Below are positions 1 through 64,000 of a DNA stretch of 64,000 nt, piece by piece (positions within the stretch are counted from its first letter, which is position 1; each line of letters opens with the position of its first letter). The notes under the pieces were generated by a model. That model was not told where the DNA came from. It did no database searches and worked only from the letters and a program-made list of their open reading frames with translations. Both the position numbers and the translations under genes were made by a program. Origin of the DNA: Candidatus Vecturithrix granuli (GTDB lineage Bacteria > Moduliflexota > Moduliflexia > Moduliflexales > Moduliflexaceae); assembly GCA_000739535.1 (NCBI GenBank), contig DF820472.1, positions 1 to 64,000 of the forward strand, written 5' to 3'.

Positions 1-60
1 TAGCGCGAAACTCCAGTTTCGCGGCTATCAACGATGCGCGAAACTGGAGTTTCGCGCTAC
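1..60. repeat. Paired palindromic leader repeat, copy A1
   Basis: Two GCGCGAAACTCCAGTTTCGC-type palindromes lie in inverted orientation about 12 nt apart, so the whole 60 bp can form two hairpins or one long stem. It is followed at once by ACATTTTCATAGGAG and the aldo/keto reductase start codon. Related copies lie at 9579-9640, 26768-26793, 55207-55269 and 63766-63789, all directly before start codons. Confidence 0.9.
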
Positions 61-81
61 ATTTTCATAGGAGAATTGAAC

Positions 82-987
82 ATGAAGTACCGACGTTTAG
101 GCAATACAGAACTTCAAGCTTCGGTCATTGGCATTGGCACATGGCAGTTTGGGGGTGAATGGGGCCATGATTTTTCACAAAAGGAAGCTAACGCTATTTT
201 CGACGCTGCCCGGGAAGCGCAAATAAATCTAATCGATACGGCCGAATGTTACGGTGACCATCTTTCTGAACAACTGGTGGGAGAAGCCATCCAATGCGAC
301 CGTGATCGCTGGATTGTTGCCACCAAATTCGGGCATCGTTTTTACAGCTTTAATAAGCGCGATTGGGATCTCAGTCCTGAAGGGGTGCAGCAGCAGCTCG
401 AAGCTTCGCTGCGAGCCTTACAAACCGATGTGATTGATTTGTATCAGTTCCATTCTGGTTCGAATCAAGCTTTTGACAATGATGCACTCTGGACCATGCT
501 GGATAAACAAAAACAGGCCGGGAAAATTCGTTTTTTAGGAATCTCGGTTTCCGCCTCACAAGCAGAAACTAACGTCTATCAGACCGCACGGGCGACGCAG
601 GTTGGGGCCAACGTGATACAGATCGTGTATAACCGGCTGCAACGCACACCGGAAGAGAGCGTATTTCCATTGTGTGAACAGCAACATTTAGGTGTATTGG
701 CGCGCGTGCCGCTGGCAAGCGGTTTGTTGAGCGGAAAATATGCCAAAGGCGTGACGTTTCCGTCAAACGACATTCGTTCCCAGCAAAACGAAGAACAACT
801 TCGGAAAAAACTGGAAGAGGTCGAACGCATCCAACGCGAAGAAGTTCCCGCAGGAACGCCAATGGCAACCTGGGCGTTAGCCTGGTGTTTGAAGCATCCT
901 GTGGTGACAAGCGTAATCCCCGGGTGCAAAACGCCAGAACAACTGCGTCAAAATGCAGCAGCGGCTGAGCTTGCTGGAAACGATTAA
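82..987 (+). CDS. Aldo/keto reductase family oxidoreductase
   Basis: NAD(P)H-dependent reductase of the AKR TIM-barrel fold, about 301 aa and cytoplasmic, presumably acting on a carbonyl compound that cannot be named. The family tetrad is visible: Asp and Tyr in NLIDTAECYGD, Lys in IVATKFG and His in DLYQFHSG. The C-terminal SVIPGCKTPEQLRQN matches the usual cofactor-phosphate loop (SVIPG). The frame opens at 34, but ATG 82 is chosen because AGGAG precedes it by 9 nt; the upstream part is translated palindrome. It stands alone and its leader consists of repeat A1, which may affect expression. AKRs of this type are close to general stress or sugar-linked oxidoreductases. Confidence 0.9.
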   Translation: MKYRRLGNTELQASVIGIGTWQFGGEWGHDFSQKEANAIFDAAREAQINLIDTAECYGDHLSEQLVGEAIQCDRDRWIVATKFGHRFYSFNKRDWDLSPEGVQQQLEASLRALQTDVIDLYQFHSGSNQAFDNDALWTMLDKQKQAGKIRFLGISVSASQAETNVYQTARATQVGANVIQIVYNRLQRTPEESVFPLCEQQHLGVLARVPLASGLLSGKYAKGVTFPSNDIRSQQNEEQLRKKLEEVERIQREEVPAGTPMATWALAWCLKHPVVTSVIPGCKTPEQLRQNAAAAELAGND

Positions 988-1114
988 CGCTTAAAATTTC
1001 TTAACACTATTAAGAATTTCCGGGAGAGGCTAAGTGATGAGTAATGTTATTGGGATATTGATTTTCTGAGAGATGTGTCGGCTGTTGTTGGGATGCCATT
1101 CAAAGGAGTGTTTT
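988..1114. other. Short intergenic region with weak hairpin
   Basis: An AT-rich imperfect hairpin (AATTTCTTAA / TTAAGAATTT, about 995-1019) follows the reductase and may be a weak terminator. A 10-codon ORF at about 1037 with GGGAGAGG upstream is seen but is too short to support as a gene. Confidence 0.4.
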
Positions 1115-1138
1115 ATGAAAGCAAAAGGAGCAAAATAG

Positions 1139-2410
1139 GTGGTATGCTTGAGCGTGGTGTTATTGGCGTCAGGCATCGGGGTTTTCCCGGCCTGGGGAAG
1201 CTCTGAAGAGGTGATTGTCGCCGTAGATGAAGCGGCCGCAAATTGTAAAAATATTGCGCAGCAGATTTTTGAATTTAAAGAACCGGGAAGAGAGGAATTT
1301 AAAAGCTCTCAACTGCTCATGGAAGAACTGCGGAAATTAGGATATACGGTGACAGGTGACTTGCCTGTTCCAGCGGATTTGGTCGAAGGCGGGATTTCGA
1401 AAACTGCGTTCAAAGCTGAATTGCAGGGCAAGGGCGACGGCCCAACGATTACGATTATGTTGGAATATGATGCGCTGTCCAACGGACATTCCTGTGGGCA
1501 TAACCTGATTTCCGGCTCCGGAATGCTCGCTGCTTCTGCCCTGGCGAAATTGATGCCGAATTTACCGGGCAAAGTCATGGTTATCGGTACGCCTGATGAG
1601 GAACGCGGATCCCTGGGAGGCGGAAAAGTTGCGTTACTTGAAGGCGGCCATTTTGAAGGTTCGGATATTGTGCTGATTACTCATCCTGGCGATGAATGGA
1701 GCCTGGATCAACGGATTCTGGCCATGAAACGCGCCATGTTCACTTTTCATGGCAAAGCGGCTCATGCCGCTGCGGCACCGGAAAAAGGAATTAGTGCAAT
1801 GGACGCTGTGATTTTGACCTTTAACTGTTCCGATATGCTGCGGGAACATGTGCGTCAGGATGTGCGCATTCACGGTATTGTCGTCAAAGGCGGCGATAAG
1901 GTCAATGTGGTGCCCGAACTTGCACAGACGGAATTCGCAGTCAGGGCCTTAGATACCTCCACAATGGAAAATGCCTATGAACGAGTTGTGAAGTGCGCCC
2001 AGGCCGGAGCATTAGGAACTGGCGCGACCCTGGAATTCACCCCACCTCGCACCGTGCTGAAAGCCCCGATTGAGGTGCCCGAATTCCTGACCTTTGTGGC
2101 TGACGCCATGAAAAGCGTCGGCGTGTCTGAAGAAGAAATGGGCGGAAAGGAGTCCTTCGGATCATCCGATCTGGGCAATGTGGGCAATGCGTTTCCAACC
2201 GTCAATCTAAGCTTCAAAATTGCACCAAAAGGTACCGCAGGTCACTCCGACGAATTCCGGGAGGCGGCTGCTTCTGAAGAAGGATGGAAAGCGACGATCC
2301 TGGCTGGCAAAGTGGTGGCTCTGTCCGCGTATGAATTGTTGACCCATCCTGAAAAAGTCGCTTCAATTAAAGCGAAATTTGATGAAGTTAAGGCCGCAGA
2401 AGGCAAGTAA
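1139..2410 (+). CDS. M20-family amidohydrolase, signal peptide interrupted by TAG
   Basis: Metallo-amidohydrolase of the M20D type (AbgB/aminoacylase/indole-acetyl-amino-acid hydrolase group), which cleaves N-acyl amino acids or aminobenzoyl-glutamate-like amides. Visible motifs are EYDALSNGHSCGHN (metal-binding His/Cys), DEERGSLGGGK (catalytic and metal Glu) and a central dimerisation insert with GKAAHAAAAPEKG. A well-placed ATG at 1115 with AAAGGAG would give MKAKGAK, then TAG at 1136-1138, then the hydrophobic VVCLSVVLLASGIGVFPAWG. It therefore reads as an exported protein whose signal peptide is split by an amber codon. GTG 1139, preceded by AAAGGAG at 1124-1130, can restart translation in the same frame but gives a signal lacking the positive N-region. 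The rest of the 423 aa is intact. Confidence 0.8.
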   Translation: MVCLSVVLLASGIGVFPAWGSSEEVIVAVDEAAANCKNIAQQIFEFKEPGREEFKSSQLLMEELRKLGYTVTGDLPVPADLVEGGISKTAFKAELQGKGDGPTITIMLEYDALSNGHSCGHNLISGSGMLAASALAKLMPNLPGKVMVIGTPDEERGSLGGGKVALLEGGHFEGSDIVLITHPGDEWSLDQRILAMKRAMFTFHGKAAHAAAAPEKGISAMDAVILTFNCSDMLREHVRQDVRIHGIVVKGGDKVNVVPELAQTEFAVRALDTSTMENAYERVVKCAQAGALGTGATLEFTPPRTVLKAPIEVPEFLTFVADAMKSVGVSEEEMGGKESFGSSDLGNVGNAFPTVNLSFKIAPKGTAGHSDEFREAAASEEGWKATILAGKVVALSAYELLTHPEKVASIKAKFDEVKAAEGK

Positions 2411-2488
2411 TTTTTGAGATGGTGTCTGCAAATTTCCTCTGATACCAGCAGAAGCTCTCACACCGAGCTGTTAACCATCCGATCAGAA

Positions 2489-2539
2489 TTCGTAGTTCCC
2501 GCCTCAACGGATGAAACTGCCTGACGGCGGAACTACGAA
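2489..2539. repeat. Imperfect palindrome
   Basis: TTCGTAGTTCCCGCC and GGCGGAACTACGAA form inverted arms in the 258-bp gap after the amidohydrolase. It could act as a terminator or be another dispersed palindrome; partial relatives with CGAACTACGAAC occur near 28580. The rest of 2411-2668 shows no gene. Confidence 0.6.
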
Positions 2540-2671
2540 CGTTCAAAATCGTTCAAAAGTTTTCCCTCCGATTTTTCTTACAAGCCTTCAATTTTTTCTT
2601 GTGACTTTTACCGTTCTGTCCAATATGTTCTCTAATATTCTGTAAGCGACAACTACAAGCGAGGGAAGATG

Positions 2672-3883
2672 ATGAAAGAACCAGTCATTCTATGTGTTGA
2701 TGATGAAGAATATGTGCTTCGCAGTTTACAGCGCGAATTAAAACAGACCTTTGGCGCGAAGTATCTCATCGAAACCGCAGAACGCGGGGAAGAAGCGCTG
2801 GCGGTATTACAGGAACTCTTGCGCGAAGGTTGTGATATCCCCGTAATCCTCTCGGATCAAATCATGCCGGACATGAAAGGAGATGAATTATTCAGGCGGG
2901 TACATGAAATTGCCCCGAAAACCTTGAAAATCATGCTCACAGGCCAGGCAGATATGCAGGCCGTAACCAATGCGGTGAATCAGGCCAATCTCTACCGCTA
3001 TATTGCCAAACCCTGGGAACCGACGGACCTGGCCCTGACGATCAAAGAAGCGATCCGCCGCTATTTTCAGGATAAAGCCCTTGAGAAGCAAATCAGTCTG
3101 TTGAAAAACATGAACGCCTCTCTGGAACTCAAAGTCAAAGAGCGCACGAAAGAGTTGGAGGCCCAACGGCAAGAACTGCAAGCCCTGAACGCCAGCAAAG
3201 ATCAATTGCTCTCTATTATTGCGGATAACCTCCGCACCCCATTTACGGTGCTGATGGGGATTAGCAATATGATTGTCAAAAACATTACGATGGTGAGCCG
3301 GGAGCAAATGAAGGAGTCAGCGGCCTCGCTGCGTGACGCTGCCGAATCCGTTTATATGCTGTTGGAGAACCTCCTGGCCTGGGCCCAATTGCAACAGAGC
3401 ATTCTTGAATATCAACCGCAACCATGCTCTCTCTCTGAAATTGTTGAGCGCAATATCTATTTTTTCGCGGCCAGAGCCGAACAAAAACAGATCGTATTTA
3501 AGAATCAAATCCCGAAAGACATAAACATCACTGGCGATCGTATTATGCTCAACATCATTGTCCGCAATCTTATTTCAAACGCGCTGAAATTTTCCAAACC
3601 CGGTGGAGTAATTGGCATTTCGACCTATGCCGGCGAGAGTTATCTCGATTTTATTGTCTCTGATACCGGTGTCGGCATCCCGCGCTGGGAACTTTCGAAG
3701 TTATTCCGGATCGATAGCAAATATGCACAACCGGGCACCGATGGCGAAGAAGGCACGGGTTTGGGGTTATTATTGTGCAAAGCTCTGGCAGAGAAAAATC
3801 GCGCAAAAATCAGGGTAGAAAGTGAAATCAATCAGGGTACGGTAGTCACAGTGCGATTTTTAGGCCAGAACGTTAATTTCTAA
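2672..3883 (+). CDS. Receiver-histidine kinase protein with substituted phospho-acceptor site
   Basis: Cytoplasmic two-component protein of about 403 aa. Residues 1-125 are a CheY-like receiver (CVDDEEY acidic pair, phospho-Asp in LSDQIMPDMKGDE, Thr in IMLTGQAD, Lys in YIAKPWEP). A coiled coil (about 130-175) leads to a HisKA-like helix and a HATPase domain with N-box NLISNALKFS, G1 DTGVGIP and G2 GTGLGLLLCKAL. The normal H-box AHDLRTPF reads ADNLRTPF (GAT AAC), so the phosphorylatable His is Asp. It may work as a phosphatase, scaffold or receiver-controlled pseudokinase; a sequencing error would need two changes. ATG 2669 and 2672 are both possible; 2672 is better spaced from GAGGGA. Its TAA stop is also the left target duplication of a MITE. 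Confidence 0.9.
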   Translation: MKEPVILCVDDEEYVLRSLQRELKQTFGAKYLIETAERGEEALAVLQELLREGCDIPVILSDQIMPDMKGDELFRRVHEIAPKTLKIMLTGQADMQAVTNAVNQANLYRYIAKPWEPTDLALTIKEAIRRYFQDKALEKQISLLKNMNASLELKVKERTKELEAQRQELQALNASKDQLLSIIADNLRTPFTVLMGISNMIVKNITMVSREQMKESAASLRDAAESVYMLLENLLAWAQLQQSILEYQPQPCSLSEIVERNIYFFAARAEQKQIVFKNQIPKDINITGDRIMLNIIVRNLISNALKFSKPGGVIGISTYAGESYLDFIVSDTGVGIPRWELSKLFRIDSKYAQPGTDGEEGTGLGLLLCKALAEKNRAKIRVESEINQGTVVTVRFLGQNVNF

Positions 3884-4008
3884 GAAGCTGTTTTAAAAGT
3901 TTGCAGGTGAGGAGTGCGAAAGCTCTGCTTTCGCTGTCAAAGCAGAGCTTTGACACTCCTGTTCACCTCTCTCGAAATGCCCGTTGCATGGACTTTTAAA
4001 ACAGCTTC
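3884..4008. mobile_element. 125-bp MITE, copy 1 (IS5-like ends)
   Basis: Perfect 17-bp terminal inverted repeats (GAAGCTGTTTTAAAAGT) bound a 125-bp non-coding element whose interior folds into nested hairpins. TAA flanks both ends (3881-3883 and 4009-4011), a 3-bp target duplication fitting the T-N-A targets of IS5/IS1031-type transposases. The left TAA is the stop codon of the preceding gene. It appears identical base for base to copy 2 at 9759-9883. No transposase with matching ends is in the window. Confidence 0.9.
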
Positions 4009-4047
4009 TAAGTAACTATAAGGATTTCTCTCATAAGAAAAGGATTA

Positions 4048-4228
4048 GCTCCGTAGGAGCGAGAGGTGTGTAGGATCAGTAATTGCCCCTTCTATCCCAT
4101 TGAGTCCCTATGGACGGCATGTTTCAGACTGATTTTGCATGCAGCAGTGAAGAACATGCAATCCCTACGGGAACTCAGAAGGGCCTCGATACGCGCATTT
4201 CTCCTACACATATATCGTTCTTACGGAA
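4048..4228. repeat. Long imperfect palindrome (CCGTAGGAGCG type)
   Basis: CTCCGTAGGAGCGAGAGG...GTGTAGGA at the left pairs imperfectly with TCCTACAC...CGTTCTTACGGA at the right, and inner segments CCCTATGGACGGCATGTTT and CATGCAATCCCTACGGG also pair. The wording resembles a dispersed non-coding repeat seen in many environmental bacteria. It fills the gap between the MITE and the permease stop. Confidence 0.6.
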
Positions 4229-4274
4229 TTTTCAAGAAAGTTTTCGATCTACTGATTGTGATTTGGTTCGATCC

Positions 4275-5093
4275 TTATCGTGAGCGCAGGAATTCTTTCA
4301 AGCCAACCGCTTTATCCAGAGCCCAGATCGCAAAAATGGCAATGGCGATATAGACCGAGGACACGGCAGCCAGCGCAGGACTGATTTGCGTGCGGATCGA
4401 ACTGTAGAGTGCGACCGGCAGGGTCATATTGCGGGTTGATACCAATAACAAACTGACGACGAACTCGTTAAAACCGAGCATAAACATCAAAAGTGAGCCG
4501 GTAATCACGCCGGGCATCAGGGCTGGCAGGGTCACAGACCAGAAGGTTTGCATTTCGTCTGCGCCAAGGTTCTGGGCGGCGTCTTCCAGGTTTTTATCCA
4601 GCGCATTCACGCTCGAACTCACAGCCCAAAGCATAAAGGGAAAATTAATAATCGTCAGCGCCAGACCAACCGGCCAGAGCTTATCTAACCAATTCAACTG
4701 GCCGTAGATGATCATCAAACCAACCCCGGAGACAATCAGAGGGATCGTAAAGGGGAGCAGAAAGTAGGTATGGAAGAAATTCTTCCCTCTGAGCGGATAT
4801 CTATGCAAGGCTAAGGCCGCCAAAATTCCCACCGGAATGGAGATCAGCGTACAAAAAATTGCCACAGAAAAACTGCGGACAAAGGCCATACGAAAAACTC
4901 GCATTGCCGGCTCCAGCAATTTGACATACCATTGCAATGACAGCCCTTCAGGAGGAAAGGCAATGACATTCCCGGCCGTAAAAGAGCCGAGCAAAATAAT
5001 GAAGGTTGGCAATCCCAGAAAGATAAAATCCAGGATCGTCACCAGAATCAGGACGCTATGGGTTTGTTTGAACTGTTGTCGTAATTTCAACAT
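4275..5093 (-). CDS. ABC transporter permease, PotC-type
   Basis: Inner-membrane permease of the spermidine/putrescine-type importer, 272 aa, with about six hydrophobic segments. The EAA loop that contacts the ATPase is clear as EDAAQNLGADEMQTFWSVTL, followed by PALMPG. It is the last gene of a four-gene minus-strand operon (ATPase, binding protein, permease, permease). A 78-bp gap holding a palindromic repeat separates it from the upstream permease. The substrate is inferred only from family resemblance; iron, thiamine or phosphonate-type importers share this fold. Confidence 0.9.
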   Translation of the reverse strand: MLKLRQQFKQTHSVLILVTILDFIFLGLPTFIILLGSFTAGNVIAFPPEGLSLQWYVKLLEPAMRVFRMAFVRSFSVAIFCTLISIPVGILAALALHRYPLRGKNFFHTYFLLPFTIPLIVSGVGLMIIYGQLNWLDKLWPVGLALTIINFPFMLWAVSSSVNALDKNLEDAAQNLGADEMQTFWSVTLPALMPGVITGSLLMFMLGFNEFVVSLLLVSTRNMTLPVALYSSIRTQISPALAAVSSVYIAIAIFAIWALDKAVGLKEFLRSR

Positions 5094-5107
5094 AATTGCA
5101 TACTTCC

Positions 5108-5166
5108 GGAGTGCGAAAGCTCTGCTTTCGCTGTGCTGGAGTACAAAAGTAGAACTTTTGCACTCC
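5108..5166. repeat. Palindrome between the two permease genes
   Basis: GGAGTGCGAAAGCTCTGC at the left and a matching GCACTCC end enclose two small hairpins. The left half is shared with the interior of the 125-bp MITEs, so the repeat families are related. In the transcript it would form a stem between permease cistrons. Confidence 0.75.
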
Positions 5167-5171
5167 AGGCT

Positions 5172-6104
5172 TTAATGCAGAGATAAGGTTTTGCGCGAAA
5201 TACCTTTAAAAATACAAAAAACCAGCGCAGACACTCCTACAACCAGAATCACGCTGAGGGCTGAGCCAAAGGGATAATCTCCAACGTGAAACATGGTATC
5301 GTAAATCGTATTCGCTGAAAAATTGACCAATCGGCCGCCCAGCAGCGCAGGTACCGCATATTCCGTCATACTAAGCGTAAACACGACAATAGAGGCCGCC
5401 ACTAAGCCGGGCGCACTCAAGGGAAGCACAATATGGCACAGGGTTTTGAATTTATTGGCCCCTAAATTTTCAGCGGCCAGTTCCATATCCTGATTGATAT
5501 TTGTAATCGCCGGGGCCAGCATCAATACGGCGAAAGGCAGCATAATCTGCGATAATCCGACCATGACAGCGAATTCGTTATAAATCAAATTGAGGTTGGC
5601 AATACCAAACAGGTTTAGAAGCACATTTACTAATCCGTGTTTGCCGAGAATAATCAACCAGCCATAGGCTCTGACGATTTCACCAGTAAAAAATGGCAAA
5701 AACAAGCCGACTAACAATAATTTTTGAAGCACATTGGAACGGGTGCGCACCACAATATAGGCATAAGGAAACCCAAAGACCACAGCAAAGACCGTGACCA
5801 GCACGCTGATGGAGAAAGTGCGCCAGAAAACCTTCAGGTGCAATGGGTTCTTGAAAAATTGGATATAATTGTCAAGGGTAAATTTGTGAATGATAAATTG
5901 TTCGGGGCTGTAGGTGAGCACGCTGTACCAGAAAATGTTCAACATGCCGAGCACTAAAAACCCGACCAGGATGACACCTGGGACGAGGAGCACATAGCCA
6001 ATGTGCTTTATAACCCAATCAGGTACCAGGTGTTTTTGGCCCCATCGGATCCCATCAAAGATTTTCCACTGTAAACGCAGAAGATGGTAGGTGGCGTTCT
6101 TCAT
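5172..6104 (-). CDS. ABC transporter permease, PotB-type
   Basis: Partner inner-membrane permease of 310 aa with an N-terminal cytoplasmic stretch, then about six membrane segments. The EAA motif is AAENLGANKFKTLCHIVLPL followed by SAPG. It lies between the binding protein and the second permease. The ribosome site before ATG 6104 is weak, and a perfect hairpin sits just upstream at 6115-6145, so its translation is probably lower than that of the binding protein. Confidence 0.9.
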   Translation of the reverse strand: MKNATYHLLRLQWKIFDGIRWGQKHLVPDWVIKHIGYVLLVPGVILVGFLVLGMLNIFWYSVLTYSPEQFIIHKFTLDNYIQFFKNPLHLKVFWRTFSISVLVTVFAVVFGFPYAYIVVRTRSNVLQKLLLVGLFLPFFTGEIVRAYGWLIILGKHGLVNVLLNLFGIANLNLIYNEFAVMVGLSQIMLPFAVLMLAPAITNINQDMELAAENLGANKFKTLCHIVLPLSAPGLVAASIVVFTLSMTEYAVPALLGGRLVNFSANTIYDTMFHVGDYPFGSALSVILVVGVSALVFCIFKGISRKTLSLH

Positions 6105-6114
6105 TGTCAGTTAA

Positions 6115-6145
6115 GAGATACCATCGTTTCAAACGATGGTATCTC
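6115..6145. terminator. Perfect intercistronic hairpin between binding protein and permease
   Basis: Two perfect 15-bp arms (GAGATACCATCGTTT and its complement) are separated by a single base. On the transcribed minus strand it follows the binding-protein stop by 8 nt and has no T-run. It therefore looks like an mRNA-stabilising or attenuating stem that raises binding protein over permease, not a full terminator. Confidence 0.75.
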
Positions 6146-6152
6146 TCTCAAA

Positions 6153-7235
6153 TCAACTCATAATATTCTTGAACTGTTCAAACCACGTTTTTTCGTGTTC
6201 AACCGAAACTTTCGACGGAACAACAATCATGTGTTTGCGTTTTTCTTCACTGGTGAAGAAGGCCAGATCATCTTTCATATAATCCGGAATAACCGCATGT
6301 TTATTCACCGGAGGTGTGCCCAATCGGCCGCACCAGTTTTCCTGAGCTTCTTTTGAGAGCGCAAAATCAATGTATTTCATAGCCCAATACGTATTTTCCG
6401 GCGGTAAATTTTTCGGCACCCAGAGCGCGTCGCGTTCCAGTACAACCCCTTCTTCCGGCACAAGCCAGGCTACTGGCGCGCCCTGACGCTGCGCTTGAAG
6501 CGCGTTCGCAATAATCGTACACTGCAGCGGCGTCTGCCCTTCCAGCAATGCCTGCGTTAACTCCTCATCGCCGCCTAACATGCCGATATTGGGTTTGAGT
6601 TGTTTATAAAATTCCCAGGCCGGTTCCATGTTGTCAGGAATGCTGCCGCCGTTGATGATAGCGGCAACTGGTGTAAAACCGATGCCATCGTCATACATGC
6701 CGATCGATTTTTTCCATTTCTCATCCAGCAAAGCTTTCCAGGTGGTCGGCGGTTCCTTGATAATATCCGTACGATAAGCTAAGACATACGTATAGGAATA
6801 AGCGCTGACGAGGGGCCAGCCTTCCACAAGTTCCGGTTTGGCGATGGACGTGAGTTCCTTCAAATTCGGCACGATATCTTCGGTCAATGGTTCTGACAGG
6901 TCCCATAACGCAGACTTCATAGCATTCGTGGTCGTGTCCCAGTTGACATCAATTGGGGGTTGTCGCTTCTGGGAAACAGCGGTACGGATTTTCTGCTGCA
7001 TAATATTATCTTCAGTATTGTCATAGACAATCGGAATCCCGTATGTTTCCGTAAACGGTTGCGATGCGCCTAAATCCAGAGATTCCTGCCAGGTATCCCC
7101 CCAGGCGCGAACAATCAACTGCGAGGGTTTTGCCGGTTCTTCGCTCATGGCAAATGATGAAACTCCAACAGCGCTCAGGGCTACAGCCGTAGCCCCAGAG
7201 TATTTGAGAAAGGTCCTGCGATTTATTGTGCTCAT
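6153..7235 (-). CDS. Extracellular solute-binding protein with Tat signal (PotD-like)
   Basis: Periplasmic binding protein of 360 aa for the adjacent importer. The N-terminus STINRRTFLKYSGATAVAL is a twin-arginine signal (RRTFLK) with hydrophobic core and probable cleavage after SSFAMSEE. Tat export suggests folding before transport, less usual for PotD-type proteins. The body shows the family pattern VRAWGDTWQESL, TEDNIMQQKIRTA and WAMKYIDFALSKEAQ. The ATPase lies 33 bp upstream and the permeases downstream. The polyamine assignment is tentative. Confidence 0.88.
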   Translation of the reverse strand: MSTINRRTFLKYSGATAVALSAVGVSSFAMSEEPAKPSQLIVRAWGDTWQESLDLGASQPFTETYGIPIVYDNTEDNIMQQKIRTAVSQKRQPPIDVNWDTTTNAMKSALWDLSEPLTEDIVPNLKELTSIAKPELVEGWPLVSAYSYTYVLAYRTDIIKEPPTTWKALLDEKWKKSIGMYDDGIGFTPVAAIINGGSIPDNMEPAWEFYKQLKPNIGMLGGDEELTQALLEGQTPLQCTIIANALQAQRQGAPVAWLVPEEGVVLERDALWVPKNLPPENTYWAMKYIDFALSKEAQENWCGRLGTPPVNKHAVIPDYMKDDLAFFTSEEKRKHMIVVPSKVSVEHEKTWFEQFKNIMS

Positions 7236-7268
7236 ATCCCTGCTCCTTCCTTTCTGGTTAATATGACA

Positions 7269-8369
7269 CTATGCGGTTAAAACAATCACATCATAGGTTT
7301 TCCAGCCAATTACAACTTCATCATGCTTATGATACGTGACAGAATCGATCAAATTCGGTTCCACGACTTTTACGCTTTCAGAACCGACTTGAATGATATA
7401 GGCGGTTCGATCGCCTTGAAAAATCACCTCCTTGATATGTCCTTCATACCGATTGTCCAGATGTTTCAGCATTTCAGGATGGCGACTCAGTTGAATCCGT
7501 TCAGAGCGTACTCCAATCGCGATTTCTTGATCGACAACGAAATGTGCTTGTTTCGGAATGACCACGCGTAACTGTTGATGCTGTAACACGCACGAATCCG
7601 CATTAAACGACACAATGCGTCCTTCAAAAAAATTTGTTTCCCCGATAAAATCAGCAACAAAGCGGGATTGCGGTAAAAAATAGACATCTTCGGTGGACGA
7701 GGCTTGAGCAACTTTCCCGTTATTCATCACGACAATGCGATCGGACATGACCAACGCTTCTTTTTGATCGTGGGTGACGCTGATCGTGGTGATTTGCAGT
7801 TCCTGATGAATCCGGAGCAGTTCTAACTGCATATCCTCGCGCAGTTTTTTATCCAGCGCGCTCAACGGTTCATCCAATAACAAGACTTCCGGTTCAAACA
7901 CCAGGGCGCGCGCTAAAGCGACCCGCTGCTGCTGCCCGCCGCTCAGCTCGTGGATTTTGCGGCGTCGCATTTCCGGCAGTCGCACGATTTCCAAAATGCG
8001 ATCCACCCGATCCGGGATTTCCTGCGGATTAAAACGCCGCATCTTGAGCGCAAAAGCGACATTTCCGTACACATCTAAGTGCGGAAAGAGCGCTAAACTC
8101 TGAAAGACCATGCCGATTTTGCGTTCATAGGGCGCTTTATCCGATACAGATTCGCCATGCACGTAAATTTCACCTGAAGTGGGCTGCAAAAATCCGGCGA
8201 TCATGCGCAGCACTGTCGTCTTGCCAGAGCCACTCGGCCCCAAAAGCGTAATAAATTCCCCTTCTGAAACGGTCAACGAGACACTATCAACCGCGACCAC
8301 ATGGCCATAACGTTTTGTCACAGAACGTAAATCAACAACGGGATTTTGAATGTGACTTTCACTCTGCAT
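7269..8369 (-). CDS. ABC transporter ATP-binding protein, PotA-type
   Basis: ATPase subunit driving the importer, 366 aa. Walker A GPSGSGKTT, Q-loop VFQSLALFPH, signature LSGGQQQRVALARAL, Walker B LLLDEPLSALD and the switch His in SVTHDQ are all intact. A C-terminal TOBE-like regulatory domain follows (about 240-366). The frame can be opened from TTG 8384, but ATG 8369 is preceded by GAAGGA at 7-nt spacing and is preferred. It is first in the operon, unlike many pot operons where it is also first but preceded by no repeat. Confidence 0.92.
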   Translation of the reverse strand: MQSESHIQNPVVDLRSVTKRYGHVVAVDSVSLTVSEGEFITLLGPSGSGKTTVLRMIAGFLQPTSGEIYVHGESVSDKAPYERKIGMVFQSLALFPHLDVYGNVAFALKMRRFNPQEIPDRVDRILEIVRLPEMRRRKIHELSGGQQQRVALARALVFEPEVLLLDEPLSALDKKLREDMQLELLRIHQELQITTISVTHDQKEALVMSDRIVVMNNGKVAQASSTEDVYFLPQSRFVADFIGETNFFEGRIVSFNADSCVLQHQQLRVVIPKQAHFVVDQEIAIGVRSERIQLSRHPEMLKHLDNRYEGHIKEVIFQGDRTAYIIQVGSESVKVVEPNLIDSVTYHKHDEVVIGWKTYDVIVLTA

Positions 8370-8421
8370 GTTTGCATCCTTCAAGAAATCATAACACCAG
8401 TTGGTTCAATAAAAATGGCAA

Positions 8422-8449
8422 CTATTATTTTTCCATTGAAAAAAGTCAA
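8422..8449 (-). promoter_or_regulatory. Candidate promoter of the Pot-type operon
   Basis: On the minus strand TTGACT (8444-8449) and TAATAG (8422-8427) are separated by 16 nt within AT-rich sequence about 50 nt upstream of the ATPase start. It resembles a sigma-70 promoter; this is motif reading only. Confidence 0.4.
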
Positions 8450-8853
8450 CAAATTAAAACGCTCTCGAAAATACACATACGACCAGCCAACCTTATGATT
8501 CATTTTTCATAAAGGAAACTCAAAATTTTTATCGAAATATCTCGACAATATTACATTGTCGCAAAAATTTCTTTATTTTTCAGGCATATTCAGATAGAAG
8601 GGAAGGAAGGTAACGTAATCGTTATAAAAGTCTCTTATCAAATCGGAAATGTAAGGGGTTAAGTGTATGACATAAAAAGATTGACAAGATTAACAACCTG
8701 TTCGACAAAAAAGATGTTCCGCAGAGCCATGCCTTCAGGAGAGATGGGTTGTTTGTGATCAGACAGAAGGAAAGGTCAGGAGCGCAGATGCTCATTGGTC
8801 TGATCGAGATCGTCGGCCATTGGCAAATGAAAGTTTGCTCTCCTCAATGATAG
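8450..8853. other. Intergenic region without a recognisable gene
   Basis: The first half is AT-rich (upstream of the importer operon). From about 8740 the composition becomes GC-richer and runs into the kinase remnant. No ORF, hairpin or repeat could be supported. Confidence 0.5.
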
Positions 8854-9403
8854 CGATGGAACTTATTCAGCCATCGCGGCGCGACCACGATGCAGCCCAC
8901 CGCCCTGGCTGGGATCATAGATCAGGCCATCGAACTGGCAGCTACTGACTATGACCTGAAGAAGACGTATGATTTCCGCAATATCGCGATCACTTGCGAC
9001 TATGTGCCGGAGATGCTTGATATCCCTGTGGTGGCGGTGGAGATCGAGCAGGTCCTGTTGAACTTGCTCAAAAACGCAGCGCAGGCCATGAGTAGCAATC
9101 CTCCGGACTGTCTGCCCCGGATTACTCTGCGCCTGCGCCGCGACAACCGATGCGGTGATTGAGGTCGAGGACAATGGCCCCGGCATGGACGAGCCGATCC
9201 GCCGCCGGGTCTTCGAGCCGTTTTTCACCGCCAAAGAGCCGGGCGTCGGCATGGGGCTGGGACTCTTGGTGGCCTACATGATTATCACGCAGAACTACAA
9301 GGGACTGATCGAGGTGGCGTCCACGCCCGGCAAGGGTACCTGTTTCACCATCAGGCTGCCGCTCACGAGTCAGTTGGGGAAGATGGATCGCGGTAGAGAT
9401 TGA
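8854..9403 (+). pseudogene. Histidine kinase C-terminal remnant, frameshifted
   Basis: Only the ATP-binding half of a sensor kinase remains. Frame 1 carries EIEQVLLNLLKNAAQAMS (N-box), ending at the TGA at 9161-9163. The reading continues in another frame as AVIEVEDNGPGMDEP (G1), FFTAKEPGVGMGLGLLVAYMI (F and G2 boxes) and a terminal STPGKGTCFTIRLPL. One base appears lost near 9145-9155. The H-box and sensor part are absent, and a TAG at 8851 closes the frame upstream. The segment is more GC-rich than its neighbours, suggesting different origin. It cannot produce an active kinase. Confidence 0.85.
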
Positions 9404-9578
9404 CAAAATTCAAGATACGACCGATAAGGTAACAGATGGTACACAAAGGTTACTGTTGATGTCAATTGTTAACAGAAGCTACTCATGCGTTTTGGCAAAT
9501 GCGCCAGAGTGTATGCAAATTCTATTTTCAAGGGAGTTGTCATGAGCTGATGCTCACCCGGCACAATGAACATCAGAT

Positions 9579-9640
9579 GTACCGCGAAACTCCAGTTTCG
9601 CGGTTGTCAAAGAATGCGCGAAACTGGAGTTTCGCGGTAC
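9579..9640. repeat. Paired palindromic leader repeat, copy A2
   Basis: The same double palindrome as copy A1 (GTACCGCGAAACTCC ... GCGCGAAACTGGAG), ending GGTAC and followed by ATTTTCAGAGGAGG and ATG 9661. The 175 bp before it (9404-9578) shows no gene. Confidence 0.9.
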
Positions 9641-9660
9641 ATTTTCAGAGGAGGTCAATT

Positions 9661-9771
9661 ATGAAAGCGTTCAGGCGTATTCTCGAAGTGGGGTCGATCC
9701 TCAGGCAGAAGCCAGAAGTTAGTAACAATGTATTGACCAATGCGATCAAATTCTCTAAGAAGCTGTTTTAA
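9661..9771 (+). pseudogene. Histidine kinase scrap cut by MITE copy 2
   Basis: ATG 9661 has a strong AGGAGG site, giving MKAFRRILEVGSILRQ. After about 20 residues the frame reads NNVLTNAIKFS, the N-box of a histidine kinase, and the MITE begins directly behind it. A gene start and a kinase core seem joined by an internal deletion, then truncated by the element. The 36-aa product is unlikely to function. Confidence 0.6.
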
Positions 9772-9883
9772 AAGTTTGCAGGTGAGGAGTGCGAAAGCTC
9801 TGCTTTCGCTGTCAAAGCAGAGCTTTGACACTCCTGTTCACCTCTCTCGAAATGCCCGTTGCATGGACTTTTAAAACAGCTTC
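9759..9883. mobile_element. 125-bp MITE, copy 2 (IS5-like ends)
   Basis: It appears identical to copy 1, with the same 17-bp terminal inverted repeats and flanking TAA at 9756-9758 and 9884-9886. Identity of two copies 5.9 kb apart indicates recent movement by a transposase elsewhere in the genome. Confidence 0.9.
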
Positions 9884-9923
9884 TAAGAAACTTAATCGTT
9901 CCATTCACATGAAGGAGGGGAAA

Positions 9924-10823
9924 ATGAAACAATACGTGAAAGCGGCGGTATTGATGACGTTCTGTGTAGTGGCCGGTATCCATGCGCTGCCGATTTGGGC
10001 GGCTGCGCCAGAAGAACTTTTAGTTGTACATACCCGTTCTTTACGGGGGACCTCATCAAACTATGACGAGACCAAAGAATACAAATACCAACTATTGCAA
10101 TTGATCTTGGAAAAGACTGAAAAGACCGATGGCCCTTTTAAGATTGAAGTACCAAAACAAGAGCTTCCACAGGCCAGGGATATTGAGTTGTTAAAGCAAA
10201 GCTATTTTGATGTGCTCTTAACAATGACCTCGAAAGAGCGTGAGCAAGAACTTCATCCCATCCGAATCCCAACGAACAAAGGACTGTACGGCTATCGCCT
10301 CGCGATTATCAATGAAAGTGATCAGCCGAAATTTTCAGCCATCCGAACGCTATCAGATTTTCAAACGTTGTGGGCCGGTCAAAACGAGAGCTGGCCGGAT
10401 ACGCAAATCCTCCGTGCCAATGGTTTCAACGTGGTCGGAACTTCAGGGTATAATGAACTCTTCACCATGTTAAAAGAACGGCGCTTTGATTTTTTCCCCA
10501 GGGGCGTTCACGAACCATGGAAAGAGCTGGCTGACGTGAAAATTCCCGGGCTGGTCGTGGAAACAGATTTGGTAATACACTATCCGGCCCCCGGCTATAT
10601 TTTTACCAACAAAGACAACCTAAAACTGGCTGACCGGCTTGAGCGTGGGTTCAGAATGGCGATTGACGACGGTTCTTTCGATCGGTTTTTTTATAATCAT
10701 CCTGAGATTAAAAATGTTTTGGAACGCGCGAATCTGAAAAATAGGAGGATCTTCGAACTGACCAACCCGTTGTTACCTGAAGAAACGCCATTAGATGATA
10801 AAAGATTGTGGTATACGCCATAA
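9924..10823 (+). CDS. Periplasmic substrate-binding protein (sensor partner)
   Basis: Exported binding protein of 299 aa. MKQYVKAAVLMTFCVVAGIHALPIWAAA is a Sec signal peptide; the mature part resembles bacterial extracellular family-3-type binding proteins (SYFDVLLTMTSKEREQEL, LKERRFDFFPRGVHEPW). ATG 9924 is chosen for GGAGGGG seven or so nt upstream; the longer frame starts inside the MITE. No transporter subunits are near, while a membrane hybrid kinase follows, so it probably delivers a ligand signal to that kinase. The ligand is unknown. Confidence 0.8.
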   Translation: MKQYVKAAVLMTFCVVAGIHALPIWAAAPEELLVVHTRSLRGTSSNYDETKEYKYQLLQLILEKTEKTDGPFKIEVPKQELPQARDIELLKQSYFDVLLTMTSKEREQELHPIRIPTNKGLYGYRLAIINESDQPKFSAIRTLSDFQTLWAGQNESWPDTQILRANGFNVVGTSGYNELFTMLKERRFDFFPRGVHEPWKELADVKIPGLVVETDLVIHYPAPGYIFTNKDNLKLADRLERGFRMAIDDGSFDRFFYNHPEIKNVLERANLKNRRIFELTNPLLPEETPLDDKRLWYTP

Positions 10824-10864
10824 TTGCCGCGTAAGTAAAGGGCCAAAAATAAGTTCGGGCTGGA

Positions 10865-10893
10865 ACCTCACAGGTTTTTAAAACCTGTGAGGT
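10865..10893. terminator. Perfect hairpin after the binding-protein gene
   Basis: ACCTCACAGGTTTT and its exact complement are separated by one base. There is only a weak T-run after it (CTGTTACC), so it may be a partial terminator or a dispersed palindrome. It lies 42 nt after the binding-protein stop and 67 nt before the kinase start. Confidence 0.65.
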
Positions 10894-10959
10894 CTGTTAC
10901 CAGCAATAATTGGAAGTTATTTTTTGTATTTTACTAAATAACCATTGCAGGTAACTCTG

Positions 10960-13242
10960 ATGTGGACAGATCTTGTACCTTTAAAAGATTCGATTGCGAC
11001 CAGGCTTTTAAAGGTGGTGTTTTCTTTTTACCTTATTCTTGTCGTCACTGTAACTGTTGCGCATACCGCCGCGGAATACGTGCGTGCAAAAAATCTTGTG
11101 CTTCAAGAATTGGAAATACTTAGGCAGACCTTTCAACCCCCATTGGAACGAGCGCTGTGGGAGATGAACAATAGCCAACTGCAGTCCACGCTCACTGGAA
11201 TTATGCGACTGCCAAATGTTGTTGGGATTGAGGTTGTGAATCCAGAGGGAAGATACCTGGGAGAAATGGGGGAGGTTTTACACCTGTCCCATTTGGCGTC
11301 CACCAATCATACGGATCAAAACCAAAGCGATATTTTCAGTTCTGCCGGTTTTTTTGGGAAAACGTTTCGGTTACATTATCTGTGGGGAGATAGATCATTT
11401 CTGGTGGGCGTCGTCACGATTTACTCAAGCAGCAAGATTATTATCAATAAACTCAAGTTCAGTGTGATCCTCTTGATTGTGAGCGCAACCATTAACATCA
11501 TCGGGTTTTGGATACTTTTCCTGCTGATTTCCAGATATTTGCTCAGCAGGCCGTTGGCTGAGCTCACACGTGCCACCGAACAATTGCAGCTTGATAATCT
11601 GGAAAATGTAAAAATCGATGTACACACACAAGGAAACAACGAATTAAAAATTCTTGGAAATGCTTTTACGGGGATGATCCAGAATCTCCTTCAAACCCGT
11701 TCAGAGCTATATAAACACAAGGAGTCCCTGGAAATCAGAGTTGCGGAACGGACGGCAGAGTTGAGCGTGGCGAAAGAACAGGCGGAACGGGCAAATCGCG
11801 CCAAGAGCGTGTTTCTGGCGAACATGAGCCATGAACTGCGTACCCCGTTGAACGTGGTGCTCGGGTTCTCTCAGTTGATGAAGAATGACCCTGATGTTTC
11901 GCCGAAACAGAAGGAGAGCCTTGACATCATTACCCGCAACGGCGAACACCTGCTGAACCTGATCAATAACGTGCTCGATATCTCCAAAATCGAGTCGGGC
12001 CGGGTGGAACTGGAGACATCGCCTGTTGATCTCTATCAGATGCTCCAGGAAATGAAGTCGTTGATGTGCGTACGCGCTCATGAGAAAGGGCTGGAGTTCA
12101 CGCTGGAGCAGTCTCTGGATATTCCCCGACAGATTGTCACTGACGGGGGCAAACTGCGGCAGGTGCTGCTCAATCTGATCGGCAATGCGATTAAATATAC
12201 ACAACAGGGTAGCGTGACCATGAAGATTGAATCTTGTCAATTACAGATTGAAGATTGGAAGAAAGCGGCCATCCCTGAACAATCTTCAATCGTCAAGCTT
12301 CAATTCTCAATAATAGATACCGGTCCCGGTATCCGGGCCGAGGATCGAGAACGTATTTTTCTCCCCTTTGTGCAATTGGAGAATCGGCCGGCGACCGAAG
12401 CCGGCACAGGATTAGGGCTGGCGATCTGCAAGCAGTATGTGGAACTGATGGGCGGAACGATCGAGGTGACGGGTGAGTCGGGCAAGGGATCGGTATTTCG
12501 CGTCAACCTGCCGGTGATTGTGTCGTCCGAGGCCATCCCTGTTAAGTCGCGGCGGGGCCGCGTGATCAGGCTCGCGGACGGCCAGCCGCGTTATCGTTTG
12601 CTCATTGCGGAAGACCAGCCGGAAAACCGCCTGCTGTTGCGCAAGCTGCTGGAGCCGCTCGGGTTCGATCTGCGGGAAGCCGCGAATGGGCAGGAAGCGA
12701 TGGCCTTATGCGAGCAATGGCATCCCGACTTGATCTGGATGGACATCCGCATGCCGGTCATGGATGGGTTGGCCGCGATCCGTCAGATCACGGCTGGCAA
12801 GGCCGGCGCACAGACCAAAATCATCGCTGTCACGGCCCATGCCTTGGAAGAGGAACGGCGCGCCATTCTGGTGGCGGGGTGTGATGATTTTATTCGCAAA
12901 CCTTATAACGATGCTGAGATTTTTGACGCCCTGACGAAACATCTTGATGTACGTTTTATCTACGAGGAAGAAACGACGTCTGCGACCGGGGTGACGTCGC
13001 TGCATGTGGCCGCCCTCACTGGCCTGCCCGAGGAGTTACGGAATGCTCTGGAACAGGCGCTGGTCCGTCTCGATATCGGCGCGGTGAATCGGACGATTGA
13101 ACAGATCCGCACCCAACAGCCCGCGCTGGCAGAGACCCTGGCAGCGGTAGCCAGGGATCTGCAATTCGGCCGGTTACTGCGGCTGCTACGCGCCGCTCCT
13201 AATGAAACGAGCACAAAGGAGGAGACATGTCAAAAGCAATAG
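10960..13242 (+). CDS. Hybrid sensor histidine kinase (HAMP-HisKA-HATPase-REC)
   Basis: Inner-membrane kinase of 760 aa. A first membrane segment (about 20-40) and a second (about 170-195) bracket a periplasmic sensor domain; then HAMP ([13 protein letters not shown]), coiled coil, HisKA with [11 protein letters not shown] (His 291), HATPase with [19 protein letters not shown] and [18 protein letters not shown], and a receiver with IAEDQPENR, phospho-Asp 595 in [11 protein letters not shown] and Lys in FIRKPY. The last 100 residues are a helical tail common in this class. ATG 10960 is preferred over TTG 10945. The gene overlaps the next by 16 nt, so the two are co-translated. It probably reads the upstream binding protein and passes phosphate to the next protein. 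Confidence 0.92.
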
Positions 13243-16200
13243 ACACTGCCCACTTCGACAAAATATTGGTAGTGGATGATGCCACCGCCAATCTGCAACT
13301 ATTGACAAATTTGTTAACGGAGCATGGGTATACCGTCTATCCCGCCTCCGACGGCGAATTGGCGTTGGAGTTTGTCCAATCAACGCTGCCTGACCTCATT
13401 TTACTGGATATTCGGATGCGGGGCATGGACGGGTATGAGGTTTGCCGGCAACTCAAAGCCGCGGAGCGGACGCGTGCCATTCCCATCATTTTCATCAGCA
13501 TCCTGGAAGGTGAACGCGATAAGGTCAAGGGGTTTCAGGCCGGTGCGGTAGATTACATTACCAAGCCGTTCCAGCCGGAAGAAGTGCTGGCCAGAGTGCG
13601 TCTCCACCTGCGTCTTCGGGAACTGACCGAACATCTGGAGCAGACGGTTGCGGAGCGAACCGCCAAACTCCACGACGCCAATGCCCAGTTGCAGATCGAG
13701 CTGGCCGAGCGCAAGGGCGCGGAGGAGGCATTAGAGAAAGAGCGAAATCTCTTGCGGACATTGATCACGAATATGCCCGATTACGTTTATGTCAAAGATC
13801 GTGAGAGCCGCTTTGTGCTTGCTAATGCCGCTTCGTTGCACGCCTTTGGCGCCGCCACTGTCGAAGAATTGGCGGGCAAAACCGATTTTGATTTTCTGCC
13901 CCAGGAGTATGCGGAAAAATTTTATACCGACGAACAAGCCATCATCGCATCAGGAGACCCACTCATCAATTGTGAAGAACAAAGCATCGAACTGCATACG
14001 GGTCGCCCAGTCTGGTTTTCAACGACCAAAGTCCCGCTGCGAGATCCACACGGCGATGTGACCGGAATTATCGGCGTGACCCGCGACATCACCGATCGCA
14101 AGCGGGTTGAGGAGGCGCTGAGACGCGAACGCATGTTGATTGCGAATATCATGGAAACCAGCCCGATCGGCATCACGACCGTTGATGTCAACGGACAGAT
14201 CACGTTTGCCAATACACAGGCCATCAAAATTCTGGGGTTGACCAAAGCTGAGATCGTTCAACGCACGTATGACTCGCCTGCGTGGCATATTACAGATTTT
14301 GCCGGAAATCCCTTTCCAGTCGAGGAACTCCCCTTCGTACGCGTCATGACCACCGGTCAAGCTGTTCATGACATCCAGCACGCGATTGAATGGCCGGACG
14401 GCCAGCGGGTCTTGCTTTCCATCAATGCGGCCCCCCTCAAAAATGAAGCAGGCCAGATTGAAGGCATGGTCGCGGTGATTTCAGATATCACTGAGCACAA
14501 GCGGGCAGAGGAGGCGCTAAGAAAGAGTGAGATGGAACTCAGGGAAGCGCAACGATTGGGTCGGTTTGGCAGTTGGGACTGGGATGCCGTGACGGACACG
14601 ATTACCTGGTCGGAAGAATACTATCACATCTACGGTTTTGATCCGACCCAGCGTCCGCCGGGGTACGTGGAACATCTGCAAGCGTACACCCCGGAGAGCG
14701 CGGCGCGGCTCGATGCGGCAGTAAAGAGAAACATGGAAACCGGCGAACCTTACGTGCTCGATTTGGAGCTTGCCCGTCCAGATGGACCGAGTCGTTGGAT
14801 TACAGCACGCAGTGAAACCAAGCGCGATGCCAGTGGTCGGATTGTCGGATTGCGCGGCACGGCCCAGGACATCACCGAGCGCAAGCGGGCCGAGGAGGTG
14901 TTGCGGGTAAGCGAGGAACGCTATCGCATGGCGCAAGCCATCGGTCATGTCGGCAACTGGGAATATAACCTTCAAACAACCCAGTTCTGGGGATCCGATG
15001 AAGCCAAGCGTATCTATGGCTTTGATCCTGAACAGGCCAATTTTTCAACGGATGAAGTCGAAAATTGCATTCCGGAAAGGGAACGGGTCCATCAGGCATT
15101 GGTTGACCTGATCGAAGCAGGCAAGCCATATAATCTGGAATTTGAAATCCGCCCCCTAAATTCATCTGAACCTAAAATCATCACGTCCATCGCTGAGCTG
15201 CAACGCGACGAACACGGCGATCCATTGAAGGTCATTGGGGTCATTCAGGATGTCACCACACGCAAGCGCGCAGAGGAAGCGCTGCAGCGTGAACGCACGT
15301 TGCTCGCGAATATTATGGAAACCAGTCCGATCGGAATTACGACCGTTGATGTCAATGGACAGATTACGTTTGCCAATGCACAGGCCATCAAAATTCTGGG
15401 GTTGACCAAAACTGAGATCGTTCAACGCACGTATGACTCGCCTGCGTGGCATATCACAGATTTTGCCGGAAATCCCTTTCCGGTCGAGGAACTCCCCTTT
15501 GTACGCGTCATGACCACCGGTCAAGCTGTTCATGATGTCCAGCACGCGATTGAATGGCCGGACGGCCAGCGGGTCTTGCTTTCCATCAATGCGGCCCCCC
15601 TCAAAAATGAAGCAGGCCAGATTGAAGGGATGGTCGCCGTGATTTCAGATATCACTGAGCGTAAACGCGCGGAAGAGGATATCCGCAAGTTGTCGCGAGC
15701 AGTCGAGCATAGTCCTGCTGCAATTGTTATCACGAATACTGCCGGCAACATTGAGTATGTCAATCCTAAATTCACGCAAATTACTGAATACTCACGTGAT
15801 GAAGCGATCGGAAAAAATCCGCGTATCCTGAAATCAGGAGAGACACCACCAGAAGAATACCAGCGGCTGTGGGAAACCATCACCCATGGAGACGTGTGGC
15901 GCGGCGAATTCCATAACAAGAAGAAAAACGACGAACTGTACTGGGAGTCGGCATCCATCTCGCCTGTTATTGATGCACAAGGCAACATCACGCATTTTGT
16001 GGCGATCAAAGAAGATATTACGACGCGTAAGCAGGCGGAAGAAGCGCTGCGCATCCTCAATGAGGAATTGGAATTGCGTGTGAGCCAACGTACGGCTGAA
16101 CTCGAGGCTGCAAACAAGGAACTACAAGAGTTCGCCCACATTGTGTCGCACGACTTAAAAGCTCCATTACGAGGGATCAGTCGGCTGACGCAGTGGTTAC

Positions 16201-16790
16201 GAGAGGATTACGCTGATACGCTTGGCGCACAAGGGCAGGAGCAGTTTGATCTCCTGGGGGAGCAAGTCAAACGGATGGATACCCTGATTGACGGGATTCT
16301 ACGCTATTCTAAAGCGGTGCATGGCAGTGAACGCGAAGAATCGTTCGATCTGAATACGCTTGTATCACAGGTAATAGAGGTGTTGATGCCGCCCGCCCAT
16401 ATTACAATCCGGCTTGAGAATACCCTGCCGATCGTCCATGGCGATCCTATTCAACTTATGCAGGTCTTTCAAAACCTTCTGAGTAATGCCATGAAATTCA
16501 TGGATAAACCGATTGGCAAAATTACCGTTGCCAGCGAAGATGCCGGTGATATGTGGATCTTTCGGATAGAAGATAACGGACCGGGTATTGAACCGCGCCA
16601 TCACGAGCGCATCTTCAAAATCTTTCAATCGGGCACTGCCCGGGATGCACGCGAAAGCACCGGAATCGGCTTGGCTGTAGTCAAGAAGATCATAGAACTC
16701 TATGGCGGACGTGTGTGGGTCGAATCCACGCCAGGGCACGGGAGTCGGTTCTCATTCACCTGGCCCAAACGAACAAATGGGGAGGACTAA
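13227..16790 (+). CDS. Receiver/six-PAS histidine kinase
   Basis: Soluble kinase of 1187 aa. Residues 1-125 form a receiver ([12 protein letters not shown], phospho-Asp 61 in [11 protein letters not shown], Lys in [10 protein letters not shown]). Six PAS units with PAC-like ends ([36 protein letters not shown] and so on) cover about 165-960. HisKA follows with [15 protein letters not shown], then HATPase with [20 protein letters not shown] and [20 protein letters not shown] 2 and PAS 5 (about residues 298-430 and 686-818) are nearly identical in protein and DNA. There is no membrane segment, so input comes through the receiver, probably from the upstream hybrid kinase, plus cytosolic signals. 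GGAGGAG lies just before ATG 13227, inside the previous gene. No DNA-binding output is present. Confidence 0.93.
14118..14515 (+). repeat. Intragenic direct repeat, unit 1 (PAS 2)
   Basis: About 398 bp, from the linker before [15 protein letters not shown] to the following KRAEEAL, recurs 1164 bp downstream with only scattered differences, many of them silent. Confidence 0.9.
15282..15679 (+). repeat. Intragenic direct repeat, unit 2 (PAS 5)
   Basis: Second copy of the 398-bp PAS-encoding block. The two flank PAS 3 and PAS 4, so a recombination between them would delete exactly three PAS units in frame (1164 bp = 388 codons). Confidence 0.9.
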
Positions 16791-16966
16791 TGCGCCATCA
16801 GTTCGTATGACGATGTGACAAACCGAGCGTGATACCCTGGAATTGAAAGACGATAGGAGGTGACGGTCATGGATTCTTTGTAAAACCTGAGCAAGAGTCA
16901 GAGAGTATTGTTTTGAAAGAGTGAGAATATCTCAAAATACAAACACCAGGTAAGGAGGGTTGTGTT

Positions 16967-18022
16967 ATGGTAAAGCAACGATATCTGAGTTTTATACTGA
17001 TAGGAGTGATCTTTATGGGAATAGTTTCTGTCTGCGACATTTCTGCGGCTGAGAATATTATGGAAAGTGCGATTCAAACGTTACAGCAGCAGGGAATTAA
17101 AGAGGATCATGATGGTATGTTGATTCTGAAACGCTATGCCCATTATTTCTCGGAAATTAATCAAGGAAATGCCTATGGGCATTGGGATGTTGCCGGCGGC
17201 AAGCAGAATCCACCGGTATATGATTTTGTGGCATTTTCTGTGATGGCCTACAAAGGCACGGTTGATAAAATCGTTGAGAATACCCTGGCAGGCAAAGATG
17301 CGTTTGAAGGGTTGACAGGACTTTTGGAACGAGCCTATATTTCCGAGGTCGATCAGGTCTTAGATTCGTATATCCTCTATGTGCCGAAAAATTATGACGC
17401 TACGCGGAAATATCCCTTAGTGGTGATGCTGCACGGCCTTGGGGAAGGAGCGTATTTGGCGGTCACAACCTCGTCGCACCAACCGTTTTTGGAAGCCTGT
17501 GAAGCGCACCAGTTTATTATGGTCGCACCGAACGGCAAAAATCACCCTGATCTGGATTTGCAACATCCGACCTGGGGCGCATCATTCTATGCGAATGAAG
17601 GCGAGCAGGATGTCTTACAAGTGATCAAATTGGCGCAAAAAGCCTATAATATTGATGAGAAAAGAATTTATCTGACCGGCTGCTCCATGGGCGGATACGG
17701 CACATGGCACGTTGGGAGCCGGCAGACCGACCTGTTTGCGGCGATTGCACCGGTGTGCGGCGTTGGTTCCGGTTTAGCCGGCCATTTTAAGATTCCGGTA
17801 ATAGATGTCAATCTCCTAAAAAATACGCCGGTGTATGTTTTTCATGGCAATATTGACCCCACGGTACCGGTAACGGAGTCGCGCGAATTGGTGAACGGTT
17901 TACGGGAGATTGGCGCAGATGTGACTTATGAGGAGTTCCCGGGTGTGCAGCACAATGCCTGGGATTTTGCCTATAATAACGATCGCCTGTGGCAATGGTT
18001 CTTAAAGCACCCCAAACCGTAA
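16967..18022 (+). CDS. Exported alpha/beta-hydrolase, esterase/depolymerase type
   Basis: Secreted serine hydrolase of 351 aa in the esterase D / PHB-depolymerase / phospholipase-carboxylesterase group. MVKQRYLSFILIGVIFMGIV... is a signal peptide ending near DISAA. The fold is marked by LVVMLHGLGEG (oxyanion loop), nucleophile Ser in TGCSMGGYGTW, Asp in FHGNIDPTVPV and His in FPGVQHNAWD. About 120 residues precede the hydrolase core and are unassigned. The gene has GGAGG before ATG 16967. The 176 bp upstream hold a 4-codon ORF with an excellent ribosome site (about 16870), read as debris. Natural substrate unknown. Confidence 0.85.
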   Translation: MVKQRYLSFILIGVIFMGIVSVCDISAAENIMESAIQTLQQQGIKEDHDGMLILKRYAHYFSEINQGNAYGHWDVAGGKQNPPVYDFVAFSVMAYKGTVDKIVENTLAGKDAFEGLTGLLERAYISEVDQVLDSYILYVPKNYDATRKYPLVVMLHGLGEGAYLAVTTSSHQPFLEACEAHQFIMVAPNGKNHPDLDLQHPTWGASFYANEGEQDVLQVIKLAQKAYNIDEKRIYLTGCSMGGYGTWHVGSRQTDLFAAIAPVCGVGSGLAGHFKIPVIDVNLLKNTPVYVFHGNIDPTVPVTESRELVNGLREIGADVTYEEFPGVQHNAWDFAYNNDRLWQWFLKHPKP

Positions 18023-18041
18023 AGAAAAGTTGATGCCCATG

Positions 18042-18074
18042 CTTACCCCTCTATCCTATGAATAAAGGGGTGAG
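18042..18074. terminator. Hairpin after the esterase gene
   Basis: CTTACCCCT and AGGGGTGAG can pair across a 15-nt loop, 20 nt after the stop codon. No clear T-run follows, so terminator function is only likely. Confidence 0.4.
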
Positions 18075-18160
18075 AGGGAAAGAAATGAAAAATGAGATGG
18101 CTTGAAAAACGACATGTATAAAATACATATAACCGTTATCCGCGCAACCAGATAAACCGG

Positions 18161-18178
18161 AGAAGTTGTTTTAAAAGG
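18161..18178. mobile_element. Solitary MITE/IS terminal repeat remnant
   Basis: AGAAGTTGTTTTAAAAGG matches the MITE terminus AGAAGCTGTTTTAAAAGT at 16 of 18 positions. It abuts the point where the following gene loses its 5' part, so it is probably one end of an element that deleted adjacent DNA. Confidence 0.6.
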
Positions 18179-18579
18179 AGGGTGGCGGAAAGCCGCAAAT
18201 TGATCTTCATCCAATCGAGGCTCAGCATGTATTTTCTGTGAACGAACAGCAGATACTACCTTTAGATGTCCGCCACGGAGAAATTTCGATCCTGGGATTT
18301 CGCCTTGATGGCCTGAGTTACATTACCGATGCCCGTTTTTTCAGCCCTGAAACTCTCAAAAGCCTCAAGCAGACGGAGGTGCTGGTGATGAACGCCCTCC
18401 GTTTTCGCTACCATCCAACCCATTTTACCTTAGACCAGACCTTAGAAATGATTGGTCAAATTCAGCCCCGACGCGCCTATCTCGTACACATGACGCACGA
18501 CATGCAGCACGCCGAAGTCGCCAAACTCCTGCCTCCACATGTGCAGCTCGCCTACGATAATCTGGAAATTAGCTGGTGA
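18175..18579 (+). pseudogene. Metallo-beta-lactamase-fold hydrolase, 5'-truncated
   Basis: C-terminal half of an MBL-fold protein related to PhnP-type phosphodiesterases. The frame is open from 18175 (KEGGGKPQIDLHPIEAQ) through LPLDVRHG, SYITDARFFSPE, LVMNALRFRYHPTHFTL and RAYLVHMTHDM, the typical end of the family. The N-terminal half with the HxHxDH metal motif is missing; an in-frame TAA at 18172 and a MITE-like terminus stand in its place. GTG 18238 could start translation, but the product would lack the active site. Confidence 0.8.
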
Positions 18580-18728
18580 AGACGGGGAGATTTTTCCGGG
18601 ATCTGTTTTGTAGATGCCTCGTGGTAAAAATAGGCTGATGTGTCAGGAGAAACGGCCTTACTCTCACCAGCTTCTTTTTAGGCGTTCATCCTGTTATTCT
18701 CCATGAAAGTTTCTCAGGATGATGCTGC

Positions 18729-18882
18729 AAAATTCCCTCGAATATGTCAACAGAAACCTTTGCCAGAGCGTGAAAAACCGTTTACCATAAAACCCTGCGA
18801 AACAAGCTTGACAAATTTTCTGTAAAATGGTTCTGTCAGTTCAAAAATGAAAGAGAAGAAAGGTGCTTAAATGATGAGTGTC
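18729..18882. repeat. Direct repeat upstream of brnTA, copy 1
   Basis: About 154 bp, about 85-90% identical by eye to 19698-19852, including CCCTGCGAAACAAGCTTGACAAATTTTCTG. The copy ends with a start codon and nine codons (MMSVYSDLS) that align with the beginning of the Phd-type gene after copy 2. It therefore looks like the leader of a lost antitoxin gene. The gap 18580-18728 shows nothing else. Confidence 0.85.
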
Positions 18883-18896
18883 TATTCTGATCTTTC

Positions 18897-18925
18897 TTGA
18901 CATGTAAGTTAATTGTACATATTTT
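18897..18925 (+). promoter_or_regulatory. brnTA promoter with palindromic operator
   Basis: TTGACA (18897-18902), a 17-nt spacer and TATTTT (18920-18925) make a good sigma-70 promoter. Transcription should begin near 18932, only a few bases before ATG 18936, so brnT may be translated from a nearly leaderless mRNA. The spacer carries an imperfect palindrome ATGTA...TACAT (18902-18920), a plausible BrnA binding site since BrnA-type antitoxins repress their own operon. Confidence 0.6.
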
Positions 18926-18935
18926 TAAATAAAAG

Positions 18936-19208
18936 ATGACATTCGAATGGAACGAAAAGAAACGCCGCATTAATCTGGAAAAACATGACTTAGATTTCGA
19001 AGATGCTCCTCGTGTGTTCACTGAGGATGCGTATGTCGTCGAAGATACTCGCGAAGACTACGGAGAACAGCGATTTCTTCTGATGGGGTTTCTTTACTCG
19101 CGAGTTGTGGTGATTGCATTTACCAGGCGAGATGATGTCATCCGCATCATCTCAATGAGAAAAGCGACAAAACGAGAGCAGCAACATTATGTCAAAAACC
19201 GATTTTAA
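18936..19208 (+). CDS. brnT: BrnT family toxin
   Basis: Toxin of the type II BrnTA module, 90 aa, a RelE-fold ribonuclease that arrests growth by cutting RNA. Family hallmarks are visible: FEWNEKKRRINLEKHDLDFEDA at the start, then VFTEDAYVVEDTREDYGEQRF, RVVVIAFTRRDDVIRIISMRKATKREQQHY at the end. No ribosome site precedes the ATG, in keeping with a near-leaderless start. It overlaps brnA by 20 nt, the usual toxin-first order of this family. Confidence 0.95.
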   Translation: MTFEWNEKKRRINLEKHDLDFEDAPRVFTEDAYVVEDTREDYGEQRFLLMGFLYSRVVVIAFTRRDDVIRIISMRKATKREQQHYVKNRF

Positions 19209-19518
19209 AAGATTTGATGCCATGACGGATGAGGAGATTGATTTCTCAGATATTCCGCCGCTGACGGATGAACAACTTTCTGCCATGAAACCGTTGCGCG
19301 ACGTGTTCCCCGATGCAGTGGAGAAAAAAGTTCGTATTACCATCCGATTAGATTCAGACATCGTCTCCTGGTTCAAAGAACAGGTGACGCAGGTAGGGGG
19401 CGGGAATTATCAGAGCTTAATCAACGACGCCCTGCGCAGATATATCGAGACCCAAAAGGAGCCATTAGAAGAGACCTTACGCCGGGTGATTCGAGAAGAG
19501 TTACAGGTCATGAGGTAA
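19189..19518 (+). CDS. brnA: BrnA family antitoxin
   Basis: Antitoxin of 109 aa. The N-terminal part (FKRFDAMTDEEIDFSDIPPL) wraps the toxin in known family members. The C-terminal ribbon-helix-helix (VRITIRLDSDIVSWFKEQ, YQSLINDALRRYIETQ) binds DNA and dimerises. An extra tail, LEETLRRVIREELQVMR, is also common. The overlap with brnT indicates translational coupling. The palindrome in the promoter region is the likely operator. Confidence 0.95.
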   Translation: MSKTDFKRFDAMTDEEIDFSDIPPLTDEQLSAMKPLRDVFPDAVEKKVRITIRLDSDIVSWFKEQVTQVGGGNYQSLINDALRRYIETQKEPLEETLRRVIREELQVMR

Positions 19519-19542
19519 CACGCAGAAATACACCTGAAACCA

Positions 19543-19656
19543 TCACGAACGTCTGAATCTCTCCTCTTCCATAGGCAGCGACGTATCGAGATTATCCCAC
19601 TACTTGACTTCTTCTTTTTCGCAGGTCTTGAATTCAGGTATTTTTAATGCATTCAT
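19543..19656 (-). pseudogene. Decayed CopG-type antitoxin
   Basis: On the minus strand ATG 19656 opens MNALKIPEFKTCEKEEVK, then TAG at 19600-19602, then WDNLDTSLPMEEERFRRS and a stop. IPEFKTEEEE.xFWD is the typical N-terminal signature of small CopG-type antitoxins (toxin partner often BrnT- or HicA-like). A single nonsense codon stands where Phe is expected before Trp. Downstream sequence needed for a full antitoxin is gone. No toxin partner is seen. Confidence 0.6.
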
Positions 19657-19697
19657 GCTCGTCGTCTCCATAGTTCCCCAATACACGTATAGACTAT

Positions 19698-19852
19698 AAA
19701 ATTCCATCCAAAATGTCAATAGAAACATTTGGCAGAGCGTGAAAATCCGTTTGCCATAAAACCCTGCGAAACAAGCTTGACAAATTTTCTGTAAAGTAGT
19801 TCTGTCAGTTCAAGAATGAAAGGGAGGAAAGGTGATTGAATAATGAATGTCC
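19698..19852. repeat. Direct repeat downstream of brnTA, copy 2
   Basis: Second copy of the 154-bp repeat, directly forming the leader of the Phd-type gene (its start codon lies inside). It contains the conserved TTGACA; no good -10 element could be found at the right distance, so promoter activity is uncertain. Confidence 0.85.
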
Positions 19853-20106
19853 AAACGAGAGAGATGACCGAAGCAAATCATCCGCTTGCAGACGATATTC
19901 CGCATATTGAATCCGAACCAATCGTCGTGATGCGAGAGGGCAAACCAATCGCGGTTGTGGTATCCATTGACGACGTTGATATGGAATCGCTCTCCCTCAG
20001 CACCAACCCACAATTCCTGGCGATGATCGAACACGCCAGAGCTACCCACACACCAGGCACCGGCCTGAGCAGCGACGAGGTGAGAAAACGGTTAAGGCTT
20101 GGATAG
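19843..20106 (+). CDS. Phd/YefM-type antitoxin, no toxin adjacent
   Basis: Small protein of 87 aa with an AbrB/Phd-like N-terminal half: EMTEANHPLADDIPHIESEPIVVMREGKPIAVVVSIDDVD is the standard Phd/YefM pattern (EPIVVMREGKPIAVVVS). The C-terminal part ends in SSDEVRKRLRLG. GGGAGGAAAGG precedes the ATG. No RelE, Doc or PIN toxin follows; only a 25-codon open stretch (LIYLNVRDHLKKQ...) precedes the next gene. It may be an orphan antitoxin, a regulator of the following island genes, or half of a decayed module. Confidence 0.8.
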   Translation: MNVQTREMTEANHPLADDIPHIESEPIVVMREGKPIAVVVSIDDVDMESLSLSTNPQFLAMIEHARATHTPGTGLSSDEVRKRLRLG

Positions 20107-20202
20107 GTGAACAACTGATTTACTTGAATGTGAGAGATCATCTGAAAAAACAGCTACAGAAAGCCCATAAAAAAATCTTGAAAGCGTGAAGAGGAAGTGA
20201 AT

Positions 20203-23200
20203 ATGGCTTCAAAAAAACCGCTGGCTATTATCTACACCGAAGGTAAAACAGACTGGAAACATCTGAAAAAAGCACAAGAAAAACTGAGTATAGATATTCC
20301 GATTGCTTTCTATGAAAGTGAAGAGCCTTTGGGAAGTGGATACTTGCTGAATATGTGTCAATTTCTCTCAAAGAGGGTAGATAACGAACTGCCGGGCATT
20401 TGTCTTTTTGATCGTGATGAACCGCACATCTGTAAAAAGGTTGAGGGAAAGGATCAACCATACAAAGTATGGGATAACAAATACTTCTCTTTTGTATTAC
20501 CGATTCCTGAGCATCGAGAGGGATATGATGAAAATGTTTGCATCGAATTTTACTATACGGACGATGAACTTAGGACAAGAGATCAGAATGGGCGACGTAT
20601 CTTTTTATCTACCGAATTCAGTACACGCTCTAAACGGCATAAATACAATGACAATCTTGTGTTCGGGGGCGCTCTCAAAAAAGAAGCTGCAGAAGACGCC
20701 ACAAAAGCAAAAATAATTGATTCAGAAGTATTTGACCAGAACGACAATAATGTTGCCCTGTCCAAAGATGCCTTTGCAGAAAATATTCTCAATGATATTC
20801 CCCCATTCGATAATTTCAACTTCGAATCATTTAGAAAAGTTTTCGAGATCATTGAAGAAATCCTGCAAAAGGAAATTTTCCCTTCAGTGCAGCCTGACTC
20901 AAGAGAAGAAGAGCTTCCGTCCCGCTTTTTTATCGGCCGAGAGGAACAATTCGAATTATTCGAGAAGTATTTAAAACGGAATCAACCGATTTCGATTGAA
21001 GGGTTAGGCGGCATCGGGAAAACCGCGTTTGCAGAGAAATGTATTGAAAAATTCGGGCTTGCAGATCGGGCAGTCTGGTTCCCTTGCACACAAGATTCAA
21101 AACTTGATTCGCTCATTGAAATGGCTGGTTTTCCCGATCTACTGAAAATTGAAAAACTGCCAGAACTCGCAAAATACAGTGGGTTGACGAGCCTTCTTGA
21201 ACGCCATGAGAAAATCCTGTTTCTGGATGACTTTCAGGAAATTACCGATTCGTCCTTTACAAAATTTTTCCAATTTGCCGATAAACGCTTGCAAAACGCC
21301 AAAATCATTCTGATTGCCCGCGAACATCCTGAAATTCGAGTCTTAACTTTGCCAATCCGTTTACAAGGACTTGAGGATGACTACGCCTTTGAGTACGCAA
21401 AATATATTATCGAACACAATTATCCTGAACTCAACACCGATGAACAGGATCTACAAGCCATCGTTCAGCAAGTCAAAGGACATCCCTTAGCGATTGAACT
21501 CGCTATCTACCTGCTCGATTTCGGGACGTCACCAGAGCACTTCCTGCAAGCAATCGTTGAACACGAAAACGAAGAATTTCTAGCCCGCCGTTTACTCGAC
21601 GAAATTTTCAATCATCCCAAAAGTACCCAAGAAGAAAAAGAATTCATGCTCGCCTTTTCCGTCTTTCGCGGCAAAGTCAAGGAAGAGGCGTTCACGTATC
21701 TTTTTGAAGGCAAAGACGTGAATTCAACCATCCGCAGATTACGACGAAAGTTGATGCTGCTGTCTGAAGATGGATTCTATGAGACCCACCCCTTAGTGCG
21801 TGAATTCTGTTATGATCGGCTTGCAAACAAGCAAGAATGGCATAAAAAGGCGGCTGAATATTTTCAATCGCAGCGCACGGAACACCTCGATTCAGTGTTA
21901 GAAGAGACGATCTTCTATCATCTGAGCAGCAGTGAACAATGGCAAGTAATTATTGATCTGATCTGCGCCAGAGGAGAACAATTTATTCTTTCCGGATATA
22001 CAGATGTCTTAAAAGATATGCTGGATGTAAGCTGTAGACAGGGAAGGCATTCACCCCAATTCGATCTTTTTTACGGCGAGATTGCTGAAATTCAGGGGGA
22101 ATGGGATCAGGCCCTCCATTATTTCGAGCACGCCTTTTCTGCAACTGAGGCCGATGAAAAAATTCAAGCTCAGGGAAAGATACAATATGGTGAGATTCTT
22201 CGAAGCAAGGGGGATGTGAAAGCGTCCTTAGCCTATTTTGAGCAAGGCTATGAGATATGCAGAGCTATTCATTTTCAACGAGGTGAAGCCCGGAGCTTGG
22301 ACAATATTGGCTTAGCTTATAGATTTTTTGGAGATTTCGATGCTGCTAAGGCGAAAATCGAGGCAAGTCTGAAACTGAGACAACAGATGGGAAATATTTC
22401 AGATATTGCCGATTCTCTGAACAATTTGGGAGGTATTCTTGAAGAACAAGGGGATTTCGACGGCGCACGGACTCATTATCATCGTAGTTTCGCCCTATAT
22501 GAAGAGATTGATGCAAAATTCGGCATCGCAGTCTCACTTAATAATCTGGGATCGCTTCTTCGATCTCAATGTAATTTCGATGACGCAAGGCAACTCTATC
22601 AGCGTAGTCTCACTTTAAGTGAAGAGATAGGAGCAAAATTCGGCATCGCAGCCTCACTCAATAATCTGGGAGGACTTCTGGAAGCTCAAGGCGATTTTGA
22701 TGGCGCAAGGGAACTCTATCAGCGCAGTCTCACTTTAAGCGAAGAGATAGGAGCAAAATTCGGCATCGCAGCCTCACTCAATAATCTGGGATTGCTTCTT
22801 AAAGCTCAAGGGGATTTCGATGGTGCACAGGAACATTTTCAGCGCAGCCTTGCTTTACTTGAAGAGATGGAGGGAAAATTAGGAATTGCTAAAACTCTCT
22901 ACAATCTTGGAAGCCTTATCTATGATCAAAAGAGGAAAAATTATCCTCTCTCCTTACACTATTTTCTGAAATCATATATCCTTCAGCAACAGATTGAAAC
23001 TCCCAAAAAAGAAACAGAAAGATATATCGCCAACCTCAGAAGAAAATTAGGCTTGCAGCGTTTTACACATACGGTAGAGGACATTCTCCAACAGCTCTCT
23101 GATGACCAGAAACCCTATTTGAATGTTGATAAATTTCTACAAGATGACACAGTTCGCCGCACAGAACCAAAGGTCGGCCGAAATGATCCCTGCCCCTGCG

Positions 23201-23238
23201 GCAGCGGGAAGAAATATAAAAAATGCTGTGGGCGGTAA
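20203..23238 (+). CDS. TOPRIM-STAND(NB-ARC)-TPR-SEC-C protein
   Basis: Large 1011-aa signal-transduction NTPase, cytoplasmic. Residues 1-100 look like a TOPRIM nuclease/primase domain: IIYTEGKTD (Glu 13) and CLFDRDE (Asp 70, Asp 72). From about 240 comes a STAND/NB-ARC core: FFIGREEQF, Walker [10 protein letters not shown] (267-275), Walker [11 protein letters not shown] (337-346), [12 protein letters not shown], then a winged-helix region. TPRs follow from about 640, several of 40 residues and nearly identical ([17 protein letters not shown]). The end is a SEC-C zinc motif, [19 protein letters not shown]. Such proteins sense a ligand via repeats, oligomerise with ATP and fire the N-terminal effector; here a TOPRIM replaces the usual TIR, nuclease or protease. 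ATG 20203 (after AGGA) is preferred to GTG 20197. It starts the run of three genes with HEPN-like and helicase proteins. Defence function is inference. Confidence 0.85.
22500..22870 (+). repeat. Tandem TPR-encoding 120-bp repeats
   Basis: Three consecutive 120-bp units (one 40-aa TPR each) are highly similar in DNA, sharing AAATTCGGCATCGCAG and CACTCAATAATCTGGGA. The sensor part has recently grown or shrunk by unequal recombination. Confidence 0.85.
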
Positions 23239-23289
23239 TCCCAAATTTTTTGAGGAATTGTCCGTCATATAGTATTGAGGTTAATAACT

Positions 23290-24078
23290 ATGGATTTATC
23301 AAAAGAAAAACAAATAGAAATTCAAGCCAAACTACCACAAATTACTGAAATACAACGTCGACTTTTATTACCTGTGGATATATTAGCCATGAAAATAGGG
23401 CCATATAAGAACATAGAAAGTGCAATAGTATGTTTAAGGGATGCCAGTACTGTGGCTACTGAGGCTGTTTATGCCTTATCTCAAGCCTACCTTCATTTAT
23501 TTTGGTATAGAGAAGAACATCCTGATGCTCCTCTTGAAAAGGAGGCTTGTGCCTATTGCAAATTCTATATTGATGATGTTGCATTACGGCTTTATGCAGC
23601 AGCAGAACATCTTGCGAACTTCGTTATAGCTTTTCTCAATATAGAAAAGAGCAAATTAAAGCAATGCAAAACAAAGAAACCAAGCTCTTTAGCTTCAAGG
23701 GTTGGTAAATATATGTTTGCCGAAATGCCTACTCATGATATAACTGTTAGTATCAAAAAGTTAAAAGACGACAAAAATTGGGAAGAAATTATGACATACC
23801 GGAATAATTGGGTTCATGAACAACCCCCATTAGTAGATGGATTAGGCATTGTTTATGAAAGAAAATCAAGATGGAGAACAACAGATAATGGCGTGGGCCT
23901 TTTTGGCGGAGGTGATCAACCCAAACATTCTATTGATTCATTGCTTACTATGGTGTCATCTGCCTCACATGCTTTTGTAAATCTTTTATCAGAATTATCA
24001 GATATTCTTTTTGCTCATCTCAGAGATTTTGGAATAGACTTTGACCAGAATACGGGGAAACCTAAATTCAACTTATAG
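23290..24078 (+). CDS. HEPN-like protein with R-x4-H motif
   Basis: Uncharacterised 262-aa, alpha-helical, AT-rich gene. Near the middle it has MTYRNNWVHEQPP, in which Arg 171 and His 176 form the R-x4-H motif of HEPN ribonucleases, set in a helix as expected. The N-terminal half contains helices with CAYCKFYIDDVALRLYAAAEHLANFVI, also HEPN-like. It lies 51 bp after the TOPRIM-STAND gene and 41 bp before the helicase. HEPN RNases are frequent effectors or toxins in defence loci, so it may be an RNA-cutting component; it could instead be a non-catalytic HEPN. ATG 23290 is chosen over the TTG at 23275. Confidence 0.55.
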   Translation: MDLSKEKQIEIQAKLPQITEIQRRLLLPVDILAMKIGPYKNIESAIVCLRDASTVATEAVYALSQAYLHLFWYREEHPDAPLEKEACAYCKFYIDDVALRLYAAAEHLANFVIAFLNIEKSKLKQCKTKKPSSLASRVGKYMFAEMPTHDITVSIKKLKDDKNWEEIMTYRNNWVHEQPPLVDGLGIVYERKSRWRTTDNGVGLFGGGDQPKHSIDSLLTMVSSASHAFVNLLSELSDILFAHLRDFGIDFDQNTGKPKFNL

Positions 24079-24119
24079 GATATTACGATTAAATTTACAA
24101 CCATTCTACCACACATATT

Positions 24120-26753
24120 ATGAAAAAAACAGTTTATTATGTGTTTATCCTGCTGCTTATCGTAAGTTTCATTTCAACTGCTGAAATAACTTTTGCGTTC
24201 TGGCCGTTTGGGAACAATGAGGGAGAGCTTCAAAAGAGCCGCGAGCAGTTAGAGAAGGATCTGGAACTGGCTGAAAAACAACGATTGAAAGCAGAGGCCC
24301 AACTTCAAGAACAGCAGCAGGCGTTCAAACAACTTCAGGAACAAGTACAACAGCAGAAAGAACTTGAACGCCAGCTTGAAACGCTTAAACAGCAACTTCA
24401 GACAGAAATGCAGCAGAATGAGGAGTATCAGCAGCAAATTGAGCAACTTCAGCAGAGGCGTTTTTCGCCGATGTGGCTATCGCTGTCGGGACTGCTTTTT
24501 ATTGCATACAGGGTCGGAGTTGCGCGAGGAACGTCGCGCAAACGTCAGACAGCAAATACGCCACCTTCAACAACACCGAGTACAGAATCCTCCCGGCAAA
24601 AGGCTCAAACAGAGGAGTTTGTCACGCCGCCCCAGCCTGCCCCCGAAGAGCCGTCCCCTCCGCCCGTCTTGAGAGGATTTTCCCTGTCGCCGGAGCTTAT
24701 ACAGAAGATCAAACGCGAAATTCCTCAGAGAACCGGCAAAACTCCGACGGACAGTCAGTGGAACATGATTTTGTCCACCTCACCCAATACCTATGTCGTT
24801 GCAGGGGCCGGTTCGGGAAAATCCACTTCGCTGATTCTGCGCGTATTGGTGCTCAATCATTATCTGCACATCCCCTTGCAACAGGTGACGGTGTTTTCCT
24901 TTACCAGGGAATCCACCAGAGAATTCCGCAGCAAGCTGCGCGAGGTGTTTCAGGCTTACGGGAAACAGGTCAGCGAACGGGAAGCGACGCAGATAGTCCG
25001 CACATTTCATTCCAAAATTCTGGAGCTGGCGCGCGGGAAATTTCCACAAGCCACGTTGTTTGAATTTCTGGCGCAAAAAAACGATCTCGGAGAAGGAGGG
25101 ATCTTTGAAAGCTCCCTCAACGACAGCCAGGAACAGTATCTCAAAGAACTGTATAAAGAGCTGTTCCACAGCCATACAGAGTTTCACGACCTGATTCTGA
25201 GCTTGTATCATGAGTATCTGCAAGGGCAGGATCTGGGGATAAAAAGCTATTCCGAGGGGGTGCTTTCGCTGGCAGCCGCACGAGACCTGGCGGTCACGCA
25301 GGCGGTGGACGGAGTGTTCGATTTACCCGGCAGCGACAACAGGCCGACGCCATTTCCGTTGAGTAAGCTGTATCAGCATATCACATTCTACGCCAATGCC
25401 TATCTCCCCGAACTAGATCAATATATTGTCTCTATCCCGCAAGCCGCCTTGTTAGGGGAACGCAAAGAAATGCAGATTCACAATTTCCCTCTGGGATCCG
25501 GGTTATCGGTCAAAAAAAACATTCTGCTCAAATATTCCGACGCCCATATCCGCTTCATCCATCATGAGCGCGATCTGAATCTGCTGCGTGAGGAAATCAC
25601 CTGGTTTCAGCAGGACGGACACAAATTTACGCCGGTATTCGACTATTCCATTGAAGGGGAAATCACGTCTGCGGTCGTCTGGGAAACCTTTTACGCGGTG
25701 GCGATGTTTGCGGAAAGCATGGGGCTTGAGGTTCAGGATTTACACAAGATTGCAGGACATGACCAGCTTTCAGCGACGGATACAGCCTTTATCAAGGCTC
25801 TGATGATCTTCTGGAAAGCCTTTGATGCGAAGCTTGCCTCTGACCGGATGTTTCGCTTTCATCACCTTTTCACCTTTCTTTCGGAAAAGCACGCCGAGAA
25901 TTTCACTCGACTTTCCCGCAGTATGCTCGATTCAATGGCGCATATCTTGATTGATGAATTTCAAGATATTTCGCCGGAAGTGGTGTCCTGGATTCGAGGC
26001 ACGGTTGACTTTTCGCGGTCGCGCCAGCACCCAACATCCTTGCTCTGCGTGGGGGATGATTGGCAATCTATTTACGGGTGGAAAGGCAGTTCTCCACGCT
26101 ACTTTATTGAGTATGAGAAAGAATTTCCGGCGGAACAGACCAGGCGCGTTGATATGATGGAAAATTTCCGTTCCTATCAGGAAATTATCGATCAGGCCGA
26201 GGACATTTTGACCGACGTGAAATATAAAATCCCCAAACACGGCAAAGCCATACGCGGTCGCGCCCCAGATCCGCAAAACACTGTACAGATCATTCGCACG
26301 GATGATGAAAACGAGATCAGTGTTACGATCCGGCAAATCTTGCGTGATGTCCACGATGCTGCCACGAGCGTGTTGATTATGGCGCGGGCCAATTGGGTGT
26401 TGAAACGCTTACGCGCTGAATTTCGCGGCGCCAGGAATGTTAAAATCCTGACCTATCATCAAAGTAAAGGGTTGGAAGCTGACATCTGTATTTTAGTCGG
26501 CGATTGTCTGTACAACAGCACCATTCCGTTGAAAAATCTCATCTACGAACTCGCTGGCTGTTCCCAGACGTATGATGAAGCTCAAACCGAAGAAGCCCTG
26601 CGCCTGGCGTATGTGGCTGTTACCCGCGCCTGCAACCGCTGCTATTGGCTGGCAGTTCCCAAAGCCGGCGGAGCAGTCTTTCGCCTGATCCATGAAGAAG
26701 AGGACCAAGACACAAAAGGTGTTTTCCACGTCAAAGCAGTCAAAGCCGGTTAA
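24120..26753 (+). CDS. UvrD/Rep-type SF1 helicase with membrane/coiled-coil N-terminus
   Basis: 877 aa. Residues 1-27 form a signal-like membrane segment (YYVFILLLIVSFISTAEITF), 36-112 a Gln/Glu-rich coiled coil, about 117-136 a second hydrophobic segment (WLSLSGLLFIAYRVGVA), then a Pro-rich linker to about 185. A complete SF1A motor follows: Q motif TDSQWNMI, Walker A AGAGSGKST (about 228), Ia FSFTREST, II LIDEFQD (612-616), III CVGDDWQSIYGWKG, V YHQSKGLEADICIL and VI AYVAVTRACNRCYW. It should unwind DNA 3'-5'. A helicase tethered to the inner membrane is unusual; the N-terminal module would place it near incoming DNA. No Cas4-like or RecB nuclease is fused. No ribosome site is visible before ATG 24120, but the hydrophobic start supports it. 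Confidence 0.85.
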   Translation: MKKTVYYVFILLLIVSFISTAEITFAFWPFGNNEGELQKSREQLEKDLELAEKQRLKAEAQLQEQQQAFKQLQEQVQQQKELERQLETLKQQLQTEMQQNEEYQQQIEQLQQRRFSPMWLSLSGLLFIAYRVGVARGTSRKRQTANTPPSTTPSTESSRQKAQTEEFVTPPQPAPEEPSPPPVLRGFSLSPELIQKIKREIPQRTGKTPTDSQWNMILSTSPNTYVVAGAGSGKSTSLILRVLVLNHYLHIPLQQVTVFSFTRESTREFRSKLREVFQAYGKQVSEREATQIVRTFHSKILELARGKFPQATLFEFLAQKNDLGEGGIFESSLNDSQEQYLKELYKELFHSHTEFHDLILSLYHEYLQGQDLGIKSYSEGVLSLAAARDLAVTQAVDGVFDLPGSDNRPTPFPLSKLYQHITFYANAYLPELDQYIVSIPQAALLGERKEMQIHNFPLGSGLSVKKNILLKYSDAHIRFIHHERDLNLLREEITWFQQDGHKFTPVFDYSIEGEITSAVVWETFYAVAMFAESMGLEVQDLHKIAGHDQLSATDTAFIKALMIFWKAFDAKLASDRMFRFHHLFTFLSEKHAENFTRLSRSMLDSMAHILIDEFQDISPEVVSWIRGTVDFSRSRQHPTSLLCVGDDWQSIYGWKGSSPRYFIEYEKEFPAEQTRRVDMMENFRSYQEIIDQAEDILTDVKYKIPKHGKAIRGRAPDPQNTVQIIRTDDENEISVTIRQILRDVHDAATSVLIMARANWVLKRLRAEFRGARNVKILTYHQSKGLEADICILVGDCLYNSTIPLKNLIYELAGCSQTYDEAQTEEALRLAYVAVTRACNRCYWLAVPKAGGAVFRLIHEEEDQDTKGVFHVKAVKAG

Positions 26754-26767
26754 ATGTAGATTGTAAA

Positions 26768-26793
26768 TGCGTGAAACTGGAGTTTCACGTTAC
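26768..26793. repeat. Palindromic leader repeat, single copy A3
   Basis: GCGTGAAACTGGAGTTTCACG, one half of the paired repeat, followed by TTACATTTCACGGAGAAG and ATG 26812. Compensating changes (T and A in the outer stem) keep the hairpin while altering the sequence. Confidence 0.8.
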
Positions 26794-26811
26794 ATTTCAC
26801 GGAGAAGCAAT

Positions 26812-26955
26812 ATGGGACTCGTTAAATTTCTCTTCGGCTTGTTTCTGCTGCTGCTTACGCTGGCGGCGTGGCCGCTCGTGTTGGTTGTGTTCATCGTCTG
26901 AGGGATCTTCAAGGGCTTGATGATGGTCGGCATGGATAAGGATTTTGAGCCGTGA
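26812..26955 (+). CDS. Small membrane protein, possibly 48 codons with internal TGA
   Basis: ATG 26812, after GGAG, opens MGLVKFLFGLFLLLLTLAAW and continues VLVVFIV to a TGA at 26899-26901. This is a single membrane helix of 29 aa. The frame goes on after TGA with GIFKGLMMVGMDKDFEP and stops at 26953. The continuation is amphipathic and protein-like, so the TGA may be a recent nonsense change at a Trp codon. Function unknown; it sits between the helicase and an antitoxin gene. Confidence 0.45.
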
Positions 26956-26999
26956 ATGTGAAGATATACGCTCGTTTCTAAGAGAGGGAGGATTTTTTT

Positions 27000-27251
27000 A
27001 TGTCACAACAACAAATCACCCAAATGGGGAATACTGCGGCCTTGTTATTGCCGCCGGATATCCTGGAGCAAACCGGGATTCATATCGGTGATACCATAGA
27101 AATTTCTGTGGTTGATGGAATGCTTATCGTGTTTACATTGCAGGAGTTCGAACGAAAGCAAAAAATTCAAGACGCGGTCCGCAAAGTCTTCGCGCGTCGT
27201 CAAAGCACCTATCAACGGTTATCCCTCACTTCAAACACCCGAAAACCCTAA
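27000..27251 (+). CDS. MazE/AbrB-type antitoxin-like protein
   Basis: 83-aa protein with a SpoVT-AbrB/MazE swapped-hairpin domain: ITQMGNTAALLLPPDILEQTGIHIGDTIEISVVDGMLIV. A basic C-terminal tail follows (ARRQSTYQRLSL). GAGGGAGG precedes the ATG. No MazF toxin follows, so it is either an orphan antitoxin or a small transcription factor of the island. Confidence 0.8.
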   Translation: MSQQQITQMGNTAALLLPPDILEQTGIHIGDTIEISVVDGMLIVFTLQEFERKQKIQDAVRKVFARRQSTYQRLSLTSNTRKP

Positions 27252-27280
27252 AAATTTTTTGTGCAGGGGCTCGGAGATTG

Positions 27281-27303
27281 ATGGCGGGGACGGAACCCCG
27301 CCT
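27281..27303. terminator. Bidirectional terminator
   Basis: GGCGGGGACGGAACCCCGCC forms a strong GC stem followed by TTACTTTTA on one side and preceded by AAAATTTTTT 25 nt away. It lies between the convergent MazE-like and Cys/Met enzyme genes. Confidence 0.65.
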
Positions 27304-27308
27304 TACTT

Positions 27309-28481
27309 TTACAGGGCTGTTAAGGCTCTGGTCACAGCTTCTTCAAGCAGATGATACGCCTCAAAGCCGACGGAAAAGCGAATCATACCCGGAAAGGGGA
27401 AGCGTTCCGCACTAAAGACGGTCGGCACGTGAATCAGGATGCTCTGCGGATCGCCCAGAGTGGTGACATATTTGACGTGCGGGGCTACATTGGCGATAAA
27501 CGTTTCGACGGCTGGCTGTCCGCCTTTGAGTTCAAATGTCACCATCGCGCCAAAGCCTCGTTTTCCAAAAATATTCACCGCTTCCTGGTGCGTGGCATGA
27601 GTCGCTAAACCCGGATAGCGAACGTTTTGCACCTGTTCGTGCGCTTCCAGCAGCTTCGCTAATTTCAGAGCATTCTCACATTGGCGCGTCACGCGCAGTT
27701 CAAAGGTTTTCAATTGCGTGCCGAGACGATAGGCGTCATCCGGACTGAGAATATGCCCTACAAATTTGCGGTAGGTAAGCGCGGCTTTATGTAACTCATC
27801 GCTGTTGCCGCACACCACGCCGGCCGTAATATTGCCATGCCCGGCAAGATATTTGGTAACGCTGTGAATCACTAAATCCGCGCCCTGTTCCAGAGGTTTC
27901 CATAACGCCGGAGTGGCAAAAGTATTATCTACCACGACCTTTATGCCGCGTTCTTTAGCTAAACGGATAATCTCATTGCCATTGGCGACAATCAGCAGCG
28001 GATTGGAGACCGGCTCAAAGTAGAGCAGTTTCGGTTTCAGGTGATCAAGTGCATATTTGAGATCCATTAAATCAAACTTTTCTTCCCCTGGAGGGGTCTT
28101 AAAATATTCACACTGGATTCCGCGCCGCGCTTGCAGCACCTCGTTGGTATAGTCCTTTGTGCCGCCGTAAATCTCTTCAAAAAAGAGCCATGTCCCGGTA
28201 TTTTCGCGTTCATGAAACAGCGCAAGGGCCACATCAATCGCCGCCATGCCGGAAGCAGTCAGCAAGGCCCAGTCGCTGCCTTCGAGTCTGGCAATCTCCT
28301 GTTCGGTTTCCATCACGTTCGGATTACCGTAACGGGTGTAAAATAGCTGCTCGCCGCTTTGCGGATAGCGATGTTCCGCATCAAAGGCTTGTTTGGACTG
28401 TTCAATATTTTCAAACACAAACGCTGAATCTCTATAAATCGGACTTCTTCTGCTGATAACTACAGGTGTTGTCTTTTTCAT
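27309..28481 (-). CDS. PLP-dependent trans-sulfuration enzyme (cystathionine gamma-synthase/lyase family)
   Basis: 390-aa fold-type I PLP enzyme of Cys/Met metabolism, cytoplasmic. The PLP-binding Lys is in VIHSVTKYLAGHGN; the Asp pairing with the pyridine nitrogen is in VVDNTFATP; TRYGNPNVMETE and SGMAAIDVAL are the family phosphate- and substrate-site motifs. It could be cystathionine gamma-synthase, gamma-lyase, methionine gamma-lyase or O-acetylhomoserine sulfhydrylase, which cannot be separated by eye. AAGGAG stands before ATG 28481. It is a single-gene unit beside the accessory island. Confidence 0.9.
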   Translation of the reverse strand: MKKTTPVVISRRSPIYRDSAFVFENIEQSKQAFDAEHRYPQSGEQLFYTRYGNPNVMETEQEIARLEGSDWALLTASGMAAIDVALALFHERENTGTWLFFEEIYGGTKDYTNEVLQARRGIQCEYFKTPPGEEKFDLMDLKYALDHLKPKLLYFEPVSNPLLIVANGNEIIRLAKERGIKVVVDNTFATPALWKPLEQGADLVIHSVTKYLAGHGNITAGVVCGNSDELHKAALTYRKFVGHILSPDDAYRLGTQLKTFELRVTRQCENALKLAKLLEAHEQVQNVRYPGLATHATHQEAVNIFGKRGFGAMVTFELKGGQPAVETFIANVAPHVKYVTTLGDPQSILIHVPTVFSAERFPFPGMIRFSVGFEAYHLLEEAVTRALTAL

Positions 28482-28785
28482 ATATATCTCCTTGATATGT
28501 TTGTATCAACAAAGATTTTCATAATCCTTGATCCGTTCATCAATCATCTTTCCGCCTTCAGGCAGAAAACGCGCTAAAGCGCGAACTACGAACCCGTCAA
28601 CTAAAACTTGTCAAACCAGTAGTTTTCAACCGGAAATCTGTCAAGCAGAACTTCGTTGTTGAAAAAATTTCTGTCTCAATAAGAAATGCTTGACATCTTC
28701 ATCAAAACATTTTAAAGCATAGCGGGAAATATAAAATTTGTCAAATAACGTCGGTCACGTTCTGGTGAAGGAGGGAACGTCTATC
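28482..28785. other. Divergent promoter region
   Basis: AT-rich gap between divergent genes. A TTGACA at 28690-28695 faces the macroglobulin gene, with TAAAGC as the best -10 at 17-nt spacing (weak). A short palindromic CGCGCTAAAGCGCG stands near 28570, beside CGAACTACGAAC as at 2530. No gene is seen. Confidence 0.4.
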
Positions 28786-31700
28786 ATGAGAAAAATCACA
28801 GTTCTATTGCTTGTGCTTGTGTTGACCTGTCCGCTGGCCGGATTTGCAGCGGAAGAATTGAAAATCATTTCGTCCACGCCGCAGGGTGATCTGAATTCCT
28901 TAGATGACGCCAAAGCCATTACGATCACCTTTAATTATCCGATAACTGCGCTTTCCGGCGTGGAAAAAGATCTGCGAGAAGGCCCGCTTTCGATCGAACC
29001 AAAGGTCAATGGGATCTACCGTTGGATGGGAACATCCACTTTAAGTTTTATCCCGGATGAATCGCTAATGTATGGCACGCGCTATGTGGTGCAGGTGAAC
29101 GCCCCGATCACTGCGATTGGCGGCGAAGTCATGGGAAAATCGGCTAGTTTTTCTTTTGTCACGCCGCGTCCGCAGGTACAGCAGGTCTATCCCTACCAGG
29201 AGCAAGACCAGGTGACTTTGCAGCAAACCCTGTTCATGCTTTTTGATCAACCCATGGATCCTCAAAAAGCTGCCCAGTTTTTGACATTAACCAGCGAAAC
29301 TGGCTCTGAAGTACCGCTCAGCGTTTCCTATGTTGATAAAGCCGACGTGGAAGAACGCCAGGTGTACTGGGTTGATGAAATCTCTGAAAAGATTCTGAAA
29401 ATTATTCCCCAAAAGCCGCTGTCCATGGAAACCGGTTACACTCTGAAAGCCAAAGCCGGCTTGCCCGGAAAAGAAGGCAACCTCGGCATGGAACAAAGCT
29501 ATGAACTGAAATTCAGAACCTATAACCACTTTCGCGCCGAAGGCGTCAACCCGGGTAGTTGGCAGTGCAGCGATCAGTATTATCCTGAATTCGGCGTACG
29601 TATTCTGTTCAGCAATCCGGTGAATCGGGAGAACTTGCTGAAACATCTGCACTTTACGCCAGAAGTCAAGATGAGCAGCGATGAAGACTACTGGTATGAT
29701 TCTACAGAATTCGTGTTGTCTCCGAATCTCCAGCCCAATACGGACTATACGCTCACAATTGACGCGGAATTACAAGATAAATACGGCAATTCTCTGGGGC
29801 AGGCGGTCACCTTTACATTTAAGACGGTTGATTACGCGCCCTATCTCTCCATGCCCTCAGGGCGAGTGATTGCTGAAGCCTACCTCGGTTCGCGTTTTCC
29901 GGTGAAAGTGATGAATGTCTATAACGCGCCGTTTACCATGAAAGCCTATCGTACGCCTGAGGACATTATAAAAGCGGTCAAAGCCATGTCAGAATGGGAT
30001 TTTCAGGTTAGTGATCCAGATGTGAGCCGCGAATATCAGCCGAATATCCTGCCGAACAAAGTTGCCATGATGCCTTTTGATCTGAGCGAAGTGCTGCACG
30101 AAGGCGAAACCACTGGCGTGATCGGTCTGAGTATGCAGTTTTATGATTGCATCAACGAGCTACACGATTATAATACCCTCATTTTTCTGACCAATATTTC
30201 AGCCACAGCAAAATTCTCCGCGATCAATAATGTGTTCTGGGTCACGCGTCTCGAAGATGCTGGCGCAGTGGAAGGCGCGGAGATCGAACTGTACGACGCG
30301 AACCAGAAATTCCTCTGGAAGGGTGTCACCAATGCCGAAGGCTTTTTAGAAAGTCCGGGCTGGAAGGAATTGGGTTTGAAAGCGACCGATTCCTGGGAGC
30401 AGCCCTGGGTTTTTGCGCTTGTGCGCTCCGGCGACGATCAGGTTGTCATTCATTCACGCGATGGTACGGGCATCTGGCCTTATCGTTTCGGAATTGATTA
30501 TCGCCAGAACGTCGAACATCTGACAAACGATGGCTATATTTTTACCGAACGCGGCATCTACCGTCCGGGCGAAGAAGTGCGCATTGTCGGCATTGTACGC
30601 GACAAAGCGGCCGGAGAATTTGTCACGCCCGAAGCCTTAGAGGTCGAGGTGAAAGTGACCGATCCCGAGGATAAAGAAATTTTCAAGCAAAACATGAAGC
30701 TCTCAGAATTCGGGGCTTTTCATTTTCCGCTGCAATTAGCTGGAAACGCCAAAATCGGCACCTATTGGATTGAATGTATCTTCCCAATCCCGGAATATCT
30801 GGATTTACCCAAAGATGAATTAGAGTGGCTGGATAATTCGGTCAGCGGCAGTTTTCGAGTCGAGATGTACCGTCCGGTCGAATTTGAAGTCAACATTGAC
30901 ACACCGCAAACCGAATACATCAAAGGCGATGCGGCCAGCGCTAACATCAAAGCCAGCTATCTCTTCGGAGGTGCGTTGCGCAATGTGCCGGTTGAGTGGA
31001 ATCTGAGCCGCAGCCTCTATTATTTTGCGCCTGAAGACCCGCAATTTGCCGGCTATGCGTTTAATGTGTATGACCGTCCCGGCGGCGACCATGTTGCTCA
31101 AAAAACCGAAAGACTCGACGATAACGGGGAATATCGTTTTGAATATACCTTAACCGATTCCGATTTCGGCCCCTATTCCTACAGTCTGGATGCCACCGTC
31201 ACCGACGTCAACAAACGCCAGGTTTCGAAACGCAAAACCTTGATTGTGCATGGTGGCGAATATTACATCGGCTTGAAGCTGGAAAGCTTTTTCGCGGCCT
31301 CCGGCGAAGATTTTACGCTCACCACAGTAGCAATTACCCCGGATGAAACTCTGTTGGCCGGCCAGAACTATCAGGTACAGGTTAAGCGCATCTGGTGGGA
31401 ATCGGTGCGTCGCGCCGGAAACGGCGGCAGGTTGTACTGGGAATCGGAACAAAAAGAGGAAGTGGTTCAGGAATTTCAGGTACAGAGCGGATTTGAACCG
31501 ACCGCGCTGACCTTCCCCATCGAAAAGGTCGGATATTACAAAATAGAAGCCAAAGGCAGCGATAGTCGCAGCAACGCCATCCGGTCGGAAGATTATTTTT
31601 ACGCTATCGGCTCTGGCTATGCGGCCTGGCTGCGGGAAGATGATGATTATGTCGAACTGACGCCAAATGCTGAACGCTATCAACCGGGCGATACAGCCAG

Positions 31701-34398
31701 AATTTTGGTGAAATCACCGTATGAATCGGTCAAAGCTCTGGTCACGGTTGAACGCGAAGGTGTCATTGAACGTTGGGTGCAAACCATCGAAGGCAGCGCA
31801 GACACGATTGACATTCCGATCAAATCGGAATACATTCCGAATGTTTATGTTGGCGTCATGCTGATTCAAGGACGACTGACCTATGATAAGATCGAAGATG
31901 AACTGGATCTGGGCAAACCAGGCTTTAAAATTGGTTATACCGGCTTTCAGGTCAATCCGTCCGAACGACATTTGCAGGTTAATGTCACGCCGGATCGCGA
32001 AGAATATCGTCCAGGCGAAGAGGTGGAACTCAACCTGCAAGTGACCAATAAAGACGGCGTGGGACAGTCTGCGGAAGTCGTGGTTTCTGTCGTAGATGTG
32101 GGCGTATTGAATCTGATTAACTACGCCACGCCCGATCCCTTCGACTATTTTTATCGTTCTCGCGCTTTGGGCGTGTTAACCTCGGAATTGCGCACCAGCA
32201 TTGTCGGACAGCGGAATTACAGCGAAAAAGGTGAACGCAAACCCGGTGACGGACTTGACATGGCGGCCATGATGAAACTGATTGAACTGCGCGAGAAATT
32301 TAAACCGACCGCCTATCATAATCCTGAAGTGCGCACCGACACCAACGGCCGCGCCACCGTGCGGTTTACCCTGCCGGATAATCTGACTTCTTTCCGGATT
32401 ATGGCGACCGCGCATACGAAAGATTCACTTTTCGGAGCTGGCGACAAACGGATTAAGGTGAATAAAAATCTGATGCTCACCTCATCCTTGCCGCGATTCT
32501 TGCGCATCGGCGATACGATTCAGGCCGGGATTCTGGCGCACAATCGTACGCAAAACGATGGCGATGCGGCAATTCAAACCGAAACTGAGGGCGTGATGCT
32601 GGCAAGCCCTGACCTTCAGCAGATCAGGCTGCCAAAAGATGATAAACACGAGGTGTTGTTTACCTATAAGGCGCCGGATCAAGAACAGGATGCAACCTTT
32701 ATTTTCCGGGGCAAAATGGAAGACGAAAGCGACGGATTGAAAGTCAGCATCCCCGTCTTGCTGCACAGGTTGCCCTTAACAACCGCCTTGTTTGGCAATA
32801 CCACGCAGGACTGGCACCGCGAATTTGTCACTGTGCCGGAAGATGCGGTACCGGGTTGGGGCAATGTCCAACTCTCGCTGGCTTCGACCATGTTTACCGA
32901 CATCAAAGGCGGCGTGGATTTTCTGTTCGGCTATCCTTATGGCTGTCTGGAACAAAAAATTTCGCGTATCCTGCCGATGATTCTGGCCGAAGACCTGATT
33001 AGCGCGTTTGATCTCGACGTTCTGCAAGGCGACGATTATAAGGCCGTTGTGCAGAAAACTCTGGATGAATTCTCTTCTTTCCAACATGACAATGGCGGAT
33101 TTGGCTATTGGAAACGTCCGTATTCACCATCGCCTTTTGTCTCAGCGTATGCCGTCTTCACTCTGGCAATGGCGAAAAAGGCCGGGTATACAGTGGATGA
33201 AGAAGTTGAACAAAAAGCAGTGACCTATCTGGAAAATGTGCTCAAAGGGCAAAACGAACGCGCCACGATTTATCGTTACAACGAATTAGCCTGGAATACG
33301 ATTGATGCCTTTATCCTTTCCACGCTGGCCTTGTACGACAAATATCAGCCGGCGTATGCCACGCGGCTTTACGAAGTGCGTGACCGGCTGCCGGTGTTTG
33401 GCAAAGCCTTGCTGCTGAAAGCAGTACACCTTGGAAAAGGGACTGATCTGATCCGCAACACGCTGAAAGAAGAGTTATTGAATTCCGCCCGCATCGAAGC
33501 TCGCACCGCCTATTTTGAGGAAAAAGACGATGGCGGACTGGCCTGGATTCATCACTCTGATGTCCGCAGCACCGCAGCGGTGGCGCAGGCGTTAATGGAA
33601 GTTTATGGCGCAAGCGCAGAGAACGAAACCTTTATTCCGAAAGCGATTGAATGGCTGCTGCGACAAAGAAAACAGCAATCAGCCTGGCGCACCACGCAGG
33701 AAAACTTGTTTGTATTCTGGGCGCTTGCGACCTATCTGAATACCTTTGAAGCCACGGAGCCAGATTTTACCGGCAAAATCCTGGTCAATCGCAACGAAAT
33801 TCTCTCGGAATTATTCAAAGGCCGCACCACAAAAATTGCCACTCAGACCGTGCCGCTTGATCAGTTGCCCAAAGGCCAGGACAACCTGGTAGAATTTGCG
33901 AAAGAAGGCACAGGCCGCATGTATTACACTGCGGTGCTAACCTATCTGCCTTCAGGCGAGCCGGAGCCGATTGATTACGGAATTGCCGTGCAGAAATCAA
34001 TGACGGTTGTGAAAGGCAAGGGCAAAGGTACGGAAAACTTCTATCGCGGGGATCTGATCAAGGTGGAATTGACGATCACCACGCCGCGCGACCGCTTGTT
34101 TGTGTATGTGGATGATCCGCTTGCGTCCAGTTTTCAGGCCATCAACTTCAGTCTGAATACCACGGATCAGTCCTTACAAACATACATCAAGAACGATTCG
34201 CCTTTCCGTTACAGTGAATTTAAGGATGACCGCGTGGTATTTTACGCCGATTATCTGGATAAAGGCGTGCATCACATCTCGTATTTAGTGAGCGCGGAAC
34301 ACAGCGGCACGTTCAATCTGCCGCCGACCTTCTCGGCCGAAATGTACACGCCGGAAGTGTTCGGACAAACCGGGGCGGACGTGGTTAAAGTTGAGTAA
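28786..34398 (+). CDS. Bacterial alpha-2-macroglobulin with thioester
   Basis: Periplasmic protease trap of 1870 aa, which covalently captures attacking proteases when cleaved. MRKITVLLLVLVLTCPLAGFAAE is a signal peptide; LTC is a poor lipobox, so soluble or weakly anchored forms are both possible. Repeated macroglobulin (MG) domains follow, with TERGIYRPGEEVRI (MG2/MG3 hallmark) and a bait-like stretch. The thioester motif YGCLEQ (Cys about 1387) is intact and followed by an alpha-alpha toroid (DNGGFGYWKR). ATG 28786 with AAGGAGGG is chosen over the frame opening at 28738. The usual partner penicillin-binding protein PbpC is not adjacent. Confidence 0.93.
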   Translation: MRKITVLLLVLVLTCPLAGFAAEELKIISSTPQGDLNSLDDAKAITITFNYPITALSGVEKDLREGPLSIEPKVNGIYRWMGTSTLSFIPDESLMYGTRYVVQVNAPITAIGGEVMGKSASFSFVTPRPQVQQVYPYQEQDQVTLQQTLFMLFDQPMDPQKAAQFLTLTSETGSEVPLSVSYVDKADVEERQVYWVDEISEKILKIIPQKPLSMETGYTLKAKAGLPGKEGNLGMEQSYELKFRTYNHFRAEGVNPGSWQCSDQYYPEFGVRILFSNPVNRENLLKHLHFTPEVKMSSDEDYWYDSTEFVLSPNLQPNTDYTLTIDAELQDKYGNSLGQAVTFTFKTVDYAPYLSMPSGRVIAEAYLGSRFPVKVMNVYNAPFTMKAYRTPEDIIKAVKAMSEWDFQVSDPDVSREYQPNILPNKVAMMPFDLSEVLHEGETTGVIGLSMQFYDCINELHDYNTLIFLTNISATAKFSAINNVFWVTRLEDAGAVEGAEIELYDANQKFLWKGVTNAEGFLESPGWKELGLKATDSWEQPWVFALVRSGDDQVVIHSRDGTGIWPYRFGIDYRQNVEHLTNDGYIFTERGIYRPGEEVRIVGIVRDKAAGEFVTPEALEVEVKVTDPEDKEIFKQNMKLSEFGAFHFPLQLAGNAKIGTYWIECIFPIPEYLDLPKDELEWLDNSVSGSFRVEMYRPVEFEVNIDTPQTEYIKGDAASANIKASYLFGGALRNVPVEWNLSRSLYYFAPEDPQFAGYAFNVYDRPGGDHVAQKTERLDDNGEYRFEYTLTDSDFGPYSYSLDATVTDVNKRQVSKRKTLIVHGGEYYIGLKLESFFAASGEDFTLTTVAITPDETLLAGQNYQVQVKRIWWESVRRAGNGGRLYWESEQKEEVVQEFQVQSGFEPTALTFPIEKVGYYKIEAKGSDSRSNAIRSEDYFYAIGSGYAAWLREDDDYVELTPNAERYQPGDTARILVKSPYESVKALVTVEREGVIERWVQTIEGSADTIDIPIKSEYIPNVYVGVMLIQGRLTYDKIEDELDLGKPGFKIGYTGFQVNPSERHLQVNVTPDREEYRPGEEVELNLQVTNKDGVGQSAEVVVSVVDVGVLNLINYATPDPFDYFYRSRALGVLTSELRTSIVGQRNYSEKGERKPGDGLDMAAMMKLIELREKFKPTAYHNPEVRTDTNGRATVRFTLPDNLTSFRIMATAHTKDSLFGAGDKRIKVNKNLMLTSSLPRFLRIGDTIQAGILAHNRTQNDGDAAIQTETEGVMLASPDLQQIRLPKDDKHEVLFTYKAPDQEQDATFIFRGKMEDESDGLKVSIPVLLHRLPLTTALFGNTTQDWHREFVTVPEDAVPGWGNVQLSLASTMFTDIKGGVDFLFGYPYGCLEQKISRILPMILAEDLISAFDLDVLQGDDYKAVVQKTLDEFSSFQHDNGGFGYWKRPYSPSPFVSAYAVFTLAMAKKAGYTVDEEVEQKAVTYLENVLKGQNERATIYRYNELAWNTIDAFILSTLALYDKYQPAYATRLYEVRDRLPVFGKALLLKAVHLGKGTDLIRNTLKEELLNSARIEARTAYFEEKDDGGLAWIHHSDVRSTAAVAQALMEVYGASAENETFIPKAIEWLLRQRKQQSAWRTTQENLFVFWALATYLNTFEATEPDFTGKILVNRNEILSELFKGRTTKIATQTVPLDQLPKGQDNLVEFAKEGTGRMYYTAVLTYLPSGEPEPIDYGIAVQKSMTVVKGKGKGTENFYRGDLIKVELTITTPRDRLFVYVDDPLASSFQAINFSLNTTDQSLQTYIKNDSPFRYSEFKDDRVVFYADYLDKGVHHISYLVSAEHSGTFNLPPTFSAEMYTPEVFGQTGADVVKVE

Positions 34399-34425
34399 AC
34401 GACGCCTGTGCGGAATTGTGTGCTT

Positions 34426-34630
34426 AACCACAGATGAACACAGATGGATACGGATGAAGAAAATGGGCGTTGATGATCATTTCGGCCATGATTACAACGG
34501 ATTTGGGAATTAAACGGATAACGAATCGTATAATCCGCTCCATTCTTTCATCCGTTGTAGTGAGAGCCGAAACGATGGCCAACGCCAAAAATGAGAGAGT
34601 GATCTGTGTTCATCTGTGGTTCCGTTTTTT
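34426..34630. repeat. Inverted repeat with terminator-like end
   Basis: Perfect 20-bp arms AACCACAGATGAACACAGAT (34426-34445) and its complement (34602-34621) enclose about 156 bp without a supportable gene; CCGTTTTTT follows the right arm. The arm sequence resembles a common intergenic repeat of environmental bacteria. It may terminate macroglobulin transcription. Confidence 0.7.
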
Positions 34631-34664
34631 ACTACTAAGACAGTATTGTTTTTGAAGAACGTTG

Positions 34665-35900
34665 ATGAAAAAAACAGAGGTTTTGGAAATCCTTCGAAAT
34701 GGAGAAAACTCCGGGGTAGAATTTAAACGTGACAGCATTGATAACGCCGCCTTAGCAAAAGAACTGGTCGCATTATCAAACGCCTGGGGCGGATACATTT
34801 TCCTGGGAGTTGATGATCAAGGAATAGTAGTCGGATTGACGCGCCCCAATCTTGAGGAATGGGTTATGACCACATGCCGGGATAAAATCCGTCCGGAAAT
34901 CATTCCGTACTTTGAAATTCTGCAAGATGTTGTTCCCGGAAAGAATATTGCCATCATCAAAGTTGAACGGGGCTGGACCGTGCATCACCGCTGGCATAAC
35001 AATCATCGTACCTATTATCTGCGGGTAGGCTCAGAAAGCCGTGAAGCCAGTCAGGAGGAATTGGGACGGCTCTTTCAGCAGCGAGGAGCGTTTCGGGTAG
35101 AAACGCGGTCGGTATCGGGCAGCAGCCTGAAAGATCTGGATCGGGAACGTTTAGAAGATTATTTCGGACGAGTTCGAGCCCAGGAAATCCCGGATTATGA
35201 CGATGAGACGAGTTGGCGAAAACTCCTCGTCAACACCGAAATGCTGAGTGATGAAAGCGAAAATTATCCCTGTACTATAGCCGGTTTGCTGCTTTTCGGA
35301 AAACAACCTCACCGTTTTTTGCCGCAGTCAGCAATTGAAGCTAATGCCTTTTCCGGCGTTGAAAAGGATTATGCTGCTATTGAACGCAGCACATTTCGCG
35401 GTCCAATTGTCGGATTATTCCGAAAGAAGGAATATGAACTTACCCTGGTTGATCCGGGGCTGATTGAAAAAGCCCTCAGCTTTGTGAGGCGTAATACCAT
35501 TCCAAGCGCAAAATTGCTGAACGGAACTGTGAGGGTGGATATACCCTGTTACCCTGACGACGTAATTCGAGAAGCCGTGGTCAATGCGATTGTGCATCGT
35601 GACTATTTATTGTCGGCGACCGATATTGAGCTTATGCTGTACGCCAATCGCCTGGAAATTATTTCACCCGGACAACTGCCAAACGGCGTCACGGTCGAAA
35701 AAATGAAAACCGGCTGCCGGGCGGCAAGAAATCAATTGTTGAAAGATGTGCTGCGAGATTACGGATACATGGAACATATCGGCATGGGCATCCCCAGAAA
35801 AATTATCAAAGGCATGAAAGCGCACAATGGGACAGAACCGGAATTGATTGCCGGTGAAGAAGAATTTCTGCTGCGCTTATCAGCGCGCAGCCCTGAGTAA
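34665..35900 (+). CDS. AlbA_2/Schlafen-like ATP-binding protein
   Basis: 411-aa cytoplasmic protein. The N-terminal AlbA_2 (Schlafen AAA_4) domain shows GENSGVEFKRD, ELVALSNAWGGYIFLGVDDQGIVVGL and IPYFEIL. The C-terminal half is the conserved HATPase_c_4-like region (IREAVVNAIVHRDYL, YANRLEIISPGQLP, HIGMGIPRKII). These proteins are called transcriptional regulators or RecG-related; some act in defence or tRNA/RNA cleavage. Role here is unknown. ATG 34665 follows the repeat closely. It converges on the Ser/Thr kinase. Confidence 0.85.
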   Translation: MKKTEVLEILRNGENSGVEFKRDSIDNAALAKELVALSNAWGGYIFLGVDDQGIVVGLTRPNLEEWVMTTCRDKIRPEIIPYFEILQDVVPGKNIAIIKVERGWTVHHRWHNNHRTYYLRVGSESREASQEELGRLFQQRGAFRVETRSVSGSSLKDLDRERLEDYFGRVRAQEIPDYDDETSWRKLLVNTEMLSDESENYPCTIAGLLLFGKQPHRFLPQSAIEANAFSGVEKDYAAIERSTFRGPIVGLFRKKEYELTLVDPGLIEKALSFVRRNTIPSAKLLNGTVRVDIPCYPDDVIREAVVNAIVHRDYLLSATDIELMLYANRLEIISPGQLPNGVTVEKMKTGCRAARNQLLKDVLRDYGYMEHIGMGIPRKIIKGMKAHNGTEPELIAGEEEFLLRLSARSPE

Positions 35901-35932
35901 GCGCAGAGCTTTTGGACGTCATCGAAAGGCGT

Positions 35933-37243
35933 TTATACGCCGGAAAGATACTCCTCAAACTCCTGAAGCAGCCATTCTAACTCGGCTTGCGTCAGATTGG
36001 TGGCAATTTCCAACGTCTGACCTTCATGATTAATTCCTAGCACTGACCGTTGGCGTTTTTTCTTTCTTCCGGGCAATCCCTTTTTAAAATAGCCGGTAAT
36101 TGCTGTTTTTCGCAGAGAAGAAAGGGGAATAGTTTTGGGTGGGCCAATTCCAAAAGGTTTGGTATAGATTTCGATGTTTTGGGGACTCAATTCGATTCTG
36201 CTCTGTCCAAAAAGATTATCCAGCCCTACGACGATTAGCAAGATTCCAAGCAAACTGAAAGGTCCCGCATGGAAACCCCCGAGGCCTCCCAGGATGAGCA
36301 AACCAAGAAGTATTCTTGTAATCCCTTTTCCGCGCGTACGCTTTGGGATCAAAAACTCGATATGCTGCTGGCCTTTCACGATCTTTTTAATTGGCGTATG
36401 GGAAGGTTTGGCAACTTTCACAGTAAGCGTGGGGGCCTTGGTGGTAAAAGTGTTTTCGAGGATGTTCCTGACCGCGTCTGGCGAAGCAATGCGTTTGCTC
36501 ACATCAAATTCCAGTAATCCATTTAACAATCGCCGCATTTGCGTTGAGATCCGGAGAGACTTCTGAAAATCCGGTTTGTACTGTTCGGTCGGAAAATCCG
36601 CAGGGGGCCGGTGAGAGAGCATATACAGCAGCGTGGCTCCGGCAGCATAATAATCGGAGGCGGGCACGGCCTGGCCGCTGAATTGTTCAAAGGGCACATA
36701 GCCATACGTTCCGACAATGGTTGAGCCTCCCAGAAAGGTGGTGCGGATTTTCTCCTGCACCGCCCCAAAGTCAACCAGATAGACCTCATTGGTCTGGGAA
36801 AGTAACAGATTTTTGGGGTTAATATCCCGGTGAATCACCGGTGGGTGCAAGGTATGCAAATACGCCAAAATATTGATAAGTTGCAAGAAGATGTCTAGGA
36901 TTTCCCTTTCCGTGCCTCGCCATCCGCCTTCTACCAGGGCTTGTAAGGTTTTCCCCTCAACATATTCCTGCACCAGGGTGAATTGAGTGTCAGCGGAGGA
37001 TTCCAGCGTAAAATAATCGATATAGGCCGGAATACGCGGATGGTTGAGTTTTTGCAAAATGGCAACTTCCCGTTCAAATAATTCCAGAGGTTTCCATTCC
37101 TGTAGGCGGGAAAAATGCAATTGTTTCAGGGCAACTATACGATTTTCCTGCATATCCATCGCTCGATAGGTTATGCCCATACTTCCCTGCCCGAGGATGC
37201 TCTCAATCCGGTAGCGATGTTGAAGGATGTCGCCAATATCCAT
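35933..37243 (-). CDS. Ser/Thr protein kinase with C-terminal membrane region
   Basis: 436 aa. The kinase domain (1-265) is complete: Gly loop GQGSMGITY, Lys in VALKQLHF, catalytic loop VIHRDINPKNLLL, DFG in LVDFGAVQ and TVIGTYGYVPFEQF activation loop. A basic linker leads to two close hydrophobic stretches (ITRILLGLLILGGLGG and GILLIVVGLDNLF) and a small C-terminal domain (about 345-436). It is cytoplasmic kinase anchored to the inner membrane, with no PASTA or sensor repeats. It follows the BatDE gene by 99 bp on the same strand and may be co-transcribed. Confidence 0.92.
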   Translation of the reverse strand: MDIGDILQHRYRIESILGQGSMGITYRAMDMQENRIVALKQLHFSRLQEWKPLELFEREVAILQKLNHPRIPAYIDYFTLESSADTQFTLVQEYVEGKTLQALVEGGWRGTEREILDIFLQLINILAYLHTLHPPVIHRDINPKNLLLSQTNEVYLVDFGAVQEKIRTTFLGGSTIVGTYGYVPFEQFSGQAVPASDYYAAGATLLYMLSHRPPADFPTEQYKPDFQKSLRISTQMRRLLNGLLEFDVSKRIASPDAVRNILENTFTTKAPTLTVKVAKPSHTPIKKIVKGQQHIEFLIPKRTRGKGITRILLGLLILGGLGGFHAGPFSLLGILLIVVGLDNLFGQSRIELSPQNIEIYTKPFGIGPPKTIPLSSLRKTAITGYFKKGLPGRKKKRQRSVLGINHEGQTLEIATNLTQAELEWLLQEFEEYLSGV

Positions 37244-37275
37244 GTTAAGTCAATAAATAATTTCTTTGAAAAACA

Positions 37276-37322
37276 TTGTTTCGGGAATGAGTCTTCGGAA
37301 ATTCGCGTATCATTCCCGGAAT
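37276..37322. repeat. TTGTTTCGGGAA-type palindrome, copy 1
   Basis: ATTGTTTCGGGAATGA and TCATTCCCGGAATAA are inverted arms between BatDE and the kinase. A better-preserved relative lies at 48566-48608. Confidence 0.65.
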
Positions 37323-37342
37323 AATTCAATTTACGCCGTTGT

Positions 37343-39991
37343 TCACTGAGGATGAATACGTTCCAGATCCTTGCGCATCACCCAGCCGATCACTTTATTG
37401 GGCAGTTGAATTTCTACCCAATCGAGTCTTTCGCGTTGAATGCGGACTCTGGCGCCTTCATGAATGGCAAACACTGCTGAATAGCCTTCGCCCGGTCCGG
37501 TCTTGGCTTCAACCTGCGGAGCAAGCAGAATCGCTTCTGTCGTGGAACTATAATGCGACGCTATAGACATGAATAATATTCCTGACACTATCCAGAACAA
37601 GGCAGGAAGCGCGCCAATATAAAGTAGTCGTTTTCGCCATTGACGCGACGCAAATATTCCCATAATCATTAAGAGAGAGAGCAGCAGAAAGAAAAAGAGC
37701 ATCACGAAACCCACTTCATCAGGCGTAAACGCCTCGCGCATTTGTTTTAACATTTCGAGAATTTTCCCATCGCTCTCTTGCTCCATTTTATCAAGCGTCA
37801 ACGCCCGGGCATATTGCAGATTAAAGGCGACATCTTCATCGCGCGGCAGCAAGCGCCGGGCGCGTTCGTAATTCAGAATAGCTTCTCCGATTTTTTGGGA
37901 TTTGAGCAGGGCATTGCCAAGATTGTAATATACATAGCCGTTCTCAATACCCGAAGTGAGGATTCCCCGATAGCGGGCAATGGCTTCCTGATAATTTTCC
38001 TGTTCATAGAACGCATTTCCCTGTTGAAAGAGTTCTTCAACTGAGGATGTCGCGCACCATACCCGCGAAGAGACGACGATACTGGTACATGCGAATACCA
38101 GCAGCACAGACAAGGGAACTCTCATAGTTTTGAGGGGTTTCAGGCCATTGAGTCGCTCAACTTGTGAGATGATTGCCTCAACATGCTCCAGCATAGTTTG
38201 CATATCCTTATTGCTCGCGTCAATCGGAGCAAAACGGGCGTAATCGCATTGCTCAAGACAATTTTTCAATAATTGAGCCGAATCTTCATCAAGTCCCTGT
38301 TCAATGAGGATCTGGCTGATTTCACCGCTGATTCCTGCGGGCGGCAGATTCAGTTTATCGCCAAGATACTGCCGCAAAATATTGGAAATCTCGGCGTAAA
38401 ATGCTTTGCTGTTTCCCTGCTGCATCAATTGGCCTGCTGTTTTCAAGCGGGTTTTCGACTGCTTATTCGCCCGTTTTTGTCGTACATACCGCTCATCCCG
38501 CATGTAGGTATCACGATAGTGTTTATAACCAAACGCAGCAATGATCGCCAGAATCGGGACAATGTGCAGCAGGAGGAACATCCCGCTCTGATGCCAGGAG
38601 CCTCGCTGATCAGTTAAGCGGGGCATGTTGGTTTTAATGAAGCGAATATCTTGCCCTAGCAATTTGACTTCTTCTTTGGTCGTGATCAGTCGTTCTACCG
38701 GAGTTTCTGCTTGAGCTTTTGGCAGTACGACTAGGTGGATCGGTTCCGAATGCAATGTTTGATACGTCTGGCGTTGCGGATCAAAATAGGAAAACTGCAC
38801 CGGGGCGATCTGAAATTCGCCATCCTGAGACGGGATAATCACGGTTTCAAAGATTTTTTCGCCCTGAAGCGGTTCTTGCAAAGGAAACGGATTTTCCGTA
38901 ATCTGCGTGTCATAGCGTTTAAAGGCTTCAGGAAGCGTAATCACCGGTTCTTTAATTGTCTTAATGTTTCCGCTGCCCTGAATTTTCACAGTCAAGGTGA
39001 TCGGCTCATCTTGTGTGACTTTTTGCGCTGACGTCGTGACAGACATGGAATAGCTGCCGACATCGCCGTTAAAAGTTGCCGGCCGATTTTCTTCCGGGAG
39101 CGGCAGAATTTTCAACACCAACGGCTGCGTTTTTCTAATGACTTCCTGGGTTCCTCCGAAAAATGGATCATCGAATAGTTGGTTAAAGGGATCATTGGAC
39201 CAGGCGCGTGCCCTTGATCTGGTTCTCACCGCGAGCGTCATTACCAGGGGATCAATGGTCACTTCCCCGCTTGTTGTTGGAAATAAGGCAGTCTTTTTCA
39301 TCAGGGCGACTCCATATTGCTGCCCGTTGAGCGCGACATATTGCAATTTCGGCGGACTGGGAGTTTGAAGCTCTTCAACCCAGAATCCGGTAAATTGCGG
39401 CTGTTGCGAGATATCATAGCCGGAAATATTGACCTGGGTGTATAAATAAAATGAAACCGTGATTTGTTCGCCGATGTAGGCTGTTTCTTTATCAACTTCA
39501 GCCTTCAGGAAAACCTCGGGCTGCTCAGTTTGCTGAGGCGATCCCTGTCCCTGTTGAGATGGCCCTTGCGGCGTTTGATCCGGAGCCGCGCCTTTCACGA
39601 CTTCAACTTTGATGGGATCAGTGGTATAGGTTTTGCCTTCATAATTGAGCGTTGCGGAACCGATTTCCAGCGTTCCGGTATTTTTGGGCGAAAGCATGTA
39701 TTGATACGAAATGGAACTGGTATATTTCCCATTAATAATCGAAATGCTGGAAGATTGATTCGGACCGCGCAGCACATCGAAATCCTTTTTTAAATCCGGC
39801 AATTCCGGCCTGAGATCCGTGACCATATTATCGCCGGAAATAATAAATGACAATACCAACACATCCTCAAACGCCATCCGGGTTTTATCCACATCGGCTT
39901 TAAACGTGAACACGCCGGCATGAACGGCATTCGCCAATAAAAGGATAATCGTTGCACCAAACCAAAATCCATGTAATCTGCTGCTCTTCAT
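37343..39991 (-). CDS. BatD-BatE fusion protein
   Basis: 882-aa membrane protein. A signal peptide (MKSSRLHGFWFGATIILLL...HAG) precedes the BatD "oxygen tolerance" beta-sandwich domains (ADVDKTRMAFEDVLVL, EVFLKAEVDKETAYIGEQITV). A membrane span near 475-495 follows, then a helical cytoplasmic part. From about 600 a second signal-like segment (MRVPLSVLLVFACTSIVV) starts a BatE half: TPRs (YYNLGNALLKSQKIGEAILNYERA), two membrane helices and an SH3 domain (VEAKTGPGEGYSAVFAIHEGARVRI) at the end. In Bat operons these are separate genes. The start 39991 is chosen because the upstream frame (to 40090) translates an intergenic repeat and overlaps BatC. It supports envelope integrity with MoxR/VWA partners. 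Confidence 0.88.
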   Translation of the reverse strand: MKSSRLHGFWFGATIILLLANAVHAGVFTFKADVDKTRMAFEDVLVLSFIISGDNMVTDLRPELPDLKKDFDVLRGPNQSSSISIINGKYTSSISYQYMLSPKNTGTLEIGSATLNYEGKTYTTDPIKVEVVKGAAPDQTPQGPSQQGQGSPQQTEQPEVFLKAEVDKETAYIGEQITVSFYLYTQVNISGYDISQQPQFTGFWVEELQTPSPPKLQYVALNGQQYGVALMKKTALFPTTSGEVTIDPLVMTLAVRTRSRARAWSNDPFNQLFDDPFFGGTQEVIRKTQPLVLKILPLPEENRPATFNGDVGSYSMSVTTSAQKVTQDEPITLTVKIQGSGNIKTIKEPVITLPEAFKRYDTQITENPFPLQEPLQGEKIFETVIIPSQDGEFQIAPVQFSYFDPQRQTYQTLHSEPIHLVVLPKAQAETPVERLITTKEEVKLLGQDIRFIKTNMPRLTDQRGSWHQSGMFLLLHIVPILAIIAAFGYKHYRDTYMRDERYVRQKRANKQSKTRLKTAGQLMQQGNSKAFYAEISNILRQYLGDKLNLPPAGISGEISQILIEQGLDEDSAQLLKNCLEQCDYARFAPIDASNKDMQTMLEHVEAIISQVERLNGLKPLKTMRVPLSVLLVFACTSIVVSSRVWCATSSVEELFQQGNAFYEQENYQEAIARYRGILTSGIENGYVYYNLGNALLKSQKIGEAILNYERARRLLPRDEDVAFNLQYARALTLDKMEQESDGKILEMLKQMREAFTPDEVGFVMLFFFLLLSLLMIMGIFASRQWRKRLLYIGALPALFWIVSGILFMSIASHYSSTTEAILLAPQVEAKTGPGEGYSAVFAIHEGARVRIQRERLDWVEIQLPNKVIGWVMRKDLERIHPQ

Positions 39992-40083
39992 AACTGAAAA
40001 TATCAAACCCACGCCAGAGCGCAAAGGTCGCCCACACTCCTCTTCATTTCTTTGCGAACATTGCGTCTTTGCGTGAAATATGT

Positions 40084-40848
40084 TTACCAATCTTTTTCTA
40101 CAGGTCGAGGAACGCTCTGTACCTGTTGCTGTTGCAACTGTTCCTTTTCTTTGAGCGCGTCCAGAATCCGCAACGCTTCTTCTTGCGACAATTGCTGTTC
40201 TTGCTCTTCAGGCGATTGTTCCTGAGCCTGTGCAGCTTGCTGCTGCTGTTCTTCTTGTTGTTTTTGCTGCTGCTCCTGCTGTTGCTCTTCCTTATTTTCT
40301 TGTTGCTGCTGCTTCTGCTGATTTTGCTGCTGTTCTTGCTGTTCTTTTTGCTCCTCTTGATCTTGCTGTTGCTGTTGTTGCTGCTGAGGCGGAGGCTGTA
40401 CAATCAGCTTTTCCACAATCTGTTTATTTTGCTGAGCCTGTTGATGGCGCGGATTCAGTTCCAACGCCTGTTTGTAGGCTTCTAAGGCCTGTTGATATTG
40501 CCCTTGTTTGAGCCAGGCATTGCCGCTATTATATTGGACATCCGCTTTAAAATTACTGTTATCAGAAGTTTCCAGAGCTTTCTGATACATCTCGACCGCC
40601 TGAGCATAGTTGCCCTGTTTTGTCAGGGTATTGCCCATATTGGCGTACAGTTTTGGCAGACGCAGATCGCCGGGCTGGCTGTTCACATCGGCTTCGGTAA
40701 AGGACTGTAAGGCCTCATCGTATCGCCCGGCATCAAAGAGTTCGTTCCCTTTTTTCGTATTCCGAGCCACAATATCGCCCCAGGTAAAGCCCATCAAAAA
40801 ACAAGAAAGCGCGATCAAGCTGTGTATCATACATTTTTGAATGCGCAT
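40084..40848 (-). CDS. BatC-like TPR protein with Gln-rich tail
   Basis: 254 aa. An N-terminal hydrophobic stretch (MIHSLIALSCFLMGF) could be a signal or a lipoprotein anchor (ALSC). About four TPRs follow (GNELFDAGRYDEALQSF, ANMGNTLTKQGNYAQAVEMYQKAL, LKQGQYQQALEAYKQALEL). Then comes about 90 residues of Gln/Glu-rich low complexity, and the tail PVEKDW, which matches the end of BatC proteins. ATG 40848 precedes the hydrophobic segment; the frame opens at 40887. Length polymorphism through CAG/CTG slippage is likely in the tail. It lies directly upstream of the BatDE gene. Confidence 0.85.
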   Translation of the reverse strand: MRIQKCMIHSLIALSCFLMGFTWGDIVARNTKKGNELFDAGRYDEALQSFTEADVNSQPGDLRLPKLYANMGNTLTKQGNYAQAVEMYQKALETSDNSNFKADVQYNSGNAWLKQGQYQQALEAYKQALELNPRHQQAQQNKQIVEKLIVQPPPQQQQQQQQDQEEQKEQQEQQQNQQKQQQQENKEEQQQEQQQKQQEEQQQQAAQAQEQSPEEQEQQLSQEEALRILDALKEKEQLQQQQVQSVPRPVEKDW

Positions 40849-40874
40849 AAATATCAACTCTTTTAAAAATCTCC

Positions 40875-40932
40875 GTACCCCGGACATCCCTGTCCGGGGT
40901 ATTTGCCTGCCGGACAGGGATGTTCCGGGTAC
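40875..40932. repeat. Double palindrome upstream of batC
   Basis: GTACCCCGGACATCCCTG...CCGGGGTA and GCCGGACAGGGATGTTCCGGGTAC are mutually inverted, the same paired layout as the leader repeats but a different sequence. It lies 27 nt upstream of the BatC start. Confidence 0.75.
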
Positions 40933-40952
40933 GAATCGATCATTTTCATTAT

Positions 40953-40976
40953 ACCAGGTAAGCGTCAGCTCATGAC
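40953..40976. repeat. ACCAGGTAAGCG...GCTCATGA motif, copy 1
   Basis: The same motif recurs at 55401-55423, and a shortened form at 55289-55308. Each is part of a small dyad AGCG..CGCT or AGCT next to larger palindromes. Confidence 0.5.
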
Positions 40977-41059
40977 ATTTCCTTGAAAATCCGGATAATT
41001 CTTATCCTGTCCTTTAGTAAGAAGGGCATTTAGAAGTCAATAAAAATTTTAAATTGATG

Positions 41060-43381
41060 TCACAGAGTGAGTTTCATGTAGTAACGAGGCAGTAACTGCG
41101 TCAGACGTTGAATGCTGTTTAAAATGACAAAACGCCGGTCCGGGAACATGAGTTCCAGGTCGCTGCGGGTATTTTCCAGAGTTGACAGACAAAAGGTGAC
41201 AATCCCCTGCCGCTTATTTTCCAGGCAGGCCATTCTGACATCATGCTGAGCGTAACGGGTTTGAGGACTGTAATCGTGATCTAACGGTTTGCCGTCGGTA
41301 ATCAGAATAATCAATTTTTGCAGCCGCTCAACCTGTTGTAAACGGTAGCCGCTATGGCGCAAGGCCGCACCCATACGGGTGCTGCTCATGGGTTGCGCTG
41401 AGAGGACACGCGACATATTCTTGTGATCCCAGACGTCGCGAAAATCTTTAAAGATTAGAAACTCGCAATGCTCCCGTCCCTGACTGCTAAATCCGCAAAT
41501 CGCAAATTGATCATCTAAGGCTGCCAGCCCGTTGCCAAACACAAGCGCGGCCTGTTTTTCAATTTCGATCACTTTCCGGTCGTTCACCATTTCTCCGGTT
41601 GAGCCGCTGATATCCAACAACAGCAGCACCGCAACATCACGTTTACTGATCAGGGGTTTTTCAAAGAACTGCACGGGCGGGCAGGGTTCGCGCTTTGAAG
41701 CGATCACATAATTGATCAGCAAATCAGGATTAATATCATCCCCTTCCGGCAGGCGTTTCTCTTTGCGGGCGTTCTGCGGTTTTAATAACTCAAAGACGCG
41801 CCGAATTTTGTGGCCTTCTGTCTGCGCATCCGCCGGAATCGGTCGCATACTCATGAAGGGAATCTCGCGTTCATATACGGAACAATAGCGAGGATGATAG
41901 GCGTTTCTTTCCTGACTCCACTCATCATAAGCATAACAGCCGGGCGCAATTTCACTGCGAACAGTCTGTTCAGCGGGATGAAAAACCGGGTTTCTGTCAG
42001 AAACCCGGTTTTTGAAGGCATCCTCCCGCTCTGATCGCTGAACCTTGCGGGGTTTTCCGTCTTGTTTCATCACAGCAATCTCTTCATCAGACGGAGCCAG
42101 GCTGACAGAAACAGGATAAAAAAAGTCCGGCAAAAATGGCAGCGGACGCAGCAGATCCTCATCCAAATCAGGATATTCTGATAGAAAAAGCACGGCGTCG
42201 GCGTTTGACAATAATTCCGCCGTATGAAATACGCTGCATGATTGGCCTGCAAGTTCGCGGAGCAATCGAACAGAGGCATTGACAGCGGCTTTTTGGGCGG
42301 CAACAACGTCAAAAAACAGTTGTTCTGCGCTTGAACGCACTGGTGGATGGCGTTCATATTCGCTGCGAATCCCAAAATCAAGTAAACGCCGGCTCCCGGG
42401 CCAGCGTTCATGGATGGCGTGTAACACCCGGGCATATTCGAGCACTTGAAAGAGATTCTGTCTTAGAACAACATCGCCAGCCAGCACAGCCGCAGTTCTG
42501 TAGTCAACATGACCGTGAACGCAGGCAAAACTCTTGAAGGCAAACATGCCGGCTGCCACAATCGCCTGGAGCAGATACCAGGTTCTATTCGTCGCGGCTG
42601 AAGTAAAATACCGGATTCTTGCGGGAAGATAGGTCTGGCGCGCCAGACACATCATGGATGGACGACGCAGCATGAATTTGTGTGAAGGCAACTCTCCTAT
42701 GGGAAGAACGGCGATTTTTTGACCGGTCAGGGCAAATAACAAAGTTTCTAAATGCGTATCAATCTCAGGCAAGCGACATTCACGGGTGAGCGTCGCCATC
42801 GCGGCGTCGCAATCCGGCAGCGTCGCTTCGAGAAAATGTTGAGCCAGGCGTTCATTGATCTCATAATAACTCAGCCCTTCCTCAATGTACAGGTCTAACT
42901 CTTTCGGAGTCAACCGTTTTACGATAAGGTGCGCGCCTTGAAGAAAGGCAAAAGCCAGGTTCGGATCGATTAACAGCAGGCGTCTGAACCAGTTGAGCAC
43001 ATGCTGAATGTGAGCGGGCGATGAACCGAAATCTCCACGGGCAAAGGCGTAAAAATATGAAGACGCCCGGGCAGGTTGAATCTCGGCAAATCGAATGCCT
43101 TGCTCGACAAGATCCTCAAACAGCGCGGGAATATCCAGAAGCCAAGTCATGTCCGGCGCAAAGGTTTTCAGAAATTTATGCAGCACAGCTTGAAAATGAT
43201 CGCGTTCAGCCGCCTCAAGCTGCCGGAGTACTTCACGCAGAAACGACGGTCGCTCTTCTTCCATCTCCTCGTATTCCAGGAGCAAACAACAAGTGCTCAG
43301 CAGGTGTTCTCGATAGGCCCAATACATAGAATTTTTCAGAAAGCAGAGAATGTGTAAGCATTCATTGTGAATCCGCCTCAT
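41060..43381 (-). CDS. VWA-domain protein, CbbO/NorD type
   Basis: 773-aa soluble protein. The first 450 residues are helical, as in CbbO/NorD. The C-terminal VWA domain (about 575-765) carries the metal-binding MIDAS: DISGSTG (D-x-S-x-S), a later Thr region and LIILITDGKPLDHDY. The partner MoxR ATPase is encoded just upstream with a 20-nt overlap, so they act as a chaperone pair that remodels a target enzyme. No Rubisco or nitric-oxide reductase is near, so the target is unknown. A perfect 33-bp palindrome sits in the coding sequence at 41981-42013. ATG 43381 lacks a ribosome site, which fits translational coupling. Confidence 0.88.
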   Translation of the reverse strand: MRRIHNECLHILCFLKNSMYWAYREHLLSTCCLLLEYEEMEEERPSFLREVLRQLEAAERDHFQAVLHKFLKTFAPDMTWLLDIPALFEDLVEQGIRFAEIQPARASSYFYAFARGDFGSSPAHIQHVLNWFRRLLLIDPNLAFAFLQGAHLIVKRLTPKELDLYIEEGLSYYEINERLAQHFLEATLPDCDAAMATLTRECRLPEIDTHLETLLFALTGQKIAVLPIGELPSHKFMLRRPSMMCLARQTYLPARIRYFTSAATNRTWYLLQAIVAAGMFAFKSFACVHGHVDYRTAAVLAGDVVLRQNLFQVLEYARVLHAIHERWPGSRRLLDFGIRSEYERHPPVRSSAEQLFFDVVAAQKAAVNASVRLLRELAGQSCSVFHTAELLSNADAVLFLSEYPDLDEDLLRPLPFLPDFFYPVSVSLAPSDEEIAVMKQDGKPRKVQRSEREDAFKNRVSDRNPVFHPAEQTVRSEIAPGCYAYDEWSQERNAYHPRYCSVYEREIPFMSMRPIPADAQTEGHKIRRVFELLKPQNARKEKRLPEGDDINPDLLINYVIASKREPCPPVQFFEKPLISKRDVAVLLLLDISGSTGEMVNDRKVIEIEKQAALVFGNGLAALDDQFAICGFSSQGREHCEFLIFKDFRDVWDHKNMSRVLSAQPMSSTRMGAALRHSGYRLQQVERLQKLIILITDGKPLDHDYSPQTRYAQHDVRMACLENKRQGIVTFCLSTLENTRSDLELMFPDRRFVILNSIQRLTQLLPRYYMKLTL
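41981..42013. repeat. Perfect palindrome inside the VWA gene
   Basis: 16-bp arms (AAAAACCGGGTTTCTG and its complement) around a single base, encoding residues about 457-467 (KNRVSDRNPVF) in a linker. It resembles a terminator-like dispersed repeat that became in-frame coding sequence. Confidence 0.85.
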
Positions 43382-44261
43382 CTGAAGTATGAATGTTCTC
43401 TCTCTGGGCAGCCAACTTCAACGATTCCTCTGCCAGGAAATCTCCGAAATAGAGTTTGATAATATCTACAATTGACGTTCGGATTTCCTGGTCGTCCGTC
43501 AAGGTATGGCTGATCGCGCTGAGGCAAGCGGTATAAGGCGATAATCCCTGTTGGATCAATCGCCCGACATACACGAGCAAGCGCGTGCTCACGCCTTCAT
43601 CCAGGCCATAACCTTTGAGTTGGCGAATATTCGCGCCCATTTCAGCCATTCTGCGGCTCATCTCGGCGGAAAGGCCGGATTCACTTTGGATAATGCTCGT
43701 TTCGACTTCAACACCTGGATAATCGAATAATAAGCTGGTAAAGCGTTGTTTTGTCGAAGGTTTCAGATCTTTGACGATACTCTGGTATCCAGGGTTATAG
43801 CTTAACACCATCATGAAATCCGGGTGCGCGCGCACGACCTCGCCGGTTTTATCAATATACAACATGCGACGGTCATCTGTCAAGGAATGGATGATGACTA
43901 CCGTATCTTTGCGGGCTTCGACAATTTCATCCAGATAACAGATGCCGCCGTAGCGCACGGCCAGCGTTAAGGGGCCGTCATACCACACGGTTTCATCGTC
44001 TTTCCAGAGATAACGCCCGACCAGATCGCCGGCGGTCAGATCTTCGTGACAGGACACTGTGATAAGCGGCAGTTGTAATTGATAGGCCATGTATTCGATA
44101 AAGCGCGTTTTGCCGCAACCGGTCGGCCCTTTCAGAATTAAAGGAATGCGGCTTTGAAAGGCGGCTCGAAAAACGTGTTCTTCATCACGTTGAGAAATAT
44201 AATTCGGGCGTTCTGGAATCGCAAATTGTCGGATAATCTCTTGCATGTTCAATCGTATCAT
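43362..44261 (-). CDS. MoxR-family AAA+ ATPase, CbbQ/NorQ type
   Basis: About 300-aa ATPase. Walker A GPTGCGKTRFIEYMA, the DLVGRYLW substrate loop, Walker B GGICYLDEIVEA, sensor 1 VLSYNPGYQS and Arg-finger region KQRFTSLLFDYPG match CbbQ/NorQ closely. It forms a hexamer acting with the VWA protein to activate or assemble a target. The frame reaches 44471 through the neighbouring gene; ATG 44261 or ATG 44246 is more likely, with GAGGAG just upstream. It stands between a glycosyltransferase and the VWA gene in a minus-strand operon. Confidence 0.92.
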   Translation of the reverse strand: MIRLNMQEIIRQFAIPERPNYISQRDEEHVFRAAFQSRIPLILKGPTGCGKTRFIEYMAYQLQLPLITVSCHEDLTAGDLVGRYLWKDDETVWYDGPLTLAVRYGGICYLDEIVEARKDTVVIIHSLTDDRRMLYIDKTGEVVRAHPDFMMVLSYNPGYQSIVKDLKPSTKQRFTSLLFDYPGVEVETSIIQSESGLSAEMSRRMAEMGANIRQLKGYGLDEGVSTRLLVYVGRLIQQGLSPYTACLSAISHTLTDDQEIRTSIVDIIKLYFGDFLAEESLKLAAQRENIHTSDEADSQ

Positions 44262-44307
44262 CTCCTCTAAAATACAGAATGAAACTATGATTTCATTCCT
44301 GTAAACA

Positions 44308-45408
44308 TCATAGTTCGGGCAGTACCTGTAAATCGGCTGATTTATGAGAATTGTCCCCCGGGATTTTTTCGGCAATCGTGCGCCGAATTTCAGCTTCGAT
44401 TTGGGCAAAAATGGTCTGCTGATTGAATTGGGAACACCCCCGTTCATAGCCGTTGCGAGCCAGAATTTCACGTTGCTGAGAATCCTGAATCAACAATCGA
44501 ATCGCCTGTTCCAGGTCGTCGAGCCTGTACGGGTCAACCAGGAGGCCGCTGACCCCATGTTCCACCAATTCAGGAGTTCCCCCGACATGCGAGGCAATCA
44601 CGGCACAGCACATCCCCATATATTCGACCAAAGCATAACTTAAACCTTCATCGGTAGAATATAACAGGCCAACATCTTTATCGGGCAGAAATTCATAGGG
44701 GTTGACCTGTCCTGCAAAAAAAACTCGTTGTTCCAGGTGCAATTTTCGCGTAAGTGTCTGTAATGCTTCCATTTCAGGCCCAAACCCGCCGATATGTAAT
44801 TCCCAGGAACAATCCTGAAGCCGATGAAAAACCTGCAAGATTTTATCCACCTGTTTACGCGGGGTGAGCTTCGCAACAATTGCAAATTTCACCACCGGAT
44901 TCTGCGGAAGCGAAAAGGGGGGAGGGACAAGCGCGTTATGGAACCAGCGTAGTTTACTTTGTAAAAATTCATAGCGAGAAAAATGATCGTACAGGCTTTG
45001 TGAAGGAACAAACACCCGATCTACCAGGAGTGTGTACAGGAGTCTATCTTTCAGCGTATTTTTTAAATCTCTCACAATTCCCAGGCGATTAATATGCACG
45101 ATACCGCTGAGTCTGGCGGCTACACCTGCGGTGCAAAGATCTTTCGAAACATTTGTCACAACCGCCTCGGTCTGTTGGGTATGAAAGAAATGGTAAAACC
45201 AGGCGATGGTAGCAGGGGAAAAATCAAGGCCAAAATGAAGCGGCACGCAGGGTAGGCGGCGTTTCTCACATTCTTCGATCAGGGCATCCTTGCGGCGGCA
45301 GACCAGTGCAACCTGATGTCCGCGCTGCGCGAGAAAAGTTCCCAGTTCCAACATCCAGGTTTTAATGCCGCCCCAGCTTTTTGTGGAATTGACAAACACA
45401 ATGTTCAT
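44308..45408 (-). CDS. Glycosyltransferase family 4-like
   Basis: 366-aa GT-B transferase that adds a sugar from a nucleotide donor to an envelope polymer or lipid. MNIVFVNSTKSWGGIKTWMLELGTFL is the N-terminal Rossmann entry with the GG loop; KFAIVAKLTPRKQVDKILQVF begins the donor domain; the retaining-enzyme EX7E motif is DEGLSYALVEYM with SHVGGTPELV. ATG 45408 is chosen; the frame can start at TTG 45423, which overlaps the upstream stop. The close packing with the formiminotransferase gene suggests co-transcription without an evident functional link. Confidence 0.9.
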   Translation of the reverse strand: MNIVFVNSTKSWGGIKTWMLELGTFLAQRGHQVALVCRRKDALIEECEKRRLPCVPLHFGLDFSPATIAWFYHFFHTQQTEAVVTNVSKDLCTAGVAARLSGIVHINRLGIVRDLKNTLKDRLLYTLLVDRVFVPSQSLYDHFSRYEFLQSKLRWFHNALVPPPFSLPQNPVVKFAIVAKLTPRKQVDKILQVFHRLQDCSWELHIGGFGPEMEALQTLTRKLHLEQRVFFAGQVNPYEFLPDKDVGLLYSTDEGLSYALVEYMGMCCAVIASHVGGTPELVEHGVSGLLVDPYRLDDLEQAIRLLIQDSQQREILARNGYERGCSQFNQQTIFAQIEAEIRRTIAEKIPGDNSHKSADLQVLPEL

Positions 45409-45419
45409 ATTTTTGATCG

Positions 45420-46943
45420 TCAAACTGAAGCCGAAATTTTTTCTAAAATTTGATCGCCAAGCGTCTCCGCTGTCTGACGGATTTGTTCGACTTGCCCGGC
45501 AAGCCGGTGAATAAAATCGGCGTCGGTGATTGAACCGAGGTTGATCTTGACATTCAGAGCAGCCCCCTCAATAGCGGCTTTTGCAAGGTGTACAGCGCAG
45601 CCGGCGTCGGTAATGGCACTTGGATTCCCTTTTTGTACCAGCGTTTCGGCAAATTTAATAATTTCCAATGCCTGCTGCATGACTTCTAAAGGTGTTTCTG
45701 CGGCTTTTTGCAGGGCGCGCTGAATCGCTTCCCGACGCATCGCTTGCTCTGCCTCTGTGGTTTTCGACAGCTTATAGGCATCCATCACCGCATTGAAGGC
45801 GAAAGTGTCCTCAGTCATCAGCCGTTGCAAGTTAGTCTGGATTTGCTGCGCCTTGATACGAACGATCCCAATTTCTTCAGCCACCTCTGCAAATTTTTTC
45901 TTCCCCAGGGTCAAATTGCACACCATCGTTGCCAGAGCCGCTGCTAAAGCTCCAGCCAGGGCAGACGCACTGCCGCCGCCGGGCGCAGGGCTGTCTGACG
46001 CCAGTTCTTCCAAAAAGACCAGTTCCGGGGTTTGCTCTCCGATGACCTGCGCGACTTTTTGTTCAATAATCTGTTCCTGGCTGAAATTTCTGATCTGTAA
46101 CATCTCAACTGCCGCATCCACTAGAGCCTCTTGCGGTACCAGGCCGACAATTTCACTTTCCAGAATTTCAACGCCGGCCGCCGCAGCTTTTTCCTGAATG
46201 GCTTGATAGACCGTAGCTAAAGAGGTCACAGTATAATTGACCAGATTCATGGAAATCTGAACCATGCTGCGATCTGCTAAATCAAAGCCCAACGCTTTGA
46301 CACATGGGAAACCGCCGCTGGACTCGCGGATTTCTTTGGCAATTCGTTTCGCCAGATCGATATCCTGAGAATCAAGGTTAACATTATAAGCCACCAGGAA
46401 AAAACGAGCCCCAATAGCTGTGGCGCCGGCAGTCGGATGAATTTTGTCAGGTCCGTAATCAGGAGTACGATCCGGGTTTTTTCCAATCTCTTCGCGTAAA
46501 CCTTCAAATTGACCTTTCCGCACCTGCGCCAGATTTTTCCGTTCCGGACGAATGGCGGCGTCTTCATACAAAAATACCGGAATCTGTAATTCCTCGCCAA
46601 CCCGTTTGCCAAGCTCCTGCGCTAAGCGGACGCATTCTTCCGTGCTCACGTTTTCCAACGGAATAAACGGCACCACGTCGGTTGCACCCATGCGCGGGTG
46701 TTCGCCGCGGTGCTGATTCAAATCAATCAGTTCCGCAGCTTTTTTGATCATCCGAAACGTGGCTTCTTTGGTAGCTTCAAGTTCACCGACCAGCGTCACA
46801 ACCGTCCGGTTATGATCCGCATCCATTTCTTGATCCAGCAGAAAGACGCCGGGAATGGCATTGACTTGACTTACGATGGCTTCGATAATTTCAGGCCGGC
46901 GTCCTTCGCTGAAATTCGGGACGCACTCGACAAGTTTTCTCAT
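45420..46943 (-). CDS. Bifunctional glutamate formiminotransferase/formimidoyl-THF cyclodeaminase
   Basis: 507-aa enzyme linking histidine breakdown to folate one-carbon units: it moves the formimino group from formiminoglutamate to tetrahydrofolate, then deaminates it to methenyl-THF. Residues 1-290 are the transferase (VECVPNFSEGR, DADHNRTVVTLVG, HPRMGATDVVPFIPL). Residues 310-507 are the all-helical cyclodeaminase (LASDSPAPGGGSASALAGAL). Fused forms are well known in animals and in some bacteria. No hutH, hutU or hutI lies in the window. AGGAG precedes ATG 46943 by 10 nt. Confidence 0.93.
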   Translation of the reverse strand: MRKLVECVPNFSEGRRPEIIEAIVSQVNAIPGVFLLDQEMDADHNRTVVTLVGELEATKEATFRMIKKAAELIDLNQHRGEHPRMGATDVVPFIPLENVSTEECVRLAQELGKRVGEELQIPVFLYEDAAIRPERKNLAQVRKGQFEGLREEIGKNPDRTPDYGPDKIHPTAGATAIGARFFLVAYNVNLDSQDIDLAKRIAKEIRESSGGFPCVKALGFDLADRSMVQISMNLVNYTVTSLATVYQAIQEKAAAAGVEILESEIVGLVPQEALVDAAVEMLQIRNFSQEQIIEQKVAQVIGEQTPELVFLEELASDSPAPGGGSASALAGALAAALATMVCNLTLGKKKFAEVAEEIGIVRIKAQQIQTNLQRLMTEDTFAFNAVMDAYKLSKTTEAEQAMRREAIQRALQKAAETPLEVMQQALEIIKFAETLVQKGNPSAITDAGCAVHLAKAAIEGAALNVKINLGSITDADFIHRLAGQVEQIRQTAETLGDQILEKISASV

Positions 46944-46973
46944 GATCGTTTTTCTCCTATACAAATCCCACGT

Positions 46974-47024
46974 TTGTAGTAAACGCTTCAGCGTTTTTTA
47001 AGGCCGCTAAAGCGACTACTACGA
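46974..47024. repeat. Palindromic repeat (GTAGTAAACGCTTCAGCG type)
   Basis: GTAGTAAACGCTTCAGCG pairs with CGCTAAAGCGACTACTAC across a short loop, between the DUF3375 gene and the formiminotransferase gene. It would form a stem in the joint transcript. Confidence 0.65.
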
Positions 47025-47038
47025 GCCAGATGTTGAAT

Positions 47039-48493
47039 TCACTGCGTAAAAATAATCTGCGGCACTTTTACATAGCGGTTATCGCCCGGGTGTAATTGAA
47101 TCAGGTCGCAGGCGTCGTCATTAATCAAGTGTTTCGCCGATTGAGAGGCGATTGAGAAATAGGTCAATAGTTCTGCCAGGCCGTTTTCGAGCGGGTATTG
47201 GTCGAGAATTTCGGCCAATGTCACCTGGCGTTTCTGATTGAGCCGCAGCGTAATGCGTTGGAGCAGAGTTTCTTTGTTTATTTCAAATTGACTCAATAAT
47301 CGTCTGAAATCAGCCTGTTCCAGGGCATTGCTCCCGATTTCCGTCGGATGATTGTCAAATTCCGCTTCCTGCGGCTCTTCGCCTAAGGGACGCTCCATTA
47401 ACAATTGAATAAAGGGACTGCCTTCGATTTCAATAAACTGATCGGCGTTAGGCGGTTCATTCAAGACTTTCAAGGCATAACGTTTAATCTCGCCGATGAG
47501 TTCGATTGCGCGTTTGCGATCCAGTGTACTCTGACCGGAAAGAATGCGATTCAATTTTTCAACGAGCAGATGATTCGAATCAACCACTTTTTTGCCGGCT
47601 TCGAGCAGATAAAATTTCATGTTATTCAGGAAAATATCTGAGGCGTCAAGCCGCCTGCGTTCCAATAAGTTATAAACGCTTTCAATTGCACGGTCCAGTT
47701 CTTCGCGCCGCGAACGATCCATGAGCACCTGCCAGAAGGTATAAAAACTGCGTCCCTGATCCGATTTTTTGAGGGCCTCCGATTCATCGAGCACATAGCT
47801 CAGAATTTCCCCTTTTTTCGCGTCTTTTTCCGCGTATTTTTCATAAATTTTCCTGACCAGATCGCGAAAATTCTGCTCGACTTGCCGGAAATCCGCCAGC
47901 AATTCTTTAGCCGAACGGTTGATTTCGTAAAAGCGTTCTTTGACCTGCGTATCGTTAAACGCCCGCGCCACGCCCGAGGCCTCAATCTCTCGAATCTGCA
48001 GGTCAATTTCGGCTCTCTTTTTCTCCAAAACTGCCAGTTTTTGCTCCGGGTCTTCCATGCTGTTTTCGATAAGTTCTTTGACTTTGCGCAAAATATCGAG
48101 AAACATGGATTCCGTACCGACAAACTCTTTTTGCGCCAAATCTTGCAGCCATTGAATCACTTTTTCCGTATAGGGCGTGAGTTCGTGCACATCTATGCCT
48201 TTTTCATCAGGATACTTGTGCAAGTAATTCTGGTCGTCCGCGCACCAGGTTTCAAGATAGTATTTGGCTCTGAGCGTGAAATCGTCAATTTCAGCCAACT
48301 CTTCTTCAGTCGAACTCAAAAATTCCAGATAATCGGCGAGTTTATCTACCAATTCGTAATTCGGAATCGTCAGGCGGTGTGTTTCTTTAAATTCTTTGTA
48401 GAGGAAGCTGATGATCAGCGGGGCGTTTTTGGCCCGCAATAATTTTACTCCTGGTGAATTTGAGAGCATGGTTTGTAATTGTTCGTAATTCAT
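47039..48493 (-). CDS. DUF3375 protein (Wadjet JetA / MksF-like), orphan
   Basis: 484-aa helical protein of the kleisin-like DUF3375 family: MNYEQLQTMLSNSPGVKLLRAKNAPLIISFLYKEF is the family N-terminus; central coiled coils (DPEQKLAVLEKKRAEIDLQIREIEA) and a winged-helix-like end (LLQRITLRLNQKRQVTLAEILDQYPL) fit MukF/MksF architecture. In Wadjet it works with JetB, the SMC JetC and the TOPRIM nuclease JetD to cut plasmids. None of these is in the window. GAAGGA stands 6 nt before ATG 48493. It may have a partner elsewhere, or be a remnant. Confidence 0.85.
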   Translation of the reverse strand: MNYEQLQTMLSNSPGVKLLRAKNAPLIISFLYKEFKETHRLTIPNYELVDKLADYLEFLSSTEEELAEIDDFTLRAKYYLETWCADDQNYLHKYPDEKGIDVHELTPYTEKVIQWLQDLAQKEFVGTESMFLDILRKVKELIENSMEDPEQKLAVLEKKRAEIDLQIREIEASGVARAFNDTQVKERFYEINRSAKELLADFRQVEQNFRDLVRKIYEKYAEKDAKKGEILSYVLDESEALKKSDQGRSFYTFWQVLMDRSRREELDRAIESVYNLLERRRLDASDIFLNNMKFYLLEAGKKVVDSNHLLVEKLNRILSGQSTLDRKRAIELIGEIKRYALKVLNEPPNADQFIEIEGSPFIQLLMERPLGEEPQEAEFDNHPTEIGSNALEQADFRRLLSQFEINKETLLQRITLRLNQKRQVTLAEILDQYPLENGLAELLTYFSIASQSAKHLINDDACDLIQLHPGDNRYVKVPQIIFTQ

Positions 48494-48565
48494 GCACGGT
48501 CCTTCAATAAATTTCATGCAAAGACGCAAAGAATGCCAAAAATACTCAAGCTCGATATTGACAAT

Positions 48566-48608
48566 TGTTTCGGGAAATCCGCTTCACTCCATTCCCGAAA
48601 CAACAAAC
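48566..48608. repeat. TTGTTTCGGGAA-type palindrome, copy 2
   Basis: TTGTTTCGGGAA and TTCCCGAAACAA flank an 18-nt loop upstream of the DUF3375 gene. Related to 37276-37322. Confidence 0.7.
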
Positions 48609-49003
48609 AAGGTATCTCTGGATGTCCAATAAAAAAGTCAATAAATTAAGATCTATGGCAGCAAAATAAGCGAAGGCACGATATTCCCACGCCTGATGGA
48701 TAAGGCTAAAGACTGGTCAAGCAAAGGATGATCGCAACTCCAACGCCCTGTCACGCTCTCGTCTCCTGAAATTCCCATTTCACGGGCAAACTGACTTCTC
48801 TTTACACGAGCTTTCGTTGTACTATTCTTAATAGAAGATGGACACTGCCAGTTAGCAGCGATTTGGGGAAGGTTCTAAACGGAAGCACTATGTCACATGA
48901 ATCACCAAACCTTAATAGCGGCCTGGTATGTTAAAATTACGGCGCGTCCCCAAAATCCATTACATGGCTTTTCTATCGAAAGTTACGTACGGCTATGTGA
49001 CCA
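48609..49003. other. Intergenic region, no supportable gene
   Basis: About 400 bp. A 14-codon ORF at 48890 (MSHESPNLNSGLVC) and an antisense stretch exist but lack supporting features. No SMC, JetB or JetD fragment could be recognised. An 11-bp GCAAAGACGCAAAG motif near 48520 also occurs at 40060 and 51165. Confidence 0.5.
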
Positions 49004-50086
49004 CTACGAGGTCTGCGGCAACGAAGATCTCAGGAAATTCAACCAATTCGTGCTGAGTACTGCCTCACGAACCTCGGTAGGTACAACGGCTCCGACTTTA
49101 TACAAATCAGCCACACTCTCGATTTCTGACGGACTTTCTTCAAGCCCAAAACCACCATCTAAATCAGAGCCTATTCCGACATGGTTCCAACTGCTGAGAG
49201 ATGCAACATAGATGGCATGCCGTCGCAGATGTTCGTCAAGTGTGACCGATATTGATGGATCGTGTTTCCAACAAGGCGCGAGAAAACCGCTATAGAGAGT
49301 AAGACCCATTACGCCTCCCCGTCCGGCTATTGCCCGAATGACATCGTCACTCAAATGCCGATCCGTTGGCGTCAAGGCTTGTGCATTCGCATGGGATGCA
49401 CAAACATGGGGGAATTTCAGATCGAGCCCTTGCCAAATCCCCTCTTCAGTAAGATGTGAAATATCCCAGATAAAGCCCAATTCTGCCATGTGCCTGAGCA
49501 AATCAACCCCTTCTGCGGTCAAGCCTCCCTGTTTGAATGTTGGACGACCTCCAGCGACGCCGATGCCATACCTTGTATCTCCAAACGTCAACCCGATTAT
49601 TCGGAGACCATGCTGCCACCATCGAGAGAGATCACCGACAGAAACAATCGGATCCCCTCCTTCCATAAGCAGGACTAACCCTGGCTTACGATCATCTTGC
49701 CATAGTTGCAAGTGATGATCGAGATCATATACCGATTTAAGGATCCGTATACGTCCTTGTTTTTCCCAATGCTCATACAGCGTAATCTGGGTAAACGCCT
49801 GGGCTTCGGCTTCTTCAGGGGTATGATAAATCGCCGATCGAGGTTCGAAATTTGCGCCAACGTCTGCGGCTAAGAAACCCGCGGTCACCGTGGCAAATGC
49901 GACACCTATATTCCCTCTCTCAAGTTCAGAGAGGGAAACGGTCGCTTGCCGTGTCGTACGTTTTTCAACCATTCGTATTTCGGTCACGCTCAAAGTGAGG
50001 TCGCGTCCGAACAATGTCATATTTTCAGCTAAGTCGAGATGCGAATCTACAATAGGCAGATTATTCAATGATACACGTTCTTTCAT
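49004..50086 (-). CDS. Membrane dipeptidase, peptidase family M19
   Basis: 360-aa zinc-dependent dipeptidase of the amidohydrolase-like TIM-barrel fold. Metal ligands are visible as IVDSHLDLAEN (His 16, Asp 18), the bridging Glu in LLMEGGDPI, His in ISHLTEEG and His in VCASHANAQAL; the substrate-site Asp is in GIGSDLDGGFG. It hydrolyses dipeptides, often with broad specificity including D-residues. There is no signal peptide, so it is cytoplasmic. It lies on the same strand as the importer operon but 310 bp away, with a large palindrome between. Confidence 0.92.
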   Translation of the reverse strand: MKERVSLNNLPIVDSHLDLAENMTLFGRDLTLSVTEIRMVEKRTTRQATVSLSELERGNIGVAFATVTAGFLAADVGANFEPRSAIYHTPEEAEAQAFTQITLYEHWEKQGRIRILKSVYDLDHHLQLWQDDRKPGLVLLMEGGDPIVSVGDLSRWWQHGLRIIGLTFGDTRYGIGVAGGRPTFKQGGLTAEGVDLLRHMAELGFIWDISHLTEEGIWQGLDLKFPHVCASHANAQALTPTDRHLSDDVIRAIAGRGGVMGLTLYSGFLAPCWKHDPSISVTLDEHLRRHAIYVASLSSWNHVGIGSDLDGGFGLEESPSEIESVADLYKVGAVVPTEVREAVLSTNWLNFLRSSLPQTS

Positions 50087-50287
50087 GATCCTTCGATGTC
50101 ATTACCGCCCTGGTTAGCTTTAGAGTGTTGCTGGGCATACCTTGATATGAAAGCAGCCTAACAATGGAATTATAAAGGTGACTGCACACTCTTTTTGGGT
50201 ATCTACTGTGAGGTGCATATTGCGCATACTTATCATGTCAGGTGAGCGGGTAGGCTTATGAAAATTCTCAGGTAGTATAAAATTCTG

Positions 50288-50402
50288 GTATTGGCTACCT
50301 TGTACATGATGACCGGTCGTCGAGCGGAGTCGAGACGAGCATGCAGGCGTTCCCTTCGACTTCGCTCAGGGAACGTGCATCATGTACAGGATACCACTAC
50401 CA
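50288..50402. repeat. Large palindrome with TCGACTTCGCTCAG core
   Basis: Outer arms TTGTACATGATG and CATCATGTACAGG enclose inner arms GTCGAGCGGAGTCGAGA and TTCGACTTCGCTCAGGGAA. A relative lies at 63809-63916. It lies 3' of the GDPD gene, overlapping its stop region, and may terminate the operon. The part 50087-50287 shows no gene. Confidence 0.75.
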
Positions 50403-51116
50403 AAATTCTTTTGCGACGCGAGCGAACTCATCGCCGTAATCTACGTTCACCATGTCAACCTGCCACCAGAGAATTTTTCGAAAGGCCTCGGGGTCATTTC
50501 CCATATAATTTATCATCACCTTTAGCCCTCGTTGTCGGCAGGCATCAAGCAATTCCTGACTCATACCGTCCAGACCGACTTCAACGATGTTCGCTCTAAG
50601 CTCGTCTTTAGCCAACGCCGCCTCCCTGGCGTTACTGACATTGACTTTTAAAAGAAGCTGCTGATCGAGTTTGCGAAATTTGAGGGCTTCCGTGTGCCGC
50701 TCAAACCAAAAAAAACACTCTTGCTGTAAGCCGGCCTGATACACCATCGCGATCACTTGCTGCGGCTCAACGGGATATTTCACATCAAAGAATATTTTAA
50801 TCTTGCCTTTGATCCAGTTCAGAAACGATTCCAGGCGAGGAACCGGTTCTCCGGCAAATTTCGGACTAAACCAACTGCCGGCATCTAATTTGTCAATCTC
50901 AGCCGAGGTGAGTTCGGTGATGAGGCCCTTCCCATTTGTCGTCCGTTCTACATCCGGTCCGTGGAGGAGATAAAGAACCCCGTCTTTACTTGTATTCACA
51001 TCAATTTCAACATAATCCATGCCCCAGTCAATACAGAGTTGGCTTGAGGCAAAAGTATTCTCCGGAGCATAAGCGTTGGCCCCTTTATGGCAAACGATTT
51101 CAATAGGTTTATGCAT
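50397..51116 (-). CDS. Glycerophosphodiester phosphodiesterase-like protein
   Basis: 239-aa GDPD TIM-barrel enzyme, which cuts glycerophosphodiesters to glycerol-3-phosphate and an alcohol. CHKGANAYAPENT replaces the usual HRGA..APENT (Arg becomes Lys), and VEIDVNTSKDGVLYLLHGPDVERTT replaces HD by HG. The Glu-Asp metal pair is kept. A shifted specificity or a subfamily with a different substrate is likely. No signal peptide, so it is cytoplasmic. It is the last gene after the importer (ATPase 124 bp upstream), suggesting that the importer supplies its substrate. Confidence 0.88.
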   Translation of the reverse strand: MHKPIEIVCHKGANAYAPENTFASSQLCIDWGMDYVEIDVNTSKDGVLYLLHGPDVERTTNGKGLITELTSAEIDKLDAGSWFSPKFAGEPVPRLESFLNWIKGKIKIFFDVKYPVEPQQVIAMVYQAGLQQECFFWFERHTEALKFRKLDQQLLLKVNVSNAREAALAKDELRANIVEVGLDGMSQELLDACRQRGLKVMINYMGNDPEAFRKILWWQVDMVNVDYGDEFARVAKEFW

Positions 51117-51240
51117 TTGTTTTAATCAAGTGATGATGAATAATTTTCTTTGATTCCTCTCGCAAAGACGCAAAGCTTTTGAATATCCATTCTTGGCGAG
51201 CTTGGCGGACTTTGCGAGAAACTGAAAAAAATATTCATGG

Positions 51241-52299
51241 TTACTTAAATAACACAGGGGTTTGCTCGTGATCAATTTTGATCACAACATTATCGCCGAC
51301 CTCGAAACGTAACTTGACGCTTCCTCTTGCTCTTAGAGGGATTCCATCAAAGTCAAGCTCATAGTCAATCATATCCCCTGTATAAGATGCTCTTGTCACT
51401 CTGGCCTGAAACACATTCTTGCCCGTCTCTGTTTCAGAACAGAACAGAATATTTTCCGGTCTGACGGCAATTTCTCCTTTCTCGCCGATTTTGGCAGGTC
51501 GTGCGAGGCACAGGATTTCTTTGCCGCTGTCCGTCGTCATCACAAGATGTCCGTCCCTTTTCTCCTTGACAATTCCAGGCACAAAATTTGTGGTCCCCAT
51601 AAACCCGGCGACAAATGTATTCTCTGGTTTTGAATAGATTTCATGCGGCGCCCCTTGTTGCATGATCTCCCCTTTATTGAGGATGACAATTTTATCAGAA
51701 ATAACCATGGCTTCTGTCTGATCATGGGTCACATAAACGGTGGTAATTTTGAATCTTTTATGAATCTGTCCGATCTCAAATCGCATCTGTTCTCGTAAAA
51801 GGGCGTCAAGGTTTGAAAGCGGTTCATCCAGCAGCAGGATATCAGGTTCAAGCACAAGCGCTCTTGCCAGCGCAACTCGTTGCTGCTGCCCTCCGGAAAG
51901 CTGTCGAGGGTATCTGTCGCCATAGCCCTCAAGCTTCACGGTAGCAAGCCCTTCTTTGACTTTTCTTTCGAGCAGAGAACGTTCCATTTTTCTCAATTTC
52001 AGGCCAAATGCAAGATTTTCACTGATCGTCATGTGAGGCCATAAGGCATAATCCTGAAAAACAAGGCCGATCCCCCTTTTTTCAGGGGGAATGTCGGTGA
52101 TATCCCTGTCCCCGATCAGAATACTCCCCTTATCAGGCATCAAAAACCCGGTAATACATCTCAGCGTGGTTGTTTTTCCACAGCCCGACGGACCTAAAAG
52201 GGTGAGCAGTTCTCCGTCTTTTACCTCAAGGCTCAGTCCGTTGAGCACCTGAGTCTTTCCATATTTTTTATAGATATTCTTTATCGTCAAATCTGGCAT
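51241..52299 (-). CDS. ABC importer ATPase (UgpC/PotA class)
   Basis: 352-aa ATPase of carbohydrate/polyol/Fe-type importers. Walker A GPSGCGKTT, Q-loop LVFQDYALWPH, signature LSGGQQQRVALARAL, Walker B LLLDEPLSNLD, switch TVYVTHDQTEA and a C-terminal TOBE/OB region (IAVRPENILF). It is the fourth gene of the operon and starts 22 bp after the second permease. The GDPD neighbour points to glycerophosphodiesters or a related organophosphate. Confidence 0.92.
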   Translation of the reverse strand: MPDLTIKNIYKKYGKTQVLNGLSLEVKDGELLTLLGPSGCGKTTTLRCITGFLMPDKGSILIGDRDITDIPPEKRGIGLVFQDYALWPHMTISENLAFGLKLRKMERSLLERKVKEGLATVKLEGYGDRYPRQLSGGQQQRVALARALVLEPDILLLDEPLSNLDALLREQMRFEIGQIHKRFKITTVYVTHDQTEAMVISDKIVILNKGEIMQQGAPHEIYSKPENTFVAGFMGTTNFVPGIVKEKRDGHLVMTTDSGKEILCLARPAKIGEKGEIAVRPENILFCSETETGKNVFQARVTRASYTGDMIDYELDFDGIPLRARGSVKLRFEVGDNVVIKIDHEQTPVLFK

Positions 52300-52321
52300 C
52301 GTACATCACTCCGGAATTATA

Positions 52322-53152
52322 TCAGCCCATTCCGCCGACATATTCGGCTTTCAGAAGTTTTTGGATTAACGACATGAACAGGATGCTGGGGATCAGCAGC
52401 AATACGCCGATCACCGATGAAAACTGCATATTGGTGCCGCTCGCGGAATAGAGGGTGAGCGGCAGCGTATTGACAAAGGGCAGCCCGATGAAAAATGTTC
52501 CGGTAAACTCATCAAGCGAGGTGATGAACACAAAAACCGAACTCGCCAGAAGGCCGGGCGCAGCGAGCGGAAGGGTGATTTTCAGGAATGCGACGCTGCT
52601 GCTGGCCCCGACGCTTCTGGCTGCTTCAATCAGATGGTTCGGAATGGCTTTAAAAGTTGCACTGGTAATCCAGATGCCGTACACAAGACCGACCAGAATA
52701 TGCACCATTAATACGCCGCTCACTCTCCCGGCAAGATCCCATTTTGTAAAAATACTCAACAGGTTGACGAAAATCGGTTGCTGCGGAAACGCATTGGGCA
52801 TAAGAAATAGCAGCAGCAAAAGACTGGCAAAGGGCACCCTGTATTTTGCCAGCGCATAGCCGGCCGGAATAGCAATTGACATTGATAACACAACAGTTGT
52901 CACGGCGATCAGGATGCTCCGGATAAACGCCGGAACGATACTGACCGCTCCGATCGCAAAACTTTTTTGAATCCCAAGGGCCTGCGCCCAGTATGAAAAC
53001 CCCATTTTTTGTGGGAAAAGATGCGGCCAGTACCACTGTTCTGCCACCGACCACAATCCCAGACTCAGCATAGGGCCGAACAGGATGAGAAGCGACAGGA
53101 TCAGCAGCAGGATCTCGAATCCGAAACGTATATAAAATCGTTTACCTTTCAT
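52322..53152 (-). CDS. ABC importer permease 2
   Basis: 276-aa inner-membrane permease with six predicted helices and the EAA motif EAARSVGASSSVAFLKITLP followed by LAAPG. It pairs with the upstream permease; the two lie 14 bp apart and are surely co-translated. The N-terminal helix (IRFGFEILLLILSLLILFGP) is typical for the MalG/PotC side. Confidence 0.9.
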   Translation of the reverse strand: MKGKRFYIRFGFEILLLILSLLILFGPMLSLGLWSVAEQWYWPHLFPQKMGFSYWAQALGIQKSFAIGAVSIVPAFIRSILIAVTTVVLSMSIAIPAGYALAKYRVPFASLLLLLFLMPNAFPQQPIFVNLLSIFTKWDLAGRVSGVLMVHILVGLVYGIWITSATFKAIPNHLIEAARSVGASSSVAFLKITLPLAAPGLLASSVFVFITSLDEFTGTFFIGLPFVNTLPLTLYSASGTNMQFSSVIGVLLLIPSILFMSLIQKLLKAEYVGGMG

Positions 53153-53166
53153 AATTTCCCTTCTAT

Positions 53167-54048
53167 CTAAAACTTCGGTTGTGCGGCTTTGGCATCTTTA
53201 ATATTCATTTTCAGGTAATAGACTGCTGTAGCAATCACCATAATGTATGAAAAGACACCGAGCGCGTTTGCCACACCAAAATCTCTGAAATAATTGACCC
53301 TGTGCGCGATATCGACCGTAATCGTTGTCGGAATCTTCCCCCCGATCAGCATATAAGGAAGCGTAAATGTGCCGACAATCTGGGAATAGATCAGCACCAA
53401 CGCCACCAGGATACTGGATCGGTTCATTGGGATCAGAATCTTCAAAATCACCTGGAGTAAATTCGCTCCTGCGCTTCTTGCCGCTTCGATATAACTGTTA
53501 TCAATCATCTGAAAACCGCCGAAGATGATCAAGACGCTAAAGGGGACAAGTTTCCAGATAAACCCGAACGATAATCCGGCAAAATTAAACAATTGGAGCG
53601 GCCGGTCAAGATTCACAATTCCGGCCCGACCTAGCAGCAGATTCAAGAGGCCGTGAGGCGCCAGAAAACTGTTCATCATCTGCGCAACCACAACAAAGGG
53701 AATAAAAATAGGAAGTCTGTAGAGTTTGGTAAGCATTCTGGAAATAACAGAATCGTTGAGTCTGAAATAGACTGACAGAAGCACGCCAAGAATGATCGCC
53801 AGGATACTATTGAAGAGCGTTACTGCAAAGGTAAAAAGGATATCCCGTGTATAGAGTTCAAGAGTTTTTCTGTAGTTTCCCAGAGTAAGGTTCCCATCTA
53901 TCTGAAAGCTTCTGATAAAAGACAGGATAAACGGGTAGGCGTACATGATCAGGATAAATGTCACCGCCGGAAACAACAGAATGATGTATGGAGGGGGCCT
54001 CCACCCCCTCCTTGTGTTCGTAAGGTTAAGCATCATTTTTTGACCCAT
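53167..54048 (-). CDS. ABC importer permease 1
   Basis: 293-aa permease with EAA motif EAARSAGANLLQVILKILIP. The start overlaps the binding-protein stop by 16 nt. A GC-rich stem (GGAGGGGGCC / CCACCCCCTCC, about 53987-54009) lies within the first 20 codons and could lower permease translation relative to the binding protein, as the intercistronic hairpin does in the first importer. Confidence 0.9.
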   Translation of the reverse strand: MGQKMMLNLTNTRRGWRPPPYIILLFPAVTFILIMYAYPFILSFIRSFQIDGNLTLGNYRKTLELYTRDILFTFAVTLFNSILAIILGVLLSVYFRLNDSVISRMLTKLYRLPIFIPFVVVAQMMNSFLAPHGLLNLLLGRAGIVNLDRPLQLFNFAGLSFGFIWKLVPFSVLIIFGGFQMIDNSYIEAARSAGANLLQVILKILIPMNRSSILVALVLIYSQIVGTFTLPYMLIGGKIPTTITVDIAHRVNYFRDFGVANALGVFSYIMVIATAVYYLKMNIKDAKAAQPKF

Positions 54049-55187
54049 TTTTCGTAAGATTCAAGGATCGCGGTATGATAGTCTGCTAACGGGAATGCCA
54101 GCCCTTTCTTTTGGAGATCTTCAGGCGTGACATCACTATAAATCCTTTTATAGACTTCATCAGACACCATTCCCTCAAGATATGAGCCGTCAATTCCAGG
54201 ATACCAGTTAAATCGTTCAACAATCTCTTTTCCCTGAACTTCCGGTGTTGTCGCAAATTCAATATATTTTTTTGCAATGTCAGGATGAGCCGTTTTCTTT
54301 GGGATGACATAATACATCGGCTGACCAGGCATTCCTGGTTCAGGAAGGATCATCCTGGTCGCAGGATTCATCTTGCCCTCTTTCATGAACGTAAAAAACA
54401 TATCCACCCAGACGGGTCCCATCCAAATTTCGCCTCTGTTCAGTGCATCAAGCGTTCCGACATTGCCTGCTGTGTAGGTGACATACTGATTGAAATCCTC
54501 AAGGTCCTTGAATGCGCCTTCCCAGGAATCAATTTCCGACTGTTCAATCGGTCCCGTGATCGCAAGCTTTTCATATCTCCCGGTTTTCCAATAGACCCAT
54601 CCGACCACAAAGGAAACCCCTGAAGCTCCGCCTTTGACGCCATTATATCCGAATTTTCCCGGATTGTTCTTCACCCACGCAACCAGTTCTTCGAAAGTTT
54701 TCGGAGGATCCTTGACATATTCAGGATTATACGCAATAGCGGTCTGACTGTGAAACATCGGAATCGCATAGCCTTCAATATTGACGCCCAGGGAGTTTTT
54801 GGCAAACGGTGAAGTGACATACTGCTGGGTAGCAATATCATTCGTAAACGGCAACAGCAGATCCTCATCCATTGCCCATTTCATGAAGATCTGATGCACA
54901 ATGGCAATATCAACATCCCAGGTGTCTTTGTTTGACTGGCTTTCAGCGTGAAGTTTTTCATAAATCAACTGAGAACCGGCATTCCCCGGGCCGGTATGAA
55001 CCGGAATGACCCTGATGTCAGGGTTTTTTTCTGTAAATTGAGGAGCAAGGAGATTCTGCTGAAACGCCAGCATGTTAGAATCCCCTGCGGTCATTAAAAT
55101 AATATTCTCGGCCTCGCTGTTTGCGCCTGTCAACAGTATTCCTGTCCAGACGAACATCACTAATGCTAGCAGTACTAATTTTTTCAT
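54033..55187 (-). CDS. ABC importer solute-binding protein
   Basis: 384-aa periplasmic binding protein. MKKLVLLALVMFVWTGILLTGANSEAE is a Sec signal peptide. The fold is of the extracellular family-1/13 type (ILMTAGDSNMLAFQQNLLAPQFTEKNP, WDVDIAIVHQIFMKWA, IPKKTAHPDIAKKYIEFATTPEVQG). It is the first gene of a five-gene unit with two permeases, an ATPase and the GDPD enzyme. Its leader is repeat copy A4, with AGGAGGG before the ATG. The ligand is inferred as organophosphate from context only. Confidence 0.9.
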   Translation of the reverse strand: MKKLVLLALVMFVWTGILLTGANSEAENIILMTAGDSNMLAFQQNLLAPQFTEKNPDIRVIPVHTGPGNAGSQLIYEKLHAESQSNKDTWDVDIAIVHQIFMKWAMDEDLLLPFTNDIATQQYVTSPFAKNSLGVNIEGYAIPMFHSQTAIAYNPEYVKDPPKTFEELVAWVKNNPGKFGYNGVKGGASGVSFVVGWVYWKTGRYEKLAITGPIEQSEIDSWEGAFKDLEDFNQYVTYTAGNVGTLDALNRGEIWMGPVWVDMFFTFMKEGKMNPATRMILPEPGMPGQPMYYVIPKKTAHPDIAKKYIEFATTPEVQGKEIVERFNWYPGIDGSYLEGMVSDEVYKRIYSDVTPEDLQKKGLAFPLADYHTAILESYEKWVKK

Positions 55188-55206
55188 GTGTCCCTCCTGT
55201 GAAAAT

Positions 55207-55269
55207 GTAGCGCGAAACTTCAGTTTCGCGCACCATTAATACGCCCGCGAAACTTCAGTTTCGCGGTAC
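55207..55269. repeat. Paired palindromic leader repeat, copy A4
   Basis: GTAGCGCGAAACTTCAGTTTCGCG and CGCGAAACTTCAGTTTCGCGGTAC. On the minus strand it ends CTACATTTTCACAGGAGGG before ATG 55187, the same layout as A1 and A2. Confidence 0.9.
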
Positions 55270-55318
55270 ATCTGGTTTTCATTGCGTCGAGTGAGCGTCC
55301 GCTCATGACAACTTCTTT

Positions 55319-55395
55319 GAAACTACAGGAATTGTATATAAGAAAGAATGAAGAAGGAGATTCTATTCTTTCCTATATGCGATTCCTGTAGTTTC
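55319..55395. repeat. Large palindrome, 31-bp arms
   Basis: GAAACTACAGGAATTGTATA...AGAAAGAAT (55319-55349) pairs with ATTCTTTCCT...TTCCTGTAGTTTC (55365-55395) with few mismatches and a 15-nt loop. GTGAGCGTCCGCTCATGA and GGTAAGCGCACGCTCATGA motifs flank it (55291 and 55405). Confidence 0.85.
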
Positions 55396-55598
55396 ATCCT
55401 ACCGGGTAAGCGCACGCTCATGATAGCCCCCATGAATTTTGTTCCTGGTGTGTAAACGTTGACTTCCTCGGTGTGTACGTCTTATCCTCCTTTCAAGATC
55501 GAGTATATGATTTTAAGCTAACACGCTAAAACATATCTTTCTCTGGTGAAACAGAGGTTTATGAAAATAGGTCTTTGTGAACTCGCTCGTCATAACAG

Positions 55599-55645
55599 GG
55601 AGTCGTCATTAAAAATTTGTCAAGAAATTTTTTAACGACAACTCC
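55599..55645. repeat. Palindrome GGAGTCGTCATTAAA
   Basis: Left arm GGAGTCGTCATTAAAAATTT and right arm AAATTTTTTAACGACAACTCC around a short loop, in AT-rich sequence (55396-55729) without genes. Confidence 0.75.
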
Positions 55646-55729
55646 TTAAAATCACGTTAAAAATAACATAATACATTAATAAAAGCAAATAAACATTATT
55701 AATTCTTATTTTTAATGATATTAATAGGC

Positions 55730-55902
55730 ATTATCGGAAATAGAACACTGATTGGACTGATTGGGCTGATATTCAATAATATCACGACAAATTCAGGATC
55801 AGGCTCGCGGCTATGATCACGGCGTGGAGCGCGCGTCACTATTCTGGAAAAATCAGTGGAGATCAGTCCTATCAGTCCAATCAGTGTTCTATTTCCGATA
55901 AT
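55730..55902. repeat. Inverted repeat with 41-bp arms
   Basis: ATTATCGGAAATAGAACACT... (55730-55770) and its near-exact complement (55862-55902, two mismatches) enclose 91 bp with a GC-rich centre. The arms contain GATTGGACTGAT repeats. It could be a non-autonomous element or a structured RNA; no ORF is inside. Confidence 0.85.
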
Positions 55903-56097
55903 CTCTCATCAGGATACACTGGCAAACCCAACGGTTATCTCGTTATACCAGGTTGAAGACATGCAACTGCTTATCCCGGAAGAATTTTTTTCAGAGCTTT
56001 CGCTTGACATTTTTCTCGACTTGATGGCATGTTCAAAAGTAATGCGGTCCAGGTTCAGGAGTTTGAAAATGTGTTCATGGCAGGAAGGTACAGTCTG

Positions 56098-56532
56098 ATG
56101 GTCCCCTATCAAAAAATCCCGTGCGGTATTTCAAGTTATAAAACCATTCGAACGCAGCATCGCTATTATATTGATAAAACCTATGATCTTCCTCTTCTGG
56201 AACACGCCGGAGATTTTCTTTTTTTGATTCGTCCGCGGCGTTTCGGCAAATCCTCCTGGCTGACGGTGTTAGAAAGCTATTACGACCTCGCCCGGCAGGA
56301 GGAAAGGGATTTGCTATTCAAGGGCACCTTCACCTATGAACATCCCACGCCGAAAAAACATGCCTATTTGATTTTGAAATTCAATTTTTCACAGGTGGAT
56401 CCGCGGCCGGAAAACTTCGAAGCCTCCTTTCACAGACATGCCAAAACCTGTTTTCACTTTTTTGGGGAAAAATATCGTGCATGGTTTGGCGACGACTACT
56501 TCGAACTGATCCGAGAACGCCAAGATGAGTAG
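56098..56532 (+). pseudogene. AAA_ATPase-like/DUF1703 gene, 3'-truncated
   Basis: N-terminal quarter of the AAA-ATPase-like family with C-terminal PD-(D/E)XK, often multicopy and mobile. Visible are PYQKIPCGISSYKTIRTQHRYYIDKTYDLPLLE, and FLIRPRRFGKSSWLTVLESYYD with the Walker-A-like GKS. GGAAGGT precedes ATG 56098. The frame ends at TAG 56530 after LIRERQDE; the Walker B and nuclease parts (about 350 aa) are missing. Probably inactive. Confidence 0.8.
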
Positions 56533-56760
56533 TTGAATAGACGCTCCTGAAGACGGGCAACTAACGTTGGAGTTGCTGCTCTCTTAACCGATAGTCCGCT
56601 GTTGAAACTACCGCGCATCCATTCAATCTACTCAATCTTGTTGGTTAGAATTGTCCCTTGTTTCAATTTGAACGTGTGTGTTTTGCTTCATAAAATCTTG
56701 CAAGCCTATAGATGGAAGCAGTTATTGACCATATATCAGAAGATCAACCGATTTTGCGCA
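56533..56760. other. Gap between two gene remnants
   Basis: 228 bp; a short hairpin GCAACT...AGTTGC at 56558-56577. No gene or related repeat recognised. Confidence 0.4.
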
Positions 56761-57482
56761 TCACAAATTAAAACTCAACATCACGTGCAATGCCTGAATC
56801 GTACTCTCTTTATGATCCCCCTGAAAGCTTAAACCTTCGACACCTCGTATCTGACCATAATATTTCGCTTCCGTTTCTATTTGGGTCACACTGTAAATTG
56901 CTTTTTTAGAGATATGTTTCGTCAGTTTTAGGCCGAAACCTGCTCCGAAATAGAAACTATTCTCAATGTCCTGAGATGTTCCTTTACCCCCATATCTAAA
57001 TCGGTACCAAAGGTATTTCTCTGGAATTCCCATTCATTCAAAGAGTATCCAAGCCTTGCCAAAATATACGGTTTTACAGGGGAAATGGTATTAAAGGAAT
57101 ATTTTCCGGCAGCATACAACACCGTATTCGAAAAATGCTGTTCATACGTATTATTCGACGCTCGCTCCAAATCATCGGAGCCTACCAGCTTGTCTTCTAC
57201 GTAGGTATTTTCAGAGTTATATTCCACGCCTAATGCAATCTGAAACCCCTTAGCTACAGGATACCAATATTCTGCTCCGATTGAAAATGTGACCGCATCT
57301 TCCGGAATATCTGCAAACCCATTTTGATAGGAATACGCAACCTCTCCGGTGGTTTCATTTTCGAACTCATAATTGGTATGCTTGTAGTCATCAGAATTCA
57401 TGGGGAAACTTTTATTGACTCCGATCAGTAGCTTTAGCCCGCTGAGCCAGCTTCTGACTTCTTCTTCAGAAGAAGCCAGAGA
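56761..57482 (-). pseudogene. Outer-membrane beta-barrel protein, frameshifted and 5'-truncated
   Basis: The upstream part reads SWLSGLKLLIGVNKSF, GEVAYSYQNG, VTFSIGAEYWYPVAKGFQIALGVEY and YILARLGYSLNEWEFQ, alternating strands of a small barrel of the OmpW/opacity kind. Near 56975-57000 the frame shifts, and the end continues in another frame as NSFYFGAGFGLKLTKHI and LHVMLSFNL, a normal barrel C-terminus. No start codon or signal peptide is found; the 5' end abuts the attC-like palindrome. It cannot give an intact barrel. Confidence 0.75.
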
Positions 57483-57592
57483 GCTACGCCCCCGGTTCAG
57501 GGACGCAGAACAGCGGGCGATACCGAACTGTGAGTTTTAGCAACCCATTTTCCCGCCCGCTGTTTTGCGTCCCCTGCAACCGGCTCGTTAGC
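57483..57592. repeat. attC-like imperfect palindrome
   Basis: 110 bp with arms GGTTCAGGGACGCAGAACAG and, inverted, CTGTTTTGCGTCCCCTGCAACC. The pairing leaves single unpaired bases on one side, and the right end reads CGTTAGC, as in integron attC sites. The left end reads GCTACG, lacking one base of GCTAACG. No integrase is in the window, so it may be an attC, a degenerate one or an unrelated palindrome. Confidence 0.4.
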
Positions 57593-57638
57593 ATCCTTCG
57601 TGGAAGCTCTCTGTCCGATCCCCAACAAAACTTGAACA

Positions 57639-57811
57639 TATAGGAGGATGTGATAAAGTCCTATAAAAGTTGTAATTTCCATTTAGGGGGAGGCCACACG
57701 ACAACTCAACAGTGTCGCAATTCATTGTAAATAAAATATTTCTGAGTTTGATGCAAAATATCCCCAAAATGAAAAATGAGAGGATTTATGACTTTATCAC
57801 ACCCTCCTATA
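57639..57811. mobile_element. 173-bp MITE-like element, 22-bp terminal repeats
   Basis: TATAGGAGG...GATAAAGTC (57639-57660) and its complement with one mismatch (57790-57811) bound a short AT-rich sequence with no ORF. The ends differ from those of the IS4-type element next to it. No target duplication was obvious. Confidence 0.7.
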
Positions 57812-57963
57812 GAAATCCTAAAGTTTTTGTGGACTATAATAGTACTCATAAAATCCAGGATTATCGATAAATTTGAGAATTTATGAGCAATTTTTGAGTC
57901 TATGCTTACTTTGGGATTACTATGTCCCGGAGTGCATATAATTTATAAGTAGTTATAAAGCTC

Positions 57964-59317
57964 AATACTTCGGACAGTTTTATGCAGCAATTGCGCCATA
58001 CGTTATAAGGTTTTCGTACTCTGGATGTATTTTTAGAGAACTCAGGTCAAGACCTCACGTAGAAATAATTCGTTCGACCTGATGTTCATTGAATTTCCGG
58101 GGTTTCCAGCTACTGATCGAGATCACATGATCTGTCCTCTCCTGAGACGCATTCGATGTTTCCTGAGTCGTCAAGCGGTCTTCACGTTTGAAAAAATTGA
58201 GCGCCGTCATCGACGCATTCACATGAAAGGCGATTTTCCTCTGCGAACACACCTGAAAATCTCCAAAGCCGGTGAACTGTTTCGCATCCCGAATGAGAAA
58301 TTCAATCTGAAACCGTGCGGTGTCGTAGCGATAGATCAGTTCAGCATCCAACTCAGTATCGGTGGAAAACAGCAACGCGGTGAGGAGTTTCTTGCCCTGC
58401 TGCTTCCAGACATATCCCAGTCGAATAGTCCGTTTCAATGACACGCTCTTGACGACAACTGTATAGAGGGTCATGTCGTCGGAGACCGTGATTGGAGTGA
58501 AACGACTCAGTTCCTGAAACGTCACTTTGCCATTATATTTTTGGGGAGCGCCGCGACGTGTCTGGCGCGGTCCGGTGTAGAGAAAGCGCAGATTGGCATC
58601 ATGGCGAAGCGTGCTGATCAGATGCAGAGCCCACTCACACACTCCGTCACCAAATTTCTGTTTGGCGTAGGCGCCATCAGCGGCGAGATGGGTGACTCCG
58701 CGGGGGAACAGCCCCATATCTTGCCTGAGATGAACGAGATACCAATCCATCCGGCTGCCGTCCACTCCCAAGAGGGTCGTCATCGTGTCGGTGTCTGGGG
58801 TTTGCAGGGTTGACAGATGATACGCCGTGTTGTACGTCACATCCACCAGGGCCAATTCAGAGAATTCCACACATTTTTCTGGCCGGTTGTGACTGGAATT
58901 GTAGAAGAGATCGCGTCCATACGTGCAGGAGCCACTTTTGGAGGTGATCGTCGTATCGATAGCGGCAACAACCGGAATCCCTGACGGCAGGAAGGTGGTG
59001 AGCGCAAGATGGTTCATGGAGGCAAAATCCACAGACTGTCGAACGTGCCGAGAAAAGGTCTTCTCATGCAGGTCACGGTATCGACTCATCTTTCGAAACG
59101 TCATCTTGCCCCGCAGGAGGTGGATGGTGGTCAGGACGATGACTAAAAATTTCCGTTGTGGGGTTGAAAGACGTGACATGTTTTGCACGATCGGTTCGAT
59201 GACATTCATAGAGTCCTCCTTGTTCATGAGCAAGAATACGGTTTTTTGCGAAACATGCCTTTTTTCTCATTGGAGGACTCTTTTCAAGGTTTTATTTCAA
59301 AAATTGTCCGAAGTATT
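57964..59317 (-). mobile_element. IS4-type insertion sequence, intact
   Basis: Terminal inverted repeats AATACTTCGGACAGTTTT (left, from 57964) and its complement with one mismatch (right, ending about 59317) enclose a single transposase gene. Total about 1.35 kb. A target duplication could not be identified by eye, so edges may be off by a few bases. Between 57812 and 57963 nothing is seen. Confidence 0.8.
58055..59209 (-). CDS. IS4-type DDE transposase
   Basis: 384-aa transposase. VAAIDTTITSKSG holds the first Asp; HLAADGAYAKQKF the second; the C-terminal signature YDTARFQIEFLIRDAKQF has the R-x3-E-x6-K spacing of IS4 relatives, with the catalytic Glu. Full length and uninterrupted. AAGGAGG stands 5 nt before ATG 59209, preferred over the earlier in-frame ATGs. 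It moves its own element; the 125-bp and 173-bp elements have different ends and are not its substrates. Confidence 0.9.
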   Translation of the reverse strand: MNVIEPIVQNMSRLSTPQRKFLVIVLTTIHLLRGKMTFRKMSRYRDLHEKTFSRHVRQSVDFASMNHLALTTFLPSGIPVVAAIDTTITSKSGSCTYGRDLFYNSSHNRPEKCVEFSELALVDVTYNTAYHLSTLQTPDTDTMTTLLGVDGSRMDWYLVHLRQDMGLFPRGVTHLAADGAYAKQKFGDGVCEWALHLISTLRHDANLRFLYTGPRQTRRGAPQKYNGKVTFQELSRFTPITVSDDMTLYTVVVKSVSLKRTIRLGYVWKQQGKKLLTALLFSTDTELDAELIYRYDTARFQIEFLIRDAKQFTGFGDFQVCSQRKIAFHVNASMTALNFFKREDRLTTQETSNASQERTDHVISISSWKPRKFNEHQVERIIST

Positions 59318-59454
59318 TTATAGAGATAATCAAAAGAAAAATTGACGACAATACCTACTGAGGCTACAACATAGATGACTTTTTCAAGACCTTCACTAAT
59401 ATGGGAAAAATCATCTAACAAATTATAGAATAATGTATCAAGTATTGTGTAATG
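59318..59454. other. AT-rich gap between IS and small ORF
   Basis: No feature recognised in about 140 bp. Confidence 0.4.
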
Positions 59455-59601
59455 TCAATAAGCTTTTTTCGCATGGGCAGCGCTGAGCCTTTTACAGCAT
59501 TGGCTGCAATCTTTGCGGAGCATGATCTTCAGTTTGAGGTTTTCTCGGTCAGAAGTTGGATAAAAAGCCAGCAGATAACGTTTTTCATGAATGTTATCCA
59601 T
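59455..59601 (-). CDS. Small Cys-containing ORF overlapping the STAND gene stop
   Basis: 48 codons. The ATG (59599-59601) lies in ATGGATAA, overlapping the STAND stop, an arrangement typical for translational coupling. The product begins MDNIHEKRYLLAFYPTSDRE and ends with a basic, Cys-rich segment KDCSQCCKRLSAAHAKK that could bind zinc. Not recognised. It may be a real accessory gene or a chance frame. Confidence 0.35.
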   Translation of the reverse strand: MDNIHEKRYLLAFYPTSDRENLKLKIMLRKDCSQCCKRLSAAHAKKAY

Positions 59602-62600
59602 CGGTTTTATCGGTTAAGAGCATACTTCTGACTTTGGCAAATTGAACCAAGGTATCCAAAATATCAGTCTTCTCTCGCAGATAGGGTTGATCAGTCCAGA
59701 TATTGCGTAAGCCGCGCCGGATTTCTTTTAAGGCCTCTTGATCGGCAATTAACTCAATGCGGCGCTGTAACACGCGCACGGCAATCGCAAAGTCAATTGA
59801 CCCGTGTTGGGCCATAAAATTACAGGCCTCCGCGTAATAACGCAAAATCGTGCGCAGGGTACGAATGTCAGGGGTGCTTTGACGTGGGACGTAATGGTAA
59901 TCATTTTCCGCTTCTTTGCGCTGAAAATACGCGCTAAACAGGGCATCACCCTGGGTGATACGCAATTTCGCCATGATTGACGGAAACATCTGCTGCGAGG
60001 AAACTTTCTCTTCCAGGAGGCGTTCATACTCCACCCGTTCATCAAGATAGTCGGGATTGTCATAGTTGCCTGAAAAATAGAGGGCGTTGACGTAACTCTG
60101 CATGGCGTCGTCCCGGCGATAGAAATCCTGACCGGCTGTGACATATTCAATCGCTTGTTTGAAGTGTCTGAACACTCGTTTTTGATAACTGTGATCCCTG
60201 AAACGTTCGTGCAGCATGAAGAGTTCGCCGATCCGAAAGTGCGCTTCACCCAGACATTTATGATAGGTGGATAACCAGGCCTGCAATTGCTGCTGCATCG
60301 CTGGATCGGTTGTTATTTCAAATTGCTTCTCCCAGTAGGTCAGAATTTTGCGCAGTTTTTCTTCGCCGTGTTGCAGTAATTCAAGGGCATCCTGACGTTC
60401 GCCAGGAAACTCGGCGTCAAACTTCTTACGCGCAGTGTCCAGTTCATCTGCCAGATAAAATTCTACCAATTTGCCGTATTCTCCGCGCCGGTATTTCAGC
60501 GTGCCTTCACTGACGTCGATCCAGCCTTCCAGGGCTTCTTTGAGATATGGATCGGCAATCTCGCGCAAGCGCCGGCGTGTTAAACGCAGATAACGCCGCG
60601 CCTGATATTCATCTCCTAAAATGCGATAGAGTTTGGCCTGCACTGACAGGCGCAGGACGAGTTGTTCAATGTAGGCGTCATTTGCGCTGTCATACATCCG
60701 TAACGAAAGACAGATGCCGATCAAACAATCATTCAGCAGCAGCACCAGTCCGAAATTGCCCTGGTTCAAATACGGCTGAATGGTCTGCAACAATTCGTCA
60801 AGATGGGCACGCTGAGTCTCTTCGGACTGAATGCGCAGAGCAACATAATAGAAAATCTGTTCGAACGCGCTGATTTGCGCCTGCCATTCGCCGCGCTGTA
60901 CATCTAAAAAGTGAAAGACGCTTGAAACGATCTGCTGATTGCGACTGGCGTTCAGTAAGGTATTCAGGCGATTATAGAACACGCGCAGGATCAGATAATA
61001 GCGTGTTTCGTTAAATTTCCGCATCAGCACGGCAGCAGCAGTATAATGATCAAAGGCTTCTTTCAGAAGCAGATTCGCGGCATCGAGCATTTCGCCGGCG
61101 TCGTCGGAACGCAGCATATCTAACGCCTCGTCGAAGGCTATATCCCCTGATGTGACATGATATTTGCCAAACAGGTTCGGATAACGATGATCTTTGAACT
61201 CTTCGATCTCTTGCTGGTAACGTCGCATCTTTTCCTGATTATCCGCTTTCATGTCGTCCGTCACGTCTGAGGCCCCATTCCAGAAATAGTAGAGCGTGAC
61301 CAGGCTTTCAAGGGTATCAACCACGCGATATTGAAACTGACTCTCCTGGCCCCATTTTAAACTCTGCAAAAAGGCATTTTCCGCCTGCTCCCAGCGATCT
61401 TCACCTGGCGTGACCATACAGACTTCCCCTAAAGCGTAATAGGCGTCTGCCAGTTCTTTTTTGATCACTGGCGCACGGCTCAACATTTCAATCGCATACT
61501 CTAACAATTCTCGGGCTGCGTCAATACGCTCGTGGGGGATATAAGTGATAATTTTTTCAAGATCTTCAGCCCGGTAATATTCCAGGAGATAGGCAAATTC
61601 ATTGACGCGATACTGCAGAAAACCCAGATTCGTCTTGACGCGTCCGGCAATCTGGCGATTTGTCAGACCGTGCAGCAGCTTTTCGGCTTCAGTTAGATGA
61701 TGGCGTGCGTCAATGGCATGACCAGCAAAGGCAAATACCTGGCCGACCGTATTACGTGTGCGAGCAATTTCGACCGTGTTATATGGCAGATGACGCACAA
61801 TGCTCAGGGCGATTTCAGCATTACGAATCGCTTTGTCAAATTGGCCGGTATGACTATAGACCATCGCAATGTTGCCCAGGACGGCTTGAATCCCTTGCAA
61901 CAGTTGACGGCGTTCACGGGCATCGAATTGGCCGCTTTCATCCAAAATATCCTGAAATTCATCGCGTGCACGCGCCAGATACGCTTCCGCTTCAGAAAAA
62001 TTTCCCTGGCGATAATAAGTGTAGCCAATCCAGTTATTTGCCCAATGAATCGAACTGTCTTCACCCACCAGATAAAAGATGCGCCGCGATTGTTCAAAGG
62101 ATTGGATCGCCTCTGCAAATTTTCCCAGAGAAAATTGCGCAATGGCCTGTTCCATCAGGATATGACCGCGTACAGCACTATTTTCCCAATCAGGAAAATT
62201 CCGGTATGTCTCTAAAATCATTGTCGCTCTTTGCAGCGATTTTCCGTAATTGCGGTCGGTTTTGGTATAATAGCGAATACGTCGCAAGACGAGTTCCAGG
62301 AAATCCGGAAACGGCAAATCCCGGGGATGTTCCTGGAGATACGTTTCGGCTTCACGTAAAAGCAAATCGCAATAGTCATAGCGTCCATCTTCCAGAGCGA
62401 TATCGAATTCCTGGCAAAAGCGGATAAGCCCCTGTTGCGGATCAGCTAACAAGGCATATTCCAGTAATTCAGAGGTATAGGTTTCGCGATCCGTCTCAGA
62501 AAGCTGCGCCTGAGTTAAAAGCCGTTCCTGATAATACCTGACCAAATCTCTGGCAATTGCGCGTCGATCGTCGCGCGCCGCATCCTGTTCTTCCCACCAG

Positions 62601-63748
62601 TGTCGGACAACCAACCGCCGCATTTCATCGTGCAGCAGCACAATATCTCCTTTTTTATATTTGATAAAAGAAAGCGTTCGTAAGCGCCGTAATAAAATGT
62701 CGCGGCAGACTTGCAAGGGCAAATCCGTCAGAAAATGAAACATATCGGGGGTCATACGCTGATAAGCAACTGCCAGATACATGACCGCCTGTTCTTCCGG
62801 ACTTTGAAAAGAGGCAATGCGTTCAATCAACGCTTTTTCAAACAACTGTTTATGCGCCTGAGTGATAGAAGACAGCAATTGGCCAGTACGCTCTTCAATT
62901 TCAGCCAGTAATTTTTCCGGCGAAAGCGGGTTGCGGGCGTAATTCAACCAATCCGCAAACAACGCCAGTAGCACTGGGCGACCATCGGCCAGCGCATGAA
63001 TTGTTTGCAGCAAATCTGGAGTAATTTTTTTCGTCAGTTCCCCTTCTTGTCTAACATGCAAGCATTGTTTCCAGAAGGTTTCGGTATCGGTCAAGGTAAA
63101 ATGAGCCAGGGGCAAAGTTTCAAGCGGAAGTTGCCCAGGATCGACAGCAGTCAAAGGATAACGGCCGGAGACAATCAGTCGGGTATGCTGGCTGAGCGCC
63201 GGAAACAATTCCGTCTCAATCCACTGCGAAAACCCGGTTGTGGTAATGCGTTGATATCCGTCGTCGCCCGTTTCAATGCGCTGAATCACCTCATACGTAT
63301 CGAAAAAGAGTACGATAATTTTCTGCTGCGTGGCGCTGGTTGCTGCAAATTCCGCATAATCCTGTTGAAACGCCGCCTCCAATTGCGTTAAACATTCCTC
63401 GCGCGCGCTGGCGTCCGTGGCTTTGAAATAGCGGGTAAGGATGATCCGGTATTCAGGAAAATGTTCAAGTCCCAGGTTATTGACGATCTGCTGCATCAGT
63501 CCCAACCTGGAACGGCTTTCGGTATGATAAAAATCAACAATTTCTCTGGCAAAGACCACCTGTTCCGGTACGGAAGCGCAATAGGCCTGCATCCGCAGCA
63601 AGAGTTTTGTTTTCCCGACGCCCCCTTCGCCGTGGGTATGAATATTGAAGATCGCAACCGGAGATTCCGGCGTGAGAAGTCCTTGAAACTGAGCTAACTC
63701 TTGTTCTCGTCCGATAAACACTGCTGAACTGACTTGATCCACTGACAT
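59594..63748 (-). CDS. Giant STAND NTPase with TPR array
   Basis: 1384-aa cytoplasmic NTPase. Residues 1-200 form an AAA_16/STAND core: VFIGREQELAQFQGLL, Walker A GEGGVGKTK (41-49 region, Lys 46), Walker B IIVLFFDTYE (Asp 150), RLIVSGRYPL sensor. A winged-helix part follows to about 400 (IKYKKGDIVLLHDEMRRLV), then about 950 residues of degenerate TPR-like helices (GYTYYRQGNFSEAEAYLARA, VYSHTGQFDKAIRNAEIAL). No known effector domain is fused at either end, unlike the TOPRIM protein at 20.2 kb. Such proteins are signalling regulators or defence sensors. The leader is repeat A5. Confidence 0.85.
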   Translation of the reverse strand: MSVDQVSSAVFIGREQELAQFQGLLTPESPVAIFNIHTHGEGGVGKTKLLLRMQAYCASVPEQVVFAREIVDFYHTESRSRLGLMQQIVNNLGLEHFPEYRIILTRYFKATDASAREECLTQLEAAFQQDYAEFAATSATQQKIIVLFFDTYEVIQRIETGDDGYQRITTTGFSQWIETELFPALSQHTRLIVSGRYPLTAVDPGQLPLETLPLAHFTLTDTETFWKQCLHVRQEGELTKKITPDLLQTIHALADGRPVLLALFADWLNYARNPLSPEKLLAEIEERTGQLLSSITQAHKQLFEKALIERIASFQSPEEQAVMYLAVAYQRMTPDMFHFLTDLPLQVCRDILLRRLRTLSFIKYKKGDIVLLHDEMRRLVVRHWWEEQDAARDDRRAIARDLVRYYQERLLTQAQLSETDRETYTSELLEYALLADPQQGLIRFCQEFDIALEDGRYDYCDLLLREAETYLQEHPRDLPFPDFLELVLRRIRYYTKTDRNYGKSLQRATMILETYRNFPDWENSAVRGHILMEQAIAQFSLGKFAEAIQSFEQSRRIFYLVGEDSSIHWANNWIGYTYYRQGNFSEAEAYLARARDEFQDILDESGQFDARERRQLLQGIQAVLGNIAMVYSHTGQFDKAIRNAEIALSIVRHLPYNTVEIARTRNTVGQVFAFAGHAIDARHHLTEAEKLLHGLTNRQIAGRVKTNLGFLQYRVNEFAYLLEYYRAEDLEKIITYIPHERIDAARELLEYAIEMLSRAPVIKKELADAYYALGEVCMVTPGEDRWEQAENAFLQSLKWGQESQFQYRVVDTLESLVTLYYFWNGASDVTDDMKADNQEKMRRYQQEIEEFKDHRYPNLFGKYHVTSGDIAFDEALDMLRSDDAGEMLDAANLLLKEAFDHYTAAAVLMRKFNETRYYLILRVFYNRLNTLLNASRNQQIVSSVFHFLDVQRGEWQAQISAFEQIFYYVALRIQSEETQRAHLDELLQTIQPYLNQGNFGLVLLLNDCLIGICLSLRMYDSANDAYIEQLVLRLSVQAKLYRILGDEYQARRYLRLTRRRLREIADPYLKEALEGWIDVSEGTLKYRRGEYGKLVEFYLADELDTARKKFDAEFPGERQDALELLQHGEEKLRKILTYWEKQFEITTDPAMQQQLQAWLSTYHKCLGEAHFRIGELFMLHERFRDHSYQKRVFRHFKQAIEYVTAGQDFYRRDDAMQSYVNALYFSGNYDNPDYLDERVEYERLLEEKVSSQQMFPSIMAKLRITQGDALFSAYFQRKEAENDYHYVPRQSTPDIRTLRTILRYYAEACNFMAQHGSIDFAIAVRVLQRRIELIADQEALKEIRRGLRNIWTDQPYLREKTDILDTLVQFAKVRSMLLTDKTDG

Positions 63749-63765
63749 GACCTTCTCTCTTCAAT

Positions 63766-63789
63766 GTAGAGCGAAATTGTATTTCGCTC
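63766..63789. repeat. Palindromic leader repeat, single copy A5
   Basis: GAGCGAAATTGTATTTCGCTC hairpin; on the minus strand it reads CTACATTGAAGAGAGAAGG before ATG 63748. Stem sequence differs but layout is conserved. Confidence 0.75.
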
Positions 63790-63808
63790 CCTCAACATCA
63801 CATTAAAA

Positions 63809-63916
63809 TATAGCGATTCTAAGTCAGTTGTGTCATGTCACTTCGACTTCGCTCAGTGACCGTGTCGGTTGTCGAGCGAAGTCGAGACACAAATCATTTA
63901 GGATGGCTATATATCG
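63809..63916. repeat. Large palindrome with TCGACTTCGCTCAG core, copy 2
   Basis: Outer arms ATATAGCGATTCTAA and TTTAGGATGGCTATAT; inner arms CTTCGACTTCGCTCAG and GTCGAGCGAAGTCGAG. Upstream of the STAND gene on its own strand. The last 84 bp of the window show no gene. Confidence 0.75.
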
Positions 63917-64000
63917 AGTCTTAGACTTTCAGATCACATGTAATAAGATGAGAAGCTTTCTGTCAAGCATTATGTCACAGGAGGGTTGCAGATAAGGATA

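Follow-up and report, generated by a model that had tools for sequence, protein, structure and literature searches.

Palindromic repeats in the genome of the uncultured, filamentous Candidatus Vecturithrix granuli UASB270 (phylum KSB3) are strongly tied to start codons, follow the orientation of the gene and carry a Shine-Dalgarno (SD) leader of their own. We read them as probably being non-autonomous mobile 5' untranslated region (UTR) cassettes, which insert 3' of a gene's SD and carry a replacement SD. A mobile 5'-UTR with a ribosome-binding leader had originally been predicted from positions 1-64,000 of contig C12 (64,000 nucleotides, hereafter the window). Position, orientation, the carried leader, tandem units, unrelated left flanks and absence from relatives all agree with that prediction, and the observation behind it is real and stronger than was then stated.

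The UASB270 assembly comprises 21 scaffolds and 8,384,694 bp, with an N50 of 597,372 (PMC4312070, Table 1). It was compared with three other genomes of the phylum. Position statistics were drawn from about one-third of the genome, mostly as long contiguous stretches chosen regardless of gene position, in which genes were called with a home-made caller based on codon usage. The first part of this sample, 2.45 Mb, was used for cluster positions and the total, 2.85 Mb, for leaders, doublets and empty sites. Runs of N (assembly gaps) or contig ends lie inside repeat arrays at C10:50262-50441, C21:544490-544720, C21:1129660 and window position 1, and copy number and array length are therefore probably underestimated.

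Repeat copies in the window and across the genome

All five palindromes with leaders that had been reported in the window were found at their places, before the start codons at 82, 9661, 26812, 55187 and 63748 (Table 1); palindrome matches in the window numbered 7, compared with 0.43 expected. The copies at 82, 9661 and 55187 have the exact leader TACATTTTCAnAGGAG; those at 26812 and 63748 are diverged, and in them the leader has decayed. Three of the five are inverted hairpin doublets rather than single palindromes, and the copies at 9661 and 55187 stand inside longer units. The start codons at 82, 55187 and 63748 belong to the genes named in Table 1; the open reading frames (ORFs) at 9661 (36 aa) and 26812 (29 aa) are very short. 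Since position 1 of the window is C12:1, the edge of the contig truncates the copy at 1-82. A 344-aa ORF (9789-10823) begins 18 nt after the short ORF at 9661-9771, and the two may be a frameshifted or split gene.

Table 1. Repeat units and their parts in the window (contig C12, positions 1-64,000)
Feature	Coordinates	Strand	Remarks
Hairpin doublet (REPIN-like core), copy 1	1..61	+	hairpins 5-22 and 38-55; left end lost at contig edge
Carried leader TACATTTTCATAGGAG	58..73	+	8 nt before ATG 82, aldo/keto reductase gene
T-type unit without doublet, upstream	9479..9536	+	GCGTTTTGGCAAATGC hairpin and ATTCTATTTTCAAGGGAG
A module (unit left end)	9537..9577	+	TTGTC-ATGAGCTGATGCTCACCCGGCACAATGAACATCAGA
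Hairpin doublet (REPIN-like core)	9578..9641	+	TGTACCGCG...CGCGGTACA; predicted hairpin of ~25 bp
Carried leader TACATTTTCAGAGGAG	9638..9653	+	7 nt before ATG 9661, 36-codon ORF
Diverged single hairpin GTGAAACTGGAGTTTCAC and leader TACATTTCACGGAG	26771..26804	+	before ATG 26812, 29-codon ORF; stem change C-G to T-A, compensated
Other-type unit, upstream	55312..55426	-	A module, CTACAGGAAT...ATTCCTGTAG inverted repeat and TTTCAAAGAAG
A module TTGTC-ATGAGCGGACGCTCACTCGACGCAATGAAAACCAGA	55271..55311	-	left end of unit before 55187
Hairpin doublet, loop variant CTGAAG	55206..55270	-	copy before 55187
Carried leader TACATTTTCACAGGAG	55194..55209	-	6 nt before ATG 55187, solute-binding protein gene
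Diverged single hairpin GAGCGAAATACAATTTCGCTC (GAGCGAAAT..ATTTCGCTC) and leader TACATTGAAGAGAGAAGG	63751..63789	-	before ATG 63748, 1384-aa TPR/ATPase-like protein

Genome-wide, the hairpin was found at 466 places, compared with 6 for the reversed pattern, and strict doublets numbered 148 in UASB270 and 0 in 58 other genomes. The leader TACATTTTCAnAGGAG, with one mismatch or fewer, occurred 220 times, compared with 0 and 1 for the reversed pattern, and exact ATTTTCAnAGGAG occurred 167 times in UASB270, compared with 3, 7 and 4 times in the three relatives. There were no copies of the element in these three genomes, an exact-pattern scan of other genome contigs gave no match, and none was found in viral contigs. 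Genes without the hairpin have only the AGGAG core in common, whereas genes with the hairpin share (C)TACATTTTCAnAGGAG. This restriction of the leader to hairpin genes, together with the counts, indicates that the leader is part of the repeat and does not reflect the host's general SD usage. Among 102 focal leaders in 2.85 Mb, 61 stood before a called start and at least 13 before another unit. The other 28 include several that are plainly further units or uncalled starts; up to about one-quarter of focal leaders are followed by no called gene and no recognised unit, which counts against the cassette model. Any AGGAG in the sample stands before a start in 13% of cases.

The position of the repeats was equally constrained. 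Of 98 focal clusters in 2.45 Mb, 86 were intergenic, and in 50 of these the edge facing the gene lay 21-29 nt ahead of a called start, compared with 6.2% of random intergenic positions. With start calling that gave no weight to the SD, 40 of 82 clusters lay 15-32 nt before a start (5.8% expected). Two of the 86 intergenic clusters lay between convergent genes. The sister hairpin family R111 (GCGAAAGCAGAGCTTTCGC, with a RAYT at locus L111) was placed like random intergenic DNA, with 5 of 52 copies near starts and 12 of 52 in convergent gaps. R111 thus serves as an internal control, which excludes that the start-codon bias is shared by hairpins in general or created by the gene caller. Over the one-third of the genome sampled, copies were not placed at random but were strongly tied to start codons, and the leader proved common well beyond the five copies in the window.

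These results bear on the view that the repeats are ordinary REPINs, moved by a RAYT without targeting, and that the survivors are the insertions that left a working SD. The doublet with GTAG or GTAC feet and the presence of RAYT genes, one of them flanked by sister REPs, would fit such an origin. It is hard to reconcile with the scattered intergenic placement of R111 and its share of convergent gaps relative to the focal family, with the two parts that the unit has outside the REPIN (the conserved left module and its own SD), or with the unit types that lack any REPIN and also end at SDs. We consider this origin improbable.

Composition of the unit

Read with breaks after each leader, the arrays resolve into a repeating unit of about 116-118 bp. 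Its order is TTGTC (or CTATC or TTAAC), ATGAGCnnnnGCTCACCCGGCACA, ATGAAAAT, a doublet bounded by TGTA and TACA, and TTTTCAnAGGAG; in blocks, a T-rich pentamer with a small hairpin and ATGAAAAT is followed by a REPIN-like inverted hairpin pair and then by ATTTTCAnAGGAG. Directly after TTTTCAnAGGAG comes either the next TTGTC-ATGAGC or the gene's spacer and start codon. The units stand in head-to-tail arrays, and their boundaries are exact.

The 2.85-Mb sample contained 84 oriented doublets. Almost all of 73 had TGTAC or TGTAG as their left foot, GTAC being commoner than GTAG, in a search whose pattern itself asked for TGTA-like ends with mismatches allowed. In about 8 of 73 doublets (e.g. C10:48613, C20:532609 and C20:648298), the spacer between the two hairpins was inverted with the leader orientation unchanged, as if the doublet core could flip.

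The core of the unit is exchangeable. Among 83 left modules, it was the focal doublet in 46, a CTACAAGGAT..ATCCTTGTAG inverted repeat in 19, a GGACA-type hairpin in 6 and the AGCGTTTAC type in 2. Some doublets have no left module, which counts against the cassette model. A variant scaffold with a GTTTTGGCAAAC hairpin is also present without any insert, as ATGAAAATTTTATTTTCAnGGGAG. In our reading, the unit at gene starts is a small two-hairpin scaffold that ends in an SD, and the REP-like doublets ride in its second hairpin. A composite at C18:401480-401725 (L173), in which left modules stand inverted at both ends around the CTACAAGGAT repeat, may represent an ancestral symmetrical form of the unit; it falls outside the simple unit and counts against the cassette model.

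The left boundary and candidate transposases

Insertion 3' of the native SD predicts that the first unit on the left follows unrelated DNA that ends in an SD-like sequence, with no gene starting there. An SD-like motif was found at the boundary of 65 of the 83 left modules. Where the left flank was unrelated DNA, AGGAG or a close variant stood at the border in 14 of 21 cases, compared with 3.6% by chance (p ~5e-16), in a test whose profile was seeded with modules picked for having an SD but itself omits the SD. At the same loci, the left motif varies (AAGAG, AGGAT, AGAAG) and the right one is AGGAG preceded by TTTTCA; as the two differ within loci, the right SD appears to be carried by the unit. 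A classical target-site duplication was rejected on the same comparison. With the unit taken out, the joined flanks read as an ordinary SD at an ordinary spacing, such as AAAGGAG and GGAAACACC-ATG at C18:28346. Likewise, the array before 9661 adjoins AACAGAAG, which together with GTCAATT-ATG would, as we read the sequence, restore an SD-like sequence. A search through paralogous flanks in the 2.85-Mb sample, with output dominated by other repeats, yielded no element-free paralogue, and this lack of an empty site counts against the cassette model.

Boundaries at an AGGAG common to the units, tandem arrays and module mosaics might also arise if leaders spread from SD to SD by gene conversion or short-homology recombination between 5' UTRs, with no transposase involved. 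The flanks of first units are dissimilar beyond the SD, which leaves too little for homologous recombination, and we regard this route as very improbable.

We favor insertion of a mobile cassette. A unit made of the T-rich pentamer, ATGAGCnnnnGCTCACCCGGCACA and ATGAAAAT, an exchangeable REPIN-like doublet and then ATTTTCAnAGGAG would insert one way round, immediately 3' of an AGGAG-like sequence, in practice the gene's own SD. The AGGAG at its right end would leave the gene with an SD at the right distance, so that the insertion would be tolerated, and re-insertion beside the AGGAG of a resident copy would produce head-to-tail arrays. In the mRNA, the doublet would fold into a hairpin of about 25 bp and lie directly before an exposed SD. 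A circular form of an isolated unit would have the junction AGGAG-TTGTCATGAGC. Actual transposition, a target preference for AGGAG and tolerance as the reason for retention are what we infer from the standing copies.

The left hairpin lies about 6 nt and the doublet about 8 nt from the unit borders. These near-terminal hairpins, the fixed target side and the absence of a matching duplication point to an HUH/Y1 transposase as a candidate enzyme. IS200/IS605 elements lack terminal inverted repeats, leave their target unduplicated and use hairpins at both ends to insert 3' of specific tetra- or pentanucleotides (PMC7290912). The insertion geometry of the unit is alike, insertion 3' of a fixed oligonucleotide being judged here from standing copies. 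The guide-sequence logic is not visible in the unit: the foot of the left hairpin holds no CTCC-type guide complementary to AGGAG, unlike what IS200/IS605 targeting leads one to expect. Among the 12 Y1_Tnp loci in the genome, read by eye, none had the A/T module or the leader as its ends, which also weighs against the cassette model, and no focal REP was found within ~1.5 kb on each side of these loci in an assembly that breaks at these repeats. One RAYT (L113) is flanked by TGTACCGCGAACCTCCCGGTTCGCGG REPs, which are sister to the focal REP and have the same architecture with another loop.

The genome seems rich in REP/RAYT systems. At L111:1300-2200 (C18 ~825,500-826,400), a RAYT-like gene has on its flanks numerous inverted pairs of GCGAAAGCTCTGCTTTCGC hairpins (CGGAGTGCGAAAGC...), which represent a second dispersed family in the genome, without start-codon bias. 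Further Y1_Tnp (RAYT-like) genes at L103, L104, L105 and L107 lie by short palindromic repeats that belong to other families (CCCGTAGGGAC, CAGCCCCGCAGGGGC, CCGCCCTGAAAGGGCGG and CCCGCCGCATAGGGCGGG). The loci L102, L106, L108 and L112 represent an IS200-type family with the end hairpins CCCCCGGCTTTGCCGGGG and GCCTCCGGTTCTACCGGAGG, of which some copies are stop-broken or truncated.

Predicted RNA structure and related elements

A different explanation is that the hairpin is a regulatory RNA that was recruited to many genes as a regulon, and that it is bound by a protein, a small RNA or a ligand, or melted by heat. The fixed distance from the start codon is consistent with this, as is the strong fold, since the whole doublet is predicted to fold into a single ~25-bp hairpin (fold z -5.9 and -7.8). 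A GGA loop in most proximal hairpins fits as well. The compensating stem changes that had been described are real and were seen at each of the nine stem pairs that were counted. REP-type DNA elements would be expected to be self-complementary too, and these changes are therefore no proof of a role in RNA. In about one-third of doublets, one loop is not the exact reverse complement of the other.

Structure prediction did not uphold the suggestion of an RNA thermometer. For 66 units and 120 control genes, the predicted probability that the SD is unpaired was 0.49 versus 0.41 at 37 °C (p 0.009) and 0.45 versus 0.35 at 15 °C, so that the SD of the units is predicted to be a little more accessible than that of ordinary genes at both temperatures, with little change between them. 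For the proposed pairing between the SD and the distal CTCC, the predicted probability was 0.000 in 66 of 66 units, because the CTCC is locked in the doublet hairpin. No match to PF02599 was found in the UASB270 genome, in which control searches did give matches; as no csrA gene was found, a CsrA-regulated leader is not supported. There was likewise no Rfam match within the window. A leader peptide or attenuator was rejected as well: the upstream ORF (uORF) from the ATG of the module is not conserved, and 10 of 26 uORFs stop after 13 codons or fewer. Relative to the gene, the uORF occupies each of the three frames about equally often.

Twenty sampled downstream genes had no common function and included those for transport, chemotaxis, hydrolases and oxidoreductases, among others. 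A regulon is further disfavored by the exchange of the core for unrelated hairpins and by the inverted spacers, and we think the regulatory explanation unlikely. Judged from the predicted structures, the effect of the unit at the RNA level is not obviously regulatory; the hairpin before an exposed SD may alter mRNA stability or processing, with no sign of a dedicated regulon.

As a mobile cassette, the unit resembles several known systems. Like REPINs and their RAYTs (Bertels and Rainey 2011, PMC3116915; E. coli BIME; TnpAREP, PMC8266576), it contains an inverted REP pair with a short spacer that forms one long hairpin, has a GTAG-like foot and occurs in hundreds of copies in a genome with RAYT genes, where a sister REP flanks a RAYT. 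REPINs have been described as random in extragenic space (PMC3116915). The units, in contrast, keep to start codons, include an SD leader as well as a left module that is conserved, and place several REP-like families on one scaffold. Like PATEs of Haloquadratum (PMC3119063), the units are short, have no transposase gene, make no target duplication and have a fixed boundary oligonucleotide and palindromes near both ends, in which small repeats are nested; the REP-like doublets in the scaffold parallel the SMR-A elements nested in PATE palindromes (PMC3119063). They differ from PATEs in that the boundary oligonucleotide is the SD and that no IS605-type element with the unit ends was found. Since the SD borders both ends of the unit, the gene keeps a ribosome site.

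The best reading is that the cassette is related in build to REPINs and PATEs and is unlike both in its tie to the SD. In a limited search of open papers, no description of an SD-targeting mobile element was found. The NEMIS/Correia elements of Neisseria are also small mobile inverted repeats able to alter the expression of neighbors (PMC2649163). They differ in being described with promoters and RNase III sites rather than an SD, and they are not known to stand at a fixed distance from start codons. The TAACTGA repeats of marine Beggiatoaceae (MacGregor 2015, PMC4679880) likewise occur genome-wide in a large filamentous bacterium, in intergenic positions directly before the starts of unrelated genes. 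These differ in being direct repeats of a heptamer and in lying across the expected ribosome site, with an SD in ~10% of such regions (PMC4679880). It is possible, though somewhat doubtful, that the units represent an element class that targets the SD itself, with insertion 3' of AGGAG on the coding strand, brings a new SD at its far end and offers a shared scaffold to several REPIN families.

Mobile repeats normally threaten or ignore translation starts. If the proposed mechanism is true, use of the SD as a landing pad and its return by the unit would explain how hundreds of insertions come to stand in the leaders of ordinary genes. A long RNA hairpin would thereby have been placed before many genes at once, and 5' untranslated regions would have been rewritten by mobile DNA without loss of translation. 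The units would also constitute a natural target-specific insertion system, and the role of REPIN-like hairpins in 5' rather than 3' untranslated regions becomes testable.

Follow-up and report, generated by a model that had tools for sequence, protein, structure and literature searches.

Three genes that follow one another closely on the forward strand of contig DF820472.1 raise the question of whether they constitute a single antiphage system, and of what the first of them, a multidomain protein, most likely does. A preliminary description of this DNA had put forward a candidate three-gene defence system composed of a TOPRIM-STAND-TPR-SEC-C protein, a HEPN-like protein, and a membrane-tethered UvrD helicase. 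The window, that is, the whole stretch analyzed, comprises the first 64,000 nucleotides of the contig. Its source assembly is an 8.4-Mb MAG of 21 contigs (completeness 93.8%, contamination 10.75%) with few relatives within the genome collection.

Genes and surroundings of the locus

The ORF check bore out three co-oriented genes separated by gaps of 51 and 41 bp (Table 1). The surroundings were also as described, with toxin-antitoxin genes and gene debris represented by BrnT/BrnA, a Phd/YefM-like fragment, a truncated metallo-beta-lactamase, and a MazE/AbrB-like antitoxin. The interval 3′ of gene 3 (26771-26901) contains a perfect 8-bp inverted repeat, GTGAAACT-GG-AGTTTCAC, followed by a very hydrophobic 29-residue ORF with an SD-like sequence. 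Farther along, the window encodes a large bacterial alpha-2-macroglobulin carrying Big_5 domains (28738-34398) and, about 8 kb downstream, an AlbA/Schlafen protein with a RecG-like C-terminal domain (34662-35900).

Table 1. Coordinates of the three genes and of the domains of gene 1, numbered along the window
Feature	Position	Strand	Basis
Gene 1, TOPRIM-NB-ARC-TPR-SEC-C protein, 1011 aa	20203..23238	+	ORF, SD-like AGAGGAAG upstream of ATG, Pfam, PADLOC
TOPRIM domain, aa 1-225, retron Ec67/Eco2 type	20203..20877	+	PADLOC, PDB profile match, invariant residues, AF2
NB-ARC/AP-ATPase switch and following helical region, about aa 240-560	20920..21882	+	PF00931, motif positions
TPR region, about aa 690-935	22270..23007	+	Pfam TPR_12 7.8e-48, TRF, unit identities
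SEC-C zinc motif, aa 993-1011	23179..23235	+	PF02810 4.5e-10
Gene 2, helical protein, 262 aa, possibly HEPN (R171-N-x3-H176)	23290..24078	+	PF18730 3.8e-4, helical model
Gene 3, UvrD/SF1A helicase, 877 aa, N-terminal hydrophobic segment, Gln/Glu-rich coiled coil	24120..26753	+	PF00580 6.8e-30, PF13361 2.1e-14

Gene 2 has an SD-like GAGGT upstream of its ATG and an alternative longer start, TTG, at 23275. The proposal that it is HEPN-like remains weak. The match to the HEPN family PF18730 falls below the curated cut-off; the R171/H176 motif is present with the preferred N following R, but it lies near chance, as any R-x4-6-H occurred in 65% of shuffled versions of the protein and R[NDH]x3-5H in 11%. 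A structure predicted without an alignment was helical with low confidence (pLDDT 55). Searches of 385 genomes, of 14 TOPRIM-bearing genomes, and of plasmids and viral contigs turned up no homolog of gene 2.

Gene 3 is an SF1A helicase in which motifs I to VI are all present according to Pfam and motif positions. The description of two hydrophobic segments and a coiled coil stood for the coil and for the strong segment at residues 1-30, whereas the segment at 117-135 is marginal (Kyte-Doolittle mean 1.35). The Gln/Glu-rich coil lies between the two segments, and a topology with the coil outside and the helicase inside would be plausible. The N-terminal hydrophobic segment was absent from the three relatives whose N termini were inspected.

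Domains of gene 1

A Pfam search assigned no family to the N terminus of gene 1. The C-terminal part of the PADLOC RT-Toprim_I-C model (positions 325-527), the effector part of retron Ec67/Eco2, matched residues 3-223 with an E-value of 9.9e-34. In an alignment of 49 TOPRIM sequences, residues E13, D17, D70, D72, E115, and K188 of gene 1 were invariant, and they are the equivalents of the mapped active-site residues of Eco2; C113 occupies the position equivalent to Eco2 S513. The Eco2 TOPRIM is an RNase with a site lined by E374, D378, D460, D462, S513/E515, and K562, at which alanine substitutions abolish defence, most of the RNase activity being lost in E374/D378 mutants (PMC12405507). When the profile of the 49 sequences was compared to the PDB, it matched only the solved Ec67 proteins 9lm3 and 9i2f (1.3e-5); a search of the PDB with the single gene 1 sequence gave no useful match. 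These results confirm the TOPRIM-like domain with E13 and D70-x-D72 that had been recognized previously, and extend it to a complete E..D/DxD/E/K site.

The structural check of the fold was less decisive. AlphaFold2 produced a confident model of the domain (pLDDT 94, pTM 0.89), and OLD TOPRIM domains ranked at the top of a Foldseek search against the PDB with PARIS lower, but the matches were weak (E of approximately 0.01-0.1, TM of approximately 0.3), so the fold search supports the TOPRIM assignment without proving it. Judged by sequence, the assignment of this domain to the retron Ec67/Eco2 type is well supported. The genome of the window holds a single copy of a retron-type TOPRIM.

The NB-ARC-type switch was likewise confirmed. 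Residues 260-434 matched PF00931 (6.4e-8, above the Pfam cut-off), and the motifs of AP/NB-ARC ATPases occur in order, with the P-loop at 267, Walker B at 338, LIAR at 370, GHPLA at 426, and THPLV at 528, such that P-loop, Walker B, GxP-like, and MHD-like motifs are all present. Profile matches of gene 1 include AfsR and MalT. The closest relatives found for the switch are five paralogous NB-ARC-TPR proteins of a single genome (L116-L120 in G272), in which a C-terminal winged helix is apparent by eye.

In the TPR region, TRF identified 120-bp repeat units at 22436-22880. Neighboring units are 82-86% identical in DNA, indicating a recent expansion, as had been proposed, of the kind that a recognition surface undergoing change would show. 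The SEC-C zinc end was also verified. The final 23 residues of gene 1 are the same as the end of the host SecA (L002), and a recent copy of the end of host secA was ruled out because only 12 of the 23 codons are identical and 11 differ. There is thus good support for reading gene 1 as a STAND protein whose effector is a TOPRIM nuclease, and this effector can be named more specifically as that of the retron Ec67/Eco2 type.

Other proteins with the retron-type TOPRIM

A scan of 84,980 genomes for the TOPRIM confirmed 109 relatives, 80 of which were kept. On the basis of open frame and motif, half of these (40/80) showed an OLD-like layout with Walker A in the first 80 residues and a C-terminal TOPRIM, and eight (8/80) showed a reverse transcriptase layout with a YADD motif before the TOPRIM; L026, an OLD-layout relative tested directly by Pfam, contained AAA_21. 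Profile matches identified a NACHT protein (L098), a response-regulator receiver fused to the TOPRIM (L028:2202-3272), which suggests a phosphorylation-controlled nuclease, and an N6/N4 DNA methyltransferase fused to it (L037:7807-9633). A TmtA-like (Tiamat) Sacsin protein with an AlbA/Schlafen domain carries the TOPRIM at its C terminus (L092:5765-10660; TmtA, 914 bits) and is a possible effector-bearing Tiamat variant. L058 and L071 are further proteins of this make-up. Additional N- or C-terminal regions accompany the TOPRIM in L036:9455-10657, L043:9458-10657, L041, L045, L046, L083, and L023; those of L036, L043, L041, and L023 had no significant Pfam family.

A second TOPRIM-NB-ARC protein was found in a Myxococcota MAG (L024). 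Its N-terminal TOPRIM is 47% identical to that of gene 1 and is followed by an NB-ARC and a weak TPR match. About 340 additional residues separate the TOPRIM from the NB-ARC, and no SEC-C match was obtained. The gene is flanked by an S24-type repressor on one side and a phage integrase on the other, an interval in which phage-borne defence genes are often located. In a quick tree, the TOPRIMs of the window, L023, and L024 grouped together (SH-aLRT 93) adjacent to Chloroflexota retrons. The NB-ARC parts of gene 1 and L024 align poorly, so the proteins may stem from one TOPRIM-NB-ARC fusion or from two separate ones. In a further viral scan with an alignment of the window-L023-L024 type, the loci examined, which exclude L110 and L111, yielded no additional TOPRIM-NB-ARC protein.

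At least seven different scaffolds carry the retron-type TOPRIM, which looks like an exchangeable defence effector; domain swapping on such a scale is how exchangeable immune effectors behave. TIR domains are likewise swapped between retrons and NLR-like proteins (PMC10952713). Separately, the PADLOC RT-TIR_XII models PDLC02961 and PDLC02962 matched the TOPRIM at 1e-8 to 1e-16, so that the C-terminal part of these models is possibly TOPRIM-like and not TIR.

Proposed function and comparison with known systems

We consider it fairly probable, from its domains and residues, that gene 1 encodes an NLR-like antiviral receptor in one polypeptide, with a TOPRIM nuclease as output; the protein probably represents a bacterial immune receptor of a new kind. 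While the cell is at rest, the NB-ARC would be in its closed state and the TOPRIM would be inactive. The TPR array, possibly assisted by the SEC-C zinc end, would recognize either a product of the phage or a disturbance that the phage brings about, and this trigger would lead to nucleotide exchange in the NB-ARC and to oligomerization. The clustered N-terminal TOPRIMs would then form an active Mg-dependent nuclease, with RNA as its most likely target, as for the Eco2 TOPRIM, and cleavage of RNA would be expected to stop translation, arrest growth, and abort the infection. Beyond the parts list and the residues, these steps are modeled on Eco2 and on known NLR-like proteins. The TOPRIMs of OLD and Gabija cut DNA (PMC10568477), so cleavage of DNA by gene 1 is also possible. 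The NLR-like receptor reading is favored by the Eco2-family TOPRIM, by intact site and NB-ARC residues, by the presence of this TOPRIM on known defence scaffolds, by the phage-like setting of the second fusion, by the low GC of genes 1 and 2, and by the single copy of the TOPRIM in the genome. Counting against it are the poor NB-ARC alignment with that fusion, the regulator-like NB-ARC relatives in G272, the weak fold matches to the PDB, and the contamination of the MAG. Somewhat short of an even chance, in our estimate, is the broader proposal that many immune scaffolds have the retron-type TOPRIM in common as a mobile effector cassette and that the TOPRIM-NB-ARC proteins of the window and L024 represent an undescribed class of RNA-cleaving bacterial NLR that would kill the infected cell.

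As to the number of genes involved, the three-gene operon proposed at the outset, in which a STAND-TOPRIM sensor-nuclease would act with a HEPN RNase and a membrane-tethered helicase, found no support and is now quite unlikely. The shared strand and short gaps favor it, as does the pairing of TOPRIM proteins with UvrD helicases in Gabija; the best PADLOC match of gene 3 is indeed the GajB model (118.9 bits), with which any UvrD scores. However, the co-occurrence check found no relatives of gene 2 or gene 3 in the fetched loci bearing the retron-type TOPRIM, the relatives of gene 3 that were inspected occur as isolated genes on large plasmids of Pseudomonas and Klebsiella, and no clear SD precedes gene 3. 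Base composition also divides the genes, with a GC3 of 0.40 in gene 1 (0.36 in its TOPRIM part) and 0.25 in gene 2 versus 0.56 in gene 3, most neighbors being at 0.50-0.60. The low GC of genes 1 and 2 relative to their surroundings fits transfer, and these two genes look acquired while gene 3, with its host-like composition, does not; gene 3 is probably an unrelated neighbor. A two-gene unit, with gene 1 as the sensor and gene 2 as a HEPN RNase that would serve as a second effector or regulator, is more probable than that operon though still doubtful. The 51-bp gap, the SD ahead of gene 2, the shared low GC, and the weak HEPN match agree with it, and operons that join HEPN and TPR proteins have a precedent in the LA2681 family (PMC3710099), whereas gene 2 lacks homologs in all the collections searched, its HEPN motif is near chance, and the neighbors of L024 include no gene 2-like gene. 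Gene 2 may serve as an accessory that is transcribed together with gene 1.

The function of gene 1 could also lie outside antiviral defence. NB-ARC-TPR proteins form a general switch that is also found in regulators such as MalT and AfsR, both among the profile matches of gene 1, and the NB-ARC relatives in G272 resemble regulators with a winged helix, indicating that the switch of gene 1 is not specific to defence. A stress or developmental cell-death switch is nevertheless improbable in our assessment, given that the effector's family is linked with antiphage retrons and with a TmtA-type protein and that L024 has a phage-like context. Least probable is a decayed or chimeric recombination product of the debris zone with no function. 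Truncated genes lie close by and a single copy is known, but the 1011 codons are free of stops, the catalytic residues and switch motifs are all intact, and an SD is present.

The antiviral NLR-like reading of gene 1 was compared with known systems. In common with retron Ec67/Eco2 (type I-C, RT-TOPRIM), gene 1 has the same TOPRIM family and active-site residues; instead of a reverse transcriptase, it has an N-terminal TOPRIM under an NB-ARC-TPR controller. Membership of the retrons was ruled out, as Pfam and PADLOC scans, which covered gene 1 and a set of neighboring genes, revealed no RT family; an Rfam scan of the window gave zero matches and thus no retron RNA (msr-msd), although Rfam does not cover all retron RNAs. 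The locus resembles Gabija (GajA and GajB) in a TOPRIM-bearing ATPase near a UvrD-type helicase. However, the ATPase of GajA is ABC/OLD and that of gene 1 is NB-ARC, and GajB adjoins GajA, whereas gene 2 lies between gene 1 and gene 3, and the N terminus of gene 3 is of membrane type. Pfam found no AAA_15 or AAA_21 in gene 1, and membership of Gabija was ruled out for want of an ABC/OLD ATPase. The OLD family and PARIS AriB share the TOPRIM nuclease, and some relatives of the TOPRIM are themselves carried on ABC-type ATPases; such an ATPase is absent from gene 1, which, with no PADLOC Ari match, ruled out PARIS. The scaffold of the Tiamat-like protein L092, which couples TmtA similarity to the TOPRIM family of gene 1, is Sacsin-like and not NB-ARC. 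L024 shares the N-terminal TOPRIM and the NB-ARC, differing in its insertion, in its poorly alignable NB-ARC, and in the SEC-C end.

The main texts of two STAND-centred surveys of conflict systems contain zero mentions of TOPRIM (PMC7159879, PMC8195603), and no TOPRIM-NB-ARC protein was found described in the open-access literature, subscription papers and preprints being outside this scope; the novelty of the fusion is provisional. The retron-type TOPRIM provides an easy means of searching for other defence systems, and this nuclease shows the sharing between retrons and NLR-like proteins already known for TIR. If the function holds, a nucleic-acid-cutting TOPRIM joins the effectors of bacterial NLR-like proteins, and one effector could be compared under two very dissimilar controllers, the msDNA-RT and the NB-ARC. 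PADLOC models of Avs and NACHT gave no match to gene 1. Nevertheless, gene 1 has an N-terminal effector (TOPRIM) and a C-terminal repeat sensor (TPR) and follows the three-part layout, with a STAND switch between effector and repeat sensor, of bacterial NLR-like proteins (NACHT, Avs, TIR-NB-ARC), which carry TIR, Sir2, or other known effectors where gene 1 carries a TOPRIM. It is a real, unusual fusion that is best called a new variant among the bacterial NLR-like proteins.
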